A stretch of 64,000 nt of DNA. Source: Saprospiraceae bacterium. GTDB lineage: Bacteria; Bacteroidota; Bacteroidia; Chitinophagales; Saprospiraceae. Below, piece by piece: positions 1 to 64,000 of this stretch. The stretch covers positions 1-64,000 of the forward strand of contig BQJU01000022.1 in NCBI GenBank assembly GCA_021604865.1. Direction: 5' to 3'. Every line of letters begins with the position of its first letter. Positions within the stretch are counted from its first letter, which is position 1. Made by a program: the position numbers and the translations under genes. Under the pieces are notes generated by a model, which was not told the DNA's origin, did no database searches, and saw only the letters and a list, made by a program, of their open reading frames with translations.

Positions 1-3000
1 TTCGACATTTCCTGATAGTGACGGATTAGGCGGTGCAATCACATTGATGGTTGCAGAGGTCTCTTGTACACAATCTTCTTTTTCGGCCTTAGCCGTATAA
101 GTAATGGTACTCGAGGGATTGACAATGGGGTCAAAACAATCAGTACAGGAAATAGACGTATTGGGTTCCCAGGTGATTTCGCCTTGACCTTCGTAGGTAA
201 GGGTGAGCTGCACACTTTCGCCCGGACAAATGGTGGTATCGGCAGGCGTAATGGTAATGGCTTCAGAAGTCACCACAAAAATGGTGATCTCCGAGGTATC
301 CACACAAGCATTGTTAGTGACCAACCGTTGATAGGTAAAGGTATCCTGAGCAGTGAGGACCATATTCCAAAGGGAATCACCGGTCTCATAACCAGGGCCA
401 TCCAGCCACATAAAGTCGATGTCGGGGAAGAACGAAGGTTCAAACAGTGGTGAAATCAAGGTGACGATATCGCCTTCACAATAAAATTCCTTTTCCGGAT
501 CCGCCATGATGTCCTGAACCGGCAGTGAGTCTACCCGAATGTAGACGGAATCATAAATAGTACAAGCTCCAATAACAAAAGTACCTTTATAGGTGGTGGA
601 AATAGTAGGACTGGCAATAACACTTAGGCCTATGGTATCACTTAAAGTACCATCATTGGGTGCCCATACCAGCCCATTGGCATTGCCTGTACTGGTAATG
701 GCCGTTATTTCTACGGTTTCGTCCAGACAAATTTGTACTGTATCAGGGAGTTGAATGTCTAAATCGGCAGGAATCACGGTCACGGTTACTTCGGCAGTAT
801 CCCGGCAAGCTTCATTGGCGCTAATGGCGATGAGCTGGTAGGTTGTCGTTGTTTCCGGAGTAGCAAGTGGCGTGGAACTGGTCGGATCGTTCAGGCCAAT
901 AGTTGGTGTCCAGGAATAGGTCGTGGTAATATTTGTGGTGTCTTCAAGGGATGCCAATTGAACACTATAGTTTTCACAAATAGTGGTATCATTTGCAATT
1001 TCCGGGAAGGTAAACGGAGAAACATCAATGCTTACCGTATCGTAGGCAAAACAACCCTGAATGTTGACGGAGGCAATATAAGCCGTACTCGTTGTTGGTG
1101 TGGCCACAACATCAGGCATCGTAGGATCGTCCAATCCTACGGTTGGCGTCCAGCTCAGGCCAGTATTGTTGACATTATCGGTGGTTTCCAGTCTAACACT
1201 TTCACCCTCACAAATCACCGTTGGGTCGAGTGCTTCGATTTCAATTACCGGATCAATGACCTGGATAAAAATGGAATCTACATCCACGCATGGACCAACA
1301 AACCCTTCAACAGAAACCCAACGACTAAATTGCGGTAAAACGCTTGGGGTAGCACTGATCGGATCATCAAAAATGACCGGTGGCGACCAAAAATAGGTAG
1401 AGGCCCCTTCAACCTGTAAAACCAGGATGCTATCCTGACAAACAAAAGTAGTATCCTGACCGGCATCAATTTCTACATTTAATTCATCGTGTAACTCGAT
1501 GACCAATTCACTCAGGTTAACAACGCCACAACCAAAGTCATTGGTTAGTAAAATTTCAATAGTTTCTGTGGCTTCAGTATCCAAATCTGACAATACAGTT
1601 ATGGGGAAGCTAACCTCCGTTTCGCCAGGAAGAAAGGTAATTGTTGGCGGAATATTAAGCAAATAGTCTACTCCTAAGGTCGCAGTACCACTTACAACTA
1701 CATTGTAGGTAATGCTTTCGTCCTGAGGGCCATTGAGTCGAATGACGACTTCATCCGGGACATTGGTACAATCTTCAATCAGGTAGTCAATGCCGGAATT
1801 GAAAACGATGGAGAGATCGGGTGTGCCCCCGCGCAGTTCTGAGATGAAAACCCCAGAGTCATAAGCAAAATCTCCCCGGTCGGCGATAGCCAGTTTCAGG
1901 TGATAAGTGCTACATGGCTGCACTTGTGCCCTGGCAGTCAAACTCTTTTTAATGCCCAGGTAATCAGAAGTTAAACCATCGTATTGGGAGCTTAATCCAT
2001 TGAAATTGTTGCGGTAATACTCCCAATTATTGAGGTGGTTAACACTATTAATTTCCACTGGGGTATTATTACCATCCGGTAAAACGGCGATATTTAGTTG
2101 GTTGTTAATGTTGGGATTGCCGACGATTCCCGGTCCTGAGATCAAAAAGGCAAAAATATCGTTGAACTCAGAAACAAATTCAGGATATTCTTCAGAGCCA
2201 AAAACATATTCGAAGGTAAGTTCATCCGTAGCAGCAAATACGTCTAGTTCAATCACACAGGCATCATTAGATAATTGATCCGGACTCAAAACATCAAGGT
2301 CGGAATCACCAGGGGCATTATTGATGGAATTGAAATTACCGCCACCAGCATCATTATTAGGGCCAATCGCCCAATCAAGACTACCCGTAGTTAACAGCAG
2401 TCCCTTTTCCAGTCCAAGTTCCGAATTGTCTGTTGTTTGAAACAATCCATAAGCAGCTTCCGGGCAAATAATATCCGTAATGGTTACAGATGTTTGGGGG
2501 GAAGCAATGAAATCTTCAATTTGTTCCTCCGTAATGCCCGATTCAATGGTAAGTGCATCAGGTGCATCACATGGTTCAATGGAGCATTGCCAGGCACCGG
2601 CAAAACCCTCAAAACTAGTTTGCCCATCGGAGATGAATTGTACTGTCATACAACCACTTGAAGCCTGTGTTTGAAAACAAACACCACCTCCACCATAAGC
2701 ATCAAAAAAGAAGTCGCTACCTCCAATTTGGCCGATAATGGTATTGGGGTTGGGTTCTGCTCCATCATAAAATATCAGTTGATCAGTAGTGGTAAATTCG
2801 CTGTATTCGATATTAAAATATGAAAGGGTAAACGTGATGCAGGAATTGGGTTGGTTGGGGCAAATAACAAAAACATTATTCTCGTTATTCTCATAATCGC
2901 CGTCCGGTCCTCCCGAATCATACAATTCTCCCGAACAGAGGGTAGAGCCCCCTTCATCAATCGTATTGACCGGTTCCATTTCGGTCACGCAAAGTTGGAA

Positions 3001-3486
3001 ATTACCCCAATTAGGCGTTGCTGTGGGCGAATAATCATTTACCCGGATAAAATAGGTCAGGCCGGGGGTTAAACCAAGGACATCCAATTCAACAAATATT
3101 TCACCATTTTCCGCAGAAATACACGCCAATTCGGATAGGCCATCCACCTGACAAGCACCCCGATAAAGGGCAATTTGTGCATTGGATAAAACTTCATTGG
3201 CCCCATCATCAAAACCTGTTACGGTAATGGTATAATCAAGAATTGTATCACTTGCAACAAATGAGAACCAAACATCATTTTGTGCGGTACCTCCATTAAA
3301 ACAAGAAGGTACATTGCCAAAACCGATATTGCTGGCCGTCGCATTGACATTGGAAAATACTTCGTTAGCCGGGCAGGCCGGGGCAACTCCCAAATCAATC
3401 AAGCCGTCACAATTATCATTGACGGGAGCTTGAGCAAAAAGACTAAAAAGAGTACAAGAGAGAAAAAGAGTTAATAATTGCTTCAT
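1..3486 (-). CDS. Large secreted choice-of-anchor L / Ig-like repeat protein (C-terminus outside window)
   Basis: The minus-strand frame is open from an ATG at 3486 to base 1, giving 1,162 residues; the C-terminus lies outside the window. Residues 1-20 form a signal peptide (MMKQLL... ending FAQ). Residues about 24-160 look like the pre-peptidase/T9SS-associated beta domain that starts NDNCDGLIDLG. Residues about 180-300 are CUB-like, with paired Cys and many Gly/Asn/Asp. Residues about 315-550 match the choice-of-anchor L domain, with its hallmark FGSEEYPEF followed by FNDIFAFLISGPG. Residues about 560-660 are Calx-beta-like. From about 665 on there are repeated 90-100-residue Ig/PKD-like modules with a C-x-G-E-x-V-x-L start, a W-x-P core and a T-T-Y end. 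Such proteins are normally cell-surface or secreted adhesins exported by T9SS. The expected sorting tail would be in the missing part. A second ATG directly follows the first, so the start could be 3483. Confidence 0.85.
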   Translation of the reverse strand, partial: MKQLLTLFLSCTLFSLFAQAPVNDNCDGLIDLGVAPACPANEVFSNVNATASNIGFGNVPSCFNGGTAQNDVWFSFVASDTILDYTITVTGFDDGANEVLSNAQIALYRGACQVDGLSELACISAENGEIFVELDVLGLTPGLTYFIRVNDYSPTATPNWGNFQLCVTEMEPVNTIDEGGSTLCSGELYDSGGPDGDYENNENNVFVICPNQPNSCITFTLSYFNIEYSEFTTTDQLIFYDGAEPNPNTIIGQIGGSDFFFDAYGGGGVCFQTQASSGCMTVQFISDGQTSFEGFAGAWQCSIEPCDAPDALTIESGITEEQIEDFIASPQTSVTITDIICPEAAYGLFQTTDNSELGLEKGLLLTTGSLDWAIGPNNDAGGGNFNSINNAPGDSDLDVLSPDQLSNDACVIELDVFAATDELTFEYVFGSEEYPEFVSEFNDIFAFLISGPGIVGNPNINNQLNIAVLPDGNNTPVEINSVNHLNNWEYYRNNFNGLSSQYDGLTSDYLGIKKSLTARAQVQPCSTYHLKLAIADRGDFAYDSGVFISELRGGTPDLSIVFNSGIDYLIEDCTNVPDEVVIRLNGPQDESITYNVVVSGTATLGVDYLLNIPPTITFLPGETEVSFPITVLSDLDTEATETIEILLTNDFGCGVVNLSELVIELHDELNVEIDAGQDTTFVCQDSILVLQVEGASTYFWSPPVIFDDPISATPSVLPQFSRWVSVEGFVGPCVDVDSIFIQVIDPVIEIEALDPTVICEGESVRLETTDNVNNTGLSWTPTVGLDDPTMPDVVATPTTSTAYIASVNIQGCFAYDTVSIDVSPFTFPEIANDTTICENYSVQLASLEDTTNITTTYSWTPTIGLNDPTSSTPLATPETTTTYQLIAISANEACRDTAEVTVTVIPADLDIQLPDTVQICLDETVEITAITSTGNANGLVWAPNDGTLSDTIGLSVIASPTISTTYKGTFVIGACTIYDSVYIRVDSLPVQDIMADPEKEFYCEGDIVTLISPLFEPSFFPDIDFMWLDGPGYETGDSLWNMVLTAQDTFTYQRLVTNNACVDTSEITIFVVTSEAITITPADTTICPGESVQLTLTYEGQGEITWEPNTSISCTDCFDPIVNPSSTITYTAKAEKEDCVQETSATINVIAPPNPSLSGNVE

Positions 3487-3636
3487 CATGTATTTTCTGA
3501 TTAAAATGTAGACGCTAAAATAATTTTTTTTGTTCCCAAAGTCTTCTTTTCAAGATGCAATGATGTCTTGGGGCTGGCAATTCCAATGAAGGACAGATTC
3601 CTTTAGGGATCAATATGTTGATCAAATCGTCAAACT

Positions 3637-4038
3637 TTAACGACAATTTTCTAATGTTTCCCGGACATCTTCCAGTTTGACATAGCCAAAATCGTTGCCC
3701 CATGCCTGATTGATGTAATTGATAATGTTGGTGATTTCAAAATCACTTAATTGAGGAATTCCGGCCATAGGGTCGGTGTATTGCCTGCCATTAACGGTAA
3801 TTGTATCGCTAATCCCTTTTCTAATGATACAGGTGGTTTGCAGGTTGGCATTTTTTAGGTAATCTGCTCCTGCAAGCGGGGGAATAAGCCCTTCAAGGCC
3901 TACGCCATCCTCCATGTGACAACTAGCACAAAAATTTTCATACAAAATGGCCCCCTGTTTATAAGGATTAGAATCGCAACTGATCAGGAAGGCCAAAACC
4001 CCAATAATTATACTAAAAATAGACAATTTTAAATACAT
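3637..4038 (-). CDS. Lipoprotein c-type cytochrome
   Basis: A 133-residue mono-haem cytochrome c. The N-terminus is hydrophobic and ends in the lipobox LISC (Cys21), so the protein is probably anchored by lipid on the periplasmic side or in the outer membrane. Haem is attached at CASCH (residues 37-41), and Met91 in a DPMAGIP stretch is the likely axial ligand. The length and the PPLAGADYL segment fit small class I cytochromes of Bacteroidota that serve as electron carriers or as subunits next to dehydrogenases. It is transcribed away from the cryptochrome gene and 150 bases upstream of the large secreted protein. Its redox partner is not visible, although the haem protein at 5697-7967 is nearby on the same strand. 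Confidence 0.85.
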   Translation of the reverse strand: MYLKLSIFSIIIGVLAFLISCDSNPYKQGAILYENFCASCHMEDGVGLEGLIPPLAGADYLKNANLQTTCIIRKGISDTITVNGRQYTDPMAGIPQLSDFEITNIINYINQAWGNDFGYVKLEDVRETLENCR

Positions 4039-4241
4039 AGAAATTTATACTTTTGAGCGCTTGCTTTTATTTGAAAATGGTTCAATTTTGCTTTTTGGAA
4101 GTTAAATGTAGCGCCAAACCAGCTTCGATCAAAAGTAAACTTTTAAGTTGAGCTATTTGATCGAAATTGTAACAAAATTCGCAAACCAAAACTAAAACTC
4201 ATTGTTTAAAATTTGTTGAAAATCAGGATAAAGATTACACT

Positions 4242-5681
4242 ATGTATAATAGACGGGCCATTGTTTGGTTTAGACAGGATTTGCGGGTGCATGATAATGA
4301 AGCACTGATAGACGCTTTAAAGAGTGCCCGGGAAGTGGTTCCGGTTTATGTATTCGACAATAGGGTTTTTGGAGGGAAAACTAGATTTGGTTTCCCAAAA
4401 ACTGATAAATTCAGGGCCAAATTTATTATAGAAAGTGTAACTGCTTTAAGGAATGAATTGAAAGCGCTTGGCAGTGATTTGTATGTTAGAATAGGGGAGC
4501 CTGAGCAGGTCATTTTTGAATTGGCCCATGAAATAAAGAGCGGATGGGTCTTTTGCAACCGGGAACGTACCCAGGAAGAACTGGACGTTCAGGACAACCT
4601 GGAGAAGCGACTTTGGACCATTGGCCAGGAAATCCGTTATTCTCGGGGCAAGATGTTGTATTATACGGCCGATCTTCCTTTTCCTATTACCCATACACCT
4701 GATTCATTTACTCAATTCCGTAAAGAGGTGGAACGATATGTTCCTGTCAGAGAGCCTTTGCCAGCCATTGAGGAGCAATTTCCCGGCCTAAGCCTGACGT
4801 TGGATTTTGGAAAGATTCCAAGTTTAGAAGATTTTGCACTATCTGATTTTAAACCTGATTCAAGAGCAGTCCTACACTTCCGGGGAGGTGAGCAAGAAGC
4901 ATTAGAACGATTACGTCATTATTTGTGGGAATCCCGAGAGATAGAAAGTTATAAAGAAAGGAAGAATGAATTGATGGGATCGAATTATTCCTCCAAATTT
5001 TCTGCGTGGCTGGCACAGGGGTGTTTGTCACCGAAAATGATTTACCATGAGCTCAAACGTTTTGAAGCCGATTATGGAGCCAACGAGTCTACTTATGGAT
5101 TATTTTTTGAATTGCTTTGGCGCGATTTTTTCCGCCTGATAGGAAAAAAATACGAAAACAAAATTTTTCAGAAGGGAGGAATTAAGGCAGAGCCTGATCC
5201 GAATTTAAAAGATGATTTTGACAAACTTCAAACCTGGATAGCAGGGCAAACGGGGGTCCCTTTTGTGGATGCAAATATGCGGGAAATCAGCCAAACAGGA
5301 TTCATGTCTAACCGGGGGCGGCAAAATGTGGCTAGTTTTTTGGTAAATGACTTGAAAGTCAACTGGCAACTCGGCGCTGATTATTTTGAATCTATACTTA
5401 TTGACTACGATCCCTGTAGTAATTATGGCAACTGGAATTATATAGCCAGAGTAGGTACCGATCCCAAAGAGAATCGTTATTTTAATATCTTGGCTCAGGC
5501 CAAACGTTATGACCCTGATGGCACATATATTCGGCTTTGGTTGCCAGAACTCAACAGGTTGCCCCGTGAAAAAATTCACCAACCTGATCAATTGTCCTTC
5601 GAGGAACAGGAAACCTTTCATTTAAAAATAGGCAACGATTATCCAATGGCCATTGTCAATACGAGTGATTGGGTACAGTGA
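4242..5681 (+). CDS. DASH-type cryptochrome / FAD-dependent photolyase
   Basis: A 479-residue photolyase-superfamily protein. The N-terminal photolyase domain starts with RRAIVWFRQDLRVHDNEAL. The C-terminal FAD-binding helical domain contains SSKFSAWLAQGCLSP, STYGLFFELLWRDFFR and NWNYIARVGTDPKENRYFN, all typical of the CRY-DASH branch rather than CPD class I photolyase. CRY-DASH proteins repair cyclobutane dimers in single-stranded DNA and may also act as blue-light receptors; which applies here cannot be told. The length is normal for the family. It stands alone on the plus strand, with its 3' end 15 bases from the convergent haem-protein gene. There is no obvious hairpin terminator in that short gap. 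Confidence 0.92.
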   Translation: MYNRRAIVWFRQDLRVHDNEALIDALKSAREVVPVYVFDNRVFGGKTRFGFPKTDKFRAKFIIESVTALRNELKALGSDLYVRIGEPEQVIFELAHEIKSGWVFCNRERTQEELDVQDNLEKRLWTIGQEIRYSRGKMLYYTADLPFPITHTPDSFTQFRKEVERYVPVREPLPAIEEQFPGLSLTLDFGKIPSLEDFALSDFKPDSRAVLHFRGGEQEALERLRHYLWESREIESYKERKNELMGSNYSSKFSAWLAQGCLSPKMIYHELKRFEADYGANESTYGLFFELLWRDFFRLIGKKYENKIFQKGGIKAEPDPNLKDDFDKLQTWIAGQTGVPFVDANMREISQTGFMSNRGRQNVASFLVNDLKVNWQLGADYFESILIDYDPCSNYGNWNYIARVGTDPKENRYFNILAQAKRYDPDGTYIRLWLPELNRLPREKIHQPDQLSFEEQETFHLKIGNDYPMAIVNTSDWVQ

Positions 5682-5696
5682 TTGATAGAACTTCTC

Positions 5697-7967
5697 TTAA
5701 AAGTTTGGCAATGTTTCTGCTGTATACTGCTGGCCGCCAGGTGGGGGCATTTGCCGTAAGGCTTTTATTTTTTTTGCCGTAAGGTTTCCCTCTGCCACCG
5801 AAAAAGCATTGCGTACAAAGTGCATAATGGAAAGGATGTCTTCATCACTCAGGTTGGGATTGTTGGCCATGCCTGGCATAGCAGCATTAAAGTTGTATTG
5901 CACCCCATCAACCTGAAGAGGGCCCTGCAAACCGTGTAATATGATTAAAGCCAACCTTTCCGATGGACCACTTATGAATTCTGATCGATATAGGGGTGGT
6001 GCCAAATTTTTTATACCATGCCCATCATCTCCATGACAGGCACTACAATAGGTCCGGTACAAATCCAATCCTACCTGGCGTTTATCCCCATAAGGTTTCT
6101 TTTCAGCAGGCTTCAATTCCCGGTTGTAAAGGCCTGACTTTTTGTTGCGGATGGTTTGTTTGGCAAATTGTTTCCAGGTCGATAAATAGGGTTTACCTGA
6201 CTGTTGAAGTGTTTGCAAAAAGCTTGCTTCCTGGCCATGTAAACTACTTAGTGCTGCTTCCGCAAATAAAGCATCCCCCTGATATCTTTCTGCCAAATCA
6301 AGATAAAACGACCAGGGGGGCTTATTTATTCCTGCCTTTAATTGGCCCATTACCGAAGCCATATACCAATCAACCTGTGGTTGTTTTTTTGAAAATTGAG
6401 TATCAATCAAGGTCTCAACAGCTTCTTGATGAATGGAAAGGTCCATGCGGGGCAAAAGATGAAAGGCCAAACTTTTCACCAGATTATCGGATTGTTTGAT
6501 AGCTGCTTCCAAGACTTCGTAAGTAAGTGCATATAGACCTTCCAAGGTCCACAGGGCATGTATTTTACTGGTAGCAGAGTTGGTGTCTTGCATGATCAAT
6601 TGCTGCAGAGCAGGAACGACATCGTACCGCTGGTTTTGCACCATAAATTGCTGAGCCTTGTCTCTGACCCAAACGTTGGGGTGGGAGAGGGCATCGACCA
6701 GTTTTTGGGAGTCTTGTTTATCAATATCCTGAAAGAAATAGCCCGGATGGTTTTCCGGAGCGATCCTTAGTATTCGACCCATACCTGTGATGGTATCCAA
6801 TCGAGTTGCTTCAATTTTCTCTCGCAGGTAGGGCGACATATAAGCCCGATGCTGGATGACCCCTCGATGCATATCCACTACATATAGAGCACCATCGGGT
6901 CCATTGAATAAATTGACCGGGCGAAATGCCTGATCGGTAGCGGTGAGGAATTCCTTGTTTTGCCATGCTTGCCTTCCTTTTATTTTAAGACCTTGCTGGG
7001 AAAGGATATTGCGTTTAATCAAATTCCCTTCCGGAATGCATACAAATCCGTTGCCTTCATATTCCGCTGAAAATAAAGATCCCTGGTAAATAACCGGTCC
7101 GCAGGCCGAAGTCACTTTAGTTGGTTTACCGGCTTCATCCAATTCTCCATCAATATAACCGCGATTGATAAAAGAAGCATGAATCGGATAAATTCGTTGG
7201 TCAGTCACAATTTGCTGCCGCACCACATTATTGATTTGCTGGAAAGGATTGTTGAGGGCACTATTCGGTAAAACGAAATCTCCCTGTAATTGATTGGCGT
7301 TATTGTTGTAAAACAGACGGCCAAATACATCTTTAGTCAAACCCCATTGACCGCGATATAAGGTGTGTTCCCGAATCCATTGCCCACCTACTTTTTTATA
7401 CCGGTTATTGGAATTGGCACTATAGATCCAATTGTCCAGGTTCATCATCAATGCATTCGGTTGGTGTTCTATGTTTCCGCCAAGGACAAAGGTGGAATCT
7501 ACCAAGGTTTTGTTAACAGGAAGGTCATTCTCAATTTCTACAAACCACAAATTAGGAGGTTCTACATAAAGCAAGCCTCCATAAGCAAGGAGCAATGCTC
7601 TTGGTACCACCAGTCCCTCGAGGAAGACCTGCTGATGGTCCATTTTTCCATTGTGATCGGTATCTGAAAGAATGACGATCTTACCGCTGGGCTCATCTTC
7701 TCCAGTTCCGTCAATATCGGTCATATAACCGGTCATTTCAACCACCCAAAGCCGACCTTTTTCGTCAAAGTCAATAGCCACCGGTGATTCAATTAAGGGT
7801 TCGGAAGCGATAACCTCCAGGCCAAACCCTGCTTCTACCTGGTAGGCTTCCAGAGAGACTTCTTTTTCCAATGGGACATTTGTACATGCAGAACACCCTA
7901 GTGCCAATACCCCGAATGCCCAATAACTTTGAGGAAAGTGAAGCCGAAATTTGAATGGAAAGGTCAT
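5697..7967 (-). CDS. PVC-type haem-binding dehydrogenase-like lipoprotein with HEAT region and cytochrome c domain
   Basis: A 756-residue exported protein. The N-terminus is hydrophobic with a Cys-rich ALGCSAC stretch that could be a lipobox. Residues about 40-400 resemble the beta-propeller of the PVC/TIGR02604 family of membrane-bound dehydrogenase-like proteins (IASEPLIESPVAIDFDEKGRLWVVEM, then NGPDGALYVVDMHRG). Residues about 410-600 are helical and HEAT-like. Residues about 635-735 form a cytochrome c domain with CSACH at about 643-647 and a Met-rich AAMPGM segment for the axial ligand. Proteins of this layout are thought to oxidise sugars or alcohols in the periplasm and pass electrons to cytochromes, but the substrate is not known. 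It could donate electrons to the small cytochrome at 3637-4038; that is inference. Confidence 0.82.
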   Translation of the reverse strand: MTFPFKFRLHFPQSYWAFGVLALGCSACTNVPLEKEVSLEAYQVEAGFGLEVIASEPLIESPVAIDFDEKGRLWVVEMTGYMTDIDGTGEDEPSGKIVILSDTDHNGKMDHQQVFLEGLVVPRALLLAYGGLLYVEPPNLWFVEIENDLPVNKTLVDSTFVLGGNIEHQPNALMMNLDNWIYSANSNNRYKKVGGQWIREHTLYRGQWGLTKDVFGRLFYNNNANQLQGDFVLPNSALNNPFQQINNVVRQQIVTDQRIYPIHASFINRGYIDGELDEAGKPTKVTSACGPVIYQGSLFSAEYEGNGFVCIPEGNLIKRNILSQQGLKIKGRQAWQNKEFLTATDQAFRPVNLFNGPDGALYVVDMHRGVIQHRAYMSPYLREKIEATRLDTITGMGRILRIAPENHPGYFFQDIDKQDSQKLVDALSHPNVWVRDKAQQFMVQNQRYDVVPALQQLIMQDTNSATSKIHALWTLEGLYALTYEVLEAAIKQSDNLVKSLAFHLLPRMDLSIHQEAVETLIDTQFSKKQPQVDWYMASVMGQLKAGINKPPWSFYLDLAERYQGDALFAEAALSSLHGQEASFLQTLQQSGKPYLSTWKQFAKQTIRNKKSGLYNRELKPAEKKPYGDKRQVGLDLYRTYCSACHGDDGHGIKNLAPPLYRSEFISGPSERLALIILHGLQGPLQVDGVQYNFNAAMPGMANNPNLSDEDILSIMHFVRNAFSVAEGNLTAKKIKALRQMPPPGGQQYTAETLPNF

Positions 7968-8092
7968 AATTTAGTTAACATTTTTGCCCCAAACGTTAAT
8001 CCGAGGTTAAAGTAGATTTTTTTAAAAAAGGTTGAGGGATTTATGCTGTCTAATAATAAAATTAATTCACCATATTCTTAATAACAAACATC

Positions 8093-8416
8093 ATGAGAGC
8101 ATTTTTCATCGTCGCAATTTTCACGCTGGCTTTGAATACCGGATTTACCCAAGGTACCTATCATAATCAGCCTTCGGGTAACTGGTTCGAAACGCTGACC
8201 CCCTCACAGAAAGCTATCTATCAATCCATTGATGGAAAATACCAACTGATAAAAGAACAACTGATGACGAATGCCACAAAAGTTGCCAGATATACCGCCT
8301 TGTTAGCCAATTGGGACCGGCGGAATCTGGCGGTTTATGAATTGCTGAGTGAAACTCAATACTCTGGTTTTTTAATGGAGCACAAGCAACCAGAATTCCT
8401 GGACCTCAAGCTATGA
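8093..8416 (+). CDS. Small secreted protein of unknown function
   Basis: A 107-residue protein with a clear signal peptide (MRAFFIVAIFTLALNTGFTQ), giving a mature part of about 87 residues. The mature chain is polar and probably helical (SQKAIYQSIDGKYQLIKEQL) with no Cys. I do not recognise a family. Its last bases overlap the 3' end of convergent purK by 6 bases. No -7 box is evident just upstream. The signal peptide and normal codon usage make it a likely real gene, but its role is unknown. Confidence 0.65.
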   Translation: MRAFFIVAIFTLALNTGFTQGTYHNQPSGNWFETLTPSQKAIYQSIDGKYQLIKEQLMTNATKVARYTALLANWDRRNLAVYELLSETQYSGFLMEHKQPEFLDLKL

Positions 8417-9559
8417 TTGGCTGATCACCCGCAACAGGGATTTTACCTTTTCGGCTTTTTGTCGGGCTTCAGTAAGGGAATCGCCAACAATGGTTACATG
8501 TCCCATTTTTCGGAAAGGTTTGGTGATTTGTTTGCCATATAAATGGATGTTTACACCTTCCATCGCCAGACATTTTTCCATTCCTTCATAATATGCTGGA
8601 CCAGTGTGGCCTTCAGCACCGAGAAGGTTGAGCATGACTGCCGGATTTTTTAACCGGGTACTGCCTAAGGGAAAATTTAATACCGCCCGCAAATGTTGCT
8701 GAAACTGTGAGGTGAAACAGCTCTCAATCGTATGATGGCCACTGTTGTGTGTTCTGGGAGCTACTTCATTGACCAGAATTTCCCCATCCTGGTTAAGAAA
8801 CAATTCTACTGCCAGCATCCCACAAATATCAAAGGCTTCGATCACGTTTCTGGCGATCTTTTCGGCTTTTTGTACCATTTCTTCACTTACCTGGGCCGGG
8901 CAGAGCAATAATTCTACCAGGTTGGCTTCTGGATTAAACTCCATTTCAACCAGTGGATAAGTAGCGATTTCTCCCTGTTCATTTCGGGCTACAATGACCG
9001 ACAATTCTTTAGTAAAAGGTACCAGTTCCTCGGTCAGACAAGCGCCCGGAATTAATTTGTCCAGATCATCCTGCTTATGTATTACAGCAACGCCCCGACC
9101 GTCATAGCCGGCAGTTCTGGATTTTTGTACAAATGGAAACTTTAGGGCCCCCTTTCTGAGGGCAATTCTCAAAGCATTTTCATCAGCAAAAAGTTGGAAG
9201 GGAGCTGTAGGGATCGTGTGTTTCTGATAGAATTCTTTTTGCAGCCCTTTGTCTTTAATAATGTCGAGTTGAGCAGGGCCGGGATGAATGGTAAGCCCTT
9301 CTTTTTGTAGTTGATGCAGGGCTTCCGTATTGACATGCTCTATTTCTATGGTCAGAACGTCTACAGTCTTACCAAATTGATAGACGTCATCAAAGTTTTT
9401 AAAATTCCCCTTTCTAAAATGAGTCGCATAAGGTGCAGCAGGAAAATCTGCCGATTGATCCAGGATATGGATCGGCCAGTGCCAATCTGCGGCAGCAAGT
9501 GCCAGCATTTTGCCCAATTGACCACCGCCCAATACCCCTAATCTCTTCTGATCAGCCAT
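8411..9559 (-). CDS. purK: N5-carboxyaminoimidazole ribonucleotide synthase
   Basis: A 382-residue ATP-grasp enzyme that carboxylates aminoimidazole ribonucleotide with ATP and bicarbonate in de novo purine synthesis. It begins KRLGVLGGGQLGKML, the signature PurK N-terminus. It continues with the ATP-grasp core, including FVQKSRTAGYDGRGV, the metal-binding ELFLNQDGEILVNEVAPR and the conserved RTHNSGHHTIE. The length is normal. It is alone rather than with purE, and is divergent from the dihydroorotase gene across about 110 bases, so a purine gene and a pyrimidine gene share an upstream region. Confidence 0.96.
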   Translation of the reverse strand: MADQKRLGVLGGGQLGKMLALAAADWHWPIHILDQSADFPAAPYATHFRKGNFKNFDDVYQFGKTVDVLTIEIEHVNTEALHQLQKEGLTIHPGPAQLDIIKDKGLQKEFYQKHTIPTAPFQLFADENALRIALRKGALKFPFVQKSRTAGYDGRGVAVIHKQDDLDKLIPGACLTEELVPFTKELSVIVARNEQGEIATYPLVEMEFNPEANLVELLLCPAQVSEEMVQKAEKIARNVIEAFDICGMLAVELFLNQDGEILVNEVAPRTHNSGHHTIESCFTSQFQQHLRAVLNFPLGSTRLKNPAVMLNLLGAEGHTGPAYYEGMEKCLAMEGVNIHLYGKQITKPFRKMGHVTIVGDSLTEARQKAEKVKSLLRVISQS

Positions 9560-9673
9560 TTTAATCTAATTTTTTAGTCTTCAGAACCGGCAAAGCTAAT
9601 TAACAATGAAAAAAATCTTCTATTTTACGCAGATAATCTACTTTGGATTGATATTGAATCACAATTTAGTTGA

Positions 9674-11017
9674 ATGAAACGAAGTATTCTGATCAAAGAG
9701 GGACATATAGTCAATAGAGGCAGGATAATAGAGGGAGATATTCTGGTTCGTAATGGAAGGATTGAGAAAATTGATCAAAACATTAATGCCCATGCGGATA
9801 TAGAATTGTCTGCTGCGGGAAAATATGTACTTCCTGGGATCATTGATGACCAGGTGCATTTCCGGGAGCCGGGCATGACACATAAAGCGGACCTGTTTTC
9901 TGAACCCAGAGCGGCAGTTGCCGGCGGAGTGACCTCTTTTATGGAAATGCCCAATACTTCGCCTCCAGCACTGACTCAGGAATTGTTGGAAGAAAAATAC
10001 CAGGCTGCAAGCAGGAAATCACTGGCCAATTATTCCTTTTTTATGGGTGCCGGTAATGACAATCTGGAAGAAGTTCTAAAAACGGATTCGTCCCGGGTTT
10101 GTGGCATCAAAATCTTTATGGGGTCGAGTACGGGCAATATGCTTGTGGACAATAGGAAAACGCTGGAAGGATTATTCTCGAAGGTGCCGATGTTGATGGC
10201 TACCCATTGTGAAGACGAGGCAACTATCCGTAAAAATGCAGAACTTTTTCGAGAGAAATATGGCGAGCAGGTACCGATTGAGTGCCATCCATTGATTCGT
10301 AGTGCGGAAGGATGTTTGTTATCCTCCAGCCTTGCGGTTGAGCTGGCTCGCAAATACGGTAGCAGGCTACACATTCTCCATCTTTCCACCCGCGATGAAT
10401 TGGATCTTTTTCGCAATGATATTCCCTTGGCGGAAAAACGCATTACCTCAGAACTGTGTGTCCACCATTTGTATTTCAATAGTAATGATTATGCTTGGGC
10501 GGGAACCCGGATAAAATGTAATCCAGCGATTAAGGGAGAGGAACATCAGTCGGCATTGTTGCCGGCCTTACTCGATAACCGACTTGATATCATTGCTACT
10601 GATCATGCCCCACACACCTGGGATGAAAAACAACAATCTTATTTCAAAGCACCTTCGGGCTTGCCTTTAGTCCAGCACGCTTTAAATGTGATGCTGGAAT
10701 TTTACCATCGGGGCCAGATTAGTCTGGAACGGATTATTGAGAAAATGTGTCATGCTCCTGCCATTTGTTTCCAGATCGATGGCCGGGGCTATCTGGATGA
10801 GGGGTGTTGGGCCGATTTGTCTATTGTTGATATGGAAAAAAAGTGGACCGTAGCGAAAGACAATATTTTTTATAAATGTGGCTGGTCACCCCTGGAAGGG
10901 CGTGAATTTACCGGCAAGGTGGAGACGACTTTGGTGAATGGCCATGTTGCTTTTCAGCAAGGGCAGTTTTTTGATGAGTTTATGGGACAAAGGCTGGCTT
11001 TTATACGGGAGAATTGA
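9674..11017 (+). CDS. pyrC: Dihydroorotase, class I type
   Basis: A 447-residue amidohydrolase predicted to interconvert carbamoyl-aspartate and dihydroorotate in pyrimidine synthesis. The metal-site region reads IDDQVHFREPGMTHK. The first His of the usual HxH pair is Gln here; as I recall, this form is usual in Bacteroidota dihydroorotases. Other landmarks are present: FMEMPNTSPP, the GIKIFMGSSTGNML segment, ATHCEDE, LHILHLST and the catalytic Asp in DIIATDHAPHT. Allantoinase or dihydropyrimidinase is less likely because of the FREPG and MPNT motifs. The gene is monocistronic and starts at an ATG 114 bases from divergent purK. Confidence 0.9.
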   Translation: MKRSILIKEGHIVNRGRIIEGDILVRNGRIEKIDQNINAHADIELSAAGKYVLPGIIDDQVHFREPGMTHKADLFSEPRAAVAGGVTSFMEMPNTSPPALTQELLEEKYQAASRKSLANYSFFMGAGNDNLEEVLKTDSSRVCGIKIFMGSSTGNMLVDNRKTLEGLFSKVPMLMATHCEDEATIRKNAELFREKYGEQVPIECHPLIRSAEGCLLSSSLAVELARKYGSRLHILHLSTRDELDLFRNDIPLAEKRITSELCVHHLYFNSNDYAWAGTRIKCNPAIKGEEHQSALLPALLDNRLDIIATDHAPHTWDEKQQSYFKAPSGLPLVQHALNVMLEFYHRGQISLERIIEKMCHAPAICFQIDGRGYLDEGCWADLSIVDMEKKWTVAKDNIFYKCGWSPLEGREFTGKVETTLVNGHVAFQQGQFFDEFMGQRLAFIREN

Positions 11018-11314
11018 TCCGCTTGCCAATTAAATGCCTACCGTTCTCTATAAGATACCCTCCCGATAATAACTCGGCATTATCAAGGGCTGAATTGTAA
11101 CTTTTGCTTTGTAACTTTGGGTTTGTTTTGTAGTTGCTAAACTTCAATTTTGCCTTAATTCATACCATCGTTTTGTACAAAAAACGAGATATTGCCCTCT
11201 TTTTGTTTAACGCGGAGGATTTTCATACTTTCAAAATCATTCATGCGTTATTTAGTAGGTATTTTGCGAATAGGCACCCAGAGAATTTAGGTGCCACAAC
11301 TTCCGGTTCAATTT
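11018..11314 (+). other. Gene-free leader region before the WG-repeat gene
   Basis: About 300 bases without a convincing gene. TAACTTTG at 11112-11119 fits the Bacteroidota -7 consensus TAnnTTTG, with a TTG at 11095-11097 that is too close for an ideal -33 box. If used, the mRNA would carry a long 5' leader of about 190 bases before the ATG at 11315. Short open frames here have no recognisable content. Confidence 0.35.
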
Positions 11315-14300
11315 ATGCGGCAAATTTTATTATCTATAGCGTTGTTGCTGGCGATTTGTGACTTGTATGCACAACATCATTTTCCAGTAAAGCTGGATAA
11401 AAAGTGGGGATTGATTGATTCCAATGGGAAACTGGTTTTGGATCCGGTTTATGATGCCATCGGGGATTTTAAGCAGTTTGGCTACGCAGTCATGCAACGC
11501 AAGGGTGGGGTAGGTCTACTCAATAGATCTGGCAAGGAAATTGTCCCTCCTAATTTTGACGATATTAGAGTCCTTGATTCCACTTTAATCGCAGCCATGG
11601 ATCGTGGCGAATGGATGGTGATCAACCTGAACGGTGATATTATCCTGGAAAAGGGCTATAGCAGGGTGCAGCTATGGGCAAATGGTCATTTAGCTTATTT
11701 ATTGAAAGATAAATGGGGGGTTGTTGATAAAAATGGCCGAACCGTGGCCTTCCCTCTTTACGACGAAATTTACCTGGAAGAAGATCGTTATTTGTTGACC
11801 CGCCGTGGAGACCAGATGGGATTGCTGGCTGAGGATGGCAGGGAAATTCTATACAATATTGCCAAAGAGATTAAAATCCTCAATGATAGTATCTTTTTCT
11901 ATCGCGAAGGCAATAGCTGGGGGGCCGTTGATGATAAAGGCAGAACCCTGATCGAACCCAAATATGATACTTACCGCAGGTTATCCGATGGATTTATCAA
12001 ACTGGTTAGCAATAATCGCTTTTTTATCTATTCCGTAGCATGTTCCAATATTATTACCGATGGCGATTTTGACGAATATTACGCTTTTTCACGTCGATAT
12101 ATCATTGTCAAAAAGAAACGACAGCTAGGCCTTGTAGATTGGTGTGGCAATTTGGTTTTGCAGCCAATTTATGCCGAAATTCAGTCTTATGAAAGAGGCC
12201 TGTTTAGAGTTAATTATCAAGGTAAATGGGGCGTCGTAAAGGTCAATGACGAACCTTTAATCAATTTTGATTACGATTATATTGCACCCTTGCGAGGGCG
12301 TGTTTGTGTGGTGAGAAAAGCCAATAAATTTGGGCTGGTCAATTTCAAGGGTAAAGAAGTCGTTGGGCCTGACTTTGACCGTATTGAATTGGATGGCAAC
12401 CAGGCCAAGGCCTACACCAAACAAAAGGGTGAAGAGGAAATGCTGACCCTATTGTCTTTTGATGAGGAAGGCAATCTGACGGACAATGACACCTTTACCA
12501 AACATTTCCAGATTAAAATTGGTGGAAAAAATGGTTCCAACGATCCCAATGAAAATGATTGGGATGAATCCAATTATCAGCTCGAAAAATTCGAATGGTT
12601 TTATTCGCCGGTTGAGGACCGTTGGGGGCTGCGTCGGTTGAGTGACGGCAGCATCCATATTGAGCCCAAATTCCACTATGTTCAAGTGGAACGCGATTTA
12701 GGATTTACTTTGGTAGGTATTGAGAAATATGGAAAATATGAATTCGAAAGGACGACTTACCGTTTTGAAATGATTTATGGTCTGGTCAACAACGAAGTAG
12801 GCCTGCCCGTCACGGAAGTTGATTTCTGGGATGTGCGTTTTGACGATTTCCGGGAAGGCAATCCCGTAGCTCGATGTGTGTTTTCTAATGGCAGGCATGG
12901 GTTGATTGATGGCATTGGCCGGGTATTATTGAAAGATTACGCTTTTATTGGCCCCTTTCAGCAGGGAGTAGCCAGGATGAGTATCAGCGGGAAATTGTCA
13001 GGTAGTATGAAAAGCAAAAAAAGCCTGGGCAAATTGAGTGATTACCTGAATGGTTTGCTATCGCCTAACTATATGGTAGATTATACTAAATACGATCAGC
13101 TTTTCCGACATGAAGCAATGGTTACTTGTGAGGATTGCTCCTGGGGTTATCTAGATACTACAGCACACACTGTAATTGCCCCTCAATACACCTTTGTGGA
13201 AAATTTTACCAATGACGTTGGTTTGGTAGAATGTGACGATAAATGGGGCATGATCAATAGAAAAGGGGATACTTTGATTCCTTGTAAGTACGATGGCATC
13301 CAGTTTTTAGAAAATACCAATAATCAGATTGTAAGGGTTTATGTACAAGCGCCCAAATATGGCCTCATCGATACCTTGGGGCAACTTACCGTTAGTGCGA
13401 TTTATGATGAGTTGGGGGATTTTTCGGAAGGGCGCCTGGCTGTTATGCGTAATGGTATGTGGGGTTTTGTCAATTCTGATGGTTTGGAAGTTATTCCATG
13501 TCGTTTCCGGGAGGTTAAAAACTTCAGCGAGGGCCTAGCAGCTGTAAAATTGGGCAATAACTGGGGTTTTATTGACAAACAGGGAAATGTTGAAATAGAA
13601 TTTCAGTATAGCCGTATCGGTAATTTTAATGACGGCAAAGCTTGGGTTTATACAGACAAGGGCGTTGGATTTGTGAATCGGGAAGGTGGTTTTGATATTC
13701 CACCAAAATATGAAAAGGCTTTCGACTTTTGTTTGGGTGTGGCCCGGGTCGTCAGCAATGGGAAATATGGTCTGATTGACAAATATGGGGAAAGTGTGTT
13801 GAGGCCTCGATTTGGCAATATTGACGCTTTTAATCAGTATGGTCTGGCCATTGTTCGTTATGGAAATGAACGGATACGTTATGGCGTGATCAACCTCAAG
13901 GGCGAGAAAGTTACCCGTACCGATTTTGTTCAGATTGGTCCTTTCAGAGAAGGGCTGGCCATGGTAAAGGATAAAGATGGTTATGGTTATATCAACCAGA
14001 AAGGTGATTTGGTAGTACCCTGTATTTACTCCAAAGCATCTCCATTTTCAGAGGGTAAGGCCGCTGTATATTATCAGGGGGATTGTGGCTATATCAGCAA
14101 AGAAGGTGAAAAGGTAATCAACTTTGAATTTTCGCGTTGTCAGGATTTTGATGAAGGTAAAGCGGTGGTTTATAGAGGTATTCGCAAAGCAGGTATTATT
14201 GATGAACTAGGCAATTATATTCTGGAACCCAGTGTAGATCGGTTGTTACAGTTTAAGGAAGGAAGAGGTTTGGTGAGGGATGAGAAATATCGCTTTTATT

Positions 14301-14647
14301 ATATCACCGAACAGGCCAACCTTTATGACGGGTATTACCAACGGGCCAGCGAGTTTAAACACGGCGTGGCAGTTGTCAAAATGGACGGTAAGTGGGGCAT
14401 CATCAACCAGAGAGGAATTGAAGTCATCCCGCCCAAATACGATAAAATAGAAGGCTTTAAAAATGGATATGCCAAGGTGAGAATAGAAGGATTTAGTGGC
14501 CTCACAAATTTGAAGGGGGAGCTAATTGCCAAACCTGATTATGAGTTGATCAGTTATGCTGGTGAGGGACTCTTCCGGGCGGAACAAGGAGATAAAGTGG
14601 GTTATTTCGATATGGAAGGCAATTGGGTTTGGGGACTCACAAAGTAG
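11315..14647 (+). CDS. Exported WG-repeat protein
   Basis: The likely start is the ATG at 11315, because it directly opens a signal peptide (MRQILLSIALLLAICDLYAQ); an in-frame GTG at 11291 would put eight extra residues before it. The mature protein is about 1,090 residues and consists almost entirely of WG repeats of roughly 45-60 residues, about twenty copies. Examples are KWGLIDSNGKLVLDPVYDAI, MWGFVNSDGLEVIPCRF and KWGIINQRGIEVIPPKYDKI. The middle part (about 395-600) is more divergent. WG repeats are expected to form beta structures and are common in Bacteroidota surface or periplasmic proteins of unknown role. There is no T9SS tail at the C-terminus. The gene is followed by a long bidirectional hairpin at 14671-14706. 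Confidence 0.88.
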   Translation: MRQILLSIALLLAICDLYAQHHFPVKLDKKWGLIDSNGKLVLDPVYDAIGDFKQFGYAVMQRKGGVGLLNRSGKEIVPPNFDDIRVLDSTLIAAMDRGEWMVINLNGDIILEKGYSRVQLWANGHLAYLLKDKWGVVDKNGRTVAFPLYDEIYLEEDRYLLTRRGDQMGLLAEDGREILYNIAKEIKILNDSIFFYREGNSWGAVDDKGRTLIEPKYDTYRRLSDGFIKLVSNNRFFIYSVACSNIITDGDFDEYYAFSRRYIIVKKKRQLGLVDWCGNLVLQPIYAEIQSYERGLFRVNYQGKWGVVKVNDEPLINFDYDYIAPLRGRVCVVRKANKFGLVNFKGKEVVGPDFDRIELDGNQAKAYTKQKGEEEMLTLLSFDEEGNLTDNDTFTKHFQIKIGGKNGSNDPNENDWDESNYQLEKFEWFYSPVEDRWGLRRLSDGSIHIEPKFHYVQVERDLGFTLVGIEKYGKYEFERTTYRFEMIYGLVNNEVGLPVTEVDFWDVRFDDFREGNPVARCVFSNGRHGLIDGIGRVLLKDYAFIGPFQQGVARMSISGKLSGSMKSKKSLGKLSDYLNGLLSPNYMVDYTKYDQLFRHEAMVTCEDCSWGYLDTTAHTVIAPQYTFVENFTNDVGLVECDDKWGMINRKGDTLIPCKYDGIQFLENTNNQIVRVYVQAPKYGLIDTLGQLTVSAIYDELGDFSEGRLAVMRNGMWGFVNSDGLEVIPCRFREVKNFSEGLAAVKLGNNWGFIDKQGNVEIEFQYSRIGNFNDGKAWVYTDKGVGFVNREGGFDIPPKYEKAFDFCLGVARVVSNGKYGLIDKYGESVLRPRFGNIDAFNQYGLAIVRYGNERIRYGVINLKGEKVTRTDFVQIGPFREGLAMVKDKDGYGYINQKGDLVVPCIYSKASPFSEGKAAVYYQGDCGYISKEGEKVINFEFSRCQDFDEGKAVVYRGIRKAGIIDELGNYILEPSVDRLLQFKEGRGLVRDEKYRFYYITEQANLYDGYYQRASEFKHGVAVVKMDGKWGIINQRGIEVIPPKYDKIEGFKNGYAKVRIEGFSGLTNLKGELIAKPDYELISYAGEGLFRAEQGDKVGYFDMEGNWVWGLTK

Positions 14648-14670
14648 TAAAACAGCAGATGCTGCAATAA

Positions 14671-14706
14671 AAAACGGGAAATAATTCACATATTATTTCC
14701 CGTTTT
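14671..14706. terminator. Bidirectional intrinsic terminator
   Basis: A perfect 15-bp inverted repeat (14671-14685 and 14692-14706, AAAACGGGAAATAAT and its complement) with a 6-base loop. Both ends are A/T runs, so it can end transcripts from both strands. It lies between the convergent WG-repeat and DNA-binding-protein genes. Confidence 0.9.
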
Positions 14707-14729
14707 AATTTTGGTATTTTTTAATTGAC

Positions 14730-14969
14730 TCACTCTTTTAAAATCCGTAATGCAACGTTTAAAATATCTGTGTCTCTAAGGTTGACAATTCCTCCATTAG
14801 GGCCCGGTTCCATGTGTTTTCCAGTAATTTCACCTTCTCCAAATTTTGATGCTCCAAAGTAATTCCTAACCGTCTGCTCGTCAATATTTAATTCACGCGC
14901 AATCCGGTTTACACTGCCAGTTGGCAATTTGTGTTTAATGTCCCTTAACTCATTGAATGTAATATTCAT
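14730..14969 (-). CDS. Small helix-turn-helix DNA-binding protein
   Basis: A 79-residue protein if it starts at the ATG at 14969 (MNITFNELRDIKHKLPTGS), which I prefer over a longer frame because the extra 45 residues are hydrophobic, low-complexity and unlike the family. The first half reads as a helix-turn-helix (SVNRIARELNIDEQTVRNYFGA). The second half has the conserved HMEPGPNGGIVNLRDTDIL segment. I recognise this as a small family found widely in Bacteroidota and annotated only as DNA-binding protein; targets are unknown. A spaced palindrome lies 160-190 bases upstream (15132-15160). Confidence 0.75.
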   Translation of the reverse strand: MNITFNELRDIKHKLPTGSVNRIARELNIDEQTVRNYFGASKFGEGEITGKHMEPGPNGGIVNLRDTDILNVALRILKE

Positions 14970-15131
14970 TTCCCAAGATTTGGTTAAGAAATAAGCCACA
15001 TAGATGTGGTGGCCGATTGGTATTTTAAATATAGACCTTTTCCAATTTAAAACAAAAAAAAAGACAATTTTATGAGTATTAATTTTAGAAATGCTACGCA
15101 CCACAAAATTTTCCCATATAAAAAATTATTA

Positions 15132-15160
15132 TTTGACAAATTTTATGCTTAAATGTCAAA
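15132..15160. promoter_or_regulatory. Spaced palindrome upstream of the HTH gene
   Basis: TTTGACA at 15132-15138 and its exact complement TGTCAAA at 15154-15160 are separated by 15 A/T-rich bases. It sits upstream of the small DNA-binding protein gene and downstream of the outer-membrane operon terminator, so it may be an operator. No experimental support can be drawn from sequence alone. Confidence 0.35.
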
Positions 15161-15179
15161 ACTTTTTACGACAAAAAAC

Positions 15180-15215
15180 AAAAGCCTGGTTGTCTATAAT
15201 AACAACCAGGCTTTT
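15180..15215 (-). terminator. Intrinsic terminator of the TPR/outer-membrane operon
   Basis: A 13-bp stem (AAAGCCTGGTTGT at 15181-15193 and its complement ending at 15214) with an 8-base loop. An A-run on the plus strand becomes a U-run on the minus transcript. It lies just after the stop of the barrel protein at 15238. Confidence 0.88.
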
Positions 15216-15237
15216 ACCTTTGTTTTCCGATTAACTG

Positions 15238-16878
15238 TTAAAATCGGGCAGAAATACCTGCTAGTACATTTAACCCCATAACCGGATAGCGATGCCACCG
15301 TTGCCTTTTATTATTGGCCAGATTGTTGAGTTGAATGAACCCTCCGATATTTTCAGTGAAAAAATATTCTGCACCTACACTGATATCAAACAAGGCATTG
15401 AGGTTTTCAGCCACCTCATTTTGGTTTTTATAAGGCACTCCATTTTCCAAAAAGAAATCACCCTTAAAGCGCAATTTATTATCCTCTGTGGTATAAATTG
15501 CTGAAGCGGTAATACTGGTAGTAGGCAAATGCCAGGCCTTTTCCTGGTGATCGGGAGAAAATACACTTTGACTGATCGTACCAATGACTTCAAGGCCCTT
15601 GAATAGTGGAGCAGAGACCGTACCATTGATATAAAAAATGCTGACCGTATCATACAGCACATCAAAACGGGCTATTTCAGCATCGTAATCGGTCAATAAA
15701 AACATAGCCAGGTCATCGGAAACTTTATATCCGATTTTGGCGTTGTATTCTATCCCAAAGGCATTCCCTTTTACGCCACCAAAGAGGTCATAATACTTTG
15801 TATTTTTTACCTCGACTCTGGATTGGATAAAGGGATTGTAATCACTTAGATTACGGAAACTATTCTTTTGCAGATTACCTGTAGCACCAGCATATACCCC
15901 CAGTATGCCTTCGATGACATTGGCACTAGCCTCTATATCCGGGAAGAAAGAGAATTCATCCTCATTGGAAGCCAGATTGAGGCCCAATTTCACTTTGAAA
16001 CGATCGCCATGATAGGTGTAGCTGGGTTGTAGGTAAAAATTGTTTAAGCTATTCTTTTCTTCTCTTTTATAACTGGTAAAATCGGTAATCAATTTTATGC
16101 TAAGCGGATGTGCCCCATTAAACCATTTGGTTGCACTGAGATCAATGACAAAGCCATTTTCGCGGGCAGCATAATCATCTTGCAAGAAATAGAATTGAAT
16201 GCCGGCGCCGTAGTTAAAGTCAGCTTCAGTGCGTTCGCCGTTAAAAATACTGGCCTTGCCTTCAAAAGTGGCGAAATTTTGTTTTACATCCGACCTGTCA
16301 AAATGGATATCTCTGTCGAATTCTTCATTAATGTCATTATAGCCGTAAAAATGAACGGTATTGGAAGTATACCCCAACTGTCCGTTTATCGCAAAACCCT
16401 GATCGAAATAATAGGTTCCGTGGGCACCCAGCTCGGTATCGCCAAATCTTTGGTTTTCTACCTTGCTATTGTTGTTGGCGGAATAGTGATAGACATCCAG
16501 CCCCATATCGAATTGTTTCCCGGAATTGAAGTTGTAAGTCCCCAGGGCATAAACGGAATTAGGCAACCCTGCCCCCAGTTTTAGGTAGCCATTGTACCCT
16601 TTTTGAAGTTTATCCTTGGAAATAGACAGTGGCCGAATTTTGGGAGGGAGATATTCTACCAGAATAGTTTTGGTTAAAATATTGTATTCCTGCCGTAGGG
16701 TGGTTGTATCCAGGGGAGGCAACTGTGGTTTCACTTCAACTTTCTCGGCATTGATCAAGCGAGCATTGAAGCTTTTGATCACATCTACTTCTTCAGTGGG
16801 CAGGCCATCCTGGCTAAATGCTGCAATGGAGACCAGCGAAAAAAATAGGAACAAGCAAATATATTTGGAGTTGATCAT
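15238..16878 (-). CDS. Outer-membrane beta-barrel protein, partner of TPR protein
   Basis: A 546-residue protein with a signal peptide ending AAFSQ. After an N-terminal linker of about 80 residues, the chain alternates short polar and aromatic strands (YNGYLKLGAGLPNSVYALG, TELGAHGTYYFDQGFAING) and ends in an aromatic residue (AGISARF), typical of an outer-membrane barrel. I do not recognise a substrate or named family; TonB plug motifs are not seen. It follows the 1,039-residue TPR protein on the same strand with a 52-base gap and shares its terminator, so the two probably work together at the outer membrane. Confidence 0.72.
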   Translation of the reverse strand: MINSKYICLFLFFSLVSIAAFSQDGLPTEEVDVIKSFNARLINAEKVEVKPQLPPLDTTTLRQEYNILTKTILVEYLPPKIRPLSISKDKLQKGYNGYLKLGAGLPNSVYALGTYNFNSGKQFDMGLDVYHYSANNNSKVENQRFGDTELGAHGTYYFDQGFAINGQLGYTSNTVHFYGYNDINEEFDRDIHFDRSDVKQNFATFEGKASIFNGERTEADFNYGAGIQFYFLQDDYAARENGFVIDLSATKWFNGAHPLSIKLITDFTSYKREEKNSLNNFYLQPSYTYHGDRFKVKLGLNLASNEDEFSFFPDIEASANVIEGILGVYAGATGNLQKNSFRNLSDYNPFIQSRVEVKNTKYYDLFGGVKGNAFGIEYNAKIGYKVSDDLAMFLLTDYDAEIARFDVLYDTVSIFYINGTVSAPLFKGLEVIGTISQSVFSPDHQEKAWHLPTTSITASAIYTTEDNKLRFKGDFFLENGVPYKNQNEVAENLNALFDISVGAEYFFTENIGGFIQLNNLANNKRQRWHRYPVMGLNVLAGISARF

Positions 16879-16930
16879 TGTTTTTAATTTTCTTTTGATG
16901 CTATTGGTTGATAATCAGAGCAGAAATGGA

Positions 16931-19900
16931 TCAATTGCCATCAATCAGTTCCAGGCGACCTCCTTTCTCCGTTTCACTATTCAGTCGGCTGGCATTATTC
17001 AATTGTTGGTTGATCGTGGCCAATTTCTGCTGAGCGATCTGAATCAATTCCTGATCTTCTTTATAGTTTTCCAATAACGCTTCCAATGCAGCTCTAGCGT
17101 TGTAGAGGTCTCCCTTCTCTGCCAGAATATCGGAAAGCAGGATCACACTTTTTGCTACCCAATAAGGATAACCAGAGCTTTCTTTGTTGGCATTGATACA
17201 GAGGCTTTGCGCCTGATCAAGATCTCGCTGTTGATAGTAGATTTGGGCTTTCAGATACCGGGCTTCCGCCGTTTGTTCATTATCACTATTGGCAATTACT
17301 TGATTGAAAGCCGAAAGTGCATTGCTATAATCCCGGCGATCGAAGGCTACTTTACCCAGGTAAAAGTTTGCGGTTGATTTTTGCAATTGGGTTGCGCTGG
17401 AATTGCTGGAAACCTTTCCCGCCAGATTATACACGGCTTCTGTATTGCCTATCCGATAGGCACTACGCAACGCTCCTAATTGCGCTTCAAAACGCATATC
17501 TTCTGAGTCTGCCGCGCCCTCTAGTTTTGAATAAAGAGCAAAAGATTTACTAAAATCCTGAGAGTGGTTATAAGCAATAATGGCTGCCTTCTCCAAAGAC
17601 TTCAGGTAGTAGCGACTTGGACCGCGATTGACAACATATTCGTAGTCGGCCAATGCTTGGCTATACTGGCGTAGCACACTATATGATTCACCCCGATGGA
17701 AATAGGCAATCAATGTATTACGCCCGTTAGGAAACTTGCGCAAGTAGTCGGTATAAGCATCGATTGCTCTTGGATAATTGGCATTTTCAAACTGAGACTC
17801 TGCCGCTTTGAAGTTGATAGAATCCTTAGCAAAGTTATCCACTTTATAGCCGGGTATGGTTTCCAGAAAGGCAAAGTACTCATCTGCACGCCCTAAGTCA
17901 TCCACATATATTTCTTCCAGAGCAGCCAGTGCGAGATTGGCTTCACCGGGAGTGGGGTTGTTAGAAAATACCTGTTTGTAATAATTGATGGCCGTTTCCA
18001 GACTTCCCTGATTATAGGAAATCAAACCGAGTTGCAACAAACTCTGAACCACCAGATCAGAATTATCCTTATAGTCGCTGATCACCTGTTTTAACGGGGG
18101 GATGGCTTTGTTCAGCTGGCCGATCTCCTGATAAGTCAGACCGAGTTGGAATAACGCCTCATCTGCATACTCCGATTTAGGAAATTCCCGTCCAATGCGA
18201 TCCAGAGCCAGGATTTTTTCAGTCGTTCGACCGCGCAGCCCTTCGATAATGGCTTTTTGATAAATGGCATAAATAAAACCGGAATACCTTTTGTCGATAG
18301 CTTCGTCGTAATAAGTTACTGCCTGATTATATTGGTTGCGTTTGAAGAATCCGTCTCCCACCCGTAGGGTCGCGTCACCTAAAACACCATCTTTGATATT
18401 TTCGCTTGCGATAAAACTCCGGTTGCGCTTGATGCCATTAACCGTCTCCTCAAAAAATCGATTAGCAGTATTATAATTTTCCTTTTTAAGGTAATTGTAA
18501 CCCTGTAAATAATTGCCGGTAAAGATGGAAGACTCATCAGGTAGCCCCGTCAGCGTTTTGGCCAATGTAAGAAACTGGTCGACCAGGCGGATGCTGGTAT
18601 CATATTGTTTTTCCTGATGGGCAATATCACCAAGCCAGTAAATTGCCAGTGCTTTGGTGCGGGGATCAACCGGAAATTGCAAGGATTTGTTGAAGTGCAA
18701 TTTGGCACCAGCCATATCTCCTGACTGCATCAATTGCATGCCCCGATACATAGCTACTTTCTGGTAACTTTCCTGAATTTGTGGCGTTTTGTTTGGCAGG
18801 GCTTCAATGACTTCCAAGGCCTGTTTGTAATCGCGATAGGAAAGGAATATTTCACCCATAAGCTGTTGTGAAGGCAGGTAATATTTTGACTCCGGCCCAA
18901 TGGTCTGCAGGGAAGTGATAGCTTCGCGAGGGTCCTTTAGTTCATAGGAAAGCTTGGCATAATTAAAAAGGGCTTCTTCCCGAATTTGTGAGTCATAAAC
19001 CATTCTTTTGGCATTAGAGAATGCCGAACGGGCAGAACTCTTTTTACCGAGGCGTAAAAAGGCATCACCCAAGTAGTAGTTGGCTGATTGACCAATCTCA
19101 GAATCTACGCCACTCAATTCTGCAAAACTCTGGGCGGCTTTCTGGTAATTGCCAGTTTGGTACTGGGTAAATCCCAACTGATAAAACTCTTCCTCCCGCA
19201 ATTTACCGCTGCGTTCGGCGTAAAATTCCAGGTAGGGTAGCGCGCGGTCGTAATTACCCAACTCGAAATAGGACTGACCAATCAATTGGCGAATTTCTTT
19301 ATCCTGTCGAATGTCGCGGCTGGATAAACGCGGTTCAGCATAGGCAATCAATTCTTCATACCTGCGCTCCGCAAAATAGATCTGTGTCAGATAATAAGGA
19401 ATGTGTGGTTCGTAGCGTTTGGCTTTTTCCGCAATCCTGAAATGGCGGATGGCCTCATTATACCCACCTTCAAAGAAATAACAAAGACCGAGGTAATAAT
19501 TAGTCGGATAATAAAATTCGTTTTCAATATTGGCAATCTCCTTGAAGTTGGACTTGGCTTTGGCAAATTCCTTTTGAATAAAAAAGGAATAACCCATCCG
19601 AAATCGTACTTCAGCCTTTTGATCTCTGCTCATACCTGCAGTTGGCACCTGGGCATAGTACTCTATGGCTTTTTCATATTTGCCGGCATTGAAGTAATAA
19701 TTGGCTACCTCTACCAAAGCATCATTGGCAATGGGGTCCGGGGAATGAGTCCGGATAAAATCCAGCATTAATTTTTCTCCATCTGGTGAATTGAGTTGAA
19801 CTGCACATTTGGCATAGTTAAATTCAGCTTTGGTCAGCAACAATGCTGACTGTGGTTCATTGATCGGCTGAAGTAAATCTATGGCCTTTTTAAATTCGGT

Positions 19901-20050
19901 TTGAGCTTTACCAAACAGGCCCTGAGAAAGGAAAAAATCACCTTGTTTATAGGCATTGTTGGCCTCAGTGAATACCGTCGTTTCCTGTGCCATGATTGGT
20001 AACGAGAGAAGTACTGCAAAAAGCAGCGAAAAAAAGGGTTTTGTCATCAT
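16931..20050 (-). CDS. Exported tetratricopeptide-repeat protein
   Basis: A 1,039-residue protein with a signal peptide (MMTKPFF... ending PIMAQ) followed by about twenty-five TPR units covering almost the whole chain. Typical units are KAQTEFKKAIDLL, KAIEYYAQVPTAG, ALFQLGLTYQEIGQLNKAI and DALSAFN-like segments with the usual small/aromatic pattern. The protein is probably periplasmic and a scaffold for protein contacts. It is the first gene of a two-gene operon with the barrel protein at 15238-16878, a pairing I recall as common in Bacteroidota. Two ATG codons start the frame and either may be used. There is no enzymatic domain. Confidence 0.85.
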   Translation of the reverse strand: MMTKPFFSLLFAVLLSLPIMAQETTVFTEANNAYKQGDFFLSQGLFGKAQTEFKKAIDLLQPINEPQSALLLTKAEFNYAKCAVQLNSPDGEKLMLDFIRTHSPDPIANDALVEVANYYFNAGKYEKAIEYYAQVPTAGMSRDQKAEVRFRMGYSFFIQKEFAKAKSNFKEIANIENEFYYPTNYYLGLCYFFEGGYNEAIRHFRIAEKAKRYEPHIPYYLTQIYFAERRYEELIAYAEPRLSSRDIRQDKEIRQLIGQSYFELGNYDRALPYLEFYAERSGKLREEEFYQLGFTQYQTGNYQKAAQSFAELSGVDSEIGQSANYYLGDAFLRLGKKSSARSAFSNAKRMVYDSQIREEALFNYAKLSYELKDPREAITSLQTIGPESKYYLPSQQLMGEIFLSYRDYKQALEVIEALPNKTPQIQESYQKVAMYRGMQLMQSGDMAGAKLHFNKSLQFPVDPRTKALAIYWLGDIAHQEKQYDTSIRLVDQFLTLAKTLTGLPDESSIFTGNYLQGYNYLKKENYNTANRFFEETVNGIKRNRSFIASENIKDGVLGDATLRVGDGFFKRNQYNQAVTYYDEAIDKRYSGFIYAIYQKAIIEGLRGRTTEKILALDRIGREFPKSEYADEALFQLGLTYQEIGQLNKAIPPLKQVISDYKDNSDLVVQSLLQLGLISYNQGSLETAINYYKQVFSNNPTPGEANLALAALEEIYVDDLGRADEYFAFLETIPGYKVDNFAKDSINFKAAESQFENANYPRAIDAYTDYLRKFPNGRNTLIAYFHRGESYSVLRQYSQALADYEYVVNRGPSRYYLKSLEKAAIIAYNHSQDFSKSFALYSKLEGAADSEDMRFEAQLGALRSAYRIGNTEAVYNLAGKVSSNSSATQLQKSTANFYLGKVAFDRRDYSNALSAFNQVIANSDNEQTAEARYLKAQIYYQQRDLDQAQSLCINANKESSGYPYWVAKSVILLSDILAEKGDLYNARAALEALLENYKEDQELIQIAQQKLATINQQLNNASRLNSETEKGGRLELIDGN

Positions 20051-20210
20051 GGATGTAATATTGTTTTATCAGAAAGTTCGGACCAAAACGATTACTTGGA
20101 AAACAAGTTAACCATTAAAACCTTTTTGATCAATGTGTTATTGCAACGAATTTATAAAAATTTTAACAGAACTACCTGAAGGAATCGGCTAGGCAACTTC
20201 TAAAAATGCG

Positions 20211-20843
20211 CTAATTTTTTGCATTCTGTTGCAAGAGTTCAGCGGATTGAACCAGATGTGCACCTTTTTCTTGCATTTCGGCAATGGCTTTCTCAACATC
20301 TCCAGCGTTCAGATTTACGCCCCGGGTGCCATCAACAATGAGGTAGGCCTCAAAACCTAGTTCGATGGCGTCCAGCACGGTAAATTTAACGCAATAATCG
20401 GCGGCTAAACCCATAATGAAGACTTCTTTTACCTCTTTTTCTTTTAGAAAGTCTCCCAAACCAGTTGCTTTGCGATGGCCATTGTCGAAAAAGCCACTAT
20501 AACTGTCAACCTCAGGATCAGTTCCTTTCGGGAAGATTTTAGAAACTTTTGCGATATTTAATTCCTGGACAAACTCGGCGCCAAAACTTTCCTGAACACA
20601 ATGAATCGGCCATAATATTTGTTGTAAACCATTCAGGTCAATCACCTGACCGGGTTTGCGCCACGGATGATTGGCCGCAAAGCTACCGTGATTGGCCGGG
20701 TGCCAATCCTGCGTAGCAACTACCAGATCAAATACTTCCATTAGTTTGTTGGCTATAGGTACAACCTGATTTCCTTCTTCAACAGGAAGTGCGCCTAGGG
20801 GGCAAAAGTCGTTTTGTATATCTACTAAAATTAGTGCTTTCAT
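20211..20843 (-). CDS. pncA: Nicotinamidase / pyrazinamidase
   Basis: A 210-residue cysteine hydrolase of the isochorismatase fold that deamidates nicotinamide to nicotinate for NAD salvage. The catalytic triad is visible: Asp8 (LVDIQNDF), Lys in FPKGTD and Cys in GLAADYCVKFT. The metal-binding His residues are in TQDWHPANHGSF. I chose the ATG at 20843, four bases after the stop of the DUF389 gene; an in-frame TTG at 20858 would add five residues and overlap that gene. It is the last gene of a probable three-gene minus-strand operon (ABC ATPase, DUF389, pncA), although the three functions have no obvious link. Confidence 0.93.
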   Translation of the reverse strand: MKALILVDIQNDFCPLGALPVEEGNQVVPIANKLMEVFDLVVATQDWHPANHGSFAANHPWRKPGQVIDLNGLQQILWPIHCVQESFGAEFVQELNIAKVSKIFPKGTDPEVDSYSGFFDNGHRKATGLGDFLKEKEVKEVFIMGLAADYCVKFTVLDAIELGFEAYLIVDGTRGVNLNAGDVEKAIAEMQEKGAHLVQSAELLQQNAKN

Positions 20844-20847
20844 AAAT

Positions 20848-22335
20848 TTATCTTTCAATAATTTCCAGGGTATCCAGCTTAGCTCTTTGGGTATATAATT
20901 CGGTGAGCCGCTCCAGGTACCCTGGTGGTTTTCGTTTGCCTTTTTCCCAGTTAATAATCAGCAATGGGTGAGACTTTAGGGTTTGATCGCCATCAGTAAT
21001 TTGTTCTTTTGAGAAAAGTATAGAGGTAATCTCCTTGTATAATATTCTAACATCCTGATTGATACCTAGGATTAATACGGAGTCAGATTTTAGTTTGTCC
21101 AAACGAGCATCATGTTGTTTATTTACTTCAATTTGTCTTTCCTGGGTGATTAAAAGTGAATCCAGAATTTGATCCATCTGGCCGCTGAGTTTTCCCTGTA
21201 GTTGTCGATCGAAATTTTCCAATTCTATACTGAAGTCCGGAATAGCACGAAAGCGGGTATTTGTAATGAAATAGCTATCCCTCATGATTTGTTCGTAATG
21301 ATAAAAGGAATCTTTGGGAATGACCCGTTCCAGCATTTGCAAAACCAGCGTGCTGGAGTCTTTTGGTGATTTATTCAGCGAAAACATTTCCGAAAGACGG
21401 CTGCCAATGGTTGGTTTTTCCTGCCGACTAGCTTTGGGTTGAAAAAGCCGGTAAGAGATACAATCATTAGGGAAATAATTGCTAACAAAGCTATTGATAC
21501 TCTGTTTGTTCTGCAAACCTTTAATCACATTTCGCAAAATAAAACCACTAGGGATAATAATCAAGAGGCTGAAGAATAGAATGATGGTACGGGTACGCCT
21601 GGCTTCAGCGGCATTTACATAGGCCCTGTAGGGGAATTTGAGCAACCGAATGATCAAATAAGTGGTCAACGCAATGAAAAAGGAGTTGAGAAAAAACAGG
21701 TAAAAAGAATTCAATGCAATTTCGATCTGGCCATTCGCAATTCCAAAACCGGTAACACATAGCGGCGGCATAAGTGCAGTGGCAATAGCTACACCCGGAA
21801 TGGCATTGCTTTTATCTTTTCGGGTGGTGGAGATAATGCCTGCCAGGCCACCAAAGACAGCTACCAGCCCATCCAGGAATGTTGGCGCAGTTCTGGCATT
21901 AATTTCCTCTGTCAATTGCCCCAAAGGAGTAATCATAAAATATAATATACTCGTTGCCAGAGCAATCACGATGGCTATACCAAAGTGGCGCAGGGATAAA
22001 AAGAGTGTTTCCCGATCATTAATGCCAACACCCAACCCGATACCTAGAATAGGAGACATCAAGGGGGAAATAAGCATAGCTCCAATAATGACGGCAGGAG
22101 AGTTGAGGTCAAGGCCCAGAGAGGCAATCATAATAGAACACATTAACATCCAGGCATTGGCTCCCTGTATGCGCCTGTTATTATTGATAAAGATAACCGT
22201 TCCCTCGCGGTCCATGCCTTCCCGAAGGTCGAGCAAATGGCGAAACCATTCCCGGATGGCCACAAATAATTCTTTGGCCAGATCAGCAATTGATTGTTTG
22301 TGCGGCGAATTTTGAGGGTTCTTTGGTATAGCCAT
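20848..22335 (-). CDS. DUF389 (TIGR00341-type) membrane protein
   Basis: A 495-residue integral membrane protein. About six membrane segments lie between residues 60 and 270, with the conserved NSPAVIIGAMLISPLMSPILGIGLG and AIATALMPPLCVTGFG motifs that mark the DUF389 family. The C-terminal 220 residues are soluble, charged and probably coiled-coil. The function of DUF389 proteins is not established; they have been suggested to be transporters or channels. The gene starts 10 bases after the ABC ATPase gene and ends 4 bases before pncA, so all three are likely co-transcribed. Confidence 0.85.
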   Translation of the reverse strand: MAIPKNPQNSPHKQSIADLAKELFVAIREWFRHLLDLREGMDREGTVIFINNNRRIQGANAWMLMCSIMIASLGLDLNSPAVIIGAMLISPLMSPILGIGLGVGINDRETLFLSLRHFGIAIVIALATSILYFMITPLGQLTEEINARTAPTFLDGLVAVFGGLAGIISTTRKDKSNAIPGVAIATALMPPLCVTGFGIANGQIEIALNSFYLFFLNSFFIALTTYLIIRLLKFPYRAYVNAAEARRTRTIILFFSLLIIIPSGFILRNVIKGLQNKQSINSFVSNYFPNDCISYRLFQPKASRQEKPTIGSRLSEMFSLNKSPKDSSTLVLQMLERVIPKDSFYHYEQIMRDSYFITNTRFRAIPDFSIELENFDRQLQGKLSGQMDQILDSLLITQERQIEVNKQHDARLDKLKSDSVLILGINQDVRILYKEITSILFSKEQITDGDQTLKSHPLLIINWEKGKRKPPGYLERLTELYTQRAKLDTLEIIER

Positions 22336-22345
22336 TATCCAGACA

Positions 22346-22996
22346 TTAAATTAATCCGCCATCCTCCATTTCCAGGCGGCGATCACTCATCCCTGCTAAT
22401 TCTTCGTTGTGGGTAACAATAACAAAAGTCTGATTAAAATCTTTACGGAGATTAAAGATCAATTGGTGGAGTTCCTTGGATGATCCGGAATCGAGGTTTC
22501 CTGAAGGTTCATCGGCGAATACAATGGCAGGTTGATTCATTAGCGACCTGGCTACGGCTACCCGTTGCTGTTCACCTCCGGAAAGCTGGCCGGGTTTGTG
22601 TTGCAGTCGCTCTGACAAACCAAGATAGTCTAATAATTCTTTGGCTCTTTTTTCTGCGACACTCTCGGATTTTTTCTGAATGTAGGCAGGAATACACACA
22701 TTCTCCAGAGCCGTGAATTCGGGTAAGAGGTGGTGAAATTGAAAAACAAAACCGATGTTTTGGTTGCGGAAGGCCGCCAGCTTTTTTGGTGAAAGCTGGT
22801 TGACTACCTCATTATTGATTAATAATTGGCCGGTATCTGCCTGATCCAGGGTGCCTAAAATATGTAGCAAGGTACTTTTCCCCGCTCCTGATTTGCCAAC
22901 AATAGAGACGACTTCTCCGGCTTTTACATGTAGGTTCACACCTTTCAATACGTGTAGGCTCCCGTATGACTTATGAATATCAATTGCTTTAATCAC
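22346..22996 (-). CDS. LolD/MacB-type ABC transporter ATPase
   Basis: A 216-residue ABC ATPase with Walker [11 protein letters not shown]-loop FQFHHLL, signature [15 protein letters not shown], Walker B IVFADEP and the H-loop in VIVTHN. The sequence and length fit the LolD/FtsE/MacB group that powers lipoprotein release or export of small molecules. The start codon is GTG at 22996. The cognate FtsX-like permease is not beside it, so the partner must be encoded elsewhere. The gene leads the operon with DUF389 and pncA. Confidence 0.9.
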
Positions 22997-23087
22997 AGAC
23001 TTTTGCTTTTCGTTCCGGCAAATGTATGGCTTGCTTATTGAAAAGAGGATGCTTTGGCAAATAAATTTGGATCATCTGCCTAAATAA

Positions 23088-23130
23088 ATGAGTTCTGGCA
23101 AAACCAACCCGTGGCTTTACCAGAACTTAT
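23088..23130 (-). terminator. Hairpin after the symporter gene
   Basis: AGTTCTGG at 23091-23098 pairs with CCAGAACT at 23120-23127, extended by three A/U or G-U pairs, with a 21-base loop. It lies just past the stop of the minus-strand symporter gene, and the minus transcript continues into an A/U-rich stretch. Probable terminator. Confidence 0.6.
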
Positions 23131-23139
23131 CTTTCAAAT

Positions 23140-24822
23140 TTACCAGAAATAGCCAACGACCATTGCGGTAATGACTAAAAGGATGATGGCCAGGTACCGA
23201 TAATTTTGGTACCAAGGTAATGCGGCCAATTCTATGGTTTCTTTTTGGAATATTTCTTTTCTCCAGGTATAATTTTCCACCTTTTCTAAATCTGGCGCTT
23301 TGGTAGCAAGGCTAACCGCTATGTGCAGGGCACCACAAAATAAAAACAAGTAAAATGCCATAAAAAGAAAATGGATATCATTCACTGCGGGTGCTATGTC
23401 GTAAATATCAGAAAGCAATAAAAACATGGCCAACAAAAAACCCGTAATCAGGCTCACAAAAGCACCATTGGCATTGGCACGCTTCCAAAATAGCCCTAGT
23501 ATAAAGACGGATACTACCGGAGGACAAATAAAGGATAGAATAATTTGCAGGTATTCGAATAATGACCCCCACCGTTCAATCTGAGGCGCCCAAGCTGACG
23601 CTAATACGACCAAAACAAGGGTAGAAATCTGACCACTACGGACCAATTGTTGACTTGTCAGATTGGGTTTGATCTTCTGTACAAAATCCATGGTGATCAA
23701 GGTCGAGGCTGAATTAAAAGTTGCAGAAACACTCGACATCATAGCCGCCAGCAGCCCTGCCAGCACCAGACCAAGCAATCCGGTGGGTAACAATTTAAAC
23801 AACAGGACCGGATAGGTCATATTGGGACAATCGGCCAGATTGGTACAAATTTCACCAGAGGGTAGTGGATAATTCAAAAATGAAAGATCAAGACTGGAAT
23901 ACAGAATAATGGCAATGGTGCCTGGTAAGACCATAATAAAGATTACGGGAAGTTTTAATAATCCCGCAAACAAAGCACCCCAGCGGCCGTGGTTTAAATC
24001 CCGGGCCCCCAATATTCTTTGTACCATAAACTGGTTGTTGGCCCAGAAATAAAAACCCAAAATAGGCACACCAACCAAAAGCCCGGCCCATGACATAAAT
24101 TCATCGCCCAATGGCCTGACCAGGCTTAGAGTCTGTTCGGCATTAAGGGCTATCTCACCAGCAGCATGTTTTTTATCCAGTCCGGTAATCATGCCTTCCC
24201 AGCCTCCCACTTCCTGGAAAGCATAAATAGTGAGGATAATTGAACCAACAATCAGCAGGATAGCCTGGATCACTTCGGTTTGTATGACTGAGTTTAAGCC
24301 TCCAGGAATGGTATATGCAGCCGCAGCAAAGGCCAGAATGATAACGATGGTCGAGGTATCCAACTCCGGGAAGATGATTTTGAGAATGATGTTGCCAACA
24401 TATAAGGCAGCTGCTGTATCAATAATCACATTGCCAATGATGGTGATAAAAGAAAAATAATACCTGGACCTGCTGTCATATCTGCGTTCCAGAAATTCGG
24501 GCATCGTATAAACCCTGGACTGTAGATAAAATGGAAGAAAAAAGATGGCAAAAAAGATGAGCACAACGACCGCAAACCATTCGTAGTTATACACATGGGT
24601 ATTGGTCTCGTAGGCACTACTGGCTAATCCAACCAATGTGGAACTGGAAATATTTGCAGCAAAAAGAGAGATACCTACAATAGGCCAGGTCATATTTCTG
24701 CCAGCCAGGAAGTATTCTTCCGAATTTTTACGTTTTGCGTGGTAAAGGCCATAGGCAATAATGAGTACACCGTAGGTAATCATAATGCCAATATCAATGG
24801 CATTGAGTTGGAAGGTTTCCAT
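23140..24822 (-). CDS. Sodium:solute symporter (SSS family)
   Basis: A 560-residue polytopic membrane protein with 13-14 hydrophobic segments. It starts IDIGIMITYGVLIIAYGLYHAKR and carries the SSS hallmarks EEYFLAGRNMTWPIVGISLFAANISSS and GLLAAMMSSVSATFNSASTLITMDF, with conserved small and Ser/Thr residues around the sodium site. SGLT-like members import sugars, but substrate cannot be read from sequence. A large extracytoplasmic loop contains two Cys (GEICTNLADCPN). The upstream 200 bases form a structured ORF-free region that ends in a strong hairpin only 40 bases before the ATG, which could control this gene by attenuation. Confidence 0.9.
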   Translation of the reverse strand: METFQLNAIDIGIMITYGVLIIAYGLYHAKRKNSEEYFLAGRNMTWPIVGISLFAANISSSTLVGLASSAYETNTHVYNYEWFAVVVLIFFAIFFLPFYLQSRVYTMPEFLERRYDSRSRYYFSFITIIGNVIIDTAAALYVGNIILKIIFPELDTSTIVIILAFAAAAYTIPGGLNSVIQTEVIQAILLIVGSIILTIYAFQEVGGWEGMITGLDKKHAAGEIALNAEQTLSLVRPLGDEFMSWAGLLVGVPILGFYFWANNQFMVQRILGARDLNHGRWGALFAGLLKLPVIFIMVLPGTIAIILYSSLDLSFLNYPLPSGEICTNLADCPNMTYPVLLFKLLPTGLLGLVLAGLLAAMMSSVSATFNSASTLITMDFVQKIKPNLTSQQLVRSGQISTLVLVVLASAWAPQIERWGSLFEYLQIILSFICPPVVSVFILGLFWKRANANGAFVSLITGFLLAMFLLLSDIYDIAPAVNDIHFLFMAFYLFLFCGALHIAVSLATKAPDLEKVENYTWRKEIFQKETIELAALPWYQNYRYLAIILLVITAMVVGYFW

Positions 24823-24861
24823 AAGTTGGTTTAGTTAATTTTTTACACTTGACTTCAAGGT

Positions 24862-24901
24862 AAAAAAAAAGAGCGAAGTCAAAAAGAATTGCTTCGCTCT
24901 T
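24862..24901 (-). terminator. Strong intrinsic terminator 40 bases upstream of the symporter
   Basis: AGAGCGAAG and its complement CTTCGCTCT enclose about 13 bases on the minus transcript (arms 24892-24900 and 24870-24878), followed by nine U residues from the A-run at 24862-24870. The orientation is the same as that of the symporter gene, so it either ends an RNA made upstream or acts as an attenuator. Confidence 0.85.
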
Positions 24902-25008
24902 ATAAGAAATCACCCGACTGTTATTATGAAGGATTAAAAAAACCCTCAAAATAAATCCTTAATTATGGAGGTCCGATTAGGAATGATAATATGCCACTCG
25001 GACCATAA
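24862..25008 (-). ncRNA. Candidate small RNA or attenuator leader
   Basis: No protein gene lies between the secDF terminator (25193-25226) and the hairpin at 24862-24901, yet the stretch looks like a transcript. TAACTTTG (minus strand, 25021-25014) fits the -7 consensus and predicts a start near 25007. The RNA would hold a GGTCCGA/TCGGACC stem with a loop of about 21 bases (24969-25004), an AAGGATT/AATCCTT stem (24928-24961) and the terminator hairpin, about 145 nt in all. A -33 box is not clear. It could be an independent sRNA or the regulated leader of the symporter mRNA. I recognise no known RNA family. Confidence 0.45.
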
Positions 25009-25013
25009 TGCTT

Positions 25014-25021
25014 CAAAGTTA
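25014..25021 (-). promoter_or_regulatory. -7 box TAACTTTG for the candidate RNA
   Basis: The minus strand reads TAACTTTG, an exact match to TAnnTTTG. A TTG lies 15 bases upstream, shorter than the usual spacing, so support is moderate. Confidence 0.4.
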
Positions 25022-25192
25022 GCCAATAATCAACAGCAATTGAAGCTTTTGTTAAGAAAACCTTAACTATTGCCAAAATAAAGCAATTTTTATTTTACGT
25101 CAAAATTTTTCCTCAAAGAAAATTTCATGTTTTGTTATATAATGAAAACAATAGTCGGTATGAAAAGTTGGATTGCCAAATAAACGCAAATA

Positions 25193-25226
25193 AAAAAGCC
25201 CCTCTTCGGTGACCAAAGAGGGGCTA
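25193..25226 (-). terminator. Intrinsic terminator of secDF
   Basis: A 10-bp perfect stem (AGCCCCTCTT at 25197-25206 and AAGAGGGGCT at 25216-25225) with a 9-base loop. A plus-strand A-run precedes it, giving a U-tract on the minus transcript. It lies 28 bases past the secDF stop. Confidence 0.93.
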
Positions 25227-25253
25227 TATCTTGCGTTGAGCAAATTTTCTTTT

Positions 25254-28200
25254 TTACTTCACTTTTGCTGCGCGCGAAAAGCTTTTTGTACTACTTTCTT
25301 TTGCTTTTGGCTTCAGATCTCCGGTGAGATCCGACATGACCGGTGTAGCGATAAAGATAGAAGAGTAGGTACCTACAATGATACCGATCATCAAGGCAAA
25401 GGCAAAACCTTTGATACTAGAACCACCAAACGCAAACAGAACGGACACCACAAACAATGTTGTCAAAGAGGTGATTACGGTCCGGCTGACGGTACTATTG
25501 ATGGCTGAGTTGATGATATCTTCTTTATTGTCCTTAGAGTAATTGTTCAGGTATTCCCGAATCCTGTCAAATACAATCACGGTATCGTTAATGGAATAAC
25601 CAATCACTGTCAGGATTGCTGCAATAAAGGCCTGGTCAATTTCCATGGTAAAAGGTAGAATACCGTGTCCTAAGGAGAATATCCCCAAGGTAATCAAGGT
25701 ATCGTGGAAAAGTGCAGCAACTGCACCCATAGAATATTGCCATTTGCTAAAGCGAATAAATATGTAAAGGAAGATCAGCAGCAGGGCAAAAATAGCGGCA
25801 TAGAAAGAACTTTCCTTAATATCATCGGCGATTGTTGGGCCTACCCGGCTGGAACTGGTCACGTGAGTACCTTTTCCATCAGCATTTTTGAAATGATTTA
25901 AGGTCAAATCGCCACCAACAACGGATTTTACGCCTTCGAACAATCTCTCCATTACCCGATCAGCAGGTACAAAACCAACTTCTTCCTCATCGGCATCGAT
26001 CAGATAGTCGGTTACTACATTATAGGTATTGTAGGAATCTACGGCTTTGACAATCGGTGCATTACCTTCAAATGTGGTTGTCAGTGCATTTCTCAAGGTG
26101 GCAGCATCTACAGCTTTATCCTTGTCAAAAGTGACATTGTAGGAATAGCCACCTTTAAAATCCACACCCAGTTCAAATCCTCTGGTAATGAAAGAACCTA
26201 TTCCCAGGATAATAATTGTACCTGAGATCATGTAGGCTACTCTGCGTTTACCCAACCAATCGATTTTAACGTTGGCAAAAAGATTTTTAGAAGGAGCGGT
26301 GGAGAAGCTAATGCTTCTTCCTTTGCTGGTCCACCAATCAATCATTAGGCGGCCCACCAAAACAGCAGTAAATAAAGACGAAAGGATACCAATAATCAAA
26401 ACAACAGCGAATCCTTTGATTGGACCAAGCCCAAAATAAGCAAGGACCATGGCTGTCAAAATGGTGGTTACGTTGGCATCTATGATGGCCGAATAGGAAT
26501 TTTTAAATCCATCCGTAATCGAAATCAACAATGACTTGCCTTCCCTCAATTCTTCCCTGATTCGTTCATAAATGATTACGTTGGCATCCACCGCCATACC
26601 AATGGTCAGTACGATACCTGCAATACCTGGTAGGGTCAGTACCGTACCATAAGAAGCAAGTGCACCAAAGATGAAAAACAGGTTGAGGAACAGGGCAATA
26701 ATAGATACGATACCCGCACCGCCATAATAGAAGATCATAAACGCAAGTACAATCCCGAATCCAATGACCAGGGCAGTGATACTGCGGTCAATGTTCTCCT
26801 GTCCTAAAGAAGGACCTACTAAAGATTCTTGAAGGATTTCGGTTTTTGCCGGAAGGCGTCCAATCTGGAGGATACTTGCCAGGTCATTCGCTTCCTGCAT
26901 GGTGTAACTACCCGTAATTTGAGAATCACCAGAAGGGATTGGGTTAATTACTCGTGGAGCCGATACTACCTGATTATCCAGTACAATGGCAATTTCACGG
27001 TTGTTATCCTGAGATGCTTCGGTAGTCAGTCGATTCCAGATTTTTGCACCGGTATTGTCCATTTTCAGGGAAACCGCAATAGCATTGGTCTGTGGATCAG
27101 GTGACGCACCTGCATCGGTTACATTTTCGCCAGATAGCGGGGCTTTACCGTCGCGTTCGGCTTTCAAAGCATACAACTCGTATTTACCGGTAGATTCCTT
27201 GGTCTCAGGATTTTTTACAGGGTCTTTCGACCACATAAAGATCACATCACTTGGAAACAAACGGACAATATCTTCACGCTCCAGGTAACTCATGACCAGA
27301 TCCCGCTTGTTTTTATCCGTTTCTCCCATAACAGCAAGGCCTAAGGCACCTGTTGTATTTAGTGAAAAGACATCAAAAAGCGGACCTTGTGTCAGCTGGT
27401 TATTATCATAGATTGTATCGATACTGGCAATCTGATCAGTTAAAGGATTACCCAGTGAATCAGTTGCATAGACCGTGTCAATGCTAGCGATAGTTCTTTC
27501 AATATCTCCACCACCTTCCGTCTGGATCAACTTTTTGTTGGCTTCCGCAAAACCCTGAGATATCGCTGCATCAGAAATGCGGTAGACTTTCCAAAATTCG
27601 AGTTCGGCAGCAGCCTGCAAAAAGTTACGGGCACGCTCCGGGTTGTCGATACCAGGAAGTTCTACAATAATCAGATCACGTTCTTCATCCAGAGATACAT
27701 TCGGTTGGGTTACCCCCAATTTGTCAATCCGTTGCTTCAGCAGGTTAAAGGTTAACTTTACTGTTTCATCAGCTTTTGCACGAAGAATATTAATGACTTG
27801 TCCGTTAGAAGTCTCGTAGTTGATTTCATCTCTCAGGCCCTCATTCCGTTGGAAGATAGGCGCCATTAGTTTGCCGTCAGAAACTTCCTGCCAAGCATCG
27901 GCAAAAAGTGTTACGTAATCAGCTTGAGCATTTTTTTGAGCTTTGGATGCTTTATTTATCGCTTCTAAAAAAGTTGGATCTTTGCTGTCGTCGGCCAGGG
28001 CCCTAATGAAATCCCTCAAATTTACCTGCAACACTACGCTCATCCCCCCTTTGAGGTCAAGTCCAAGCGCCAATTGCCGGGATTTAAGTTCTTGATAAGT
28101 ATACGTTTTTAATAAAGGTATCTTAAATACCTCTTCCGTGGACATTGAGTCCAGGTACTCAGTTCTCTTCGATTTGAAGATACTGTCTCTCTCTAGTTCG

Positions 28201-28343
28201 TCCCCAATCTGATCAGACGTCGACTTCGCGTAATCATCTGCTGCGTTTTCTACCTTTTGTGTCGGTAGAATAAACAGGTATTGCACGAGTGTCACAATTG
28301 TCATGACCACAAGGAAGAACTTTACAACTCCTTTTCCTTGCAT
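25254..28343 (-). CDS. secDF: Protein translocase subunit SecDF (fusion)
   Basis: A 1,029-residue fusion of SecD and SecF, the usual form in Bacteroidota. The protein uses the proton-motive force to help SecYEG move proteins across the inner membrane. The SecD part has an N-terminal membrane helix, the DLKGGMSVVLQV motif near residue 95, a long periplasmic P1 region and five further helices with GIVLTIGMAVDANVIIYERIREEL. The SecF part begins near residue 680 and has ELGVDFKGGYSYNV and GYSINDTVIVFDRIREYL. The length agrees with a complete fusion. The gene is monocistronic with its own terminator. Confidence 0.96.
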   Translation of the reverse strand: MQGKGVVKFFLVVMTIVTLVQYLFILPTQKVENAADDYAKSTSDQIGDELERDSIFKSKRTEYLDSMSTEEVFKIPLLKTYTYQELKSRQLALGLDLKGGMSVVLQVNLRDFIRALADDSKDPTFLEAINKASKAQKNAQADYVTLFADAWQEVSDGKLMAPIFQRNEGLRDEINYETSNGQVINILRAKADETVKLTFNLLKQRIDKLGVTQPNVSLDEERDLIIVELPGIDNPERARNFLQAAAELEFWKVYRISDAAISQGFAEANKKLIQTEGGGDIERTIASIDTVYATDSLGNPLTDQIASIDTIYDNNQLTQGPLFDVFSLNTTGALGLAVMGETDKNKRDLVMSYLEREDIVRLFPSDVIFMWSKDPVKNPETKESTGKYELYALKAERDGKAPLSGENVTDAGASPDPQTNAIAVSLKMDNTGAKIWNRLTTEASQDNNREIAIVLDNQVVSAPRVINPIPSGDSQITGSYTMQEANDLASILQIGRLPAKTEILQESLVGPSLGQENIDRSITALVIGFGIVLAFMIFYYGGAGIVSIIALFLNLFFIFGALASYGTVLTLPGIAGIVLTIGMAVDANVIIYERIREELREGKSLLISITDGFKNSYSAIIDANVTTILTAMVLAYFGLGPIKGFAVVLIIGILSSLFTAVLVGRLMIDWWTSKGRSISFSTAPSKNLFANVKIDWLGKRRVAYMISGTIIILGIGSFITRGFELGVDFKGGYSYNVTFDKDKAVDAATLRNALTTTFEGNAPIVKAVDSYNTYNVVTDYLIDADEEEVGFVPADRVMERLFEGVKSVVGGDLTLNHFKNADGKGTHVTSSSRVGPTIADDIKESSFYAAIFALLLIFLYIFIRFSKWQYSMGAVAALFHDTLITLGIFSLGHGILPFTMEIDQAFIAAILTVIGYSINDTVIVFDRIREYLNNYSKDNKEDIINSAINSTVSRTVITSLTTLFVVSVLFAFGGSSIKGFAFALMIGIIVGTYSSIFIATPVMSDLTGDLKPKAKESSTKSFSRAAKVK

Positions 28344-28519
28344 AACTTAGAAAATTTAAACTTTTTTAGAATAAAAGCGGTAAAAAAAAATTAGTTATAG
28401 TGAAGAAGGAAGCATCCAAACTGACCCCCCTCACAGAAAAACTCCGCAAATATACGCCTTTTGCCAAACTTTCTGCCTTTTGGCCCAAAAGTGTTGAGAT
28501 TTTTTAGATGTGTCCGTAG

Positions 28520-29242
28520 TTAGGAGCCGGGTGTGAAAGGGCCTGAATGTTCTTTAATATTTAAAATGAACCCTACTTTAAATACGTTATCAATACTAAT
28601 CCGGGAATCTTTATTGAGCAATTTGCGCAGTCGACTGATAAAGACATCAAAACTTCTACCCAGAAAATAATCCTTTTTACCATAAATTTGCTCTACCGCC
28701 AGATCTCTTCTCAAAATTTGATTGCGGTGCAGGCAAAGTAGATAAAGCACTTCATTTTCTTTTTCAGTGATGCGACAAACTTCATCTTCATAAGCTAATT
28801 CCTGGCGATCATAGAAAAATTGGTAATTACCAAGCTCAAACTGGGTGGGCTGGCAAGACGATAATGGGAAGGCACTACGTCGGAGAATTACTTTAATTTT
28901 ACAGATCAATTCATCCTCGTCGAAGGGTTTGGTGAGGAAATCCTCTGCACCGAGTTCATAACCTTTAAGTTTGTCTTCTTTTAATAACCGGGCAGTTAGA
29001 AAAAGGAAAGGAATTTTAGGATTAAGTTCTTTTAGTTTTTTTGCCAGACAAAATCCATCCATGCCAGGCATCATGATGTCCAGGATGCAAAGATCAAAAT
29101 TCATTTTTTTGAATTGCAGGATGCCTGATTTGGCTTCCCGACACCATTTAACCACAAAGTGTTCGGTTTCCAGCAATTCCATCAAAAGAAATCCCAGGTT
29201 CAGATCGTCTTCAACCAGCAGTATATTTTGTCGGGTATCCAT
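28520..29242 (-). CDS. OmpR-family response regulator
   Basis: A 240-residue response regulator. The receiver domain has the acidic pocket (LLVEDD, Asp12/Asp13), the phospho-acceptor Asp55 in CILDIMMPGMDG, the conserved Thr in LTARL and Lys in TKPFDEDEL. The C-terminal domain (about 130-230) is an OmpR/PhoB winged helix with ITEKENEVLYLLCLHRNQIL and FDVFISRLRKLL. It begins 2 bases after the kinase gene, so kinase and regulator form a pair. The divergent Cys-rich secreted peptide is a natural candidate target. Confidence 0.93.
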   Translation of the reverse strand: MDTRQNILLVEDDLNLGFLLMELLETEHFVVKWCREAKSGILQFKKMNFDLCILDIMMPGMDGFCLAKKLKELNPKIPFLFLTARLLKEDKLKGYELGAEDFLTKPFDEDELICKIKVILRRSAFPLSSCQPTQFELGNYQFFYDRQELAYEDEVCRITEKENEVLYLLCLHRNQILRRDLAVEQIYGKKDYFLGRSFDVFISRLRKLLNKDSRISIDNVFKVGFILNIKEHSGPFTPGS

Positions 29243-29244
29243 AA

Positions 29245-30456
29245 TTAAGGGTGTTTTGGAAGCTGAAATTGAATGGAAGTTCCCTGGTTGTTGCTCGAAC
29301 TGCCTAAAGTTATCTGTCCGCCATGGAGTTCAACGATTTTTTTGACATAAGCTAACCCCAGGCCAAAACCTTTAACATCACTTTGAAAACGAGAAAATTT
29401 GTTAAAAGCCTGCTGCTGTTGCTCTACTTTAAGGCCGGGTCCATTATCGGCAATCTGAAATTGCAATTGCTCTCTGGTATCCTTCAAGTTAACCCTAATC
29501 AGAGGAATGCCGGTGCTATATTTCAGCGCATTGTCCAAAAGGTTGCGCAAGAGGCGGGAGAAGTGAAAGCGATCAACGGCATAATTTATCGGTTCTGCAG
29601 GGAGTTGGATATCTAGCTTAGCGGATTTTTCTTTGATTTGTAAATCCATTTCTTTGATGACTTGTTGAATCAGGCCCTGCAAATCCGTCAATTCTTTGTG
29701 TAGCTGATATTCCTTGCGTTCAATTTGTGAAAGGTGCAATACTTTTTCGACCTGTTCCATCAATCCGGCACTTTCTCCATTTATGATTTGTAAATACCGG
29801 CTCTCTTTTGCAGCGGGCATTTGCTTTTGCAGAAGGCCGCTGGCCAGTTTGATATTGGTGAGTGGGGTCCTGAATTCGTGGGCCATGTGGTTGAAAAAAT
29901 CCCGGTTGAGATCACTGATACGTTTTTGTCGGAGCAGGTAATAGGAAGCCAGGGCAAACAAAAAAGAGATGAACAATAGAATGGCTATAGAACTGACGAA
30001 CATAAAATTCATGCCATTCAGGAGAAATTTTGATTTATTGGGAAAATTGATGCCCAGATAATGTTGATCGGTTTCCAGCAGAGGCTCCAGGGAACAACTG
30101 TAGGAATCAGGATCAGATTTTTCTACAATTTGCACTTCATACGGTATATCTAGCTGGTAATAATTTAGGGTTTTGGCAATTGCTGAGTCGAGGGAAGAGG
30201 TACGTAATAGAGTCGCGGAGGGCAGGCGGCAGGTAGCCTGATTGGTTGAGAGGCCACAGCTGGCCCGCAAGGCTTGGCAATCTGTATTATTGGCTGCTTT
30301 TTCAACGGCACTGCAAAGCGCCATTTGTACCCGGTTTTTGAATTGTTCTTCCATTAAATGTCTGGAATGGTCCATCCATTTAATTTGGAAATAGAGTAGG
30401 GCAATTAGTGCGACAATGGAGGCCCCGATGAGTAATTTGATGCTATACGCTTTCAT
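29245..30456 (-). CDS. Membrane sensor histidine kinase with Cys-rich periplasmic domain
   Basis: A 403-residue histidine kinase. Helix 1 is at residues 7-25 and helix 2 at about 150-172. The periplasmic domain between them has six Cys (CSAVEKAANNTDC, SCGLSTNQATC, YSCSLEP), which is many for a 125-residue sensor and suggests disulfides or metal binding. The HisKA motif is HMAHEFRTPLTNIK (His near 193). The ATPase domain carries NLLDNALKYS, DNGPGL and GFGLGLAYVKKIVELHGG. It is co-transcribed with the regulator at 28520-29242 and divergent from the Cys-rich peptide at 30704. The stimulus is unknown; redox state or metal is my inference. Confidence 0.92.
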   Translation of the reverse strand: MKAYSIKLLIGASIVALIALLYFQIKWMDHSRHLMEEQFKNRVQMALCSAVEKAANNTDCQALRASCGLSTNQATCRLPSATLLRTSSLDSAIAKTLNYYQLDIPYEVQIVEKSDPDSYSCSLEPLLETDQHYLGINFPNKSKFLLNGMNFMFVSSIAILLFISFLFALASYYLLRQKRISDLNRDFFNHMAHEFRTPLTNIKLASGLLQKQMPAAKESRYLQIINGESAGLMEQVEKVLHLSQIERKEYQLHKELTDLQGLIQQVIKEMDLQIKEKSAKLDIQLPAEPINYAVDRFHFSRLLRNLLDNALKYSTGIPLIRVNLKDTREQLQFQIADNGPGLKVEQQQQAFNKFSRFQSDVKGFGLGLAYVKKIVELHGGQITLGSSSNNQGTSIQFQLPKHP

Positions 30457-30647
30457 TTATGGACTATTTTAAAAAAATATATCCTCTGAATTCATTTCTG
30501 GACGCAGAGCCAATGGAGTTGCAGAGCAAATAAGAGGTTTCCTCTGGAGTACAAAAAAACGGAATATTGTCAGACCAATCCAATGCATTAACACCTCCTT
30601 AACAAGTGGCTAACAGCTCTAAAACAGCCTCCAACACTCCACAAACC

Positions 30648-30655
30648 TACCTTTG
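30648..30655 (+). promoter_or_regulatory. -7 box TACCTTTG upstream of the Cys-rich peptide
   Basis: TACCTTTG matches TAnnTTTG and lies 48 bases before the ATG, predicting a leader of about 42 bases. No clear TTTG is seen at the -33 distance, which would fit a promoter that needs an activator. Confidence 0.5.
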
Positions 30656-30703
30656 TATCGTCCGGTAGCTCAGCGGTTCTGAGTGTAACAAATAATTTTC
30701 AAA

Positions 30704-31081
30704 ATGAACACATTAGTTAAAGTAAGTTTTTTTTTATTGGCCTTTTTTGCGGTTAACCTTACTGTCCAGGGGCAAAATTGTCAGGCAGCGACTTCTTGTT
30801 GCAGCAAAAAAATGACCAAGGTTGAAAATCAGGAAGTTAATCAGGCTACAGCTGAAAAAGCGTCGGCCACTTTGGTGGAGAATGTACAACAAACTACCGA
30901 TCGTGCTTCCGTTCCCGTTCAACTTTCTAACTTGACAACACAAGCGCAATCTGGAGCAAAGGCGAATTGCCAGCCAAAAAACTGTCAACCAACCAATTGT
31001 GATCCTGCTAATTGCGATTTGACGCAATGTGATCCTGCCAATTGCAAGTTAAAGTCCGCTAAAAAAGCGAAACAGCTTTAA
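30704..31081 (+). CDS. Small secreted Cys-rich repeat protein
   Basis: A 125-residue protein with a signal peptide (MNTLVKVSFFLLAFFAVNLT, cleavage near GQ-NC). The mature part has an N-terminal Cys cluster (NCQAATSCCSKK), a Gln/Thr/Ala-rich linker of about 65 residues, and a C-terminal tandem of five-residue steps, N-C-x-P-x, with six regularly spaced Cys (residues about 93-115). The C-terminus is Lys-rich. I know no family for it. Regular Cys spacing suggests metal binding or an extended cross-linked structure; this is inference. It is divergent from a two-component system whose sensor is also Cys-rich. Confidence 0.72.
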   Translation: MNTLVKVSFFLLAFFAVNLTVQGQNCQAATSCCSKKMTKVENQEVNQATAEKASATLVENVQQTTDRASVPVQLSNLTTQAQSGAKANCQPKNCQPTNCDPANCDLTQCDPANCKLKSAKKAKQL

Positions 31082-31265
31082 GATAGGGCAAAAAAGTGAT
31101 GGGGTGAGTATGTCAAGATCACTTTACTGTCAGAAAACAGACTTCCAATCATTACATTGACAGTAGTCAGTGAATGTGTTGTCATTCCCACACTCCATCA
31201 CTCTTTCTTACGCTAAAAAACCTGAATATTTCTTTTATTCCAACTCAATTTCTCACCTGAAAGCT

Positions 31266-31273
31266 TACCTTTG
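31266..31273 (+). promoter_or_regulatory. -7 box TACCTTTG of purC
   Basis: TACCTTTG matches TAnnTTTG and lies 20 bases before the ATG at 31293. It supports that start over a longer reading frame, since transcription would begin near 31280. Confidence 0.5.
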
Positions 31274-31292
31274 CGATGAAAATACACATCGC

Positions 31293-32237
31293 ATGTCGCT
31301 GGAATCTTCTGCTATTTTAGAAACCTATTTTAAGTTCCCGGGTCAGACGGCCTTTTATAGGGGTAAAGTCCGGGATGTTTATACCGTTGGAGACCGTTTG
31401 GTGATGGTTGCTTCTGACCGCATCTCTGCTTTTGATCACGTCTTGCCCCGACCGATTCCCTTTAAAGGGCAGGTACTCAATCAGCTTGCGGCTCATTTTC
31501 TGAATGCTACTCGTGATATTGCTCCCAATTGGCTCTTATCAGCTCCCGACCCTAATGTCTCTGTAGGTATCGCCTGTCAGCCTTATCCGGTAGAAATGGT
31601 GATTCGGGCCTATTTGGTGGGCCATTCCTGGCGAGAATATCAGGCCGGTAAACGCGAAATTTGCGGCGTGCCTATGCCTGAGGGGATGCGTGAAAATGAG
31701 GCTTTTCCAGCACCCATTATTACCCCGGCGACTAAAGCAGAAGAAGGCCATGATGAGGATATCTCCCGGGAAGAAATCATAGCCAAAGGCATCGTTCCGG
31801 AAGCAGACTATCTTCAATTGGAGGCGTACACCAGGGAATTATTTGCCCGCGGCACGGAAATGGCTGCCAGGCAAGGGCTGATCCTGGTGGATACCAAATA
31901 CGAATTTGGTAAAAAGGATGGGGAAATCTACGTCATTGATGAAATTCATACGCCGGACAGTTCCAGATATTTCTATTTGGATGGATATGAGGAGCGGCAG
32001 AAAAGAGGAGAACGCCAAAAACAGCTGTCGAAAGAGTTTGTCCGGGAATGGCTGATGGCCCATGGTTTTCAGGGTAAAGAAGGTCAGCTGATGCCGATGA
32101 TGCCGGATTCATTTGTCGAGCAGATTTCGGATCGTTACATCGAATTGTATGAAATTATCACAGGTAAGCCCTTTGAAAAAGCCGACACTTCGGATATTGA
32201 GTCGAGGATTCATCACAATGTTTTGAAAGTCCTTTAA
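31293..32237 (+). CDS. purC: Phosphoribosylaminoimidazole-succinocarboxamide synthase
   Basis: A 314-residue SAICAR synthetase that joins aspartate to CAIR in de novo purine synthesis. I place the start at 31293 ([20 protein letters not shown]) because the frame further upstream is unlike the family and a -7 box lies between the two. Motifs are [19 protein letters not shown], the [15 protein letters not shown] segment, [12 protein letters not shown] and LVDTKYEFG followed by [14 protein letters not shown]. The length fits the longer type of PurC. A SET-domain gene starts 3 bases after its stop, so the two are probably co-transcribed. Confidence 0.95.
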
Positions 32238-32240
32238 GTT

Positions 32241-32642
32241 ATGACTCAACGCCTGCCTTTTGTTTATTTTGGTCCTAGTCCATTGGGTGGTCGAGGCGTT
32301 TTTACCCTGCAAGAAATCCCCAAAGGAGCTTTGATTGAAGTTTGCCCGGTGATTGTTTTATCCGAAACAGATAAGTCACTTATCCACAAGACACACTTGC
32401 ACGATTATTATTTCCTATGGGGAAAGGAGGAGAGGGAGTGTGTGATTGCGCTGGGGTTTGGTTCTTTATACAATCATTTATATACGCCCAATGCGGAATA
32501 TGTCATTGATGAAGAACAGCAATGTATTGATATTTACAGTATCCGCGACATCAAAGCCGGAGAAGAAATCACGCTTAATTATAATGGTGACCCTATGGAT
32601 CGAACAAGGGTTTGGTTTGATAAAGGGGTGGAGGGGGACTAA
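32241..32642 (+). CDS. SET-domain protein (putative protein lysine methyltransferase)
   Basis: A 133-residue protein made of a single SET domain. It has the opening GGRGVFTLQEIPKGALIEV, a central FGSLYNHLYTPNAEY that corresponds to the NHS-x-x-PN motif (with Leu-Tyr in place of Ser-Cys), and GEEITLNYN that corresponds to the catalytic Tyr motif. SET proteins methylate lysines using S-adenosylmethionine; short bacterial members exist but their targets are seldom known. It starts 3 bases after purC. There are no zinc-binding pre-SET or post-SET Cys clusters. Confidence 0.82.
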   Translation: MTQRLPFVYFGPSPLGGRGVFTLQEIPKGALIEVCPVIVLSETDKSLIHKTHLHDYYFLWGKEERECVIALGFGSLYNHLYTPNAEYVIDEEQQCIDIYSIRDIKAGEEITLNYNGDPMDRTRVWFDKGVEGD

Positions 32643-32712
32643 AACTCTGGACGCAGAGTTATCTTGACCACCTCGGTTGCAGTTTTTTCTTAGGGGCAGA
32701 CGAAGCTCTAAA

Positions 32713-33927
32713 TCAAGAATTCTCCGGAATGCCCACATACTCCCGCAAATACTGAAAATGTGGACCCAGCTTTCCATCTTTAGCAATGGTAGCCCGCTCC
32801 AGGATGAGGCTTTTCGGCTTCAAAAATTCCGGTAATATCTTTTCCAAAAACATATTTCCAAAAGCCTTGGAAGCATCTCGTGGCATTTCACTGGGCAAGT
32901 TGTCAATGGTCATCATATCGATAACGTGTTTCTGGAAAGGCGCTGTTTCTTTTTCTGTTTGTGGATCATAGCCAAAAACCGGATCGGCGATGGTAGAAGC
33001 TTTTAGCGTGGAAGGGATTGAAGAAACCGGAGCGATGTCACAAGTGACATCGGCAATGACCTGAATATTGAAATCCGGCCGTTTCATTTCTTCCTTAGAA
33101 AAAAAGACCGGAGATTTATTGTTCCAAAAGATTCCGTTGATCATTAAATCAGCCTTTTGAGTATAAGGGCCAAAGACACTTTTGAACAACTCAGGATTAT
33201 CATAAAAATCCTGTTTGGAAAAGACCGATCCATCCTTGCGTGCTGCATAATGCCGACATTCCAGGCGGGTAAATACGGCTTCATTAAAGGTTTGCTTCAG
33301 GAATTTTGCGGGCTCCACCTGTCGTATCCCCATTTCATGCAATACATCGGCAGCGCCTTTGCCTACCCGGCCCGTTCCCGTTAGCACAATGCGAATGGGC
33401 GGCAATTTAAGTCCGGCATATTGTTGTTTCGCCTCAGCATAATCAAAACAATCTTTCAAGCGTTTCATTTGATAAGCGCCGCTTCGCTGTCCGTAAGTCC
33501 AGATGGCATTATAAGCACCCACCATTCCGGCATAATATCCAAAGGCAATTAGGCGCCTGCCACGGTCACCTTTCATGGCTTCATAATCAATGAGCTGGAT
33601 ATTTTTATCCAGGATGGCCCTGAGTAGATCACGGTTATAGGCCTGCTTTTTAAGCGTGTGGGAAAAAAAACAATAAGCTTTATTTGGAATTAACTGGTGT
33701 ATCGGAACCTCCTTTATGCCCAATAATAGATCACAATCTTGAATATCTTCACTCATCGGCACCCCTAATTGCAGGTATTCCTCATCGTGAAAACAACGGA
33801 TAGGGGAGGGTTGTACGACTAATTTGAATTGATGGTAATCAACCAGGACATTGGCGCATTGATTGGGGCTGAAGAGTACTCTGGCATCGGGAGGCGTTTT
33901 TCCTTCTCTGATAATTCCTACTTTCAT
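32713..33927 (-). CDS. NAD(P)-dependent oxidoreductase of the alanine/saccharopine dehydrogenase fold
   Basis: A 404-residue protein. Residues 1-140 match the alanine dehydrogenase/PNT N-terminal domain (VGIIREGKTPPDARVLFSPN, then the conserved SHTLKKQAYN and LIDYEAM). A Rossmann-type NAD(P) domain follows, with IVLTGTGRVGKGAADVLHEMG near residue 200. The order and the RV-FSP signature suit the lysine-forming saccharopine dehydrogenase (LYS1-like) group. A role in lysine metabolism is plausible, but the substrate is not certain. The gene is convergent with the purC/SET pair and divergent from ssrA. Confidence 0.75.
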   Translation of the reverse strand: MKVGIIREGKTPPDARVLFSPNQCANVLVDYHQFKLVVQPSPIRCFHDEEYLQLGVPMSEDIQDCDLLLGIKEVPIHQLIPNKAYCFFSHTLKKQAYNRDLLRAILDKNIQLIDYEAMKGDRGRRLIAFGYYAGMVGAYNAIWTYGQRSGAYQMKRLKDCFDYAEAKQQYAGLKLPPIRIVLTGTGRVGKGAADVLHEMGIRQVEPAKFLKQTFNEAVFTRLECRHYAARKDGSVFSKQDFYDNPELFKSVFGPYTQKADLMINGIFWNNKSPVFFSKEEMKRPDFNIQVIADVTCDIAPVSSIPSTLKASTIADPVFGYDPQTEKETAPFQKHVIDMMTIDNLPSEMPRDASKAFGNMFLEKILPEFLKPKSLILERATIAKDGKLGPHFQYLREYVGIPENS

Positions 33928-34018
33928 GTTCGTTTTGGTTAGGTCGTCTATAATTTGTGGTGCACAAAAATAGAAGAATTTTATGTTAAGGAAACTTTTT
34001 TCCTAAGTTATTGGTTAC

Positions 34019-34026
34019 TACCTTTG
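34019..34026 (+). promoter_or_regulatory. -7 box TACCTTTG of ssrA
   Basis: TACCTTTG matches TAnnTTTG. It predicts a start near 34033, giving a precursor with about 30 extra bases that RNase P would trim to the mature 5' end at 34063. No clear -33 TTTG is found. Confidence 0.5.
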
Positions 34027-34162
34027 ACAGCTCTTCCGAAAGCGGAGGACTACAACATAACTGGGGACGTACTGGAATCGACAGGATCGTTAACTGGTTA
34101 GTAAGCATGCCGGAGCATTCTATTTCACTCCGTTAACAAATGACTAGAAACAATTTTTACAT

Positions 34163-34192
34163 GGCAACAGACAGTTCGCCATGGCTGCCTAA
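34163..34192 (+). other. tmRNA tag reading frame
   Basis: GGC to TAA encodes GNRQFAMAA and stop; with the alanine charged on tmRNA the tag would be AGNRQFAMAA. The C-terminal A-x-AA is the expected recognition end for ClpXP-type proteases. Confidence 0.85.
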
Positions 34193-34424
34193 GACTAGGT
34201 CTTAGAAAGCCTTTGTGCCCCACGCTTGACGCCTAATACACAGCGTGCCGCACATCAACCAACCTTTAGGCTAGCGAAATGACCGGCTCCGATCATTCAG
34301 CGAAATTCAGGAGATAAGGGTCAAGTCGTGGAGGGTTTCCAATCCTGCCTTGATCACGAAAATTCAACTGGAAAATAAGCATGTAGAAAGCTCTCTGGTG
34401 CTTTCGCTGGACGCGAGTTCGACT

Positions 34425-34758
34425 CGAAGGGTCGCCCGTGCGGTGACGTACGGTGAAAAATCGGGTGAATTCAGGGAAGCCTAAGTTCCGAAAATTTCGG
34501 AGTAAGGTAATCCTGAGCCAAGCCAAAGGGAAGACTTTGGAAGGTGCAGAGACTAGGGACACTACGGTGAGCCCACTAGCGCCCGACATCTTGATTAGGG
34601 ATTGTTCAAGAAGATGAATTTGTCAATGTTTAATGTGAACTTGAACAATGAAACACATGAACAGACCTAAAAAGATGATGATATAGTCCGATACCCCGGG
34701 AAACCGGGAGTCAGTGCCAGTGGTATTGATAAGGAGTAAATTTACTCTGAACGTATTG
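34425..34758 (+). ncRNA. Group I intron inside the ssrA T arm
   Basis: A 334-nt self-splicing-type intron without an internal protein gene. The 5' exon ends in U (34424) and the intron ends in G (34758), as group I rules demand. P1: exon CGACU (34420-34424) pairs with GGUCG (34430-34434), with the U-G wobble at the splice site. P3: TCGGGTG (34461-34467) with CGCCCGA (34580-34586). P4: TCAGG (34471) with CCTGA (34512). P5: TCCGAAA/TTTCGGA (34488-34502). P6: CCAAAG/CTTTGG (34523-34540). P7: GACTA in GTGCAGAGACTA (34544-34555) with TAGTC in GATATAGTCC (34680-34689). P8 region: a 10-bp stem at 34601-34610/34640-34649. P9: CCCGG-GAAA-CCGGG (34695-34708). Extra sequence between P7 and the P3 return strand suggests subgroup IA; the subgroup is uncertain. 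Confidence 0.92.
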
Positions 34759-34784
34759 CTCGCCGTCTCCACAAGTTAAAACGC

Positions 34785-34824
34785 AAAGCCCCAATTGGTC
34801 TGTTGATCAGTTGGGGCTTTTGTA
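34785..34824 (+). terminator. Intrinsic terminator of ssrA
   Basis: AAAGCCCCAA at 34785-34794 pairs with TTGGGGCTTT at 34811-34820 across a 16-base loop, followed by TGTATTT. It lies 14 bases after the tmRNA 3' end. Confidence 0.9.
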
Positions 34825-34924
34825 TTTAAAAATATTGGGAAGAAAAATTTTATGTTGAAAAGGTATTCCAGTAAAATAATCTATTGAACGCTTGTATTAA
34901 TTATGTTATGGAAGTCAAACATCT

Positions 34925-35085
34925 ACATTGTCTTCTCCCCTTCAACCGCCCAATTTCCCATCTTTCTAACCAATTCCAACTGCACCTGAGCCCGTTGCAA
35001 ATTCTGTCCTCCAAAGTGGATTTAATAATAGAGGTCGCCTTGCAAAAAGTCGGTTAGAAATATACTATGCCGGGCCGGAAGCAGA
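34925..35085 (-). pseudogene. Decayed 3' fragment of a kinase-like gene (copy of 38.3 kb gene)
   Basis: On the minus strand, 35060-34968 is about 80% identical in DNA to 38403-38310, the 3' part of the intact phosphotransferase gene. It translates as FLTDFLQGDLYY, a stop (TAA in place of an AAA Lys codon), then IHFGGQNLQRAQVQLELVRKM. Further upstream the match weakens with small deletions (to about 35085), and the last residues diverge. No other part of the gene is present. It is a relic of a second copy, not a working gene. Confidence 0.8.
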
Positions 35086-35117
35086 TCGCTCTGGTAAAGA
35101 CTTTTCACTTTTCTTTG

Positions 35118-35276
35118 CTATTGATGATTATCTCCGCACATTTTCATGATCATAAACTCTCCAAATTCATCAATTTGAATATAGTGGTATCCACCACCAT
35201 GTCCTCCGTAAATCCTTTGTACGATCCCTTGTTTGTGCGCTTGCCATAATGGAATGACAATTAAAATAAGGAAAAT
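35118..35276 (-). pseudogene. Unrecognised coding-like fragment without a start
   Basis: A 52-codon open frame between stops on the minus strand, beginning with a hydrophobic IFLILIVIPLWQ and continuing QRIYGGHGGGYHYIQIDEFG then EFMIMKMCGDNHQ. The composition looks like real protein, but there is no ATG, GTG or TTG at its beginning. I do not recognise a family. It is probably the C-terminal piece of a decayed secreted protein, or a small protein with an unusual start. Confidence 0.4.
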
Positions 35277-35428
35277 TTAATTTTTTCCAGAGAGGTTGTC
35301 ACAAAAAATTGGAGGTTGAAGATTAGGTAGGGAAGATCGGAAAATTGAAAATCATTCCAATGTAAAAATAATACCCCCAATACGTATTTATTTACTCAAA
35401 ATATTTTTTACCAAAAAATCTGAAAACA

Positions 35429-37237
35429 ATGGCTAAGGAAAAGCAAGAAGCACTAAGCTCGGAAAGACTGCAGGAAGAATTTGCAGTTTTGGTATCCTTC
35501 AATGAAAATTTCCTCTTGAAGGTGGTGAGAGACCAGTATCTCAATGAACCTGTATTGGAGATTGGACGGATCTTTGACCCGCCAGAAAAAATAAACTTCG
35601 TATTGCAGGGCGGCAATGCGGAAGAATTTGATACCGATGGTCTGTTGCGAGAAACCTACGAGCAAAGGAGCGAGGAAGAAAAAGCACTTTACCGGGACTT
35701 CCGCTTCCTCTATAGCTCCAAAGAAGCCAGGGATGCTGCCCTGGAACAATTACCAAATGATGAAAACGTAAAAAGTGCCACTTTTGACCCAATTGCTGAA
35801 ACCAATGCTCCGGTCAATGATCCGATGTATCCAAATCTTTGGGGAATACAAAAGATCAATGCTGATAAGGTATGGGATTGCACTGATGGGTGTGGCGTGG
35901 TAGTGGCAATCATCGATACCGGAATTGATTACACCCACAATGATCTCCACCAAAATATGTGGGAATGGAGCCCCGGTATACACGGACTGAATTTTACTAC
36001 CGATAATGGCAACAATCTACTTGACCCAATGGACGGGCACAGCCACGGTACCCATGTAGCCGGTACGGTTGCGGCCATAGGCAATAACAATTATGGCGTG
36101 GTAGGCGTAGCCCCCGGCGCACGACTGATGGCCATCAAGGGCTTGTTTAATAGCGGGAGCGGTTCTTTTTCAACACTGGCCAATTGCATCGTTGCAGCAA
36201 CCAACCTGGGGGCAAAAGTCATTAATAATAGCTGGGGACCAGGTTCGCCCGTCGGCGTTATTCCGGTGATGTATAATGCGATTACATTTGCACTGTCCAA
36301 TCAGGTAAGTGTTGTGTTTGCAGCTGGTAATTCCAATAATGATGCCGCTTTGTATTATCCCCAAAGTGATACCCGCGTTTTGGCGGTAGGCGCAGTGGAT
36401 CAGTTGGATGCCCAGGCTTCCTTCACCAATTACGGAGCTCCGGTGAACGTCAGTGCTCCAGGCGTGAATATCTTATCAACGGTTCCGGGTAATAGCTTCA
36501 ACACTTATTCCGGTACTTCGATGGCCGCGCCGCACGTTTCGGGCATGATCGCCCTAATCTATTCCAAGTTGCCCAATATTGGGCTGAATATGGTGAAGCA
36601 GATCGTGGAAATTTTTGTCAAGAAGATCAGTACCACCAAGGATTTGGGCGAAGGAAGAATCGACCTTGCCAAGTTAAGGGATCTGCTTTGTAATTGCCAA
36701 CACTCCGATTGCGATATCAAGAAAGTTCTTTTCAACCAGCAGTTGATGCAGGAAAGAGCAGAAAAGTTTAAGAAAATCGTTTCGAATGGGTTTGGTAACG
36801 TCTGCAGCTTAATGGAAGAAGGCAGATGTACCTCTATTGAGTTACCGGGTATTACCCCATGTTTTACCTTACATTGGGCCGATAGTAATGCGGATCAGAT
36901 CGAAACCCACGATACTGAAACGGTTTTTATTACGGTCAGCAATCCTTATAACAATATTGGTTTTGAGTGTTTTACGATCACAAATATTGTGATCGCTCCC
37001 AACCAGGTAACCCCGAATATGGAAGATGCCATAGATATCGTTCCATCCAAGATGATCTGTTACGATGACCTTGCTCCCTGCAGCAGTGTTACCAGAGAAT
37101 ACGCTTTGATTACCAGAAATGCAGCTGCCGGGAATTACGCCATCAAATTTGAATATTGCTACAAGGGATTGACCATCAAGACCACTCAATCGGTTAAAAA
37201 AGAGGATCAGTTCCAGGTAACCTTGATCGATAGTTAA
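35429..37237 (+). CDS. Subtilisin-like serine protease (S8) without a signal peptide
   Basis: A 602-residue protein. The catalytic triad is clear: Asp163 (VAIIDTGIDYTHNDLH), His206 (GHSHGTHVAGT) and Ser364 (YSGTSMAAPHVSG), with the oxyanion Asn in FAAGNSN. Residues 1-125 are charged and likely a propeptide (SSKEARDAALEQLPNDENVKSATFDP). Residues 415-602 form a Cys-containing beta domain that I do not recognise. The start MAKEKQEALSSERLQEEF has no signal peptide and the C-terminus has no T9SS tail, so export is not evident; an intracellular role or leaderless release is possible. The gene lies between tmRNA-proximal relics and a T9SS protein, with a terminator at 37265. Confidence 0.9.
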   Translation: MAKEKQEALSSERLQEEFAVLVSFNENFLLKVVRDQYLNEPVLEIGRIFDPPEKINFVLQGGNAEEFDTDGLLRETYEQRSEEEKALYRDFRFLYSSKEARDAALEQLPNDENVKSATFDPIAETNAPVNDPMYPNLWGIQKINADKVWDCTDGCGVVVAIIDTGIDYTHNDLHQNMWEWSPGIHGLNFTTDNGNNLLDPMDGHSHGTHVAGTVAAIGNNNYGVVGVAPGARLMAIKGLFNSGSGSFSTLANCIVAATNLGAKVINNSWGPGSPVGVIPVMYNAITFALSNQVSVVFAAGNSNNDAALYYPQSDTRVLAVGAVDQLDAQASFTNYGAPVNVSAPGVNILSTVPGNSFNTYSGTSMAAPHVSGMIALIYSKLPNIGLNMVKQIVEIFVKKISTTKDLGEGRIDLAKLRDLLCNCQHSDCDIKKVLFNQQLMQERAEKFKKIVSNGFGNVCSLMEEGRCTSIELPGITPCFTLHWADSNADQIETHDTETVFITVSNPYNNIGFECFTITNIVIAPNQVTPNMEDAIDIVPSKMICYDDLAPCSSVTREYALITRNAAAGNYAIKFEYCYKGLTIKTTQSVKKEDQFQVTLIDS

Positions 37238-37264
37238 TACAATAGGACCATAAAGATTTGAGAG

Positions 37265-37303
37265 AGTAGTCGGACATAATAATAAAATGTCCGGCTACTT
37301 TTC
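37265..37303 (+). terminator. Intrinsic terminator after the subtilase gene
   Basis: GTAGTCGGACAT (37266-37277) pairs with ATGTCCGGCTAC (37287-37298), 12 bp with one G-U, and is followed by TTTTCT. Confidence 0.85.
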
Positions 37304-37346
37304 TATATTAAGATAAAGAAATTCTTGATTTCCAAAACATAGCTTT

Positions 37347-38213
37347 ATGAACCACTTACGATTTCTCTTTAGTTTTGGGCTTCTCTTTTCCCTCCATCCT
37401 TCTTACACTCAGTGTCCTTTTGATCCGATTATTACTGGCGATAGCCTGCTTTGTCCGGGAGAGGATGGAAGACTATTGACTCAGTCCTATGAATCCATTC
37501 AATGGTATCGCAGATTGATATTTGAAGATACCGCGATGCTCATTTCTGATGCAACCGATTCTTCGATCGTTGTGCAAGCGGAGGTCAATTCAGGCTTTTA
37601 CTACAGTGTGGAGGCAACCCAAGACGGATGCACCGAAAGATCCCCGGAGGTATTGGTCGATTCGTATACTTTTCTTCCTCCATTCGTCTCTCATTCGGGC
37701 ATCTTCGAATCGGACGGATCGGGCGGTTTTCTTATTTGCCCGGGAGACACCCTTTTCAGTACGCTTGGGTTGCCGTATGATACCCTGATCCATTGGTTTA
37801 AGGATGGCCTGCTGATTCCCGAAGCGGCCAACCGGACGATTCCCATGTTCGAGCCGGGAATCTATACCGTAGAGGGCGCTCCGACATTATGTCCGAATTT
37901 CATTCAACCACTTGGTCTTACAATTGACGTAGCGTTTGCAGATGATTGTATGTCCATGGTATCAGATCCCAACCTTTTTGATCGTATTTCCCTATACCCC
38001 AATCCAGTAAAAACAACCTTATATGTGCAAAACGCCAATGGCTCGCCGATTACCGGTTTCCGAATTTGGAAAGTCTCCGGCGAGCTTCTTAAGGAACAAT
38101 ATGGGTTAAGCGCATTCGATTTTTCAATTGACTTTGAGACTGCCCCGAAGGGAGTTTTCTTTGTCGAACTTCAACTGGGAATCAAGAAGGTTTATGTGAA
38201 AGTAAGTAAGTGA
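37347..38213 (+). CDS. Secreted protein with T9SS type A sorting domain
   Basis: A 288-residue exported protein. The signal peptide is MNHLRFLFSFGLLFSLHPSY followed by TQC. Two Ig-like segments follow, each with a Cys-x-G start (LLCPGEDGRLLTQSYESIQW and LICPGDTLFSTLG). The last 75 residues are a T9SS sorting domain, with the ISLYPNPVKTTLYV start and the GVFFVELQLGIKKVYVKVSK end. The protein is therefore expected to reach the cell surface or medium by the type IX pathway. The function of the Ig-like part is unknown. It follows the subtilase but has that gene's terminator in between, so it is likely transcribed separately. Confidence 0.85.
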   Translation: MNHLRFLFSFGLLFSLHPSYTQCPFDPIITGDSLLCPGEDGRLLTQSYESIQWYRRLIFEDTAMLISDATDSSIVVQAEVNSGFYYSVEATQDGCTERSPEVLVDSYTFLPPFVSHSGIFESDGSGGFLICPGDTLFSTLGLPYDTLIHWFKDGLLIPEAANRTIPMFEPGIYTVEGAPTLCPNFIQPLGLTIDVAFADDCMSMVSDPNLFDRISLYPNPVKTTLYVQNANGSPITGFRIWKVSGELLKEQYGLSAFDFSIDFETAPKGVFFVELQLGIKKVYVKVSK

Positions 38214-38262
38214 AATAGGAATTAACGGCGTCATGACTCTTCCGAATAACTATAATATTACT

Positions 38263-39339
38263 TCACAACATCCTAACCTCCAATTCCCCCATGCGCTCCA
38301 TCATTTTCCTTACCAATTCCAATTGTGCCTTGGCACGTTGCAAATTCTGTCCGTCAAAATGGATTTTGTAATAGCGGTCTCCTTGTAAAAAATCTGTTAG
38401 AAAACGCACCCCCATTAGGTAGGCAAGCAGGGCACCGGAAAGCGGCAGGTATTTTAATTCTATTGGGGTTAAAATGGTATGTGTTTCTTCCAAATAACCT
38501 TGCGCATAAGCGGCAAAACGATGCAGGTCTATTTGAATGAGGTTGAGGTCTGCTTCATCTTCGGCGGCAGTGGTGATGGTCGTCCGGACGCCATCGCCAA
38601 AGTCGTAGTGTACGTAGCCAGGCATTACGGTCTCCAGGTCGATGACACAACGACCTTTTCCATTTTTGTCAAGTAGTACATTGTTAAATTTGGTGTCATT
38701 ATGGGTGACCCGGAGCGGGATTTTGCCCGCCTCGCCCGCTTTTTGAATAGCGCTCATCACTTCGGCTAAACTCAATACATATTTGATGATTTGATCAGCT
38801 TGTTTTACTCGTTTTTCAGTGTCTTTTTCTACTGCTTGCCGAAAGGCCGATAGCCTGGTCAATACATTGTGGAAATTAGGTAAAGTAGGGTATAAGTTAG
38901 TGGCGGGAAAGTCCGATAAATGAAATAAAAACCGGCCAAATGCCCTGGCCCCTTCGTAAATCTGTTCCGGTGTTTCGGCAACATCGTAGGAGATTAAGTC
39001 CTTCATGAAAATATATAACCGCCAGTAATTGCCATTAGCATCTTTATAAAAATCCTTTCCTTGTTTGGTGAGTATTAAAGAGAGGGTGGAATGGCTGGAT
39101 TTTCCATTCACATGTTCACTTACTTTACGGATATTGTGCATCATGGCAGCAACTTCCGGGAATATTTGATGGTTGATACGTTGCAATAAATAATCCGCTT
39201 TTCCAGAATCCTGATTGGCGATGCGAAAAGTATCATTGATGTGCCCATTGCCAAAGGGGTAGGCATTTTTCATCGTTCCTTCAATGTTGAATGCTGCGAT
39301 AAGATCGCTTATTGTTTCCTTTTCAATATTTGCATTCAT
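38263..39339 (-). CDS. APH-fold sugar kinase-like phosphotransferase
   Basis: A 358-residue aminoglycoside-phosphotransferase-fold protein. The nucleotide-binding start is YPFGNGHINDTFRI and YLLQRINHQIFPEVAAMMHNI. The catalytic loop is VTHNDTKFNNVLLD and the metal-binding motif is CVIDLETVMPG. The GNGHINDT and LQRIN motifs resemble N-acetylhexosamine 1-kinase relatives rather than antibiotic-resistance enzymes, so sugar phosphorylation is the better guess. It begins 4 bases after the SDR gene, forming an operon with it. A decayed copy of its 3' end lies at 34925-35085. Confidence 0.82.
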   Translation of the reverse strand: MNANIEKETISDLIAAFNIEGTMKNAYPFGNGHINDTFRIANQDSGKADYLLQRINHQIFPEVAAMMHNIRKVSEHVNGKSSHSTLSLILTKQGKDFYKDANGNYWRLYIFMKDLISYDVAETPEQIYEGARAFGRFLFHLSDFPATNLYPTLPNFHNVLTRLSAFRQAVEKDTEKRVKQADQIIKYVLSLAEVMSAIQKAGEAGKIPLRVTHNDTKFNNVLLDKNGKGRCVIDLETVMPGYVHYDFGDGVRTTITTAAEDEADLNLIQIDLHRFAAYAQGYLEETHTILTPIELKYLPLSGALLAYLMGVRFLTDFLQGDRYYKIHFDGQNLQRAKAQLELVRKMMERMGELEVRML

Positions 39340-39343
39340 GGTG

Positions 39344-40144
39344 TTAGTGTTCCTTATTTAAGACAGAAGTAGCCCGATCTAAATGAACATAACCGCCATC
39401 TACAAAAATCTGCTGGCCGGTAATGTGCGACGCTCTGTCTGACAATAAAAAGATGGCCATATTGGCAATTTCTATTGCGGTCGTCATACGATTTTCATAC
39501 GGTATGTTTACTTCGATACTTTTTAACTTTTCTTCAGCATTATCAAAGGTATTGATCCATCGTTTATACATCGGAGTCATTACTTCAGATGGAACAATGG
39601 CATTCACCCGGATGCTGTATTTTAATAACTCCACTGCCCACTCGCGGGTAAGGGCAAGTTGACCGCCTTTAGCAGCAGCATATCCAGAAGTGCCCCCCTG
39701 GCCGGTTATCCCTGTTTTGGAGGCAATATTTAGAATAGTCCCTCTGGTTTTCTTCAGTGCAGGTAGGCAATAATGTGCCATATAGTAGTAGTGGAAAAGG
39801 TTGAGGCGAATGGAGTTTTGGAATGCCTCAACACTACCATGTTCCAGTCCGATGCCATCGTTCACTCCTGCATTGTTGACCAAACCATCAATTCTATTGA
39901 ATTTTTTTAGGATCTCCATTACTGTTTGCTGACAATTTTCTGGAGAGGTCAAATCCATACAGCAAAAATGGACTGTTTTTCCTTGCGCTTTAAGTGGGTC
40001 TAAAATGAGTGCTGTTGCTTTTTCGTCTCTATCAACCACCACCGGTATGGCACCTTCCGCTGCGAGCTGCTGAACTATAGCCCCGCCAATACCACTGCCG
40101 CCACCAGTAATGAGGAATACTTTGTCTTTTAAGTTCAAATCCAT
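39344..40144 (-). CDS. SDR-family dehydrogenase, L-fucose dehydrogenase-like
   Basis: A 266-residue short-chain dehydrogenase. The cofactor motif is GGGSGIGGA, followed by LVNNAGVND, a catalytic Ser in NIASKTG, and the YAAAK Tyr-Lys pair. The acidic residue after the second strand (VVDRDEK) suggests NAD rather than NADP. The overall sequence resembles SDR proteins annotated as L-fucose dehydrogenase, but other sugars are possible. It is the first gene of an operon with the kinase-like protein and is divergent from an AraC regulator. A GH29 fucosidase lies 4 kb away, in line with a fucose theme but not proof of it. Confidence 0.83.
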   Translation of the reverse strand: MDLNLKDKVFLITGGGSGIGGAIVQQLAAEGAIPVVVDRDEKATALILDPLKAQGKTVHFCCMDLTSPENCQQTVMEILKKFNRIDGLVNNAGVNDGIGLEHGSVEAFQNSIRLNLFHYYYMAHYCLPALKKTRGTILNIASKTGITGQGGTSGYAAAKGGQLALTREWAVELLKYSIRVNAIVPSEVMTPMYKRWINTFDNAEEKLKSIEVNIPYENRMTTAIEIANMAIFLLSDRASHITGQQIFVDGGYVHLDRATSVLNKEH

Positions 40145-40245
40145 AAAGTTATTTTTTCAGGGTCAAATATCGGGCATTAATTTTAAACCTCCTGTTGAAG
40201 GTGTTTTAATTTCTAACCAGCTACATAATTTCTTAAAATTGATAC

Positions 40246-40253
40246 TACATTTG
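40246..40253 (+). promoter_or_regulatory. -7 box TACATTTG upstream of the AraC gene
   Basis: TACATTTG matches TAnnTTTG and lies 40 bases before the regulator's ATG, inside the 149-base divergent region shared with the SDR operon. Confidence 0.45.
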
Positions 40254-40293
40254 CAATGAAACTTCTCTTTTAATTATCAATGGCAAATTTATC

Positions 40294-41169
40294 ATGAAAC
40301 CTTTACTGCTCAATAAAAAAAGCACCTCTTTTCAGCAGTCATTTATAATCAAACATCATCGATTTCCACAATTCTTGAAGGTTTGGCATTACCATCCCGA
40401 ATTGGAGTTGATATTTATTATAAAAAGTACGGGCACTTGTTTTGCTGGTGATAAGATCCTTCCGTTCAAGGAAGGAGAATTAATGTTGTTGGGGTCGAAT
40501 TTACCGCACATGATGAAAAATGATCCTGCGTATTTTGAAGAAGGTTCCGGATTGGAGGCAGAGGCATTGGTCATTCATTTTTTACCCGACTTTTTAGCGG
40601 CGGCAATAAAAAACATTCCTGAATTTAGCATTTTGGACCGGTTGTTAAAAAGGTCGGGGCAGGGTATTCTTTTCTCAGGCAATAAACATAAAAAAGAGGT
40701 TGCAACCTTGATGAAACAAATGCTGGAGGGAGATGATTTCAGCCGGGTACTGAATTTTCTAGCTTTGTTGAAAATATTGGCAGAAGAAAAAGACTACCAA
40801 TTTATTTCCAGCCAGGGTTATGTAAACTCGTTAAGTTATTCCAATAGCCGACTCGACAAGGTCTATGAATATGTGATGAATAACTTTGACGACCCATCGA
40901 TCACTTTAGATCACGTTGCCGAAATTGCGCACATGAACAAATCCTCTTTTTGTCGTTATTTTAAAAAGATCACGCAAAAGACTTTTTCCAGTTTTTTAAA
41001 TGAAATCAGGGTTGGCTATTCCTGTAAAATCTTATTGGAACAGGACAAAAAAAATATTTCTGAGATTAGTTACCTAAGTGGATTTAACAATATCTCTAAC
41101 TTTAACCGCCAATTTAAAATGATGGTTGGAATGTCTCCTATTAAGTATAAAAAATTGTATCAAAATTAA
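40294..41169 (+). CDS. AraC-family transcriptional regulator
   Basis: A 291-residue regulator. Residues about 20-110 form a cupin-type sensing domain (FLKVWHYHPELELIFIIKS, the usual HxHxE pattern). Residues about 190-288 hold the two helix-turn-helix motifs of AraC proteins (ITLDHVAEIAHMNKSSFCRYFKK, then ISEISYLSGFNNISNFNRQFK followed by MVGMSPIKYKK). It is divergent from the SDR and kinase-like operon, which it probably controls in response to a sugar. A Crp/Fnr-like gene follows after 3 bases, so the two regulators may be co-transcribed. Confidence 0.92.
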   Translation: MKPLLLNKKSTSFQQSFIIKHHRFPQFLKVWHYHPELELIFIIKSTGTCFAGDKILPFKEGELMLLGSNLPHMMKNDPAYFEEGSGLEAEALVIHFLPDFLAAAIKNIPEFSILDRLLKRSGQGILFSGNKHKKEVATLMKQMLEGDDFSRVLNFLALLKILAEEKDYQFISSQGYVNSLSYSNSRLDKVYEYVMNNFDDPSITLDHVAEIAHMNKSSFCRYFKKITQKTFSSFLNEIRVGYSCKILLEQDKKNISEISYLSGFNNISNFNRQFKMMVGMSPIKYKKLYQN

Positions 41170-41172
41170 CTC

Positions 41173-41700
41173 ATGGATCTACTTTCAGCGCTCAAGTCTG
41201 CTTCAGCGGTTAACATCACCCAAAAAGTGGTAAAAAAAAACGAATACCTGCTGCGCCCAGGCATGGTAGAACGCAATATCTATTTAGTAGAAAGTGGGGC
41301 CTTGCGAATTGTGTATTTAACAGAATTTGAAGAACATACCATCCGGCTGGGTTATAAAAATTCGCTGATTACTTCTTTGTCTTCCTTTCTTAAAGATCAA
41401 CCTTCCGAGTTTTATATTCAGGCTATCCGCAAGACAAAACTGAGTGTAATTCGGAAAACAGATTTTGTGACCTTTGTGCAACAAGATCAAAACTGGCAAC
41501 TACAATATCAGGCCATATTGGAGGATCTGGTGGTTCAGCAAATGGAAAGAGAAATCGACCTGCTTACATTCTCGCCAGTGGAACGGTTGAAGCGGGTTTT
41601 GGAACGCAGTCCACAGCTTTTTCAGGAGATTCCCGCTAAATATATCGCTTCCTACCTGCGTATGACCCCCGAAACCCTGAGCAGACTGCGAAATTCTTGA
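41173..41700 (+). CDS. Crp/Fnr-family cyclic-nucleotide-binding-domain protein
   Basis: A 175-residue protein with a cNMP-binding-like beta-roll at residues 10-115 (VVKKNEYLLRPGMVERNIYLVESGALR) and a short helical C-terminus (ERLKRVLERSPQLFQEIPAKYIASYLRMTPETLSRLRNS) that is a compact helix-turn-helix. The Arg/Glu pair for cAMP binding is not obvious, so the ligand is unknown. This short type, with the EIPxKYIASYLRMTPETLSR end, is common in Bacteroidota. It starts 3 bases after the AraC gene. Confidence 0.87.
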   Translation: MDLLSALKSASAVNITQKVVKKNEYLLRPGMVERNIYLVESGALRIVYLTEFEEHTIRLGYKNSLITSLSSFLKDQPSEFYIQAIRKTKLSVIRKTDFVTFVQQDQNWQLQYQAILEDLVVQQMEREIDLLTFSPVERLKRVLERSPQLFQEIPAKYIASYLRMTPETLSRLRNS

Positions 41701-41762
41701 TTTCAATCAATGTTTGGTAGGTGAAGTCCCCATAAATTTGTGTCAACAAAAAAGATATAATC

Positions 41763-42344
41763 ATGAATCGTAATCAATTGCTGGACGAACTTATTCAAAA
41801 AACGGAACAAATCCGCAATGAGGCATCAATCTTTAATACCCTGACCTTGGCGGAATTAAACTTCAAAACATCACCAGAAAGCTGGAGTATCCTGGAATGC
41901 CTGGAGCATCTTAATCTCTACGGTGATTATTATTTAAAAGAAATTGAAGCTCGGATCATCAAAGCCGAAAAGGCTCCTCAAGCTACCCCTTTCAAAAGTG
42001 GCCTGATAGGCAATTATTTCGTCAATTTGATCCGGCCCAAAGAAGCGGGCATTAAAAAAATAAAAGCGCTCAAAGAAATGAACCCGATGGACTCCAAATT
42101 ATCTACAACCACCCTCGATCGCTTTTTCAAACAACAGGCCCGGCTACTTTCTTTGTTGCAATCGGCCGGAAAGGTAGATTTGACCAAAGTGAAAACAGGT
42201 ATTACATTTACCAAACTGATCAAATTGAGACTGGGGGATACATTGCGGTTTGTGGTGTATCATAATGAGCGGCATTTGTTGCAGGCGAAACGGGTGATGG
42301 AAAGAGTAATGGATCAAAAATTATCGAAAGTGGAAGCATCCTGA
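41763..42344 (+). CDS. DinB-family protein
   Basis: A 193-residue helical-bundle protein of the DinB/DUF664 superfamily. The metal-site His residues are in SILECLEHLNLYGDYY and in VVYHNERHLLQAKRV. DinB-fold proteins are often thiol-dependent metal enzymes with unknown substrates. A TAAATTTG box at 41733-41740, with TTTG at 41713-41716 (16-base spacer), is a possible separate promoter in the 62-base gap after the Crp/Fnr-like gene. Confidence 0.82.
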   Translation: MNRNQLLDELIQKTEQIRNEASIFNTLTLAELNFKTSPESWSILECLEHLNLYGDYYLKEIEARIIKAEKAPQATPFKSGLIGNYFVNLIRPKEAGIKKIKALKEMNPMDSKLSTTTLDRFFKQQARLLSLLQSAGKVDLTKVKTGITFTKLIKLRLGDTLRFVVYHNERHLLQAKRVMERVMDQKLSKVEAS

Positions 42345-42720
42345 TTGAAAGCTGTTTTTTTGAAATAGAATATGTTAATAATACTTTTAAAGCCTTTTGC
42401 AGAGTAGTAAATTGCAAGAGGTTTTTTATTCCTGATTCAGCTATCCCGGGATTAAAAGGTTGGTTTTACCAAAACTCAAAACCCAAACCTAGGAGTAAAA
42501 ATGTAACTGACATGGTGACGAGCCTAGCTCGCATGTCAAAGTTCGTTATTGCTGATTTGACAGATGCAAAATACATCCGTCAGGAATTACAGGCGATTAT
42601 ACCGAATAACCCGCCTTCATGGATTAATTGGTTTCTATTTCATAAATTTTCCCCGCTCCATCTCCAGTTTTCCGCCATTCCTCCTATCTTAGCCCTCTAC
42701 ATCACCTAAAAAATACCAAC
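42345..42720. other. Intergenic region with a gene relic
   Basis: About 375 bases without an intact gene. Apart from the relic at 42503-42610, I see only A/T-rich sequence and no clear promoter box for the phosphorylase gene at 42721. Confidence 0.5.
42503..42610 (+). pseudogene. Relic of a TIR-like / nucleotide-binding protein
   Basis: A short plus-strand frame reads MVTSLARMSKFVIADLTDAK then YIRQELQAIIPNNPP. The segment ARMSKFVIADLTDAK followed by QELQAIIP is, to my recognition, a conserved block of TIR-like or pentapeptide-repeat-associated proteins of several hundred residues. Here both sides are missing or out of frame, so this is a decayed piece, not a functional gene. Confidence 0.5.
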
Positions 42721-44343
42721 ATGGCAAAACAAAAACTCCCCCGGGTCGCCTACTTCTGTATGGAGTATGGTCTGGACAATCGATTTAAAGCGTATGCCGG
42801 TGGATTGGGTATCCTGGCTGGAGATTATATGAAGGGAGCCAAGGATCACAAATACCCAATTGTGGGCATTGGTATCAAGTGGAAACAGGGGTATACCGAT
42901 CAGATGATTGGAAAAGATGGCCAGCCTTATGATTCCTTCCATAATTACAACTACGATGATATATTAAAGGATACCGGTGTTACAGTAAGTGTGACCATTC
43001 GAGGCAAAGAGGTAGTTTGCAAGGTATGGAAACTGGATGCCTTTGGCAATGCACCTCTATATTTGTTGGATACCGACCTGCCGGAAAATGAAGATGCCTG
43101 GATTACTGGCCAGTTATACGGCTGGTTTGGCGAGGAGCGCATTGCGCAGGAGCTGGTGCTCGGGGTAGGCGGTGTAAGGGCATTACGGAAACTAGGTATT
43201 CAGGTGGATGTATATCATTTTAATGAAGGTCATGCGCTGTTTGCCGGTTTCGAATTGATGCGGGAAAAGATGCAGGAACCCGGTGTTAACTTTGAAGATG
43301 CCTGGGCAGCCAGTCGACAAGAAATTGTTTTTACGACGCATACACCAGTGATCCAGGGCAATGAGTCGCATCCTATTGATCGCCTGATGTATATGGGCGC
43401 CAATATGGGCATGACGGAAAGTCAATTGCAACAACTGGGTGGTACACCATTTAATATGACGGTAGCGGCCTTGCGGCTTTCCCGAAAAGCCAATGCCGTA
43501 GCCAAATTACATGGAGAGACGGCGGTGAAAATGTGGGCCCATATCAAGGACGGGGCTGAAATACTCCCTATCACCAATGCCATTCATTTGCCGACCTGGG
43601 TGGACCCCAAAATGATCAAAGCCGCTGAAAAGGGGGGCGATCTATGGAAGGCACACCTGAAAAACAAAAAAAAGCTGGTTGATTTTGTCAAAAAACGCAA
43701 CGGTGTCAGTTTGGACCCCGATAAATTGGTTATTGGTTTTTCGCGGCGTTCGGTGCCTTACAAACGCAGTGATCTGATTTTTAAGGATGCTAAGGTTATT
43801 GAACCTTTACTCAAAGATCAGACGGTGCAACTGGTCTTTTCTGGCCGTGCCCATCCATTGGATGATAACGGTAAGGCCATCGTAGCCAGGCTGGTTTCTT
43901 ATTCTAAAAAATACCCCAAATCAGTGGTCTTTTTAGAAAATTACGACATGGAAATCGGCGCTATGCTCACCCGTGGATCTGATGTGTGGCTCAATAACCC
44001 ACGCCGACCAAAAGAGGCAAGTGGTACTTCAGGTATGAAAGCGGCAATGAATGGCGTGCTGAACTTTAGTATCCTGGATGGCTGGTGGCCAGAAGCCTGT
44101 GAACATGGCATTAATGGCTGGCAATTTGGAGACGGCTTTGAAAGCGATCAGGAGAAAAAACAGGACAAACATGACCTGGCGGCCTTGTATAAGGTGTTGC
44201 AAAAGGAAGTCATTCCCACCTATTATAAAAATCCGGAGAAATGGGTGAAAATGATGAAAGCCAGTATATTGAGCACCAGAGAATATTTTGCGGTGAAGCG
44301 CATGCTTGAGGAGTATTATGCGATGTTATATAGGAATTCGTAG
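42721..44343 (+). CDS. glgP: Alpha-glucan phosphorylase, short type
   Basis: A 540-residue glycosyltransferase family 35 enzyme predicted to release glucose-1-phosphate from storage or malto-glucans. It starts VAYFCMEYGLDNRFKAYAGGLGILAGDY, the hallmark of the short alpha-glucan phosphorylases that lack the N-terminal extension of GlgP/MalP. The phosphate and PLP region has RRPKEASGTSGMKAAMNGVLN, with the PLP Lys in SGMK. The VYHFNEGHALFAGFEL segment is also conserved. The length is typical of the short group. It is monocistronic; the fucosidase gene begins 106 bases later. Confidence 0.93.
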   Translation: MAKQKLPRVAYFCMEYGLDNRFKAYAGGLGILAGDYMKGAKDHKYPIVGIGIKWKQGYTDQMIGKDGQPYDSFHNYNYDDILKDTGVTVSVTIRGKEVVCKVWKLDAFGNAPLYLLDTDLPENEDAWITGQLYGWFGEERIAQELVLGVGGVRALRKLGIQVDVYHFNEGHALFAGFELMREKMQEPGVNFEDAWAASRQEIVFTTHTPVIQGNESHPIDRLMYMGANMGMTESQLQQLGGTPFNMTVAALRLSRKANAVAKLHGETAVKMWAHIKDGAEILPITNAIHLPTWVDPKMIKAAEKGGDLWKAHLKNKKKLVDFVKKRNGVSLDPDKLVIGFSRRSVPYKRSDLIFKDAKVIEPLLKDQTVQLVFSGRAHPLDDNGKAIVARLVSYSKKYPKSVVFLENYDMEIGAMLTRGSDVWLNNPRRPKEASGTSGMKAAMNGVLNFSILDGWWPEACEHGINGWQFGDGFESDQEKKQDKHDLAALYKVLQKEVIPTYYKNPEKWVKMMKASILSTREYFAVKRMLEEYYAMLYRNS

Positions 44344-44449
44344 AGCGACTCTTGTCGTCACCTGATAACCATACTCCATTTCATCTTTTATCTAGCGAAG
44401 CCTTGAGCGTAGTTCTCCCATTTTCCATTTCATCCATCAAAAATAAACA

Positions 44450-45916
44450 ATGAAAAAAACACTATCCCTTTTTGTCGGTCTGCTCCTTACCATTTCCTGT
44501 TTAATGGCTCAACACGGTGAGGATCGTTATGTGCCAGAAACAGATCCGCTAGTCTTGGAGAAACTGGATCAGTGGCAGGACTTAAAATTTGGATTGTTGA
44601 TGCATTGGGGGGCTTATAGCCAATGGGGTATTGTGGAATCCTGGTCGATATGTGCGGAAGATGAGGGTTGGTGTGAGCGCAAAAAAGGAGCGCATCCCCA
44701 AGACTATACGGCCTATAAGCAGGAATACGAAAACCTGCAAACCACTTTTAATCCAGTACAATTTACTCCGGATAAATGGGCCAAAGCAGCTAAGGATGCC
44801 GGTATGAAATACGTGGTGTTTACCACCAAACACCACGATGGTTTTTCGATGTTTGATACCAAATATACCGATTATAAAATAACAGACCCGACCTGTCCCT
44901 TCAACAGCCATACAAAGGCGAATGTAACGAAAGAAATCTTTGATGCATTCAGAAAAGAAGGGCTCTGGACGGGAGCTTATTTCTCCAAACCGGACTGGCA
45001 CTGTCCGGATTATTGGTGGCCCAATTTTGCTACCCCCGACCGGAATGTCAACTACGATCCGGCTGTTTATCCCGACCGTTGGGAGCGTTATGTGCAATTT
45101 ACCCACAACCAGATTATGGAATTGATGACGGATTATGGCAAGGTGGATATCCTTTGGCTCGACGGAGGATGGGTGCAAAAGCAAAACAAGGAGTCGATTT
45201 TAGAATTTTACAAGAAGCGTTTGGAAAATAGTGAATCGGGCTTCCTGAAAGGCCGGATCGTCAACCAGGACATCAGAATGGATGAGCTGGTAGACAAAGC
45301 GCGCGCCAAACAACCCGGATTAATCGTTGTTGATCGCGCAGTACACGGCAAAAATCAAAACTACCTTACTCCTGAAAACCGGGTTCCTGAGGCTGCTTTA
45401 CCTTACCCTTGGGAATCCTGTATCATTGCAGGTGGCAGCTGGTCATGGGTGCCTGATGCCAAATACATGTCTGGCCGGGAAGTGGTGCATTTACTGGCCG
45501 ATATCGTCTCCAAAGGCGGTAATCTATTGCTCAATATTGCGCCAGATCCCAAAGGCAACTGGGATAAAGGGGCATACGAGATGCTTACCGAAATGGGCGA
45601 TTGGATGAAGATCAATAGCGAGGCGATCTATGGCACCCGGGCTATTGCGCCCTATAAGGAGGACAATGTTTGTATCACCGAGGCCAAAGATGGCAGCCTC
45701 TATCTAATTTACCTGGCCAAAGAAGGAGAAACACAATTGCCTGCTGAGATTAAGCTTTCTAAAATACAACCTAAAAAAGGAACGAAAGCGGAATTATTAG
45801 GCTCCAAAGCCAAATTGAAATGGGAACCAGTAGGAGAGGGGTGTAAGGTGATGATTCCGGAGAAAATGCGGGGGATGGTACCTGGGAATTATGCTTGGGT
45901 GGTACGGATTAGGTGA
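44450..45916 (+). CDS. Alpha-L-fucosidase (GH29)
   Basis: A 488-residue secreted glycoside hydrolase that removes terminal L-fucose. Signal peptide MKKTLSLFVGLLLTISCLMA. The catalytic barrel shows KFGLLMHWGAYSQWG, YVVFTTKHHDGFSMFDTKYT, the nucleophile Asp238 in DILWLDGGW and LLLNIAPDPKGNWDKGA. The C-terminal 90 residues are a small beta domain. No T9SS tail or lipobox is present, so a periplasmic location is likely. With the SDR, kinase-like and AraC genes 4-10 kb away it suggests use of fucose-bearing glycans, although they are not in one operon. Confidence 0.93.
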   Translation: MKKTLSLFVGLLLTISCLMAQHGEDRYVPETDPLVLEKLDQWQDLKFGLLMHWGAYSQWGIVESWSICAEDEGWCERKKGAHPQDYTAYKQEYENLQTTFNPVQFTPDKWAKAAKDAGMKYVVFTTKHHDGFSMFDTKYTDYKITDPTCPFNSHTKANVTKEIFDAFRKEGLWTGAYFSKPDWHCPDYWWPNFATPDRNVNYDPAVYPDRWERYVQFTHNQIMELMTDYGKVDILWLDGGWVQKQNKESILEFYKKRLENSESGFLKGRIVNQDIRMDELVDKARAKQPGLIVVDRAVHGKNQNYLTPENRVPEAALPYPWESCIIAGGSWSWVPDAKYMSGREVVHLLADIVSKGGNLLLNIAPDPKGNWDKGAYEMLTEMGDWMKINSEAIYGTRAIAPYKEDNVCITEAKDGSLYLIYLAKEGETQLPAEIKLSKIQPKKGTKAELLGSKAKLKWEPVGEGCKVMIPEKMRGMVPGNYAWVVRIR

Positions 45917-45964
45917 TTTTAGAGTGGACAACGCCAATATTTTTCACCCTTAAAATTGAATAAA

Positions 45965-46096
45965 ATGACAACCCAATTCAGTTTCAACTGGGAACAATTT
46001 GAAGATTGTCAACTTGATGATCAACAACAGAAAGAGGTAAAGGGTAGAGAGGATATTATCACAGATGATATTATCTTACCAATTCAAGAATCCTAA
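45965..46096 (+). CDS. 43-residue peptide with leader-like sequence
   Basis: An ATG-to-TAA frame of 43 codons: MTTQFSFNWEQFEDCQLDDQ then QQKEVKGREDIITDDIILPI and QES. The L-D-D-Q-Q-Q-K-E-V-K-G-R segment recalls the L-S-x-x-Q-M-K-x-V-x-G-G leader end of Bacteroidota ribosomal peptide precursors, but the second Gly is Arg and no maturation or export enzyme is beside it. There is no clear ribosome-binding site, which is normal in this phylum. It could be a small unknown protein or a chance frame. Confidence 0.35.
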   Translation: MTTQFSFNWEQFEDCQLDDQQQKEVKGREDIITDDIILPIQES

Positions 46097-46393
46097 TTTC
46101 TGTGGGCCTTGTTTGAAGGTAGACTTTGAAAGCCTCGGTTCAACTGAGATCAAATTTTTTTGATAAAAGAGGCCCTTTCTAGGTTCATACCCAAAGGCAT
46201 AGCCCTATAGAAACGTTTATTGAAGCCAATAATACAAATCATTGATAGCCAAGGCTCAATCTTTTGCCGTGCATTTTTTTGCCCGCCTCTTGGCTCTATA
46301 CTCCGGAAATTTGCTGTCAAACTTATTCTTCGTTGCTCCCTAGACTTGTTGTTAGGTGAGGGCAGTTAGCTTATAAAAAAAAAATTCCTATAG

Positions 46394-46427
46394 GACCAAC
46401 CCTTTACCCACAAAGGGCGGTCTTTTT
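46394..46427 (+). terminator. Intrinsic terminator in a gene-free region
   Basis: GACC (46394-46397) and CCCTTT (46400-46405) pair with AAAGGG (46412-46417) and GGTC (46419-46422), with small bulges and a 6-base loop, followed by TTTTT at 46423-46427. It could end a transcript from the fucosidase or from an RNA in this gap. Confidence 0.7.
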
Positions 46428-46442
46428 ACACGGTTAAGAGAG

Positions 46443-46511
46443 CATGTTTGGAGGCCAGCCCTTTGGCAGCAAAGGATCACTTTTCGCTACAAAAGCCGAC
46501 CTCCAAACATG
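46443..46511. repeat. 12-bp perfect inverted repeat
   Basis: CATGTTTGGAGG at 46443-46454 and its exact complement at 46500-46511 enclose 45 bases that contain a smaller CTTTG/CAAAG hairpin. It lies 36 bases before the ATG at 46547 and may be a leader stem or the ends of a small element. Confidence 0.7.
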
Positions 46512-46546
46512 AAACTCTAAATTTTATCAACAAAAATCACCCGATC

Positions 46547-47803
46547 ATGAAAAAAACAATGATTCAATTCATTTTGGCATTACTATTTATTTTTAGTGGT
46601 TATTCTGCAACTGCTCAATGGCAAACATTGAATAGTGGAAGCTCGGAAACACTGCTGGATATCCATTTTCTAACCCAAGATTATGGCGCAACAGTAGGAG
46701 AGGGGGGCACGGTTTTACTCACCGAAGATAGAGGCGATCACTGGACGGAAATTGGAGATTTAAGCGAAGGGTTGGGCTCTGTACGGGTATTGGGTATTGA
46801 TACGATTATGGTGGCCGGTTCGAATATATTTGACGGGAACGTTTATTTAACGGTGGATGGTGGTGCAAACTGGGGAAATGTGGCTAGCGGCGCCCGTCTT
46901 GATGAGGCAGGAGAACAGATCTTTGCCCTGGGTTATGATAGTTTACGGGTCAGTGCAAATGGAGGTGCACAATGGCAGGGAACGGACCCCAATATTGGAG
47001 GAACCCTGTTGATGGAACAAATAGCCTTTGCCAATGACGAGGTTGGTATGATTGCTGGAAATATCAGTGGTTTTGCCAGTTATTCTACCTATGGATTTAG
47101 AACTGAAGACGGTGGCGCCAACTGGTTGCAATGGTATGTTTTTGACTTTCCGAATGCGGATGCCTGGACAACAGCCGCTTTTGCAGCTATGGATACTGTT
47201 TATTTATTTACCAACGAATACCAATTTTTTCAACCCAGTGATATGAATCGCTTGGTGCGTATGACAGATTTTTATATTGAAATGATGAATGGCCAATCCA
47301 ACTGGCGGTTTACTGGAGAAGTTGTCAATGAGGATATGCCTGGATATATCTACGACGCTCATTTTTTCAATACATCGTATGGTTTTGCGGTTAGTGCGGA
47401 GGGCGCAATTTTTCGCACGGGAGATGGTGGTAACTCCTGGACCAGTAATTATTCCGGAGCCGATAGTTTACGCAGCATTTTTGCCTGGAGCGAAGACCTC
47501 ATTTTTGTAGTTGGGGCCAATGGAAGGATTTTGAGACATGGACAGGTTAATGCAACAAAAGATCCACAGTTATTGACACTTAGCCTGTTTCCGAATCCGG
47601 TGAAAGAGGCATTTTCATTGCAGGGAATATCTGAAAATAATGGGCAATTATTCCTATTTAATGAATTGGGGCAATTATTGAGACGGGAGGCCTGGCAACA
47701 AGGTGAAACCATCTCGGTCAATGCATTGCCTCCGGGGAATTATCAGGTTGAATTGCGGACCTCAACCCAGCGATACCTTGGCAAATTGGCGGTTGTGAAA
47801 TAG
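46547..47803 (+). CDS. Ycf48-like repeat protein with T9SS type A tail
   Basis: A 418-residue secreted protein; I start it at 46547 because that ATG opens a signal peptide (MKKTMIQFILALLFIFSGYS, then ATAQ), whereas the frame upstream is leader-like. Residues about 25-335 are a beta-propeller of Ycf48/BNR-like repeats with D-x-G-x-x-W turns (EDRGDHWTEIGDLSEG, VDGGANWGNV, GDGGNSWTSNY). The last 80 residues are a T9SS sorting domain (LSLFPNPVKEAFSLQG to RYLGKLAVVK). It is probably a surface or secreted protein; what it binds is unknown. Confidence 0.85.
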   Translation: MKKTMIQFILALLFIFSGYSATAQWQTLNSGSSETLLDIHFLTQDYGATVGEGGTVLLTEDRGDHWTEIGDLSEGLGSVRVLGIDTIMVAGSNIFDGNVYLTVDGGANWGNVASGARLDEAGEQIFALGYDSLRVSANGGAQWQGTDPNIGGTLLMEQIAFANDEVGMIAGNISGFASYSTYGFRTEDGGANWLQWYVFDFPNADAWTTAAFAAMDTVYLFTNEYQFFQPSDMNRLVRMTDFYIEMMNGQSNWRFTGEVVNEDMPGYIYDAHFFNTSYGFAVSAEGAIFRTGDGGNSWTSNYSGADSLRSIFAWSEDLIFVVGANGRILRHGQVNATKDPQLLTLSLFPNPVKEAFSLQGISENNGQLFLFNELGQLLRREAWQQGETISVNALPPGNYQVELRTSTQRYLGKLAVVK

Positions 47804-47848
47804 TCGGAAAAGTGGTTTCATAGGTAAGCGCATGCTCATATAATTCAT

Positions 47849-47856
47849 TACCTTTG
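47849..47856 (+). promoter_or_regulatory. -7 box TACCTTTG four bases before an ATG
   Basis: TACCTTTG matches TAnnTTTG and is only four bases from the ATG at 47861. Transcription would start at or next to the start codon, so the mRNA would be leaderless or nearly so. Confidence 0.5.
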
Positions 47857-47860
47857 CGGC

Positions 47861-49084
47861 ATGGAAGCAAAGCCAAACCGTTTATATCCGAATCTGATTC
47901 GGGCAGTGATAGAGGCACTGCAACAGGTGTTTAATAAGGATTTTTATGTGAGTAAAGTCATCGAGCGCACCTTAAAAAGCAATCCGAAATGGGGGTCCCG
48001 CGATCGGGCATTCATTGCGGAAAGTATTTATGAAGTGGTCCGTTGGTACCGGTTGCTGTATGAGATAGATGGTCAGCCTCCGGTAAAAGATCAGGATTGG
48101 TGGCGACTATTTGGTATTTTACAAATCATTAATGGAAAAATGCTTCCTGAATGGAAGGAATTTCAAGGAATTGATAATCATCAGGTTATACTCAAGTATG
48201 AAGATTTAAAGCAGGTTCGTAAGATTAAAGAATCTATACCAGATTGGTTGGATGAGTTGGGAAGCAAAGAATTGGGCACGGTATGGCCGGAAACGCTGGA
48301 AACCCTCAATCAGCAGGCCTCAGTAATTTTGCGGGTAAATCGGCTGAAGACGGATGCCAAACAATTACAAAATGCCTTTAAATCAGCGGATATTGAAGTG
48401 GAGCTGATTAATGAAGAGGCGCTACGCGTGACTCGAAGAAAGAACTTATTTGCTACGACCCCTTTTAAACAAGGTTGGTTTGAAGTGCAGGATTATTCCT
48501 CTCAGCAGGTTGCGCACTACCTGGATGTTGCACCAGGAATGCGGGTAGTGGATGCTTGTGCAGGGGGTGGTGGCAAATCTCTACATCTGGCCACTTTGAT
48601 GGAAAATAAAGGGCAGATCATTGCCATGGATACTGAATCCTGGAAGCTTGATGAATTGCGTAGACGGGCACGACGAAATGGGATTCACATCATTGAAACC
48701 AGACCGATTACCAGTACCAAAGTCATAAAACGATTGGCCAATTCTGTTGACCGACTCTTGCTGGATGTCCCCTGTTCCGGCCTGGGGGTTTTGCGTCGTA
48801 ATCCAGATGCAAAATGGAAGCTTCAGCCCGAGTTTATTGAACGATTGAGGTCGACTCAACAACAAATCCTCCAATCCTATAGTCGAATGCTAAAACCAGG
48901 TGGTAAAATGGTGTACGCCACTTGTAGCATTCTGCCTTCAGAAAATGGTGCTCAAGTTGCCCAATTTTTGAAGGACAAGAAAGACGAGTTTCAATTGCTG
49001 AAAGAAAATAGCATCCTTCCTCAAGATGAAGGGAATGATGGTTTTTATATGGCACTTCTGGAGCGGGTTAGTACTAGTCGGTAG
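47861..49084 (+). CDS. RsmB/NOP-family RNA cytosine-C5 methyltransferase
   Basis: A 407-residue S-adenosylmethionine-dependent RNA methyltransferase. The SAM site is VVDACAGGGGKSLHLATL, followed by DVPCSGLGVLRRNPDAKW, with the Cys of the PC motif, and VYATCSILPSENG, with the catalytic TC motif. Residues 1-140 resemble the NusB-like N-terminal part of RsmB (RDRAFIAESIYEVVRWYRLL), in a shortened form. The target is probably rRNA, but the exact base is uncertain. The upstream -7 box is only four bases from the ATG. Confidence 0.9.
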   Translation: MEAKPNRLYPNLIRAVIEALQQVFNKDFYVSKVIERTLKSNPKWGSRDRAFIAESIYEVVRWYRLLYEIDGQPPVKDQDWWRLFGILQIINGKMLPEWKEFQGIDNHQVILKYEDLKQVRKIKESIPDWLDELGSKELGTVWPETLETLNQQASVILRVNRLKTDAKQLQNAFKSADIEVELINEEALRVTRRKNLFATTPFKQGWFEVQDYSSQQVAHYLDVAPGMRVVDACAGGGGKSLHLATLMENKGQIIAMDTESWKLDELRRRARRNGIHIIETRPITSTKVIKRLANSVDRLLLDVPCSGLGVLRRNPDAKWKLQPEFIERLRSTQQQILQSYSRMLKPGGKMVYATCSILPSENGAQVAQFLKDKKDEFQLLKENSILPQDEGNDGFYMALLERVSTSR

Positions 49085-49123
49085 TGCTCGCGAGTACATT
49101 ATGCAAAACCAGTCAAAATGTTT

Positions 49124-49975
49124 CTAATGCAAAATAAGGATAGGAACATGAGCATGATAAACCGTCCTTTTCGTAACACTTTCGTGAAACAGGTTTTCCA
49201 GAAAACCCCTCTTTGGTCGATACATAATCAGAAGATCTATTCCCATAAGGTCAGCAAATTCATTTAATTCAGTGATCAGGTCCTGACCTTTAACATTATG
49301 GCACTTCAGCCCTAGCTCAGGGAATTGTTTTTCAAAGAATCCGACTAATTCTTTTAACTTCAGGCTAGGCTTTTTATCATTTTCTGTTTCAATATGCACA
49401 ATGCGAAAGAAAGGATTAAATTGTTTCAGAATTTCAGTGGTTTGCCAGATGTGATCAAGATCGTTTTCCTGCAAATCAGTGGCATAGGCAACATTTCGGA
49501 TATCATTAAATCCAGCCTTTTCAGGAACAACCCATACCGGACATTTAGCACGGCGTAGCGTTCCAACGGTAGTGCTGCCAAATAGTTTTTCTAATCTACT
49601 ATGTTCACCCATGGTACCCATTACGATCAAATCAAATGCTTCGTTTTGAGCCATTTGAGTAATCTGGTGTACAGGAGTACCAATTTCAACTTCTGAATGG
49701 ATAATTGGTACACGCTTCAGCGTTTGAGCTGTTGTGATTTGCACCAACCCTCGATCTACGAATGTTTTCATCACTTGCTGGGCTACCTCTAAACGCTTTT
49801 GAGTCATCTGTGCTATCATTACCGGAAAATCCATAGGTTCAGCCTCCGGATAAACAACATGTAATAATTTCACTTCGGCATCAAAACGATCCGCTATCAT
49901 CAGGGCATATCGGAATGCATTTTCGGAAGTTTCGGAAAAGTCAGTAGGTAAAAGGATTTTTTTTAATTTTCCCAT
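49124..49975 (-). CDS. Tandem universal stress protein
   Basis: A 283-residue protein with two UspA domains. The first (1-148) starts KKILLPTDFSETSENAFRYALMIAD and has the ATP-binding pattern GTMGEHSRLEKLFGSTTVGTLRRAKCPVWVVP. The second (about 155-283) is more divergent, and the motif G-x-G-x9-G-S is replaced by YRPKRGFLENLFHESVTKRT. Such two-domain Usp proteins are common in Bacteroidota and respond to starvation or redox stress. It is monocistronic on the minus strand, tail to tail with the methyltransferase. Confidence 0.92.
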   Translation of the reverse strand: MGKLKKILLPTDFSETSENAFRYALMIADRFDAEVKLLHVVYPEAEPMDFPVMIAQMTQKRLEVAQQVMKTFVDRGLVQITTAQTLKRVPIIHSEVEIGTPVHQITQMAQNEAFDLIVMGTMGEHSRLEKLFGSTTVGTLRRAKCPVWVVPEKAGFNDIRNVAYATDLQENDLDHIWQTTEILKQFNPFFRIVHIETENDKKPSLKLKELVGFFEKQFPELGLKCHNVKGQDLITELNEFADLMGIDLLIMYRPKRGFLENLFHESVTKRTVYHAHVPILILH

Positions 49976-50097
49976 GGTAATTTACGTTGGATTTATATTC
50001 AAAATTGCCGGTTCTCTACCAGGAATTAGTTGATTTAGATCATGAAGTGCAATGATTATCGTCAGCTGGAGAAGTATTGAAAAATGTGTTAGAGCTC

Positions 50098-50922
50098 TTA
50101 ATCTTCCACTTTTTTGATAATGCCCCTGATTAGACTAGCAATTTTTGGTGCAGCCTTGGCAGCGACATCTACAACTTGTTGATGAGAAACCCCTTCTTTG
50201 TTGGGATGTAACGGTGTATCCGTAATACAGGAAATACCCAATACCCGTATGCCACCATGTCTGGCGGCAATAACTTCCGGTACAATAGACATACCCACCA
50301 GTTCAGCACCAAGGTTTTTAAGGTAGCGTACCTCAGCCATAGTTTCATAACAAGGACCACTGATGGCTGCATAAACACCTTCTTTTAGATTAAGACCTTG
50401 TTTTTGACCCTCTTGTCTGGCTAAATTCAAAAAATGGGGATCATAAGCCTGGGATAGGTCTGGAAACCGGGGCCCTAACCGATCATCATTAGGACCTCTC
50501 AATGGATCGACTCCCATTAAATTCAGGTGGTCGGTGATCAGGCAAATGTCGCCTGGCCTGAAATCGGCATGTAACCCTCCACTGGCATTGGTTACCATTA
50601 GGTTTTTTATGCCCAGTAGTTGCATCATTCGCAAAGGAAAAATAACCTCTTTCATAGAATAACCTTCGTAATAATGGATCCTTCCTTGCATGACTAACAC
50701 CTGCTTGCCATTTAGGTTCCCGGTGATGATTTGCCCTTGATGCCCCGCTACAGTTGTGACTGGGAAATGAGGGATATCACTAAAAGGCAGTTTTATTGCT
50801 TGTTCGATTTCTTCTCCCACGATACCCAGTCCAGAACCAAGTATTATGCCGGTTTTTGGAACGGTAGCTAGGCGTATTTTTAGCCAATTGGCAGCTTCGA
50901 GTATTTTAATATAGTCTTCCAT
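50098..50922 (-). CDS. Purine nucleoside phosphorylase
   Basis: A 274-residue trimeric-type (class II) purine nucleoside phosphorylase that splits inosine and guanosine with phosphate in purine salvage. Motifs: TGIILGSGLGIVGEEIE (phosphate binding), GRIHYYEGYSMKEVIFPLRMM, LMVTNASGGL, the purine-site AAISGPCYETMAEVRYLKNLGAELVGMS, and EVIAARHGG. Length and motif order are normal. The upstream 168 bases separate it from the divergent CBS gene. Confidence 0.94.
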   Translation of the reverse strand: MEDYIKILEAANWLKIRLATVPKTGIILGSGLGIVGEEIEQAIKLPFSDIPHFPVTTVAGHQGQIITGNLNGKQVLVMQGRIHYYEGYSMKEVIFPLRMMQLLGIKNLMVTNASGGLHADFRPGDICLITDHLNLMGVDPLRGPNDDRLGPRFPDLSQAYDPHFLNLARQEGQKQGLNLKEGVYAAISGPCYETMAEVRYLKNLGAELVGMSIVPEVIAARHGGIRVLGISCITDTPLHPNKEGVSHQQVVDVAAKAAPKIASLIRGIIKKVED

Positions 50923-51078
50923 TCGTTGAATTTAAAGAACTGACTTTGGAAAATGGGCGTGATGAAATCGATAGACGGTACTAGTCGTCTCACAAAATTA
51001 CTAACCCCTGATGGCGTAAAAGGTGAGCATTGTCATTTTTATTAACCACAATTATCATCTAGTTCCAATGTCATTCGC

Positions 51079-51086
51079 TACATTTG
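51079..51086 (+). promoter_or_regulatory. -7 box TACATTTG four bases before an ATG
   Basis: TACATTTG matches TAnnTTTG and lies four bases before the ATG at 51091, the same geometry as at 47849, again predicting an almost leaderless mRNA. Confidence 0.5.
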
Positions 51087-51090
51087 TACA

Positions 51091-51525
51091 ATGCCTAAAG
51101 GAATAATTATTGCTGATATTATGAATCGGAATACTACGAGTATTCTGTACAACCGTTCTCTTGAAGAAGCTTGCCAACTTTTTGTGAAGGAACAATGCCA
51201 CTATTTTCCAGTGGTAAATGATGCTGATGAGTTGGTGGGCGTTCTCAGTACGCTGGATGTATTGAGTATCGCTATCGACTATATTGAAAATGGCAAGCGG
51301 AATTCAAAAAAGAAAAATACTCCGCTTAAGGTAGAAGACTTAATGAAACGCGATCCCTTTCGTATCCAGGCAGATGCAGCAGTACAACAAGCACTTGATA
51401 TATTTGAAAATGAGCAATGTTGGGCTTTGCTGGTTTTATCGGGTAATACACTAGTGGGCATCGTCACGAGCTTTGATTTGGTAAATTATTTTACACACCA
51501 ATCGAGGTATTCCGTTGACTTGTAG
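51091..51525 (+). CDS. Two-CBS-domain protein
   Basis: A 144-residue protein composed of a CBS pair (DIMNRNTTSILYNRSLEEACQL, then DLMKRDPFRIQADAAVQQALDIF). The HYFPVVNDADELVGVLSTLDVL and CWALLVLSGNTLVGIVTSFDLV strands are the standard endings. CBS pairs bind adenosine nucleotides and act as energy sensors. No effector domain is attached, so it is a stand-alone module. The 3' end is convergent with the TSUP gene. Confidence 0.9.
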   Translation: MPKGIIIADIMNRNTTSILYNRSLEEACQLFVKEQCHYFPVVNDADELVGVLSTLDVLSIAIDYIENGKRNSKKKNTPLKVEDLMKRDPFRIQADAAVQQALDIFENEQCWALLVLSGNTLVGIVTSFDLVNYFTHQSRYSVDL

Positions 51526-51547
51526 CGATCATTATTTCCATTGCCTA

Positions 51548-52312
51548 CTAAAACAACAACCGCAGCGCCGCCAAAAAGGTAATTCCAATAATGAAATACC
51601 GATACGACTTTTCCGGAATCAACTTCACAATTTTGATGCCCAGCCATACCCCAAGAAAAATGACCGGCAAGGAGAGCAAGTTCAGCGAAAAGGAAGCTAG
51701 GGTAATGGATTTCCAAACGAAAATGTGCAGTGGAATTTTGAAGAGGTTGATGATCAGAAAAAACCAGGCGCCTGTGCCGATAAAACTGTTTTTAGGTAGA
51801 TTAATTGCTAGTAGGTAAACTGCCATTACTGGACCAGCAGCATTGCCAATCATCGTACTAAACCCTCCAAGAAGACCAAAAATGCCGCCAAATACTTTGC
51901 TATCGGTAATGCTTGTGGGTAATCCTCTTCTTTGCTGGACAATCATCAGCCCCAAACTAGCCAGGACAACGACTGCCATGATTTTTTTAAAAAGTTCATC
52001 GTCAATATAATAGCCTACCGTCATACCAATCAGAACACCAATTATTGCAGCGGGTAACAATTTCCAGACATAACTCCAATTGGCATCCCGATTGTAATAC
52101 CGTACAGCGAAAAGATCAGCTATAGATAACATAGGTAAAACAAGGCCAGCCGATGCTCTACCACCAAACGCAATGGCCATGAAAGGTACTATGATCATAC
52201 TCAAGCCTTTTACACCGGCCTTGGCCAAACCGATCACAAAAGCACTAACAAATAACCAAAACCATTGATTGTTGTCTAATACCGGAATGGAAAAAAGAAA
52301 AATTAATTTCAC
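51548..52312 (-). CDS. TSUP-family (TauE/SafE) permease
   Basis: A 254-residue membrane protein with about eight helices. The family motifs are in FVIGLAKAGVKGLSMIIVPFMA and FGLLGGFSTMIGNAAGPVMAVYLLAI. TSUP proteins export sulfite, sulfoacetate or related anions; the substrate here is not known. The start codon is GTG (52312-52310), sharing one base with the TAG stop of the upstream gene (TAGTG), so the two are probably translationally coupled. Confidence 0.9.
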   Translation of the reverse strand: MKLIFLFSIPVLDNNQWFWLFVSAFVIGLAKAGVKGLSMIIVPFMAIAFGGRASAGLVLPMLSIADLFAVRYYNRDANWSYVWKLLPAAIIGVLIGMTVGYYIDDELFKKIMAVVVLASLGLMIVQQRRGLPTSITDSKVFGGIFGLLGGFSTMIGNAAGPVMAVYLLAINLPKNSFIGTGAWFFLIINLFKIPLHIFVWKSITLASFSLNLLSLPVIFLGVWLGIKIVKLIPEKSYRYFIIGITFLAALRLLF

Positions 52313-53142
52313 TATTGGGTTGCCTTAGGTAATAAATTGATCTCCAGATCAACCAGGCGAAGACCTTCTTTTTCTTTGCCTTCCCAAAGGGCATTAAAAC
52401 TCTCTTTGTCCTGATCCCGCAACAATACGGTTTCGTAATCTCCCCGCCGGTAAACGCCTAAATAAAAGGATTCGCCTGCTTCTTCAAACTTTTCATAATC
52501 CAATAGACGGTAACCGCTCTTGGTACGTTGGAGTAAATCGGTGTTGAAGATTTTCAAACTATTAGAAACAAATACATAAGAGCGAGGTTCGTTGACTTCA
52601 CCTTTGTGATATAAAGCCAAAAATTGGATCACTTTGCCCGGTGTATTGATCGCTTCCACATCAATCAGGAAAAATTCCTGTTTTGCCATTTCTTCGGTTT
52701 TTTGTTTGATGCCTTCCTGGGAGTCCAACTTCCATACCTTGTGAATTGTTGGGCTTTTGTACCAAACGCCGATATAATAAAATTCCTCCTCGGAAACAGC
52801 ATAGGATTCAATTTCATCCATCAAATAACCGTCGCTGGCGCGGGCTCGTTTCCTTTTGATAAACTCGGGCCAGCCCAGTACAGACTCTATCTCGGATTTT
52901 AGGTTGCTTTCCGACCAGATACCAGTGAACAACCGTTCTTTTCCACTACGGTAACTTTCCAGGTCAATAAGTCTGTATCCGGCACTTGCAAGTGAATCGT
53001 TGGTGCCTGTAAGAACATCCCAGTTGATCGCTTCCCGATAAAGCAATTTTGCTTCAGTTTGCTGGAAAACACCGGAATAAATTTCCTGACAAAACACTTG
53101 ATTGCAAGTCAGGAAGGTAATTAGAATCAGTAAATTTTTCAT
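52312..53142 (-). CDS. Secreted protein with BTRD1-like repeats
   Basis: A 276-residue protein with a signal peptide (MKNLLILITFLTCNQVFCQE). The mature part has four repeats of about 55 residues with a G-Y-R-L-I-D-L-E core followed about 15 residues later by a [FY]-x-G-[IV]-[WY] pair, for example AGYRLIDLESYRSGKERLFT followed by GIWSES. This matches what I know as bacterial tandem repeat domain 1, seen in fungal and bacterial secreted proteins including polyglycine hydrolases. There is no catalytic Ser domain here. It is co-transcribed with the TSUP permease. Confidence 0.75.
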   Translation of the reverse strand: MKNLLILITFLTCNQVFCQEIYSGVFQQTEAKLLYREAINWDVLTGTNDSLASAGYRLIDLESYRSGKERLFTGIWSESNLKSEIESVLGWPEFIKRKRARASDGYLMDEIESYAVSEEEFYYIGVWYKSPTIHKVWKLDSQEGIKQKTEEMAKQEFFLIDVEAINTPGKVIQFLALYHKGEVNEPRSYVFVSNSLKIFNTDLLQRTKSGYRLLDYEKFEEAGESFYLGVYRRGDYETVLLRDQDKESFNALWEGKEKEGLRLVDLEINLLPKATQ

Positions 53143-53268
53143 TAAGTGAAGATTTGGATAATATGTGTTGGATTTGTGAGTGAACTTCTACTATCAAATG
53201 AAAAAACTTTATACAATGTTTATAGGACGTTGTGGGTTTTGTCAATATTGTGCAAATTGTTAGATGCT

Positions 53269-54438
53269 TTAATAGTTTAATGCATTTCCAACATCCATTT
53301 TCAAATCTTCTATGTTTTCCAAACCAACAGATATGCGAACCAATCCCTGATTTATGCCAACAGCCAGTCTTTCTTCTTCACTAAGTTTGGAGTGAGTTGT
53401 AGATGCCGGATGTGTACAAATGGTACGGCTGTCGCCTAAGTTGGAGGTTAACGAGCAAAGTGCCAATCCGTTAAGAAAATGCATAGCGGCATCTGCTCCT
53501 CCTTTGACCTCGAAACTAACCAACCCGCCACCAAGCTTCATTTGTTTTTTGGCCAAATCATATTGTGGGTGGGAAGGCAAATGGGGATACCTGACTTGAG
53601 CAATGGACTCGTGTTGTTCGAGGAAAATGGCCATTTGTAACGCATTGTTACAATGCCGGTCCATGCGAATGTGCAATGTTTCTAAACTTTTTGAAAGGAT
53701 CCAGGCATTAAATGGAGCCATGGCCGGGCCTGTATGTCGGCAAAAAAAAGTGATTTCATCGATCAATTGTTGATTTCCTACAATGACACCACCCAGGATT
53801 CGCCCTTGGCCGTCCATCCACTTGGTTCCGGAATGCACCACCAAATCTGCTCCGTATCGAATGGGCTGTTGCAGATAAGGGGTGGCAAAACAATTGTCAA
53901 TATTAAATATCAGCTTGTGTGCTTTCGCAAATTGGCCTGCCTTTTCCAGATCCACCAAGGTCAGTCCAGGATTTGAAGGTGTTTCTACGATCAACATTTT
54001 CGTGTTTTCCTGGACCTGTTCATGCCATCGATTGACATCTTCCGGGTCTACATAGCTATAAGTAATACCCCACCGATTAAGAATTTGAGTCAGAATCTGA
54101 TGGGTAGACCCAAATACTGCCCTTGACGACAAAACATGGTCGCCGGATTTTAGAAAGGCTGCCATACTCGCAAAAACAGCCGCCATCCCTGATGCAGTAG
54201 CAAAACCGGCTTCCGCGCCTTCCATCTGGCAAACCTTTCGGATAAATTCATCTGTATTGGGATTACTGTACCGCGAATAGATCAATTTATCACCCTGGCC
54301 CGCAAAGGTATCTCGCATCGTTTCTCCGTCTGGAAAAGTAAAGCTGGAGGTCAAAAACAATGGCGTGCTATGTTCTGAATATTGCGTACGATCCGTTTGC
54401 TGGCGAATGGCATTAGTCTCGAAATGTTTTGGATTCAT
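53269..54438 (-). CDS. metZ: O-succinylhomoserine sulfhydrylase-like PLP enzyme
   Basis: A 389-residue Cys/Met-metabolism PLP enzyme. The pattern TPLFLTSSFTFPDGETM, YSRYSNPNTDEFIRKV, GFATASGMAAVFASMAAFLKSGDH and the PLP-lysine in VVHSGTKWMDGQGR fits MetZ, which makes homocysteine directly from an acylhomoserine and sulfide. Cystathionine gamma-synthase or gamma-lyase are close relatives and cannot be ruled out. It lies on the opposite strand from metY-metX, with only osmC between. Confidence 0.87.
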   Translation of the reverse strand: MNPKHFETNAIRQQTDRTQYSEHSTPLFLTSSFTFPDGETMRDTFAGQGDKLIYSRYSNPNTDEFIRKVCQMEGAEAGFATASGMAAVFASMAAFLKSGDHVLSSRAVFGSTHQILTQILNRWGITYSYVDPEDVNRWHEQVQENTKMLIVETPSNPGLTLVDLEKAGQFAKAHKLIFNIDNCFATPYLQQPIRYGADLVVHSGTKWMDGQGRILGGVIVGNQQLIDEITFFCRHTGPAMAPFNAWILSKSLETLHIRMDRHCNNALQMAIFLEQHESIAQVRYPHLPSHPQYDLAKKQMKLGGGLVSFEVKGGADAAMHFLNGLALCSLTSNLGDSRTICTHPASTTHSKLSEEERLAVGINQGLVRISVGLENIEDLKMDVGNALNY

Positions 54439-54475
54439 CTGACAGTTGATTTAAGATTCACTTTTCCAGTTGACC

Positions 54476-54901
54476 TCACGCTTCATTTCTAACCACCTCA
54501 TAACTCCAAGTAATCTCTACTGAGGGCTTCAACATTATAGAAACCGAGCATAATTTTTCCATAGACAAGCGGCAGGCACGTTCCACTTTTTGATCATCCA
54601 GATCACCGAAGAGTTGGTAGTGTAAATGGATTTTTTTGAATACTGCAGGAATTTTATTTTCTACCCGGGTTCCTTCAACGCTGATTTTAATGTCTTTGAT
54701 TTCCTGGCGCTGTTTACGCAGCAAATGGATCACATCTATGGAGCTACAGCCACCTACACTAGCCAGTAACATTTGCATGGGACGTAGGGCTTTATTGCCG
54801 CCGCCAATGGTTGGTGACCCATCAATTTCGGCGGTCAAACCGTCCTCGTTAATAGCTTGCATGTGGAAGGCATCGTCAATGCGGTGTAAGTCAATTTTCA
54901 T
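54476..54901 (-). CDS. OsmC-family protein
   Basis: A 141-residue OsmC/Ohr-fold protein. The conserved Cys residues are in LLASVGGCSSIDVIHLL and in KVERACRLSMEKLCSVSIML. The family reduces organic hydroperoxides using thiols; this subgroup (LRPMQMLLASVGGCSSIDVI) is less well studied than Ohr. The gene starts at 54901 and is divergent from the SAM riboswitch promoter. It may be co-transcribed with metZ, which starts 37 bases past its stop. Confidence 0.9.
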   Translation of the reverse strand: MKIDLHRIDDAFHMQAINEDGLTAEIDGSPTIGGGNKALRPMQMLLASVGGCSSIDVIHLLRKQRQEIKDIKISVEGTRVENKIPAVFKKIHLHYQLFGDLDDQKVERACRLSMEKLCSVSIMLKPSVEITWSYEVVRNEA

Positions 54902-54951
54902 ATTTTAACAAAATTTTAATCCTCTTTTTATGGGCAAGTCTATGGAAATTA

Positions 54952-54983
54952 TTTGATTTTTTGGGGAATTGCACCTACTTTTG
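54952..54983 (+). promoter_or_regulatory. Bacteroidota promoter of the metYX riboswitch transcript
   Basis: TTTG at 54952-54955 and TACTTTTG at 54976-54983 are separated by exactly 20 bases, an almost ideal TTTG-N20-TAnnTTTG promoter. It predicts an RNA start near 54990, about 25 bases before the riboswitch aptamer. Confidence 0.8.
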
Positions 54984-55012
54984 TCCTATCAATCACTTCA
55001 AGCAAGGATTGG

Positions 55013-55136
55013 TTTTATATAGAAGGGTGGAGAGATCAGGCTCTGTGAAACCCTGGCAACCGCGGAAAAGTATCCAAAAGGTGCCAATTCCTGCCAAGGA
55101 GCATTCCGTATTGGGATGTAATTGGGAATATAAGAT
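55013..55136 (+). promoter_or_regulatory. SAM-I riboswitch (S box)
   Basis: An S-adenosylmethionine aptamer in the leader of metY-metX. The conserved core can be read: GGGTGGAGAGATCAGG from 55025, CTGTGAAACCCTGGCAACCG from 55042, and AAGGTGCCAATTCCTGCC from 55078. P1 is TTATAT (55015-55020) with ATATAA (55128-55133). When SAM is high the riboswitch should lower expression of the downstream methionine genes. The expression platform is not obvious: a U-rich hairpin (AGCAAAA...TTTTTGCT, near 55192-55223) could be a weak terminator. Confidence 0.93.
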
Positions 55137-56682
<1,546 letters not shown>

Positions 56683-56693
56683 AACCGAGTGGT

Positions 56694-57791
56694 GTGAAAA
56701 TTTTTCATATTCAAGAAGATTTTGTGTTGGAGTCAGGTGTGGTATTAAACGGTATTGACATTGCCTACCATACCTATGGAACCTTAAACCCGGCGGCCGA
56801 TAATGCCGTCTGGGTTTGCCATGCCTTGACTGCCAATTCCGACGTAGCAGATTGGTGGTCAGGCCTGGTCGGCCCAGGGAGGGTCATTGATCCGGATCAG
56901 TATTTTATAGTGTGTGCCAATATTTTAGGCTCTTGTTACGGTAGTACCGGTCCACAGGAGAACAATCCGAAAACTGGCGTGCCTTTTGGCAAAGATTTCC
57001 CACTAGTTACTATCCGGGATATAGTTAATGCCCAGATTATGTTGCGTAAGCATCTGGAAATAAATAAGATACGGTTGGCATTGGGGGGGTCTATGGGCGG
57101 TCAGCAAGCCTTGGAATGGGCGGTTATGGAGCCAGAAAAGTTGGAACAAATTTGTGTTTTGGCCACTAATGCCAAGCATTCCCCCTGGGGTATTGCCTTT
57201 AATGAGGCACAACGTATGGCCATAGAAACGGATCCGACTACCTATGATAACCATAAAGATGCGGGTCGTGCGGGTTTGGCTGCAGCACGTGCGGTTGCCA
57301 TGTTGTCCTATCGTAATTACCTGACCTATCAATCAACCCAATCGGAATCTGACGACCACAAAATAGACAACTTTTCAGCCAGTTCCTATCAGCGGCATCA
57401 GGGCAAAAAACTTGTTGACCGGTTCAATGTATTGTCATATCTTAGTCTAAGCAGATCAATGGATAGCCACAACCTTGCAAGAGGAAGAGGCAGCATTGCA
57501 GAAGCACTTCAATCTATTAGAGCCCGCACACTGGTGATTGGGATTCGTACCGATGTACTTTTTCCGATTGAAGAACAGTCGTTATTAACCACTTATATTC
57601 CCCGAAGCCGGTTGGAAATTATTGATAGCCTTTATGGGCATGATGGTTTTTTGGTGGAAACGGAAGTTATTGGTGCTTTGGTTAAACCTTTTCTGGCAGG
57701 TAAATCGTTTTTAAATAGTAAGGAGGCCCGAAAATTGGTCAAGGGGCGATTGAGTGTTGATCCGGCAATGCCAGGGTCGGAGACGTTTTGA
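56694..57791 (+). CDS. metX: Homoserine O-acetyltransferase
   Basis: A 365-residue alpha/beta-hydrolase-fold acyltransferase that activates homoserine for sulfhydrylation. The nucleophile is Ser133 in LALGGSMGGQQALEWA; the Asp and His are near TDVLFPIEEQ and YGHDGFLVE. The start IDIAYHTYGTLNPAADNAVW and the CANILGSCYGSTGP motif are typical. The start codon is GTG at 56694, 11 bases after metY, so the genes are co-transcribed. By specificity alone, succinyl transfer is also possible, but the pairing with metY favours acetyl. Confidence 0.94.
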   Translation: MKIFHIQEDFVLESGVVLNGIDIAYHTYGTLNPAADNAVWVCHALTANSDVADWWSGLVGPGRVIDPDQYFIVCANILGSCYGSTGPQENNPKTGVPFGKDFPLVTIRDIVNAQIMLRKHLEINKIRLALGGSMGGQQALEWAVMEPEKLEQICVLATNAKHSPWGIAFNEAQRMAIETDPTTYDNHKDAGRAGLAAARAVAMLSYRNYLTYQSTQSESDDHKIDNFSASSYQRHQGKKLVDRFNVLSYLSLSRSMDSHNLARGRGSIAEALQSIRARTLVIGIRTDVLFPIEEQSLLTTYIPRSRLEIIDSLYGHDGFLVETEVIGALVKPFLAGKSFLNSKEARKLVKGRLSVDPAMPGSETF

Positions 57792-57876
57792 GGAGCGACT
57801 TTGAAAGAAGAGAAAGTATTGCAAAAGATTGACTACTTGAATATTAAAACATTTTTAAACCAAAAAACGGAATATC

Positions 57877-58512
57877 ATGGCATTAAGTCTTGGAGATGTA
57901 GCTCCTAATTTCAAAGCAAAAACTACAGATGGGGAAATCGATTTTTATGATTGGTCTGGTGGCAGCTGGGTAGTGTTGTATTCACATCCTGCTGATTTTA
58001 CACCGGTATGTACTACCGAATTGGGGCGTACAGCAGCGCTGAATGGTGAATTTGCCAAGCGAGGTGCTAAAGTTATTGCCTTGAGTGTTGATCCGCTTGA
58101 TTCCCATCATTCCTGGGTGAAAGACATCGAGGAAACACAAAATGTGGAAATGAATTTTCCAATCATTGCAGATGAAGATCGCAAAGTGGCGGAATTGTAC
58201 AATATGATTCATCCAAATGCAACGGAAAAAACGACCGTTCGAACCGTTTTTATCCTCGATCCAAATCACAAAGTTCGTTTGACAATGACCTATCCTCCGT
58301 CTACAGGTAGAAATTTTGTAGAGATTCTAAGGGTACTGGATTCCTTGCAACTAACCGATAATTACAGTGTTGCCACGCCAGTTGACTGGAAACATGGCGA
58401 AGATGTAGTCATCTCTCCGTCAATTGCGGACAAGGACATTCCCGCAAAATTCCCGAAAGGTCACAAGCGCATTAAGCCTTATTTGAGGACGACACCTCAA
58501 CCGAATCTTTAA
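57877..58512 (+). CDS. 1-Cys peroxiredoxin (Prx6 type)
   Basis: A 211-residue peroxiredoxin. The peroxidatic Cys is Cys45 in SHPADFTPVCTTELGRTAAL. The C-terminal extension (NYSVATPVDWKHGEDVVISP) is characteristic of the Prx6/AhpC-TSA 1-Cys group, and no resolving Cys is seen. It should reduce hydrogen peroxide and organic peroxides. It is 85 bases after metX and may be transcribed separately. Confidence 0.94.
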   Translation: MALSLGDVAPNFKAKTTDGEIDFYDWSGGSWVVLYSHPADFTPVCTTELGRTAALNGEFAKRGAKVIALSVDPLDSHHSWVKDIEETQNVEMNFPIIADEDRKVAELYNMIHPNATEKTTVRTVFILDPNHKVRLTMTYPPSTGRNFVEILRVLDSLQLTDNYSVATPVDWKHGEDVVISPSIADKDIPAKFPKGHKRIKPYLRTTPQPNL

Positions 58513-58554
58513 AATATTATAGTGATGTGGTGAGCGGGTGATCCTAACCTACAT

Positions 58555-58604
58555 TGACAAGGAGACGGGGAGAAACGCAACGTCTACACCCACTCTCCTT
58601 GTCA
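58555..58604. repeat. 11-bp stem-loop after the peroxiredoxin gene
   Basis: TGACAAGGAGA at 58555-58565 and its exact complement at 58594-58604 enclose 28 bases. There is no U-tract directly after either arm, so it may be a transcript-end or mRNA-stability structure rather than a classical terminator. Confidence 0.6.
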
Positions 58605-58667
58605 GTTGTTCGGACACTAAGTTGACAACATTAGGTTTCACCATATCACCTTTTATAATATATCTCC

Positions 58668-60446
58668 CTACCTCATTATCGTCAAACTACCAGTAAACAC
58701 TTCCTCCCTGATCCTCCCGGGTTGCAATTCCCAGCTGTATTGCAGCGCGTAGATATATACTCCTGTTGGCAATGACCTTCCTCTATGGGTACCATCCCAG
58801 GCCTGATTGGGGTCACTACTTTCGTGTACCAATGCTCCCCAGCGATCGAATACTTTAATGTCATAATCAATGAATCCGCAGGTGGCAAAGACTTTGAAGG
58901 TATCATTGACATCATCGGCATTGGGAGAAAAGGCATTGGGGATATAAAAATCACACGGACAATAGCCCAAGTCTAGTCTGATGGTCATGGGATAAATTTT
59001 GTTGCAGGCAGTGATTTCTACCTCGTAGATGCCGGGCGCCTTAAGGACTCGGGTAGCATCCGTTTTTCCGTCTTTCCAGAGATAGGTAGCATCTTTGATA
59101 GGGGAGTGAAAGTGAAACGTATCAACACAAGTAATGGTGGAGTCCATTTCGAGCAGTTCCTCCTCAATGGTCCGCTCACAAAACTCCCAGGTGCCGAGGT
59201 TGATATCCTGAGCAGTCATTTCCGTAGAATCAGCACGTTCAAAAGTGAGCGCAACTGAGACCGGACTGACATTTTGATTGTTCAGGCGGGCTGCATTGAT
59301 GGTTGATTCCTCATATAGAATGGGGCTACAGCCCAGTTGTACATCCGGTGTGAGCAGAGCAACATAATTAAAATTACCCTCCGATTCAAAACCACCATGC
59401 ACAATCAATGCGGTGTCAGCTCCAATGGCACAGACGGGCGTGGAAAAAGTGCCAAATTCACTCAATTCCAGTTGGTATTGGGCGGTAATTTTGGCCTTTT
59501 CGGAAAACGAAATAACCATGGGAATGAACTCCGAATTGTCACTATCCGGCAGGGGATAATTATTGGTCAACAAAATATTACCCCGGCCATCTGTTGACAG
59601 ATGCGAGGCTTCCAGGTCGCAGGCAAACTGATCAGAATAGAGAATTGGCAAACCCATTTGGTTGAGTTTGACGAGGTATTGTGAATAGGAATTGGGCTCC
59701 CTGACGGCAAAGGCATATCCATCCGATAATTCTATGAGGTTGGATATGTTGCTGCTTAACGGATTTAATTCCACAAACCTTTGGGCCCATTGTATGGTGC
59801 CGGTTTCATCCAATTTATAAAAGACATTGCCATTTCGGCAAAAAAAACCGCCATCGGCAGTATAGATGGCATCTCCTTCATTATCGGTATTGAAATAGGC
59901 CCTCGACCAGTTGATAGCGCCCTCGGGATCGGTGACCATCATAAAGTTTCTTTTTATCGCGGTCGTACTGTCCACATAACTACCGAAGATCATAAACTGA
60001 TCATTTTGATACTGGAGAGCGTATGGCTGGTCGTAATTGGATATGTGGTAGGTGTTGAGGGAGAGGACTTCTCCTGCGGGGTCGGTTTTCAGTAGGAAAA
60101 CGTCGCCGCTGCCGGTTAATCCGGTCACAGCAATTTCGCCATTAGGTAGCAAATTCACTGCTTCCAGAAAGAGGGCAAATTCATCATTGATATACAATTT
60201 GCTCCATTCCTGAAAACCACAGGTGTCGTAGCGAGCCAGATAAAAGCCATGTTTTTGGCCTTCCTCCATTGCCTTTTTGAGGTCATTGGCAATTACAAAA
60301 CCTTGTTCAGGATTGGATCCGATCTGTGGATTCTGCCAGGTTTCTACCTGGTCCAGGATATCGGTGAAGCTGCTTTGGGCCATGAGGCCGGTGGTAAAGA
60401 ACAATAATAGACATAGCAAGATGTAGTAGTGTTGCTGTACATTCAT
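58668..60446 (-). CDS. Secreted protein with CHU_C / gliding-motility T9SS tail
   Basis: A 592-residue exported protein. The signal peptide runs to LMAQSS. Residues about 30-400 are propeller-like repeats similar to Kelch/delta-60-type proteins (GEIAVTGLTGSGDVFLLKTD, GNILLTNNYPLPD). A short PKD-like segment follows (ITCVDTFHFHSPIKDATYLW). The last 90 residues match the gliding-motility-associated C-terminal domain (FYIPNAFSPNADDVNDTFKV, FDRWGALVHESSDPNQAWDG, SLPTGVYIYALQY). This is a type B sorting tail for T9SS. The role is unknown. Confidence 0.87.
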   Translation of the reverse strand: MNVQQHYYILLCLLLFFTTGLMAQSSFTDILDQVETWQNPQIGSNPEQGFVIANDLKKAMEEGQKHGFYLARYDTCGFQEWSKLYINDEFALFLEAVNLLPNGEIAVTGLTGSGDVFLLKTDPAGEVLSLNTYHISNYDQPYALQYQNDQFMIFGSYVDSTTAIKRNFMMVTDPEGAINWSRAYFNTDNEGDAIYTADGGFFCRNGNVFYKLDETGTIQWAQRFVELNPLSSNISNLIELSDGYAFAVREPNSYSQYLVKLNQMGLPILYSDQFACDLEASHLSTDGRGNILLTNNYPLPDSDNSEFIPMVISFSEKAKITAQYQLELSEFGTFSTPVCAIGADTALIVHGGFESEGNFNYVALLTPDVQLGCSPILYEESTINAARLNNQNVSPVSVALTFERADSTEMTAQDINLGTWEFCERTIEEELLEMDSTITCVDTFHFHSPIKDATYLWKDGKTDATRVLKAPGIYEVEITACNKIYPMTIRLDLGYCPCDFYIPNAFSPNADDVNDTFKVFATCGFIDYDIKVFDRWGALVHESSDPNQAWDGTHRGRSLPTGVYIYALQYSWELQPGRIREEVFTGSLTIMR

Positions 60447-60741
60447 TTTTATATCGGTTTTGGTGTACGGTCGTCTAGTGGCCTGGTTTGGTCTGGTTGT
60501 TTGGGAAAGTCAATTGGATTAGTTTGGGAAAAAGAGGTCGGAAAATTGAAATTCCGGTTTTAACTGAGGTAGGATTTATAGCTAAACTATTTCTGAGTTT
60601 AACTTATTGTTTAGAGACATATTCTTTTTTTTAATAACCAGAAGTTATCTGATTTCGGGTATAATTATCGAGTTTAATAAACTTCTTGTATTTTCCGCAG
60701 CAATATTTTTGAAAATAACTTCTGAATCCAATTGATATCAA
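60447..60741. other. Intergenic region before the hydroxyacid dehydrogenase
   Basis: About 295 bases with no gene. A TATTTTTG box at 60704-60711 with TTG at 60686-60688 is a possible promoter for the plus-strand gene at 60742. Nothing else stands out. Confidence 0.4.
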
Positions 60742-61686
60742 ATGTCCAACAAACGAAAAATATTATTCCTCGACCGTGCTCACCCCTATTTATGGGAAAA
60801 ACTACAATCCTTGGGTTATGATTGCCAGCTGGATATAGAAAGTAATTATGAGGGCGTTACTGCAAAAATTCACAACTATTTTGGCATCGTGATGCGCAGT
60901 CGGATAAATATTGGTCCGGAACTATTGGATCAAGCGAAACAACTGGCTTTTATCGCCCGCGAGGGTGTAGGCACGGAGCATATTGATGTGGTTTACGCCG
61001 AAAATAAAGACATCCAGGTCATCACTTCTCCGGAGGGAAGCCGGGATACGGTAGGGGAGCATACTCTGGGCCTATTGTTATGCCTGATGAACAACCTGGC
61101 CCGCGCAGATCGAGAAGTCAGAGCAGGCAAATGGATCAGAGAAGGCAATCGCGCCACTGAAATTAAAGGTAAAACGGTAGGGGTTATTGGTTATGGTAAT
61201 ATGGGGATGGCTTTCGCCCAGCGATTGAGTGGATTTGAATGTAAGGTCATCGCTTATGACAAGTTCAAAACCGATTATGGTGATCAATATGCCACAGCGG
61301 TTGATTTGGAGACTTTATTTCACGAAAGTGACATCATTAGTTTGCATATTCCCTATTTCTCGGAAAACAAACACCTTGTCAACAATGCATTTTTAAGTCG
61401 CTTTCGCAAAAATATCTATGTGGTCAATACCGCCCGCGGCCTGGTCTTGGATACAGAAGGATTGGTCAAACACCTAAAAAGCGGCAAAGTACTAGGTGCT
61501 GCCCTGGATGTATTGGAATATGAAGAGTCCTCTTTTGATTTTATTCAATTTGATCAGATGCCAGATGCTTTTCGGTATTTGACGGAGGCTTCGAATGTGG
61601 TTTTGTCACCGCATATTGCGGGTTGGTCGTTTGAGTCAAAGGAGGGGCATGCCCGGGTTTTGGGAGAGAAGATTGAGCGGGTATAA
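60742..61686 (+). CDS. D-isomer-specific 2-hydroxyacid dehydrogenase
   Basis: A 314-residue NAD-dependent dehydrogenase of the SerA/lactate dehydrogenase (D) superfamily. The cofactor motif is VGVIGYGNMGMAFAQRL. The catalytic Arg is in VVNTARGLVLD, Glu in the ALDVLEYEESS region, and His in VLSPHIAGWSFESKEGH. Residues 1-90 form the substrate domain. SerA-like 3-phosphoglycerate oxidation is possible, but a general reductase of 2-oxoacids is equally likely. Its 3' end is only 6 bases from the convergent tail-tube gene. Confidence 0.87.
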   Translation: MSNKRKILFLDRAHPYLWEKLQSLGYDCQLDIESNYEGVTAKIHNYFGIVMRSRINIGPELLDQAKQLAFIAREGVGTEHIDVVYAENKDIQVITSPEGSRDTVGEHTLGLLLCLMNNLARADREVRAGKWIREGNRATEIKGKTVGVIGYGNMGMAFAQRLSGFECKVIAYDKFKTDYGDQYATAVDLETLFHESDIISLHIPYFSENKHLVNNAFLSRFRKNIYVVNTARGLVLDTEGLVKHLKSGKVLGAALDVLEYEESSFDFIQFDQMPDAFRYLTEASNVVLSPHIAGWSFESKEGHARVLGEKIERV

Positions 61687-61692
61687 TATCAA

Positions 61693-62145
61693 TCACCTAC
61701 GCTCAAAATAATCATAAGCAAATTCAAGACTTTCAATAATCAAACCCTGGTCTTCAGCGTTCAAAGAGGATATCTCGATTTTCACGGGATATGCATTAAT
61801 GAAATTCCATGATGTTAAAGGTTGACCATTGCTATCGAGAAGTTTTACAGTTATAGCTTTGGTTGTCAAAGGTCTTCCTAAACTTGCTTCGAAGAATTTT
61901 ATACACCAATTTCTAAGCTCAGAATTTCCAGCCATTATCCCTCTTTTGAGTACTAAATTTGAGTCGGTATGCTTGCTCGGAAGCCGATGTGTAAATCGAC
62001 TCTCCTCATCTTCTTTAACTGTATTAGAGGTTGTCATATCCATACTAATTCCAGATACTTCTTTAAATGAAGCCGTTGCCTCACCAGAGTCTCCTGTAAA
62101 ACTAAGTTGATAACTGAAACCAACCGGAGGATAATAATCACTCAT
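61693..62145 (-). CDS. Contractile-tail tube protein (phage / eCIS type)
   Basis: A 150-residue protein that fits the T4 gp19-like tube family used in phage tails and in extracellular contractile injection systems (Afp1/Pvc1). It starts YPPVGFSYQLSFTGDSGEAT and SFKEVSGISMDMT, and has the strand pattern LVLKRGIMAGNSELRNWCIKF, then ITVKLLDSNGQPLTSWNFIN and AYPVKIEISSLNA. The length is typical. Directly upstream lies a collapsed sheath gene (62174-62337), the order seen in eCIS loci, but no baseplate, spike or ATPase gene follows, so this is probably a remnant of a once larger locus. Confidence 0.75.
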   Translation of the reverse strand: MSDYYPPVGFSYQLSFTGDSGEATASFKEVSGISMDMTTSNTVKEDEESRFTHRLPSKHTDSNLVLKRGIMAGNSELRNWCIKFFEASLGRPLTTKAITVKLLDSNGQPLTSWNFINAYPVKIEISSLNAEDQGLIIESLEFAYDYFERR

Positions 62146-62173
62146 TTCTAATTAAGTTTTTTTAAAATAAACA

Positions 62174-62337
62174 TTACGACTTCGCCATCTCCTGCTCATA
62201 AGTAATAACCATAAATTCCGTAGGCCGAACCAGGACAACGCTCACCTGCAGGCAGTAGGTGCTTCGACAACGGAATTGAGAAAGGCATTTTTTTCTACGG
62301 TATAAACTCCTGGTGGTTGGAGATTATTCGGAGTCAT
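62174..62337 (-). pseudogene. Collapsed contractile-tail sheath gene
   Basis: The minus strand starts at an ATG at 62337 and reads MTPNNLQPPGVYTVEKNAFL then NSVVEAPTACR and a TGA, which is the N-terminus of a tail sheath protein (G-V-Y-x-x-E then ...V-x-T-A). In another frame the adjoining sequence reads QVSVVLVRPTEFMVITYEQE then MAKS and a TAA at 62174, which is the C-terminal end of a sheath (R-P-x-E-F). The central several hundred codons are gone. The fused ends are out of frame, so no sheath can be made. It precedes the tube gene by 28 bases. Confidence 0.75.
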
Positions 62338-62602
62338 ATTTATTGGATTTTAGATGTATCTACAACCCAATTTACGGTTTTTATTCAAAATCCGATTGAA
62401 AGGACACAAACTTCTTTTTTCCGATTAATTGATTACTTTTGCGGCCGCTTTTGAAAAAAGACCTTTGAGTTTGGCATGAGCAAACGCCAAACATGGTCTG
62501 CCCTCTCGTCATATCTCAAGAGGATTTCTATCTCTTTTTTAATGCGGTATTTTAAGCTCCTGGGAGTTTTCTTCCGGGCTGTAAATTTTATTTTGAAAAG
62601 TA
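62338..62602 (+). other. Upstream region of the SulP gene with a possible attenuator
   Basis: TACTTTTG at 62434-62441 fits the -7 box. The leader holds a GTTTGGC/GCCAAAC stem (62469-62475/62486-62492). Then two mutually exclusive short stems follow: CCTCT/AGAGG (62502-62506/62519-62523), and AAGAG/CTCTT (62518-62522/62532-62536) followed by TTTT. This is the geometry of an attenuator, but the stems are only 5 bp. Confidence 0.35.
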
Positions 62603-64000
62603 ATGAAACAATATTTTAATCTTTTTGACTTATCACAAAAAGTCGACTATAAAATTGAAATTCTATCGGGCCTAACAGTTGCGTTGGCCCTTATCCCTGA
62701 GGCGGTTGCCTTTTCGTTAATTGCTGGACTTTCGCCTTTGACAGGTCTATATGCTGCCTTTTCCATGGGGTTAATCACCTCCATTTTTGGCGGCCGACCT
62801 GGCATGATTTCTGGAGCTACGGGTGCAGTGGCTGTAGTCATTGTCGCTTTGGCAAAATCTCATGGGGTGGAATACGTATTTGCGGCAGTGATACTAGCGG
62901 GTTTGATCCAGACGCTTTTTGGCGTATTTCGGTTGGGTAAATTCATTCGCCTGGTTCCGCATCCTGTGATGTTTGGCTTTGTTAACGGACTGGCTATTGT
63001 GATCTTTATGTCCCAACTGGACCAGTTTAAGGTGGCAGATGCCAGTGGAATTCTACATTGGTTGAGTGGTATCCCTTTAATGGTGATGCTTGGTTTAGTA
63101 TTGTTAACCATGCTCATTATTTGGGGTCTGCCCAAGATTACCAAAGCAATACCTTCTTCCCTGGCAGCTATTTTGGTAGTATCTGCCATTGCCATTGGAT
63201 TTGGCATCGATACCAAAACGGTCGGAGATACCGCCTCTATTCAAGGCGGGTTCCCACCATTCCACATTCCTGATATTCCTTTTAATCTGGAAACCTTACA
63301 AATCATTTTCCCCTACGCTTTGATTGTAGCTGGGGTTGGGTTAATTGAGAGTTTGTTGACCCTGACTTTGATTGATGAAATCACGGAAACCAGGGGAAGG
63401 GGCAATAAAGAAGCCGTTGCGCAAGGTGTCGCCAATTTTGTGACTGGCTTATTCTCCGGAATGGGTGGCTGTGCGATGATCGGTCAGAGTTTGATCAACA
63501 TTTCTTCAGGGGCCCGAGCAAGATTGTCGGGTATTGTGGCATCAGTGATGTTATTGGTTTTTATCATTTTTGGCGCCAGCCTGATTGAGCAATTGCCAAT
63601 GGCTGCTTTGACGGGATTGATGATTATGGTGGCCATTGGTACCTTTGAATGGGCGAGCCTGAGGACATTTAACAAAATGCCTAAGTCGGATATATTTGTG
63701 ATGGTTTTGGTAACGCTGGTAACCGTTTTCCTCCACAATTTAGCATTGGCTGTCATCATTGGTGTTATCATCTCCGCTCTGGTATTCGCCTGGGAAAACG
63801 CCAAACGTATTCGTGCCAGAAAGCGGATAGATGAAAATGGGGTGAAATACTATGAGATTTATGGCCCATTATTTTTTGGATCAATCGGTGTGTTCAACGA
63901 AAAATTCGACGTATTAAATGATCCAGATGAGGTCGTTATCGACTTTTCAGAAAGTAAGATTGTAGATATGTCGGGCATTGAAGCTGTGAATAAAATCACG
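62603..64000 (+). CDS. SulP-family anion transporter (C-terminus outside window)
   Basis: Frame open from the ATG at 62603 to the window end, 466 residues; the C-terminus is missing. It is an SLC26/SulP inorganic anion transporter with 12-14 helices. The start region [27 protein letters not shown] and the [16 protein letters not shown] motif are characteristic. The last visible residues begin the STAS domain ([23 protein letters not shown]). Substrates of the family include sulfate, bicarbonate and chloride; the one used here is unknown. The upstream leader may be regulated. Confidence 0.92.

What the first reader, a model, noticed from the sequence alone, without database searches (positions are those of the whole stretch)
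34063..34771. Group I intron splits the tmRNA gene in its T arm
The sequence shows a tmRNA whose T arm is cut after TTCGACT (34424), with the 3' strand of the T stem and the acceptor stem 334 bases later (34759). Every group I hallmark can be placed by eye: U at the 5' splice site, G at the intron end, a 5-bp P1 to the exon with a U-G wobble, P3, P4, P5, P6, P7 (GTGCAGAGACTA with GATATAGTCC) and a GAAA-capped P9. Removing the intron restores GCGAG-TTCGACT-CTCGC and a 7-bp acceptor stem with G3-U70. Without splicing the tRNA-like end cannot fold, so ribosome rescue would depend on self-splicing. As far as I recall, group I introns at this tmRNA site have been reported before but are rare; this one has no homing endonuclease.
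Basis: partly seen in the sequence, partly recalled or inferred. Interest (0 to 1): 0.88.

Follow-up and report, generated by a model that had tools for sequence, protein, structure and literature searches.

The report
Self-splicing intron inside tmRNA gene
The only ribosome-rescue RNA (tmRNA) gene found in this bacterium is interrupted by a probably self-splicing group I intron in its tRNA-like end, a rare arrangement that was already described for this bacterial family in 2025.

Summary
Rfam finds a group I intron (93.7 bits, cut-off 50) inside a tmRNA (68.8 bits, cut-off 47). The 334-nt intron 34425-34758 lies between loop base 60 and the 3' T-stem strand. Six intronless genes of the same family read straight through the junction with the same T arm and acceptor. 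The five introns of this type that I found covary in P2, P3, P4, P6a and P9. No second tmRNA above the cut-off was found in the genome, which has SmpB. So rescue by tmRNA very probably needs splicing; splicing itself is inferred.

The kind is known. PMC11915505 (2025) reports 883 intron-form tmRNAs at four T-loop subsites; all at subsite 8, where this one sits, are from Saprospiraceae, the GTDB family of this window.

I add something on origin. Subsite-8 introns group with one Flavobacteriaceae tmRNA intron at subsite 7 (100/99) and, more widely, with Bacteroidota tRNA-Gln(CUG) introns. Intronless relatives mostly carry C59 (78 of 120), leaving U60 as the usable splice-site U. This suggests a one-base displacement rather than an unrelated founding event, but AU tests do not settle it.

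The parts
34063..34424 (+). tmRNA 5' exon: acceptor 5' strand GGGGACG (34063-34069), tag reading frame, pseudoknot region, 5' T-stem strand and the whole T loop TTCGACT
   Evidence: RF00023 68.8 bits over 34071-34426; aligned with six intronless family tmRNAs
34163..34192 (+). tag reading frame GGC...TAA, tag GNRQFAMAA (an Ala charged to the tmRNA would precede it)
   Evidence: the four other intron-bearing genes give GNRSYAMAA, GNTQYAMAA, GNTQYAMAA and GNGSYAMAA
34413..34417 (+). T stem, 5' strand GCGAG; its partner CTCGC lies 341 nt further on, at 34759-34763
34420..34424 (+). exon strand of P1 (CGACU); U34424 is the base before the 5' splice site
   Evidence: unchanged in 5 of 5 sequences
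34425..34758 (+). group I intron, 334 nt, no ORF of 60 aa or more on the plus strand
   Evidence: RF00028 93.7 bits over 34375-34710; fold z -6.1; the ORF listing
34430..34434 (+). internal guide strand of P1 (GGUCG)
34436..34453 (+). P2 hairpin CCGUGC/GUACGG
   Evidence: one pair with changes on both sides; 4 of its 6 pairs are in the minimum-energy fold
34461..34467 (+). P3 5' strand UCGGGUG, pairs with 34580-34586
   Evidence: one C-G/U-A compensatory pair; 7 of 7 pairs in the minimum-energy fold
34471..34516 (+). P4 (34471-34476/34511-34516) and P5 (34479-34482/34505-34508)
   Evidence: one compensatory pair in P4; two P5 pairs each break in one sequence
34518..34544 (+). P6 (34518-34519/34543-34544) and P6a (34523-34528/34535-34540)
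   Evidence: three P6a pairs with changes on both sides; P6 itself is not in the minimum-energy fold
34551..34555 (+). P7 5' strand GACUA, pairs with UAGUC 34684-34688 (guanosine-binding helix)
   Evidence: never varies in the five sequences
34556..34574 (+). extra hairpin between P7 and P3 (P7.1-like): GGG-A-CAC-UACG-GUG-AG-CCC
   Evidence: its pairs never vary; the outer GGG/CCC is not in the minimum-energy fold
34580..34586 (+). P3 3' strand CGCCCGA
34587..34677 (+). P8 (34587-34591/34673-34677) with an extension of about 75 nt that the four other subsite-8 introns lack
   Evidence: alignment A1; structure corrected, counted
34684..34688 (+). P7 3' strand UAGUC
34695..34708 (+). P9 hairpin CCCGG-GAAA-CCGGG
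   Evidence: structure corrected; three pairs with changes on both sides
34758..34758 (+). terminal (omega) G of the intron
   Evidence: 5 of 5 in alignment A1
34759..34771 (+). tmRNA 3' exon: T stem 3' strand CTCGC, acceptor 3' strand CGTCTCC, discriminator A
34785..34820 (+). terminator-like hairpin after the gene, 16 pairs, then TGTATTT
   Evidence: consensus scan, 1 found in 34700-34900, mean 0.3 in shuffles

Best explanation
This is the organism's tmRNA (ssrA) gene in the 'intron form': a group I ribozyme sits between T-loop base 60 and the 3' strand of the T stem (subsite 8 in the published numbering). In the transcript, P1 forms between the exon CGACU and the guide GGUCG. A guanosine bound in P7 attacks after U34424, the freed U attacks after G34758, and the exons join to give GCGAG-TTCGACT-CTCGC with a 7-bp acceptor stem bearing G3-U70. 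The mature RNA can then be charged with alanine, bind SmpB and tag stalled proteins with (A)GNRQFAMAA. Shown: intron and tmRNA homology, splice sites, intronless relatives, conserved pairing, one tmRNA and one SmpB found in the genome. Inferred: the self-splicing chemistry, the need for it in vivo, and the charging and tagging steps.
For: RF00028 93.7 and RF00023 68.8 bits. One tmRNA above cut-off and SmpB 192.8 bits in the genome. Four further family genomes carry the intron at the same base. The junction is matched by six intronless family genes that share TTCGACTCTCGCCGTCTCCA; in three of them the 48 nt before the junction are identical to ours. Of 62 pairs counted over five sequences, 9 change on both sides (shuffle mean 5.2, reached in 1 of 500) and 308 of 310 cells pair. 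Fold z -6.1. The tag frame ends in AMAA in all five genes. A tmRNA intron of Clostridium botulinum is cited as self-splicing in PMC2729099 (passages seen).
Against: No RNA data exist here. ARAGORN calls the four relatives once spliced in silico (two of them with another tag frame) but not ours, even at relaxed thresholds; it also misses two of six intronless relatives, so the miss is weak. Two P5 pairs each break in one sequence. P1, P7, P8 and the P7-P3 hairpin do not vary among the five, so covariation neither confirms nor refutes them. The helix list was partly derived from our own sequence, which inflates pairing percentages. The minimum-energy fold has P3, P4, P5, P6a, P8 and P9 in full but only 4 of 6 pairs of P2 and not P6.
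Confidence: 0.94

Rival explanations
1. Origin, rival A: subsite 8 was founded by a separate insertion of a Bacteroidota tRNA intron (tRNA-Gln(CUG) type), unrelated to any subsite-7 tmRNA intron; the neighbouring subsites are a coincidence of the U-rich T loop.
For: Subsite-8 introns lie in a clade with 18 tRNA-Gln introns (bootstrap 97-100). A tRNA intron of another class of the phylum (L190) scores 98.6 bits with the subsite-8 model, close to the tmRNA introns L160 (108.0) and L148 (116.4). The other subsite-7 introns score at most 40.2 bits.
Against: The subsite-7 intron L148 groups with the subsite-8 introns in every tree that holds it (100/81; 100/99 and 97/83; 100/99) and has the highest model score outside them (116.4; best tRNA-Gln intron 77.9).
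Confidence: 0.45
2. Origin, rival B: subsite-8 introns descend from the common subsite-7 tmRNA introns found in Pseudomonadota, Nitrospirae, Omnitrophota and others, so all tmRNA introns are one lineage.
For: AU tests do not reject one clade of all tmRNA introns (p 0.12), of subsite 8 with all subsite 7 (p 0.32), or of subsite 8 with the subsite-7 set without L148 (p 0.39). Three of the 32 other subsite-7 introns in the first tree (L119, L126, L146; two are Omnitrophota) fall in the clade with subsite 8 and tRNA-Gln (99/99). The guide GGTCG is shared by many, though the exon dictates it.
Against: The remaining 29 fall elsewhere in the free tree. Of 38 other subsite-7 loci searched with the subsite-8 model, 17 match at E 0.1 or better, none above 40.2 bits.
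Confidence: 0.15
3. The intron is a decayed, non-splicing insertion and the gene is dead or spared by other rescue systems.
For: No expression data; tmRNA-independent rescue factors were not searched.
Against: It is the only tmRNA found above cut-off, with SmpB present; exons, tag frame, acceptor stem and catalytic helices are intact, and several helices covary.
Confidence: 0.03
4. The insert is removed by nucleases without ligation, leaving a two-piece tmRNA.
For: Two-piece (permuted) tmRNAs exist (PMC11915505, passages).
Against: The order here is standard, not permuted, and the insert has a complete group I core with the expected U and G at its ends.
Confidence: 0.02

Closest known systems
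Intron-form tmRNA, T-loop subsite 8, Saprospiraceae (PMC11915505, 2025)
   Same: Same gene, same internucleotide position (loop position 8), same family, no homing endonuclease here. The paper says that all subsite-8 cases are from Saprospiraceae.
   Different: Nothing that defines the kind. This one is 334 nt, with a P8 extension absent from the four others that I found (253-284 nt).
Intron-form tmRNA, T-loop subsite 7 (Clostridium botulinum, recalled as the first case; many phyla)
   Same: Group I intron in the T loop with a U before the splice site, a terminal G and a guide that pairs with the same loop bases CGAY.
   Different: The break is one base upstream: base 60 stays with the 3' exon (29 of 40 loci resolved), and base 59 is U rather than C (40 of 40). 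Cores mostly differ (at most 40.2 bits with the subsite-8 model); L148 of Flavobacteriaceae is the exception (116.4).
Group I introns in Bacteroidota tRNA-Gln(CUG) anticodon loops
   Same: Closest tRNA introns within the family: similar P4-P6-P7 sequence and, by eye, an extra hairpin between P7 and P3.
   Different: Different host gene and different P1 and P2; several have long extra sequence.
Group I intron in tRNA-Leu(UAA), present in the same genome (contig C118)
   Same: Group I fold in an RNA gene of the same genome.
   Different: 43.3 bits with RF00028 and 55.3 with the subsite-8 model; an ORF with a weak HNH match inside; by eye no extra P7-P3 hairpin.

Membership tests
Group I catalytic intron (RF00028) | Covariance-model match above the curated cut-off | tested here: met
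   93.7 bits against 50
Group I catalytic intron (RF00028) | P3, P4, P6, P7, P8 core with P3/P7 pseudoknot | tested here: met
   Helices placed, P8 and P9 corrected, counted
Group I catalytic intron (RF00028) | U before the 5' splice site paired with G in P1; G as last intron base | tested here: met
   U34424-G34430 and G34758; 5 of 5 sequences
Group I catalytic intron (RF00028) | Guanosine-initiated self-splicing with exon ligation | not testable with these tools
   Needs RNA; inferred
Intron-form tmRNA, subsite 8, Saprospiraceae | Break between T-loop base 60 and T-stem base 61 | tested here: met
   GCGAG-TTCGACT | CTCGC; six intronless relatives. That position 8 of the paper means this junction is my reading of the legend of its Figure 2; the figure itself is not held
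Intron-form tmRNA, subsite 8, Saprospiraceae | Host in family Saprospiraceae | tested here: met
   Same-family genomes G152 and G020/G199 match the named records 'Saprospiraceae bacterium IP29b_bin.15' and 'Phaeodactylibacter sp.'. The family is GTDB's grouping; NCBI ranks shown put Phaeodactylibacter in Haliscomenobacteraceae. The window's own organism has no name here
tmRNA (RF00023) | Covariance-model match above cut-off | tested here: met
   68.8 bits against 47
tmRNA (RF00023) | Acceptor stem with G3-U70, tag reading frame, SmpB in the genome | tested here: met
tmRNA (RF00023) | ARAGORN tmRNA call on the spliced gene (a program's call, not a defining trait) | tested here: not met
   Not called even at relaxed thresholds; ARAGORN also misses 2 of 6 intronless relatives, so this looks like a limit of the program
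Homing-endonuclease-bearing mobile intron | Endonuclease ORF within the intron | tested here: not met
   No plus-strand ORF of 60 aa or more
Subsite-7 tmRNA intron lineage of other phyla | Shared descent of the intron core | tested here: inconclusive
   The free tree separates subsite 8 from 29 of 32 other subsite-7 introns, but AU tests do not reject joining them

The most novel reading that the evidence does not exclude
T-loop subsites do not equal founding events. In Bacteroidota one intron lineage, kin to tRNA-Gln(CUG) introns, occupies tmRNA subsites 7 (Flavobacteriaceae, L148) and 8 (Saprospiraceae), and perhaps 3 (L160). The step from 7 to 8 is a one-base displacement allowed by the same guide sequence and favoured by C59 in the family's T loop, which leaves U60 as the usable splice-site U, probably through reverse splicing into an intronless tmRNA.
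Probability: 0.4. Interest if true: 0.5.

Novelty: new member of a known kind. Interest (0 to 1): 0.35.

Why it matters
An RNA that frees stalled ribosomes would be made only after a ribozyme excises itself, in a genome where no other tmRNA gene was found above the cut-off. As a kind this is published, so the value is as a clean example with close intronless relatives (one in the same genus as two intron-bearing genomes). It also gives a tractable case of how group I introns may shift between neighbouring insertion sites, and shows that a standard tmRNA finder misses such genes.

Tried and rejected
Tried without use: a class-level pattern for an interrupted T loop found only the window (1 of 395); it needs the loop through TTCGAY and so cannot see subsite 3. 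A subsite-3 pattern in the family of G398 found 0 of 13 and missed the known case L160 because that intron begins with C, so it says nothing. Family of L148: 2 of 299 genomes with any group I match, one of them L148's own.

Rejected: assembly artefact (five genomes); permuted tmRNA; second standard ssrA (one match over cut-off; the ten lower ones, at most 31.9 bits, I took for tRNA-like matches without checking each).

Prediction that failed: after I expected any new high scorer with the subsite-8 model to be a tmRNA intron. The next one (L190, 98.6 bits) lies in a tRNA gene by ARAGORN (anticodon call doubtful), with, by eye, an endonuclease-like stretch upstream, so 'a tmRNA-only Bacteroidota lineage' was dropped. 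L160 (subsite 3) joined the tmRNA introns but not. In some trees L148 falls inside the subsite-8 set rather than beside it (98/86, 96/82 in the first tree); its branch is very long.

Rows dropped: trees left out truncated cores and the three introns L140, L156, L157 with long inserts; L085 had no readable core; L109 and L171, with L148 or L160 in turn, were left out of two trees, and L109 and L171 out; the trees hold no subsite-7 intron but L148. L143 was not given. Five of 102 family introns have no host assigned. One search resolved 29 of 40 subsite-7 3' ends; in the other 11 the locus was truncated or my acceptor search failed or erred.

Changed on checking: three other subsite-7 introns lie in the wider clade; the fold holds P2 only in part and not P6; the tag coordinates were corrected.

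Full report
WHAT IS THERE. The window holds one tmRNA gene broken by one group I intron. Rfam scores Intron_gpI at 93.7 bits (34375-34710) and tmRNA at 68.8 bits (34071-34426), both above their cut-offs. ARAGORN sees nothing in the window. The 5' exon ends GCGAG-TTCGACT at 34424; the 3' exon begins CTCGC-CGTCTCC-A at 34759. The acceptor strands GGGGACG and CGTCTCC pair 7 of 7, with G3-U70. The tag frame 34163-34192 reads GNRQFAMAA; the four other intron-bearing genes read GNRSYAMAA, GNTQYAMAA (twice) and GNGSYAMAA. A terminator-like hairpin follows at 34785-34820.

INTRON ANATOMY. P1 is CGACU (exon) with GGUCG; P2, P3, P4, P5, P6, P6a, P7, an extra hairpin between P7 and P3, P8 and a GAAA-capped P9 follow. 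The intron alone folds 6.1 standard deviations below the mean of 100 shuffles; the minimum-energy fold has all pairs of P3, P4, P5, P6a, P8 and P9, 4 of 6 of P2, 3 of 6 of the extra hairpin and none of P6 (P1 needs the exon and P7 crosses P3, so neither can appear in it). On an alignment of the five subsite-8 introns, 308 of 310 cells pair, 9 of 62 pairs change on both sides (shuffle mean 5.2, reached in 1 of 500), and sliding the partners by one to three columns gives at most 41.9% paired. Part of the pairing percentage is built in, since helices were read from these sequences; the compensatory changes are not. P1, P7, P8 and the extra hairpin do not vary, which says nothing either way. The 75-nt P8 extension is peculiar to the window among the five. 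There is no plus-strand ORF of 60 aa or more in the intron.

SPLICE SITES. Six intronless tmRNAs of the same family run through the junction as TTCGACT-CTCGC-CGTCTCC-A and align end to end with the five genes after in-silico removal of the intron. In G008, G072 and G164 the 48 nt up to the junction are identical to ours. U before and G at the end of the intron fit the usual rule.

THE GENOME. The host assembly (7.97 Mb, 161 contigs, estimated 100% complete) has one tmRNA match over the cut-off, one SmpB (192.8 bits) and two group I introns. The second, on contig C118, lies in tRNA-Leu(UAA) and carries an ORF with a weak HNH match (E 0.0015, 19.1 bits, below the 21.4 cut-off). No other genome of the genus is held.

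DISTRIBUTION. Of 398 family genomes, 75 have a group I match. Of 102 intron loci examined, 5 are in tmRNA, all at this site; 92 are in tRNA genes by ARAGORN; 5 are unassigned. In a sample of the class, 17 of 395 genomes have one, two of them from this family. One of the class hits, L160, is a tmRNA intron at subsite 3: GAGGG-TT | ... | CGATC-CCCTC. A scan of named genomes gave 44 hits, by eye all interrupted T loops: 4 at subsite 8 (Bacteroidia bin Co_bin.344, Saprospiraceae IP29b_bin.15, Phaeodactylibacter mag.15 and mag.14) and 40 at subsite 7, 24 of these from Gammaproteobacteria by record title; the pattern demands particular bases after the loop and so misses some. Three of the four subsite-8 records are identical over the whole fetched locus to the family loci, and the fourth shares a 1,944-nt identical run. 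Intron presence is patchy: G125, of the same genus as intron-bearing G020 and G199, lacks it.

WHAT IS KNOWN. PMC11915505 (abstract, passages and the first of two parts of section 12 seen) lists 883 intron-form tmRNAs, all in the T loop, at subsites 2, 3, 7 and 8; all at subsite 8 are from Saprospiraceae, all at 3 from Bacteroidia, and 36 of 883 carry an endonuclease. The window's intron falls in the subsite-8 class, taking its position 8 as the junction between loop base 60 and the stem (my reading of a figure legend). PMC2729099 (passages) cites a tmRNA intron of C. botulinum as self-splicing. A search for 'group I intron' with 'Saprospiraceae' gave two papers, PMC11915505 and one on lichens seen only in the listing.

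ORIGIN. The 2025 paper suggests multiple founding events. In trees of intron cores the five subsite-8 introns group with the subsite-7 intron L148 of a Flavobacteriaceae bin (100/81; 100/99 and, without L160, 97/83; 100/99) and, with L160, L190 and 18 tRNA-Gln(CUG) introns, form one clade (100/99). In the tree that also holds the other subsite-7 introns, 3 of those 32 (L119, L126, L146) fall in the same wider clade (99/99) and 29 do not. A covariance model of the subsite-8 cores gives L148 116.4 bits, L160 108.0, L190 (a tRNA intron of another class) 98.6, the best tRNA-Gln intron 77.9, and the best of 38 other subsite-7 tmRNA introns 40.2. Against a firm conclusion: AU tests do not reject one clade of all tmRNA introns (p 0.12) or of subsite 8 with the other subsite-7 introns (p 0.39); L148 and L160 are single sequences on long branches; L160's place moves between trees; the bootstraps had mostly not settled. 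L148 was the only intron above cut-off among 299 genomes sampled from its family, so it may be a horizontal arrival or a binning error.

WHY SUBSITE 8. At subsite 7 base 59 is U and base 60 belongs to the 3' exon (29 of 40 loci resolved). In this family, intronless T loops are TTCGACT in 78 of 120 genes from the 117 of 248 genomes that matched the pattern (the pattern requires TTCGANT and one upstream motif, so other forms are not counted). With C59 the guide GGUCG still pairs with CGAC, and the required U-G pair can form only with U60. The same guide in the same register then puts the splice site one base further on. This is inference from sequence.

VERDICT. It is a good example of a published kind, not a new kind; the origin of subsite 8 is the one open point that these data sharpen.

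Noticed in passing
Own genome contig C118:15846-16048:- (L010): tRNA-Leu(UAA) gene split by a second group I intron (43.3 bits) that carries a 153-aa ORF with a weak HNH endonuclease match.
   Followed up: partly
L014, L016, L018, L019, L021, L023, L024, L027, L029, L036, L038, L050, L051, L056, L058 (family); L162, L164, L167 (class): Group I introns in tRNA-Gln(CUG) anticodon loops, 18 loci in this sample. The 2014 review of bacterial group I introns (PMC3984707) holds no 'Gln' in its text (find only).
   Followed up: partly
Family of the window, 398 genomes: Group I introns are common: 75 of 398 genomes, against 17 of 395 in a sample of the whole class and 2 of 299 in the family of L148.
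   Followed up: partly
L160 (G398:C2), minus strand, about 1490-1730: tmRNA intron at T-loop subsite 3 in a family of the class other than the window's.
   Followed up: partly
L156 and L157 (bacterium DBS2-5.bin57; Omnitrophota): Subsite-7 tmRNA introns over 600 nt; L156 encodes a LAGLIDADG_3 endonuclease stretch (25.5 bits). L157 and L140, also over 600 nt, were not scanned.
   Followed up: partly
L175 (G493:C55:76-482): Group I match (37.1 bits, below cut-off) that looks by eye to lie in a 23S rRNA gene.
   Followed up: no
Genomes G107, G177, G246: Two tmRNA-like pattern matches each, in G246 about 540 bases apart, in the T-loop survey.
   Followed up: no
window 55012-55136 +: SAM riboswitch, 75.5 bits.
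   Followed up: no
L120, about 800 nt after the T loop: A second tmRNA-like 3' end with GATT-CCCGC context lies downstream of the intron-bearing gene, as integration of a genomic island at ssrA might leave.
   Followed up: no
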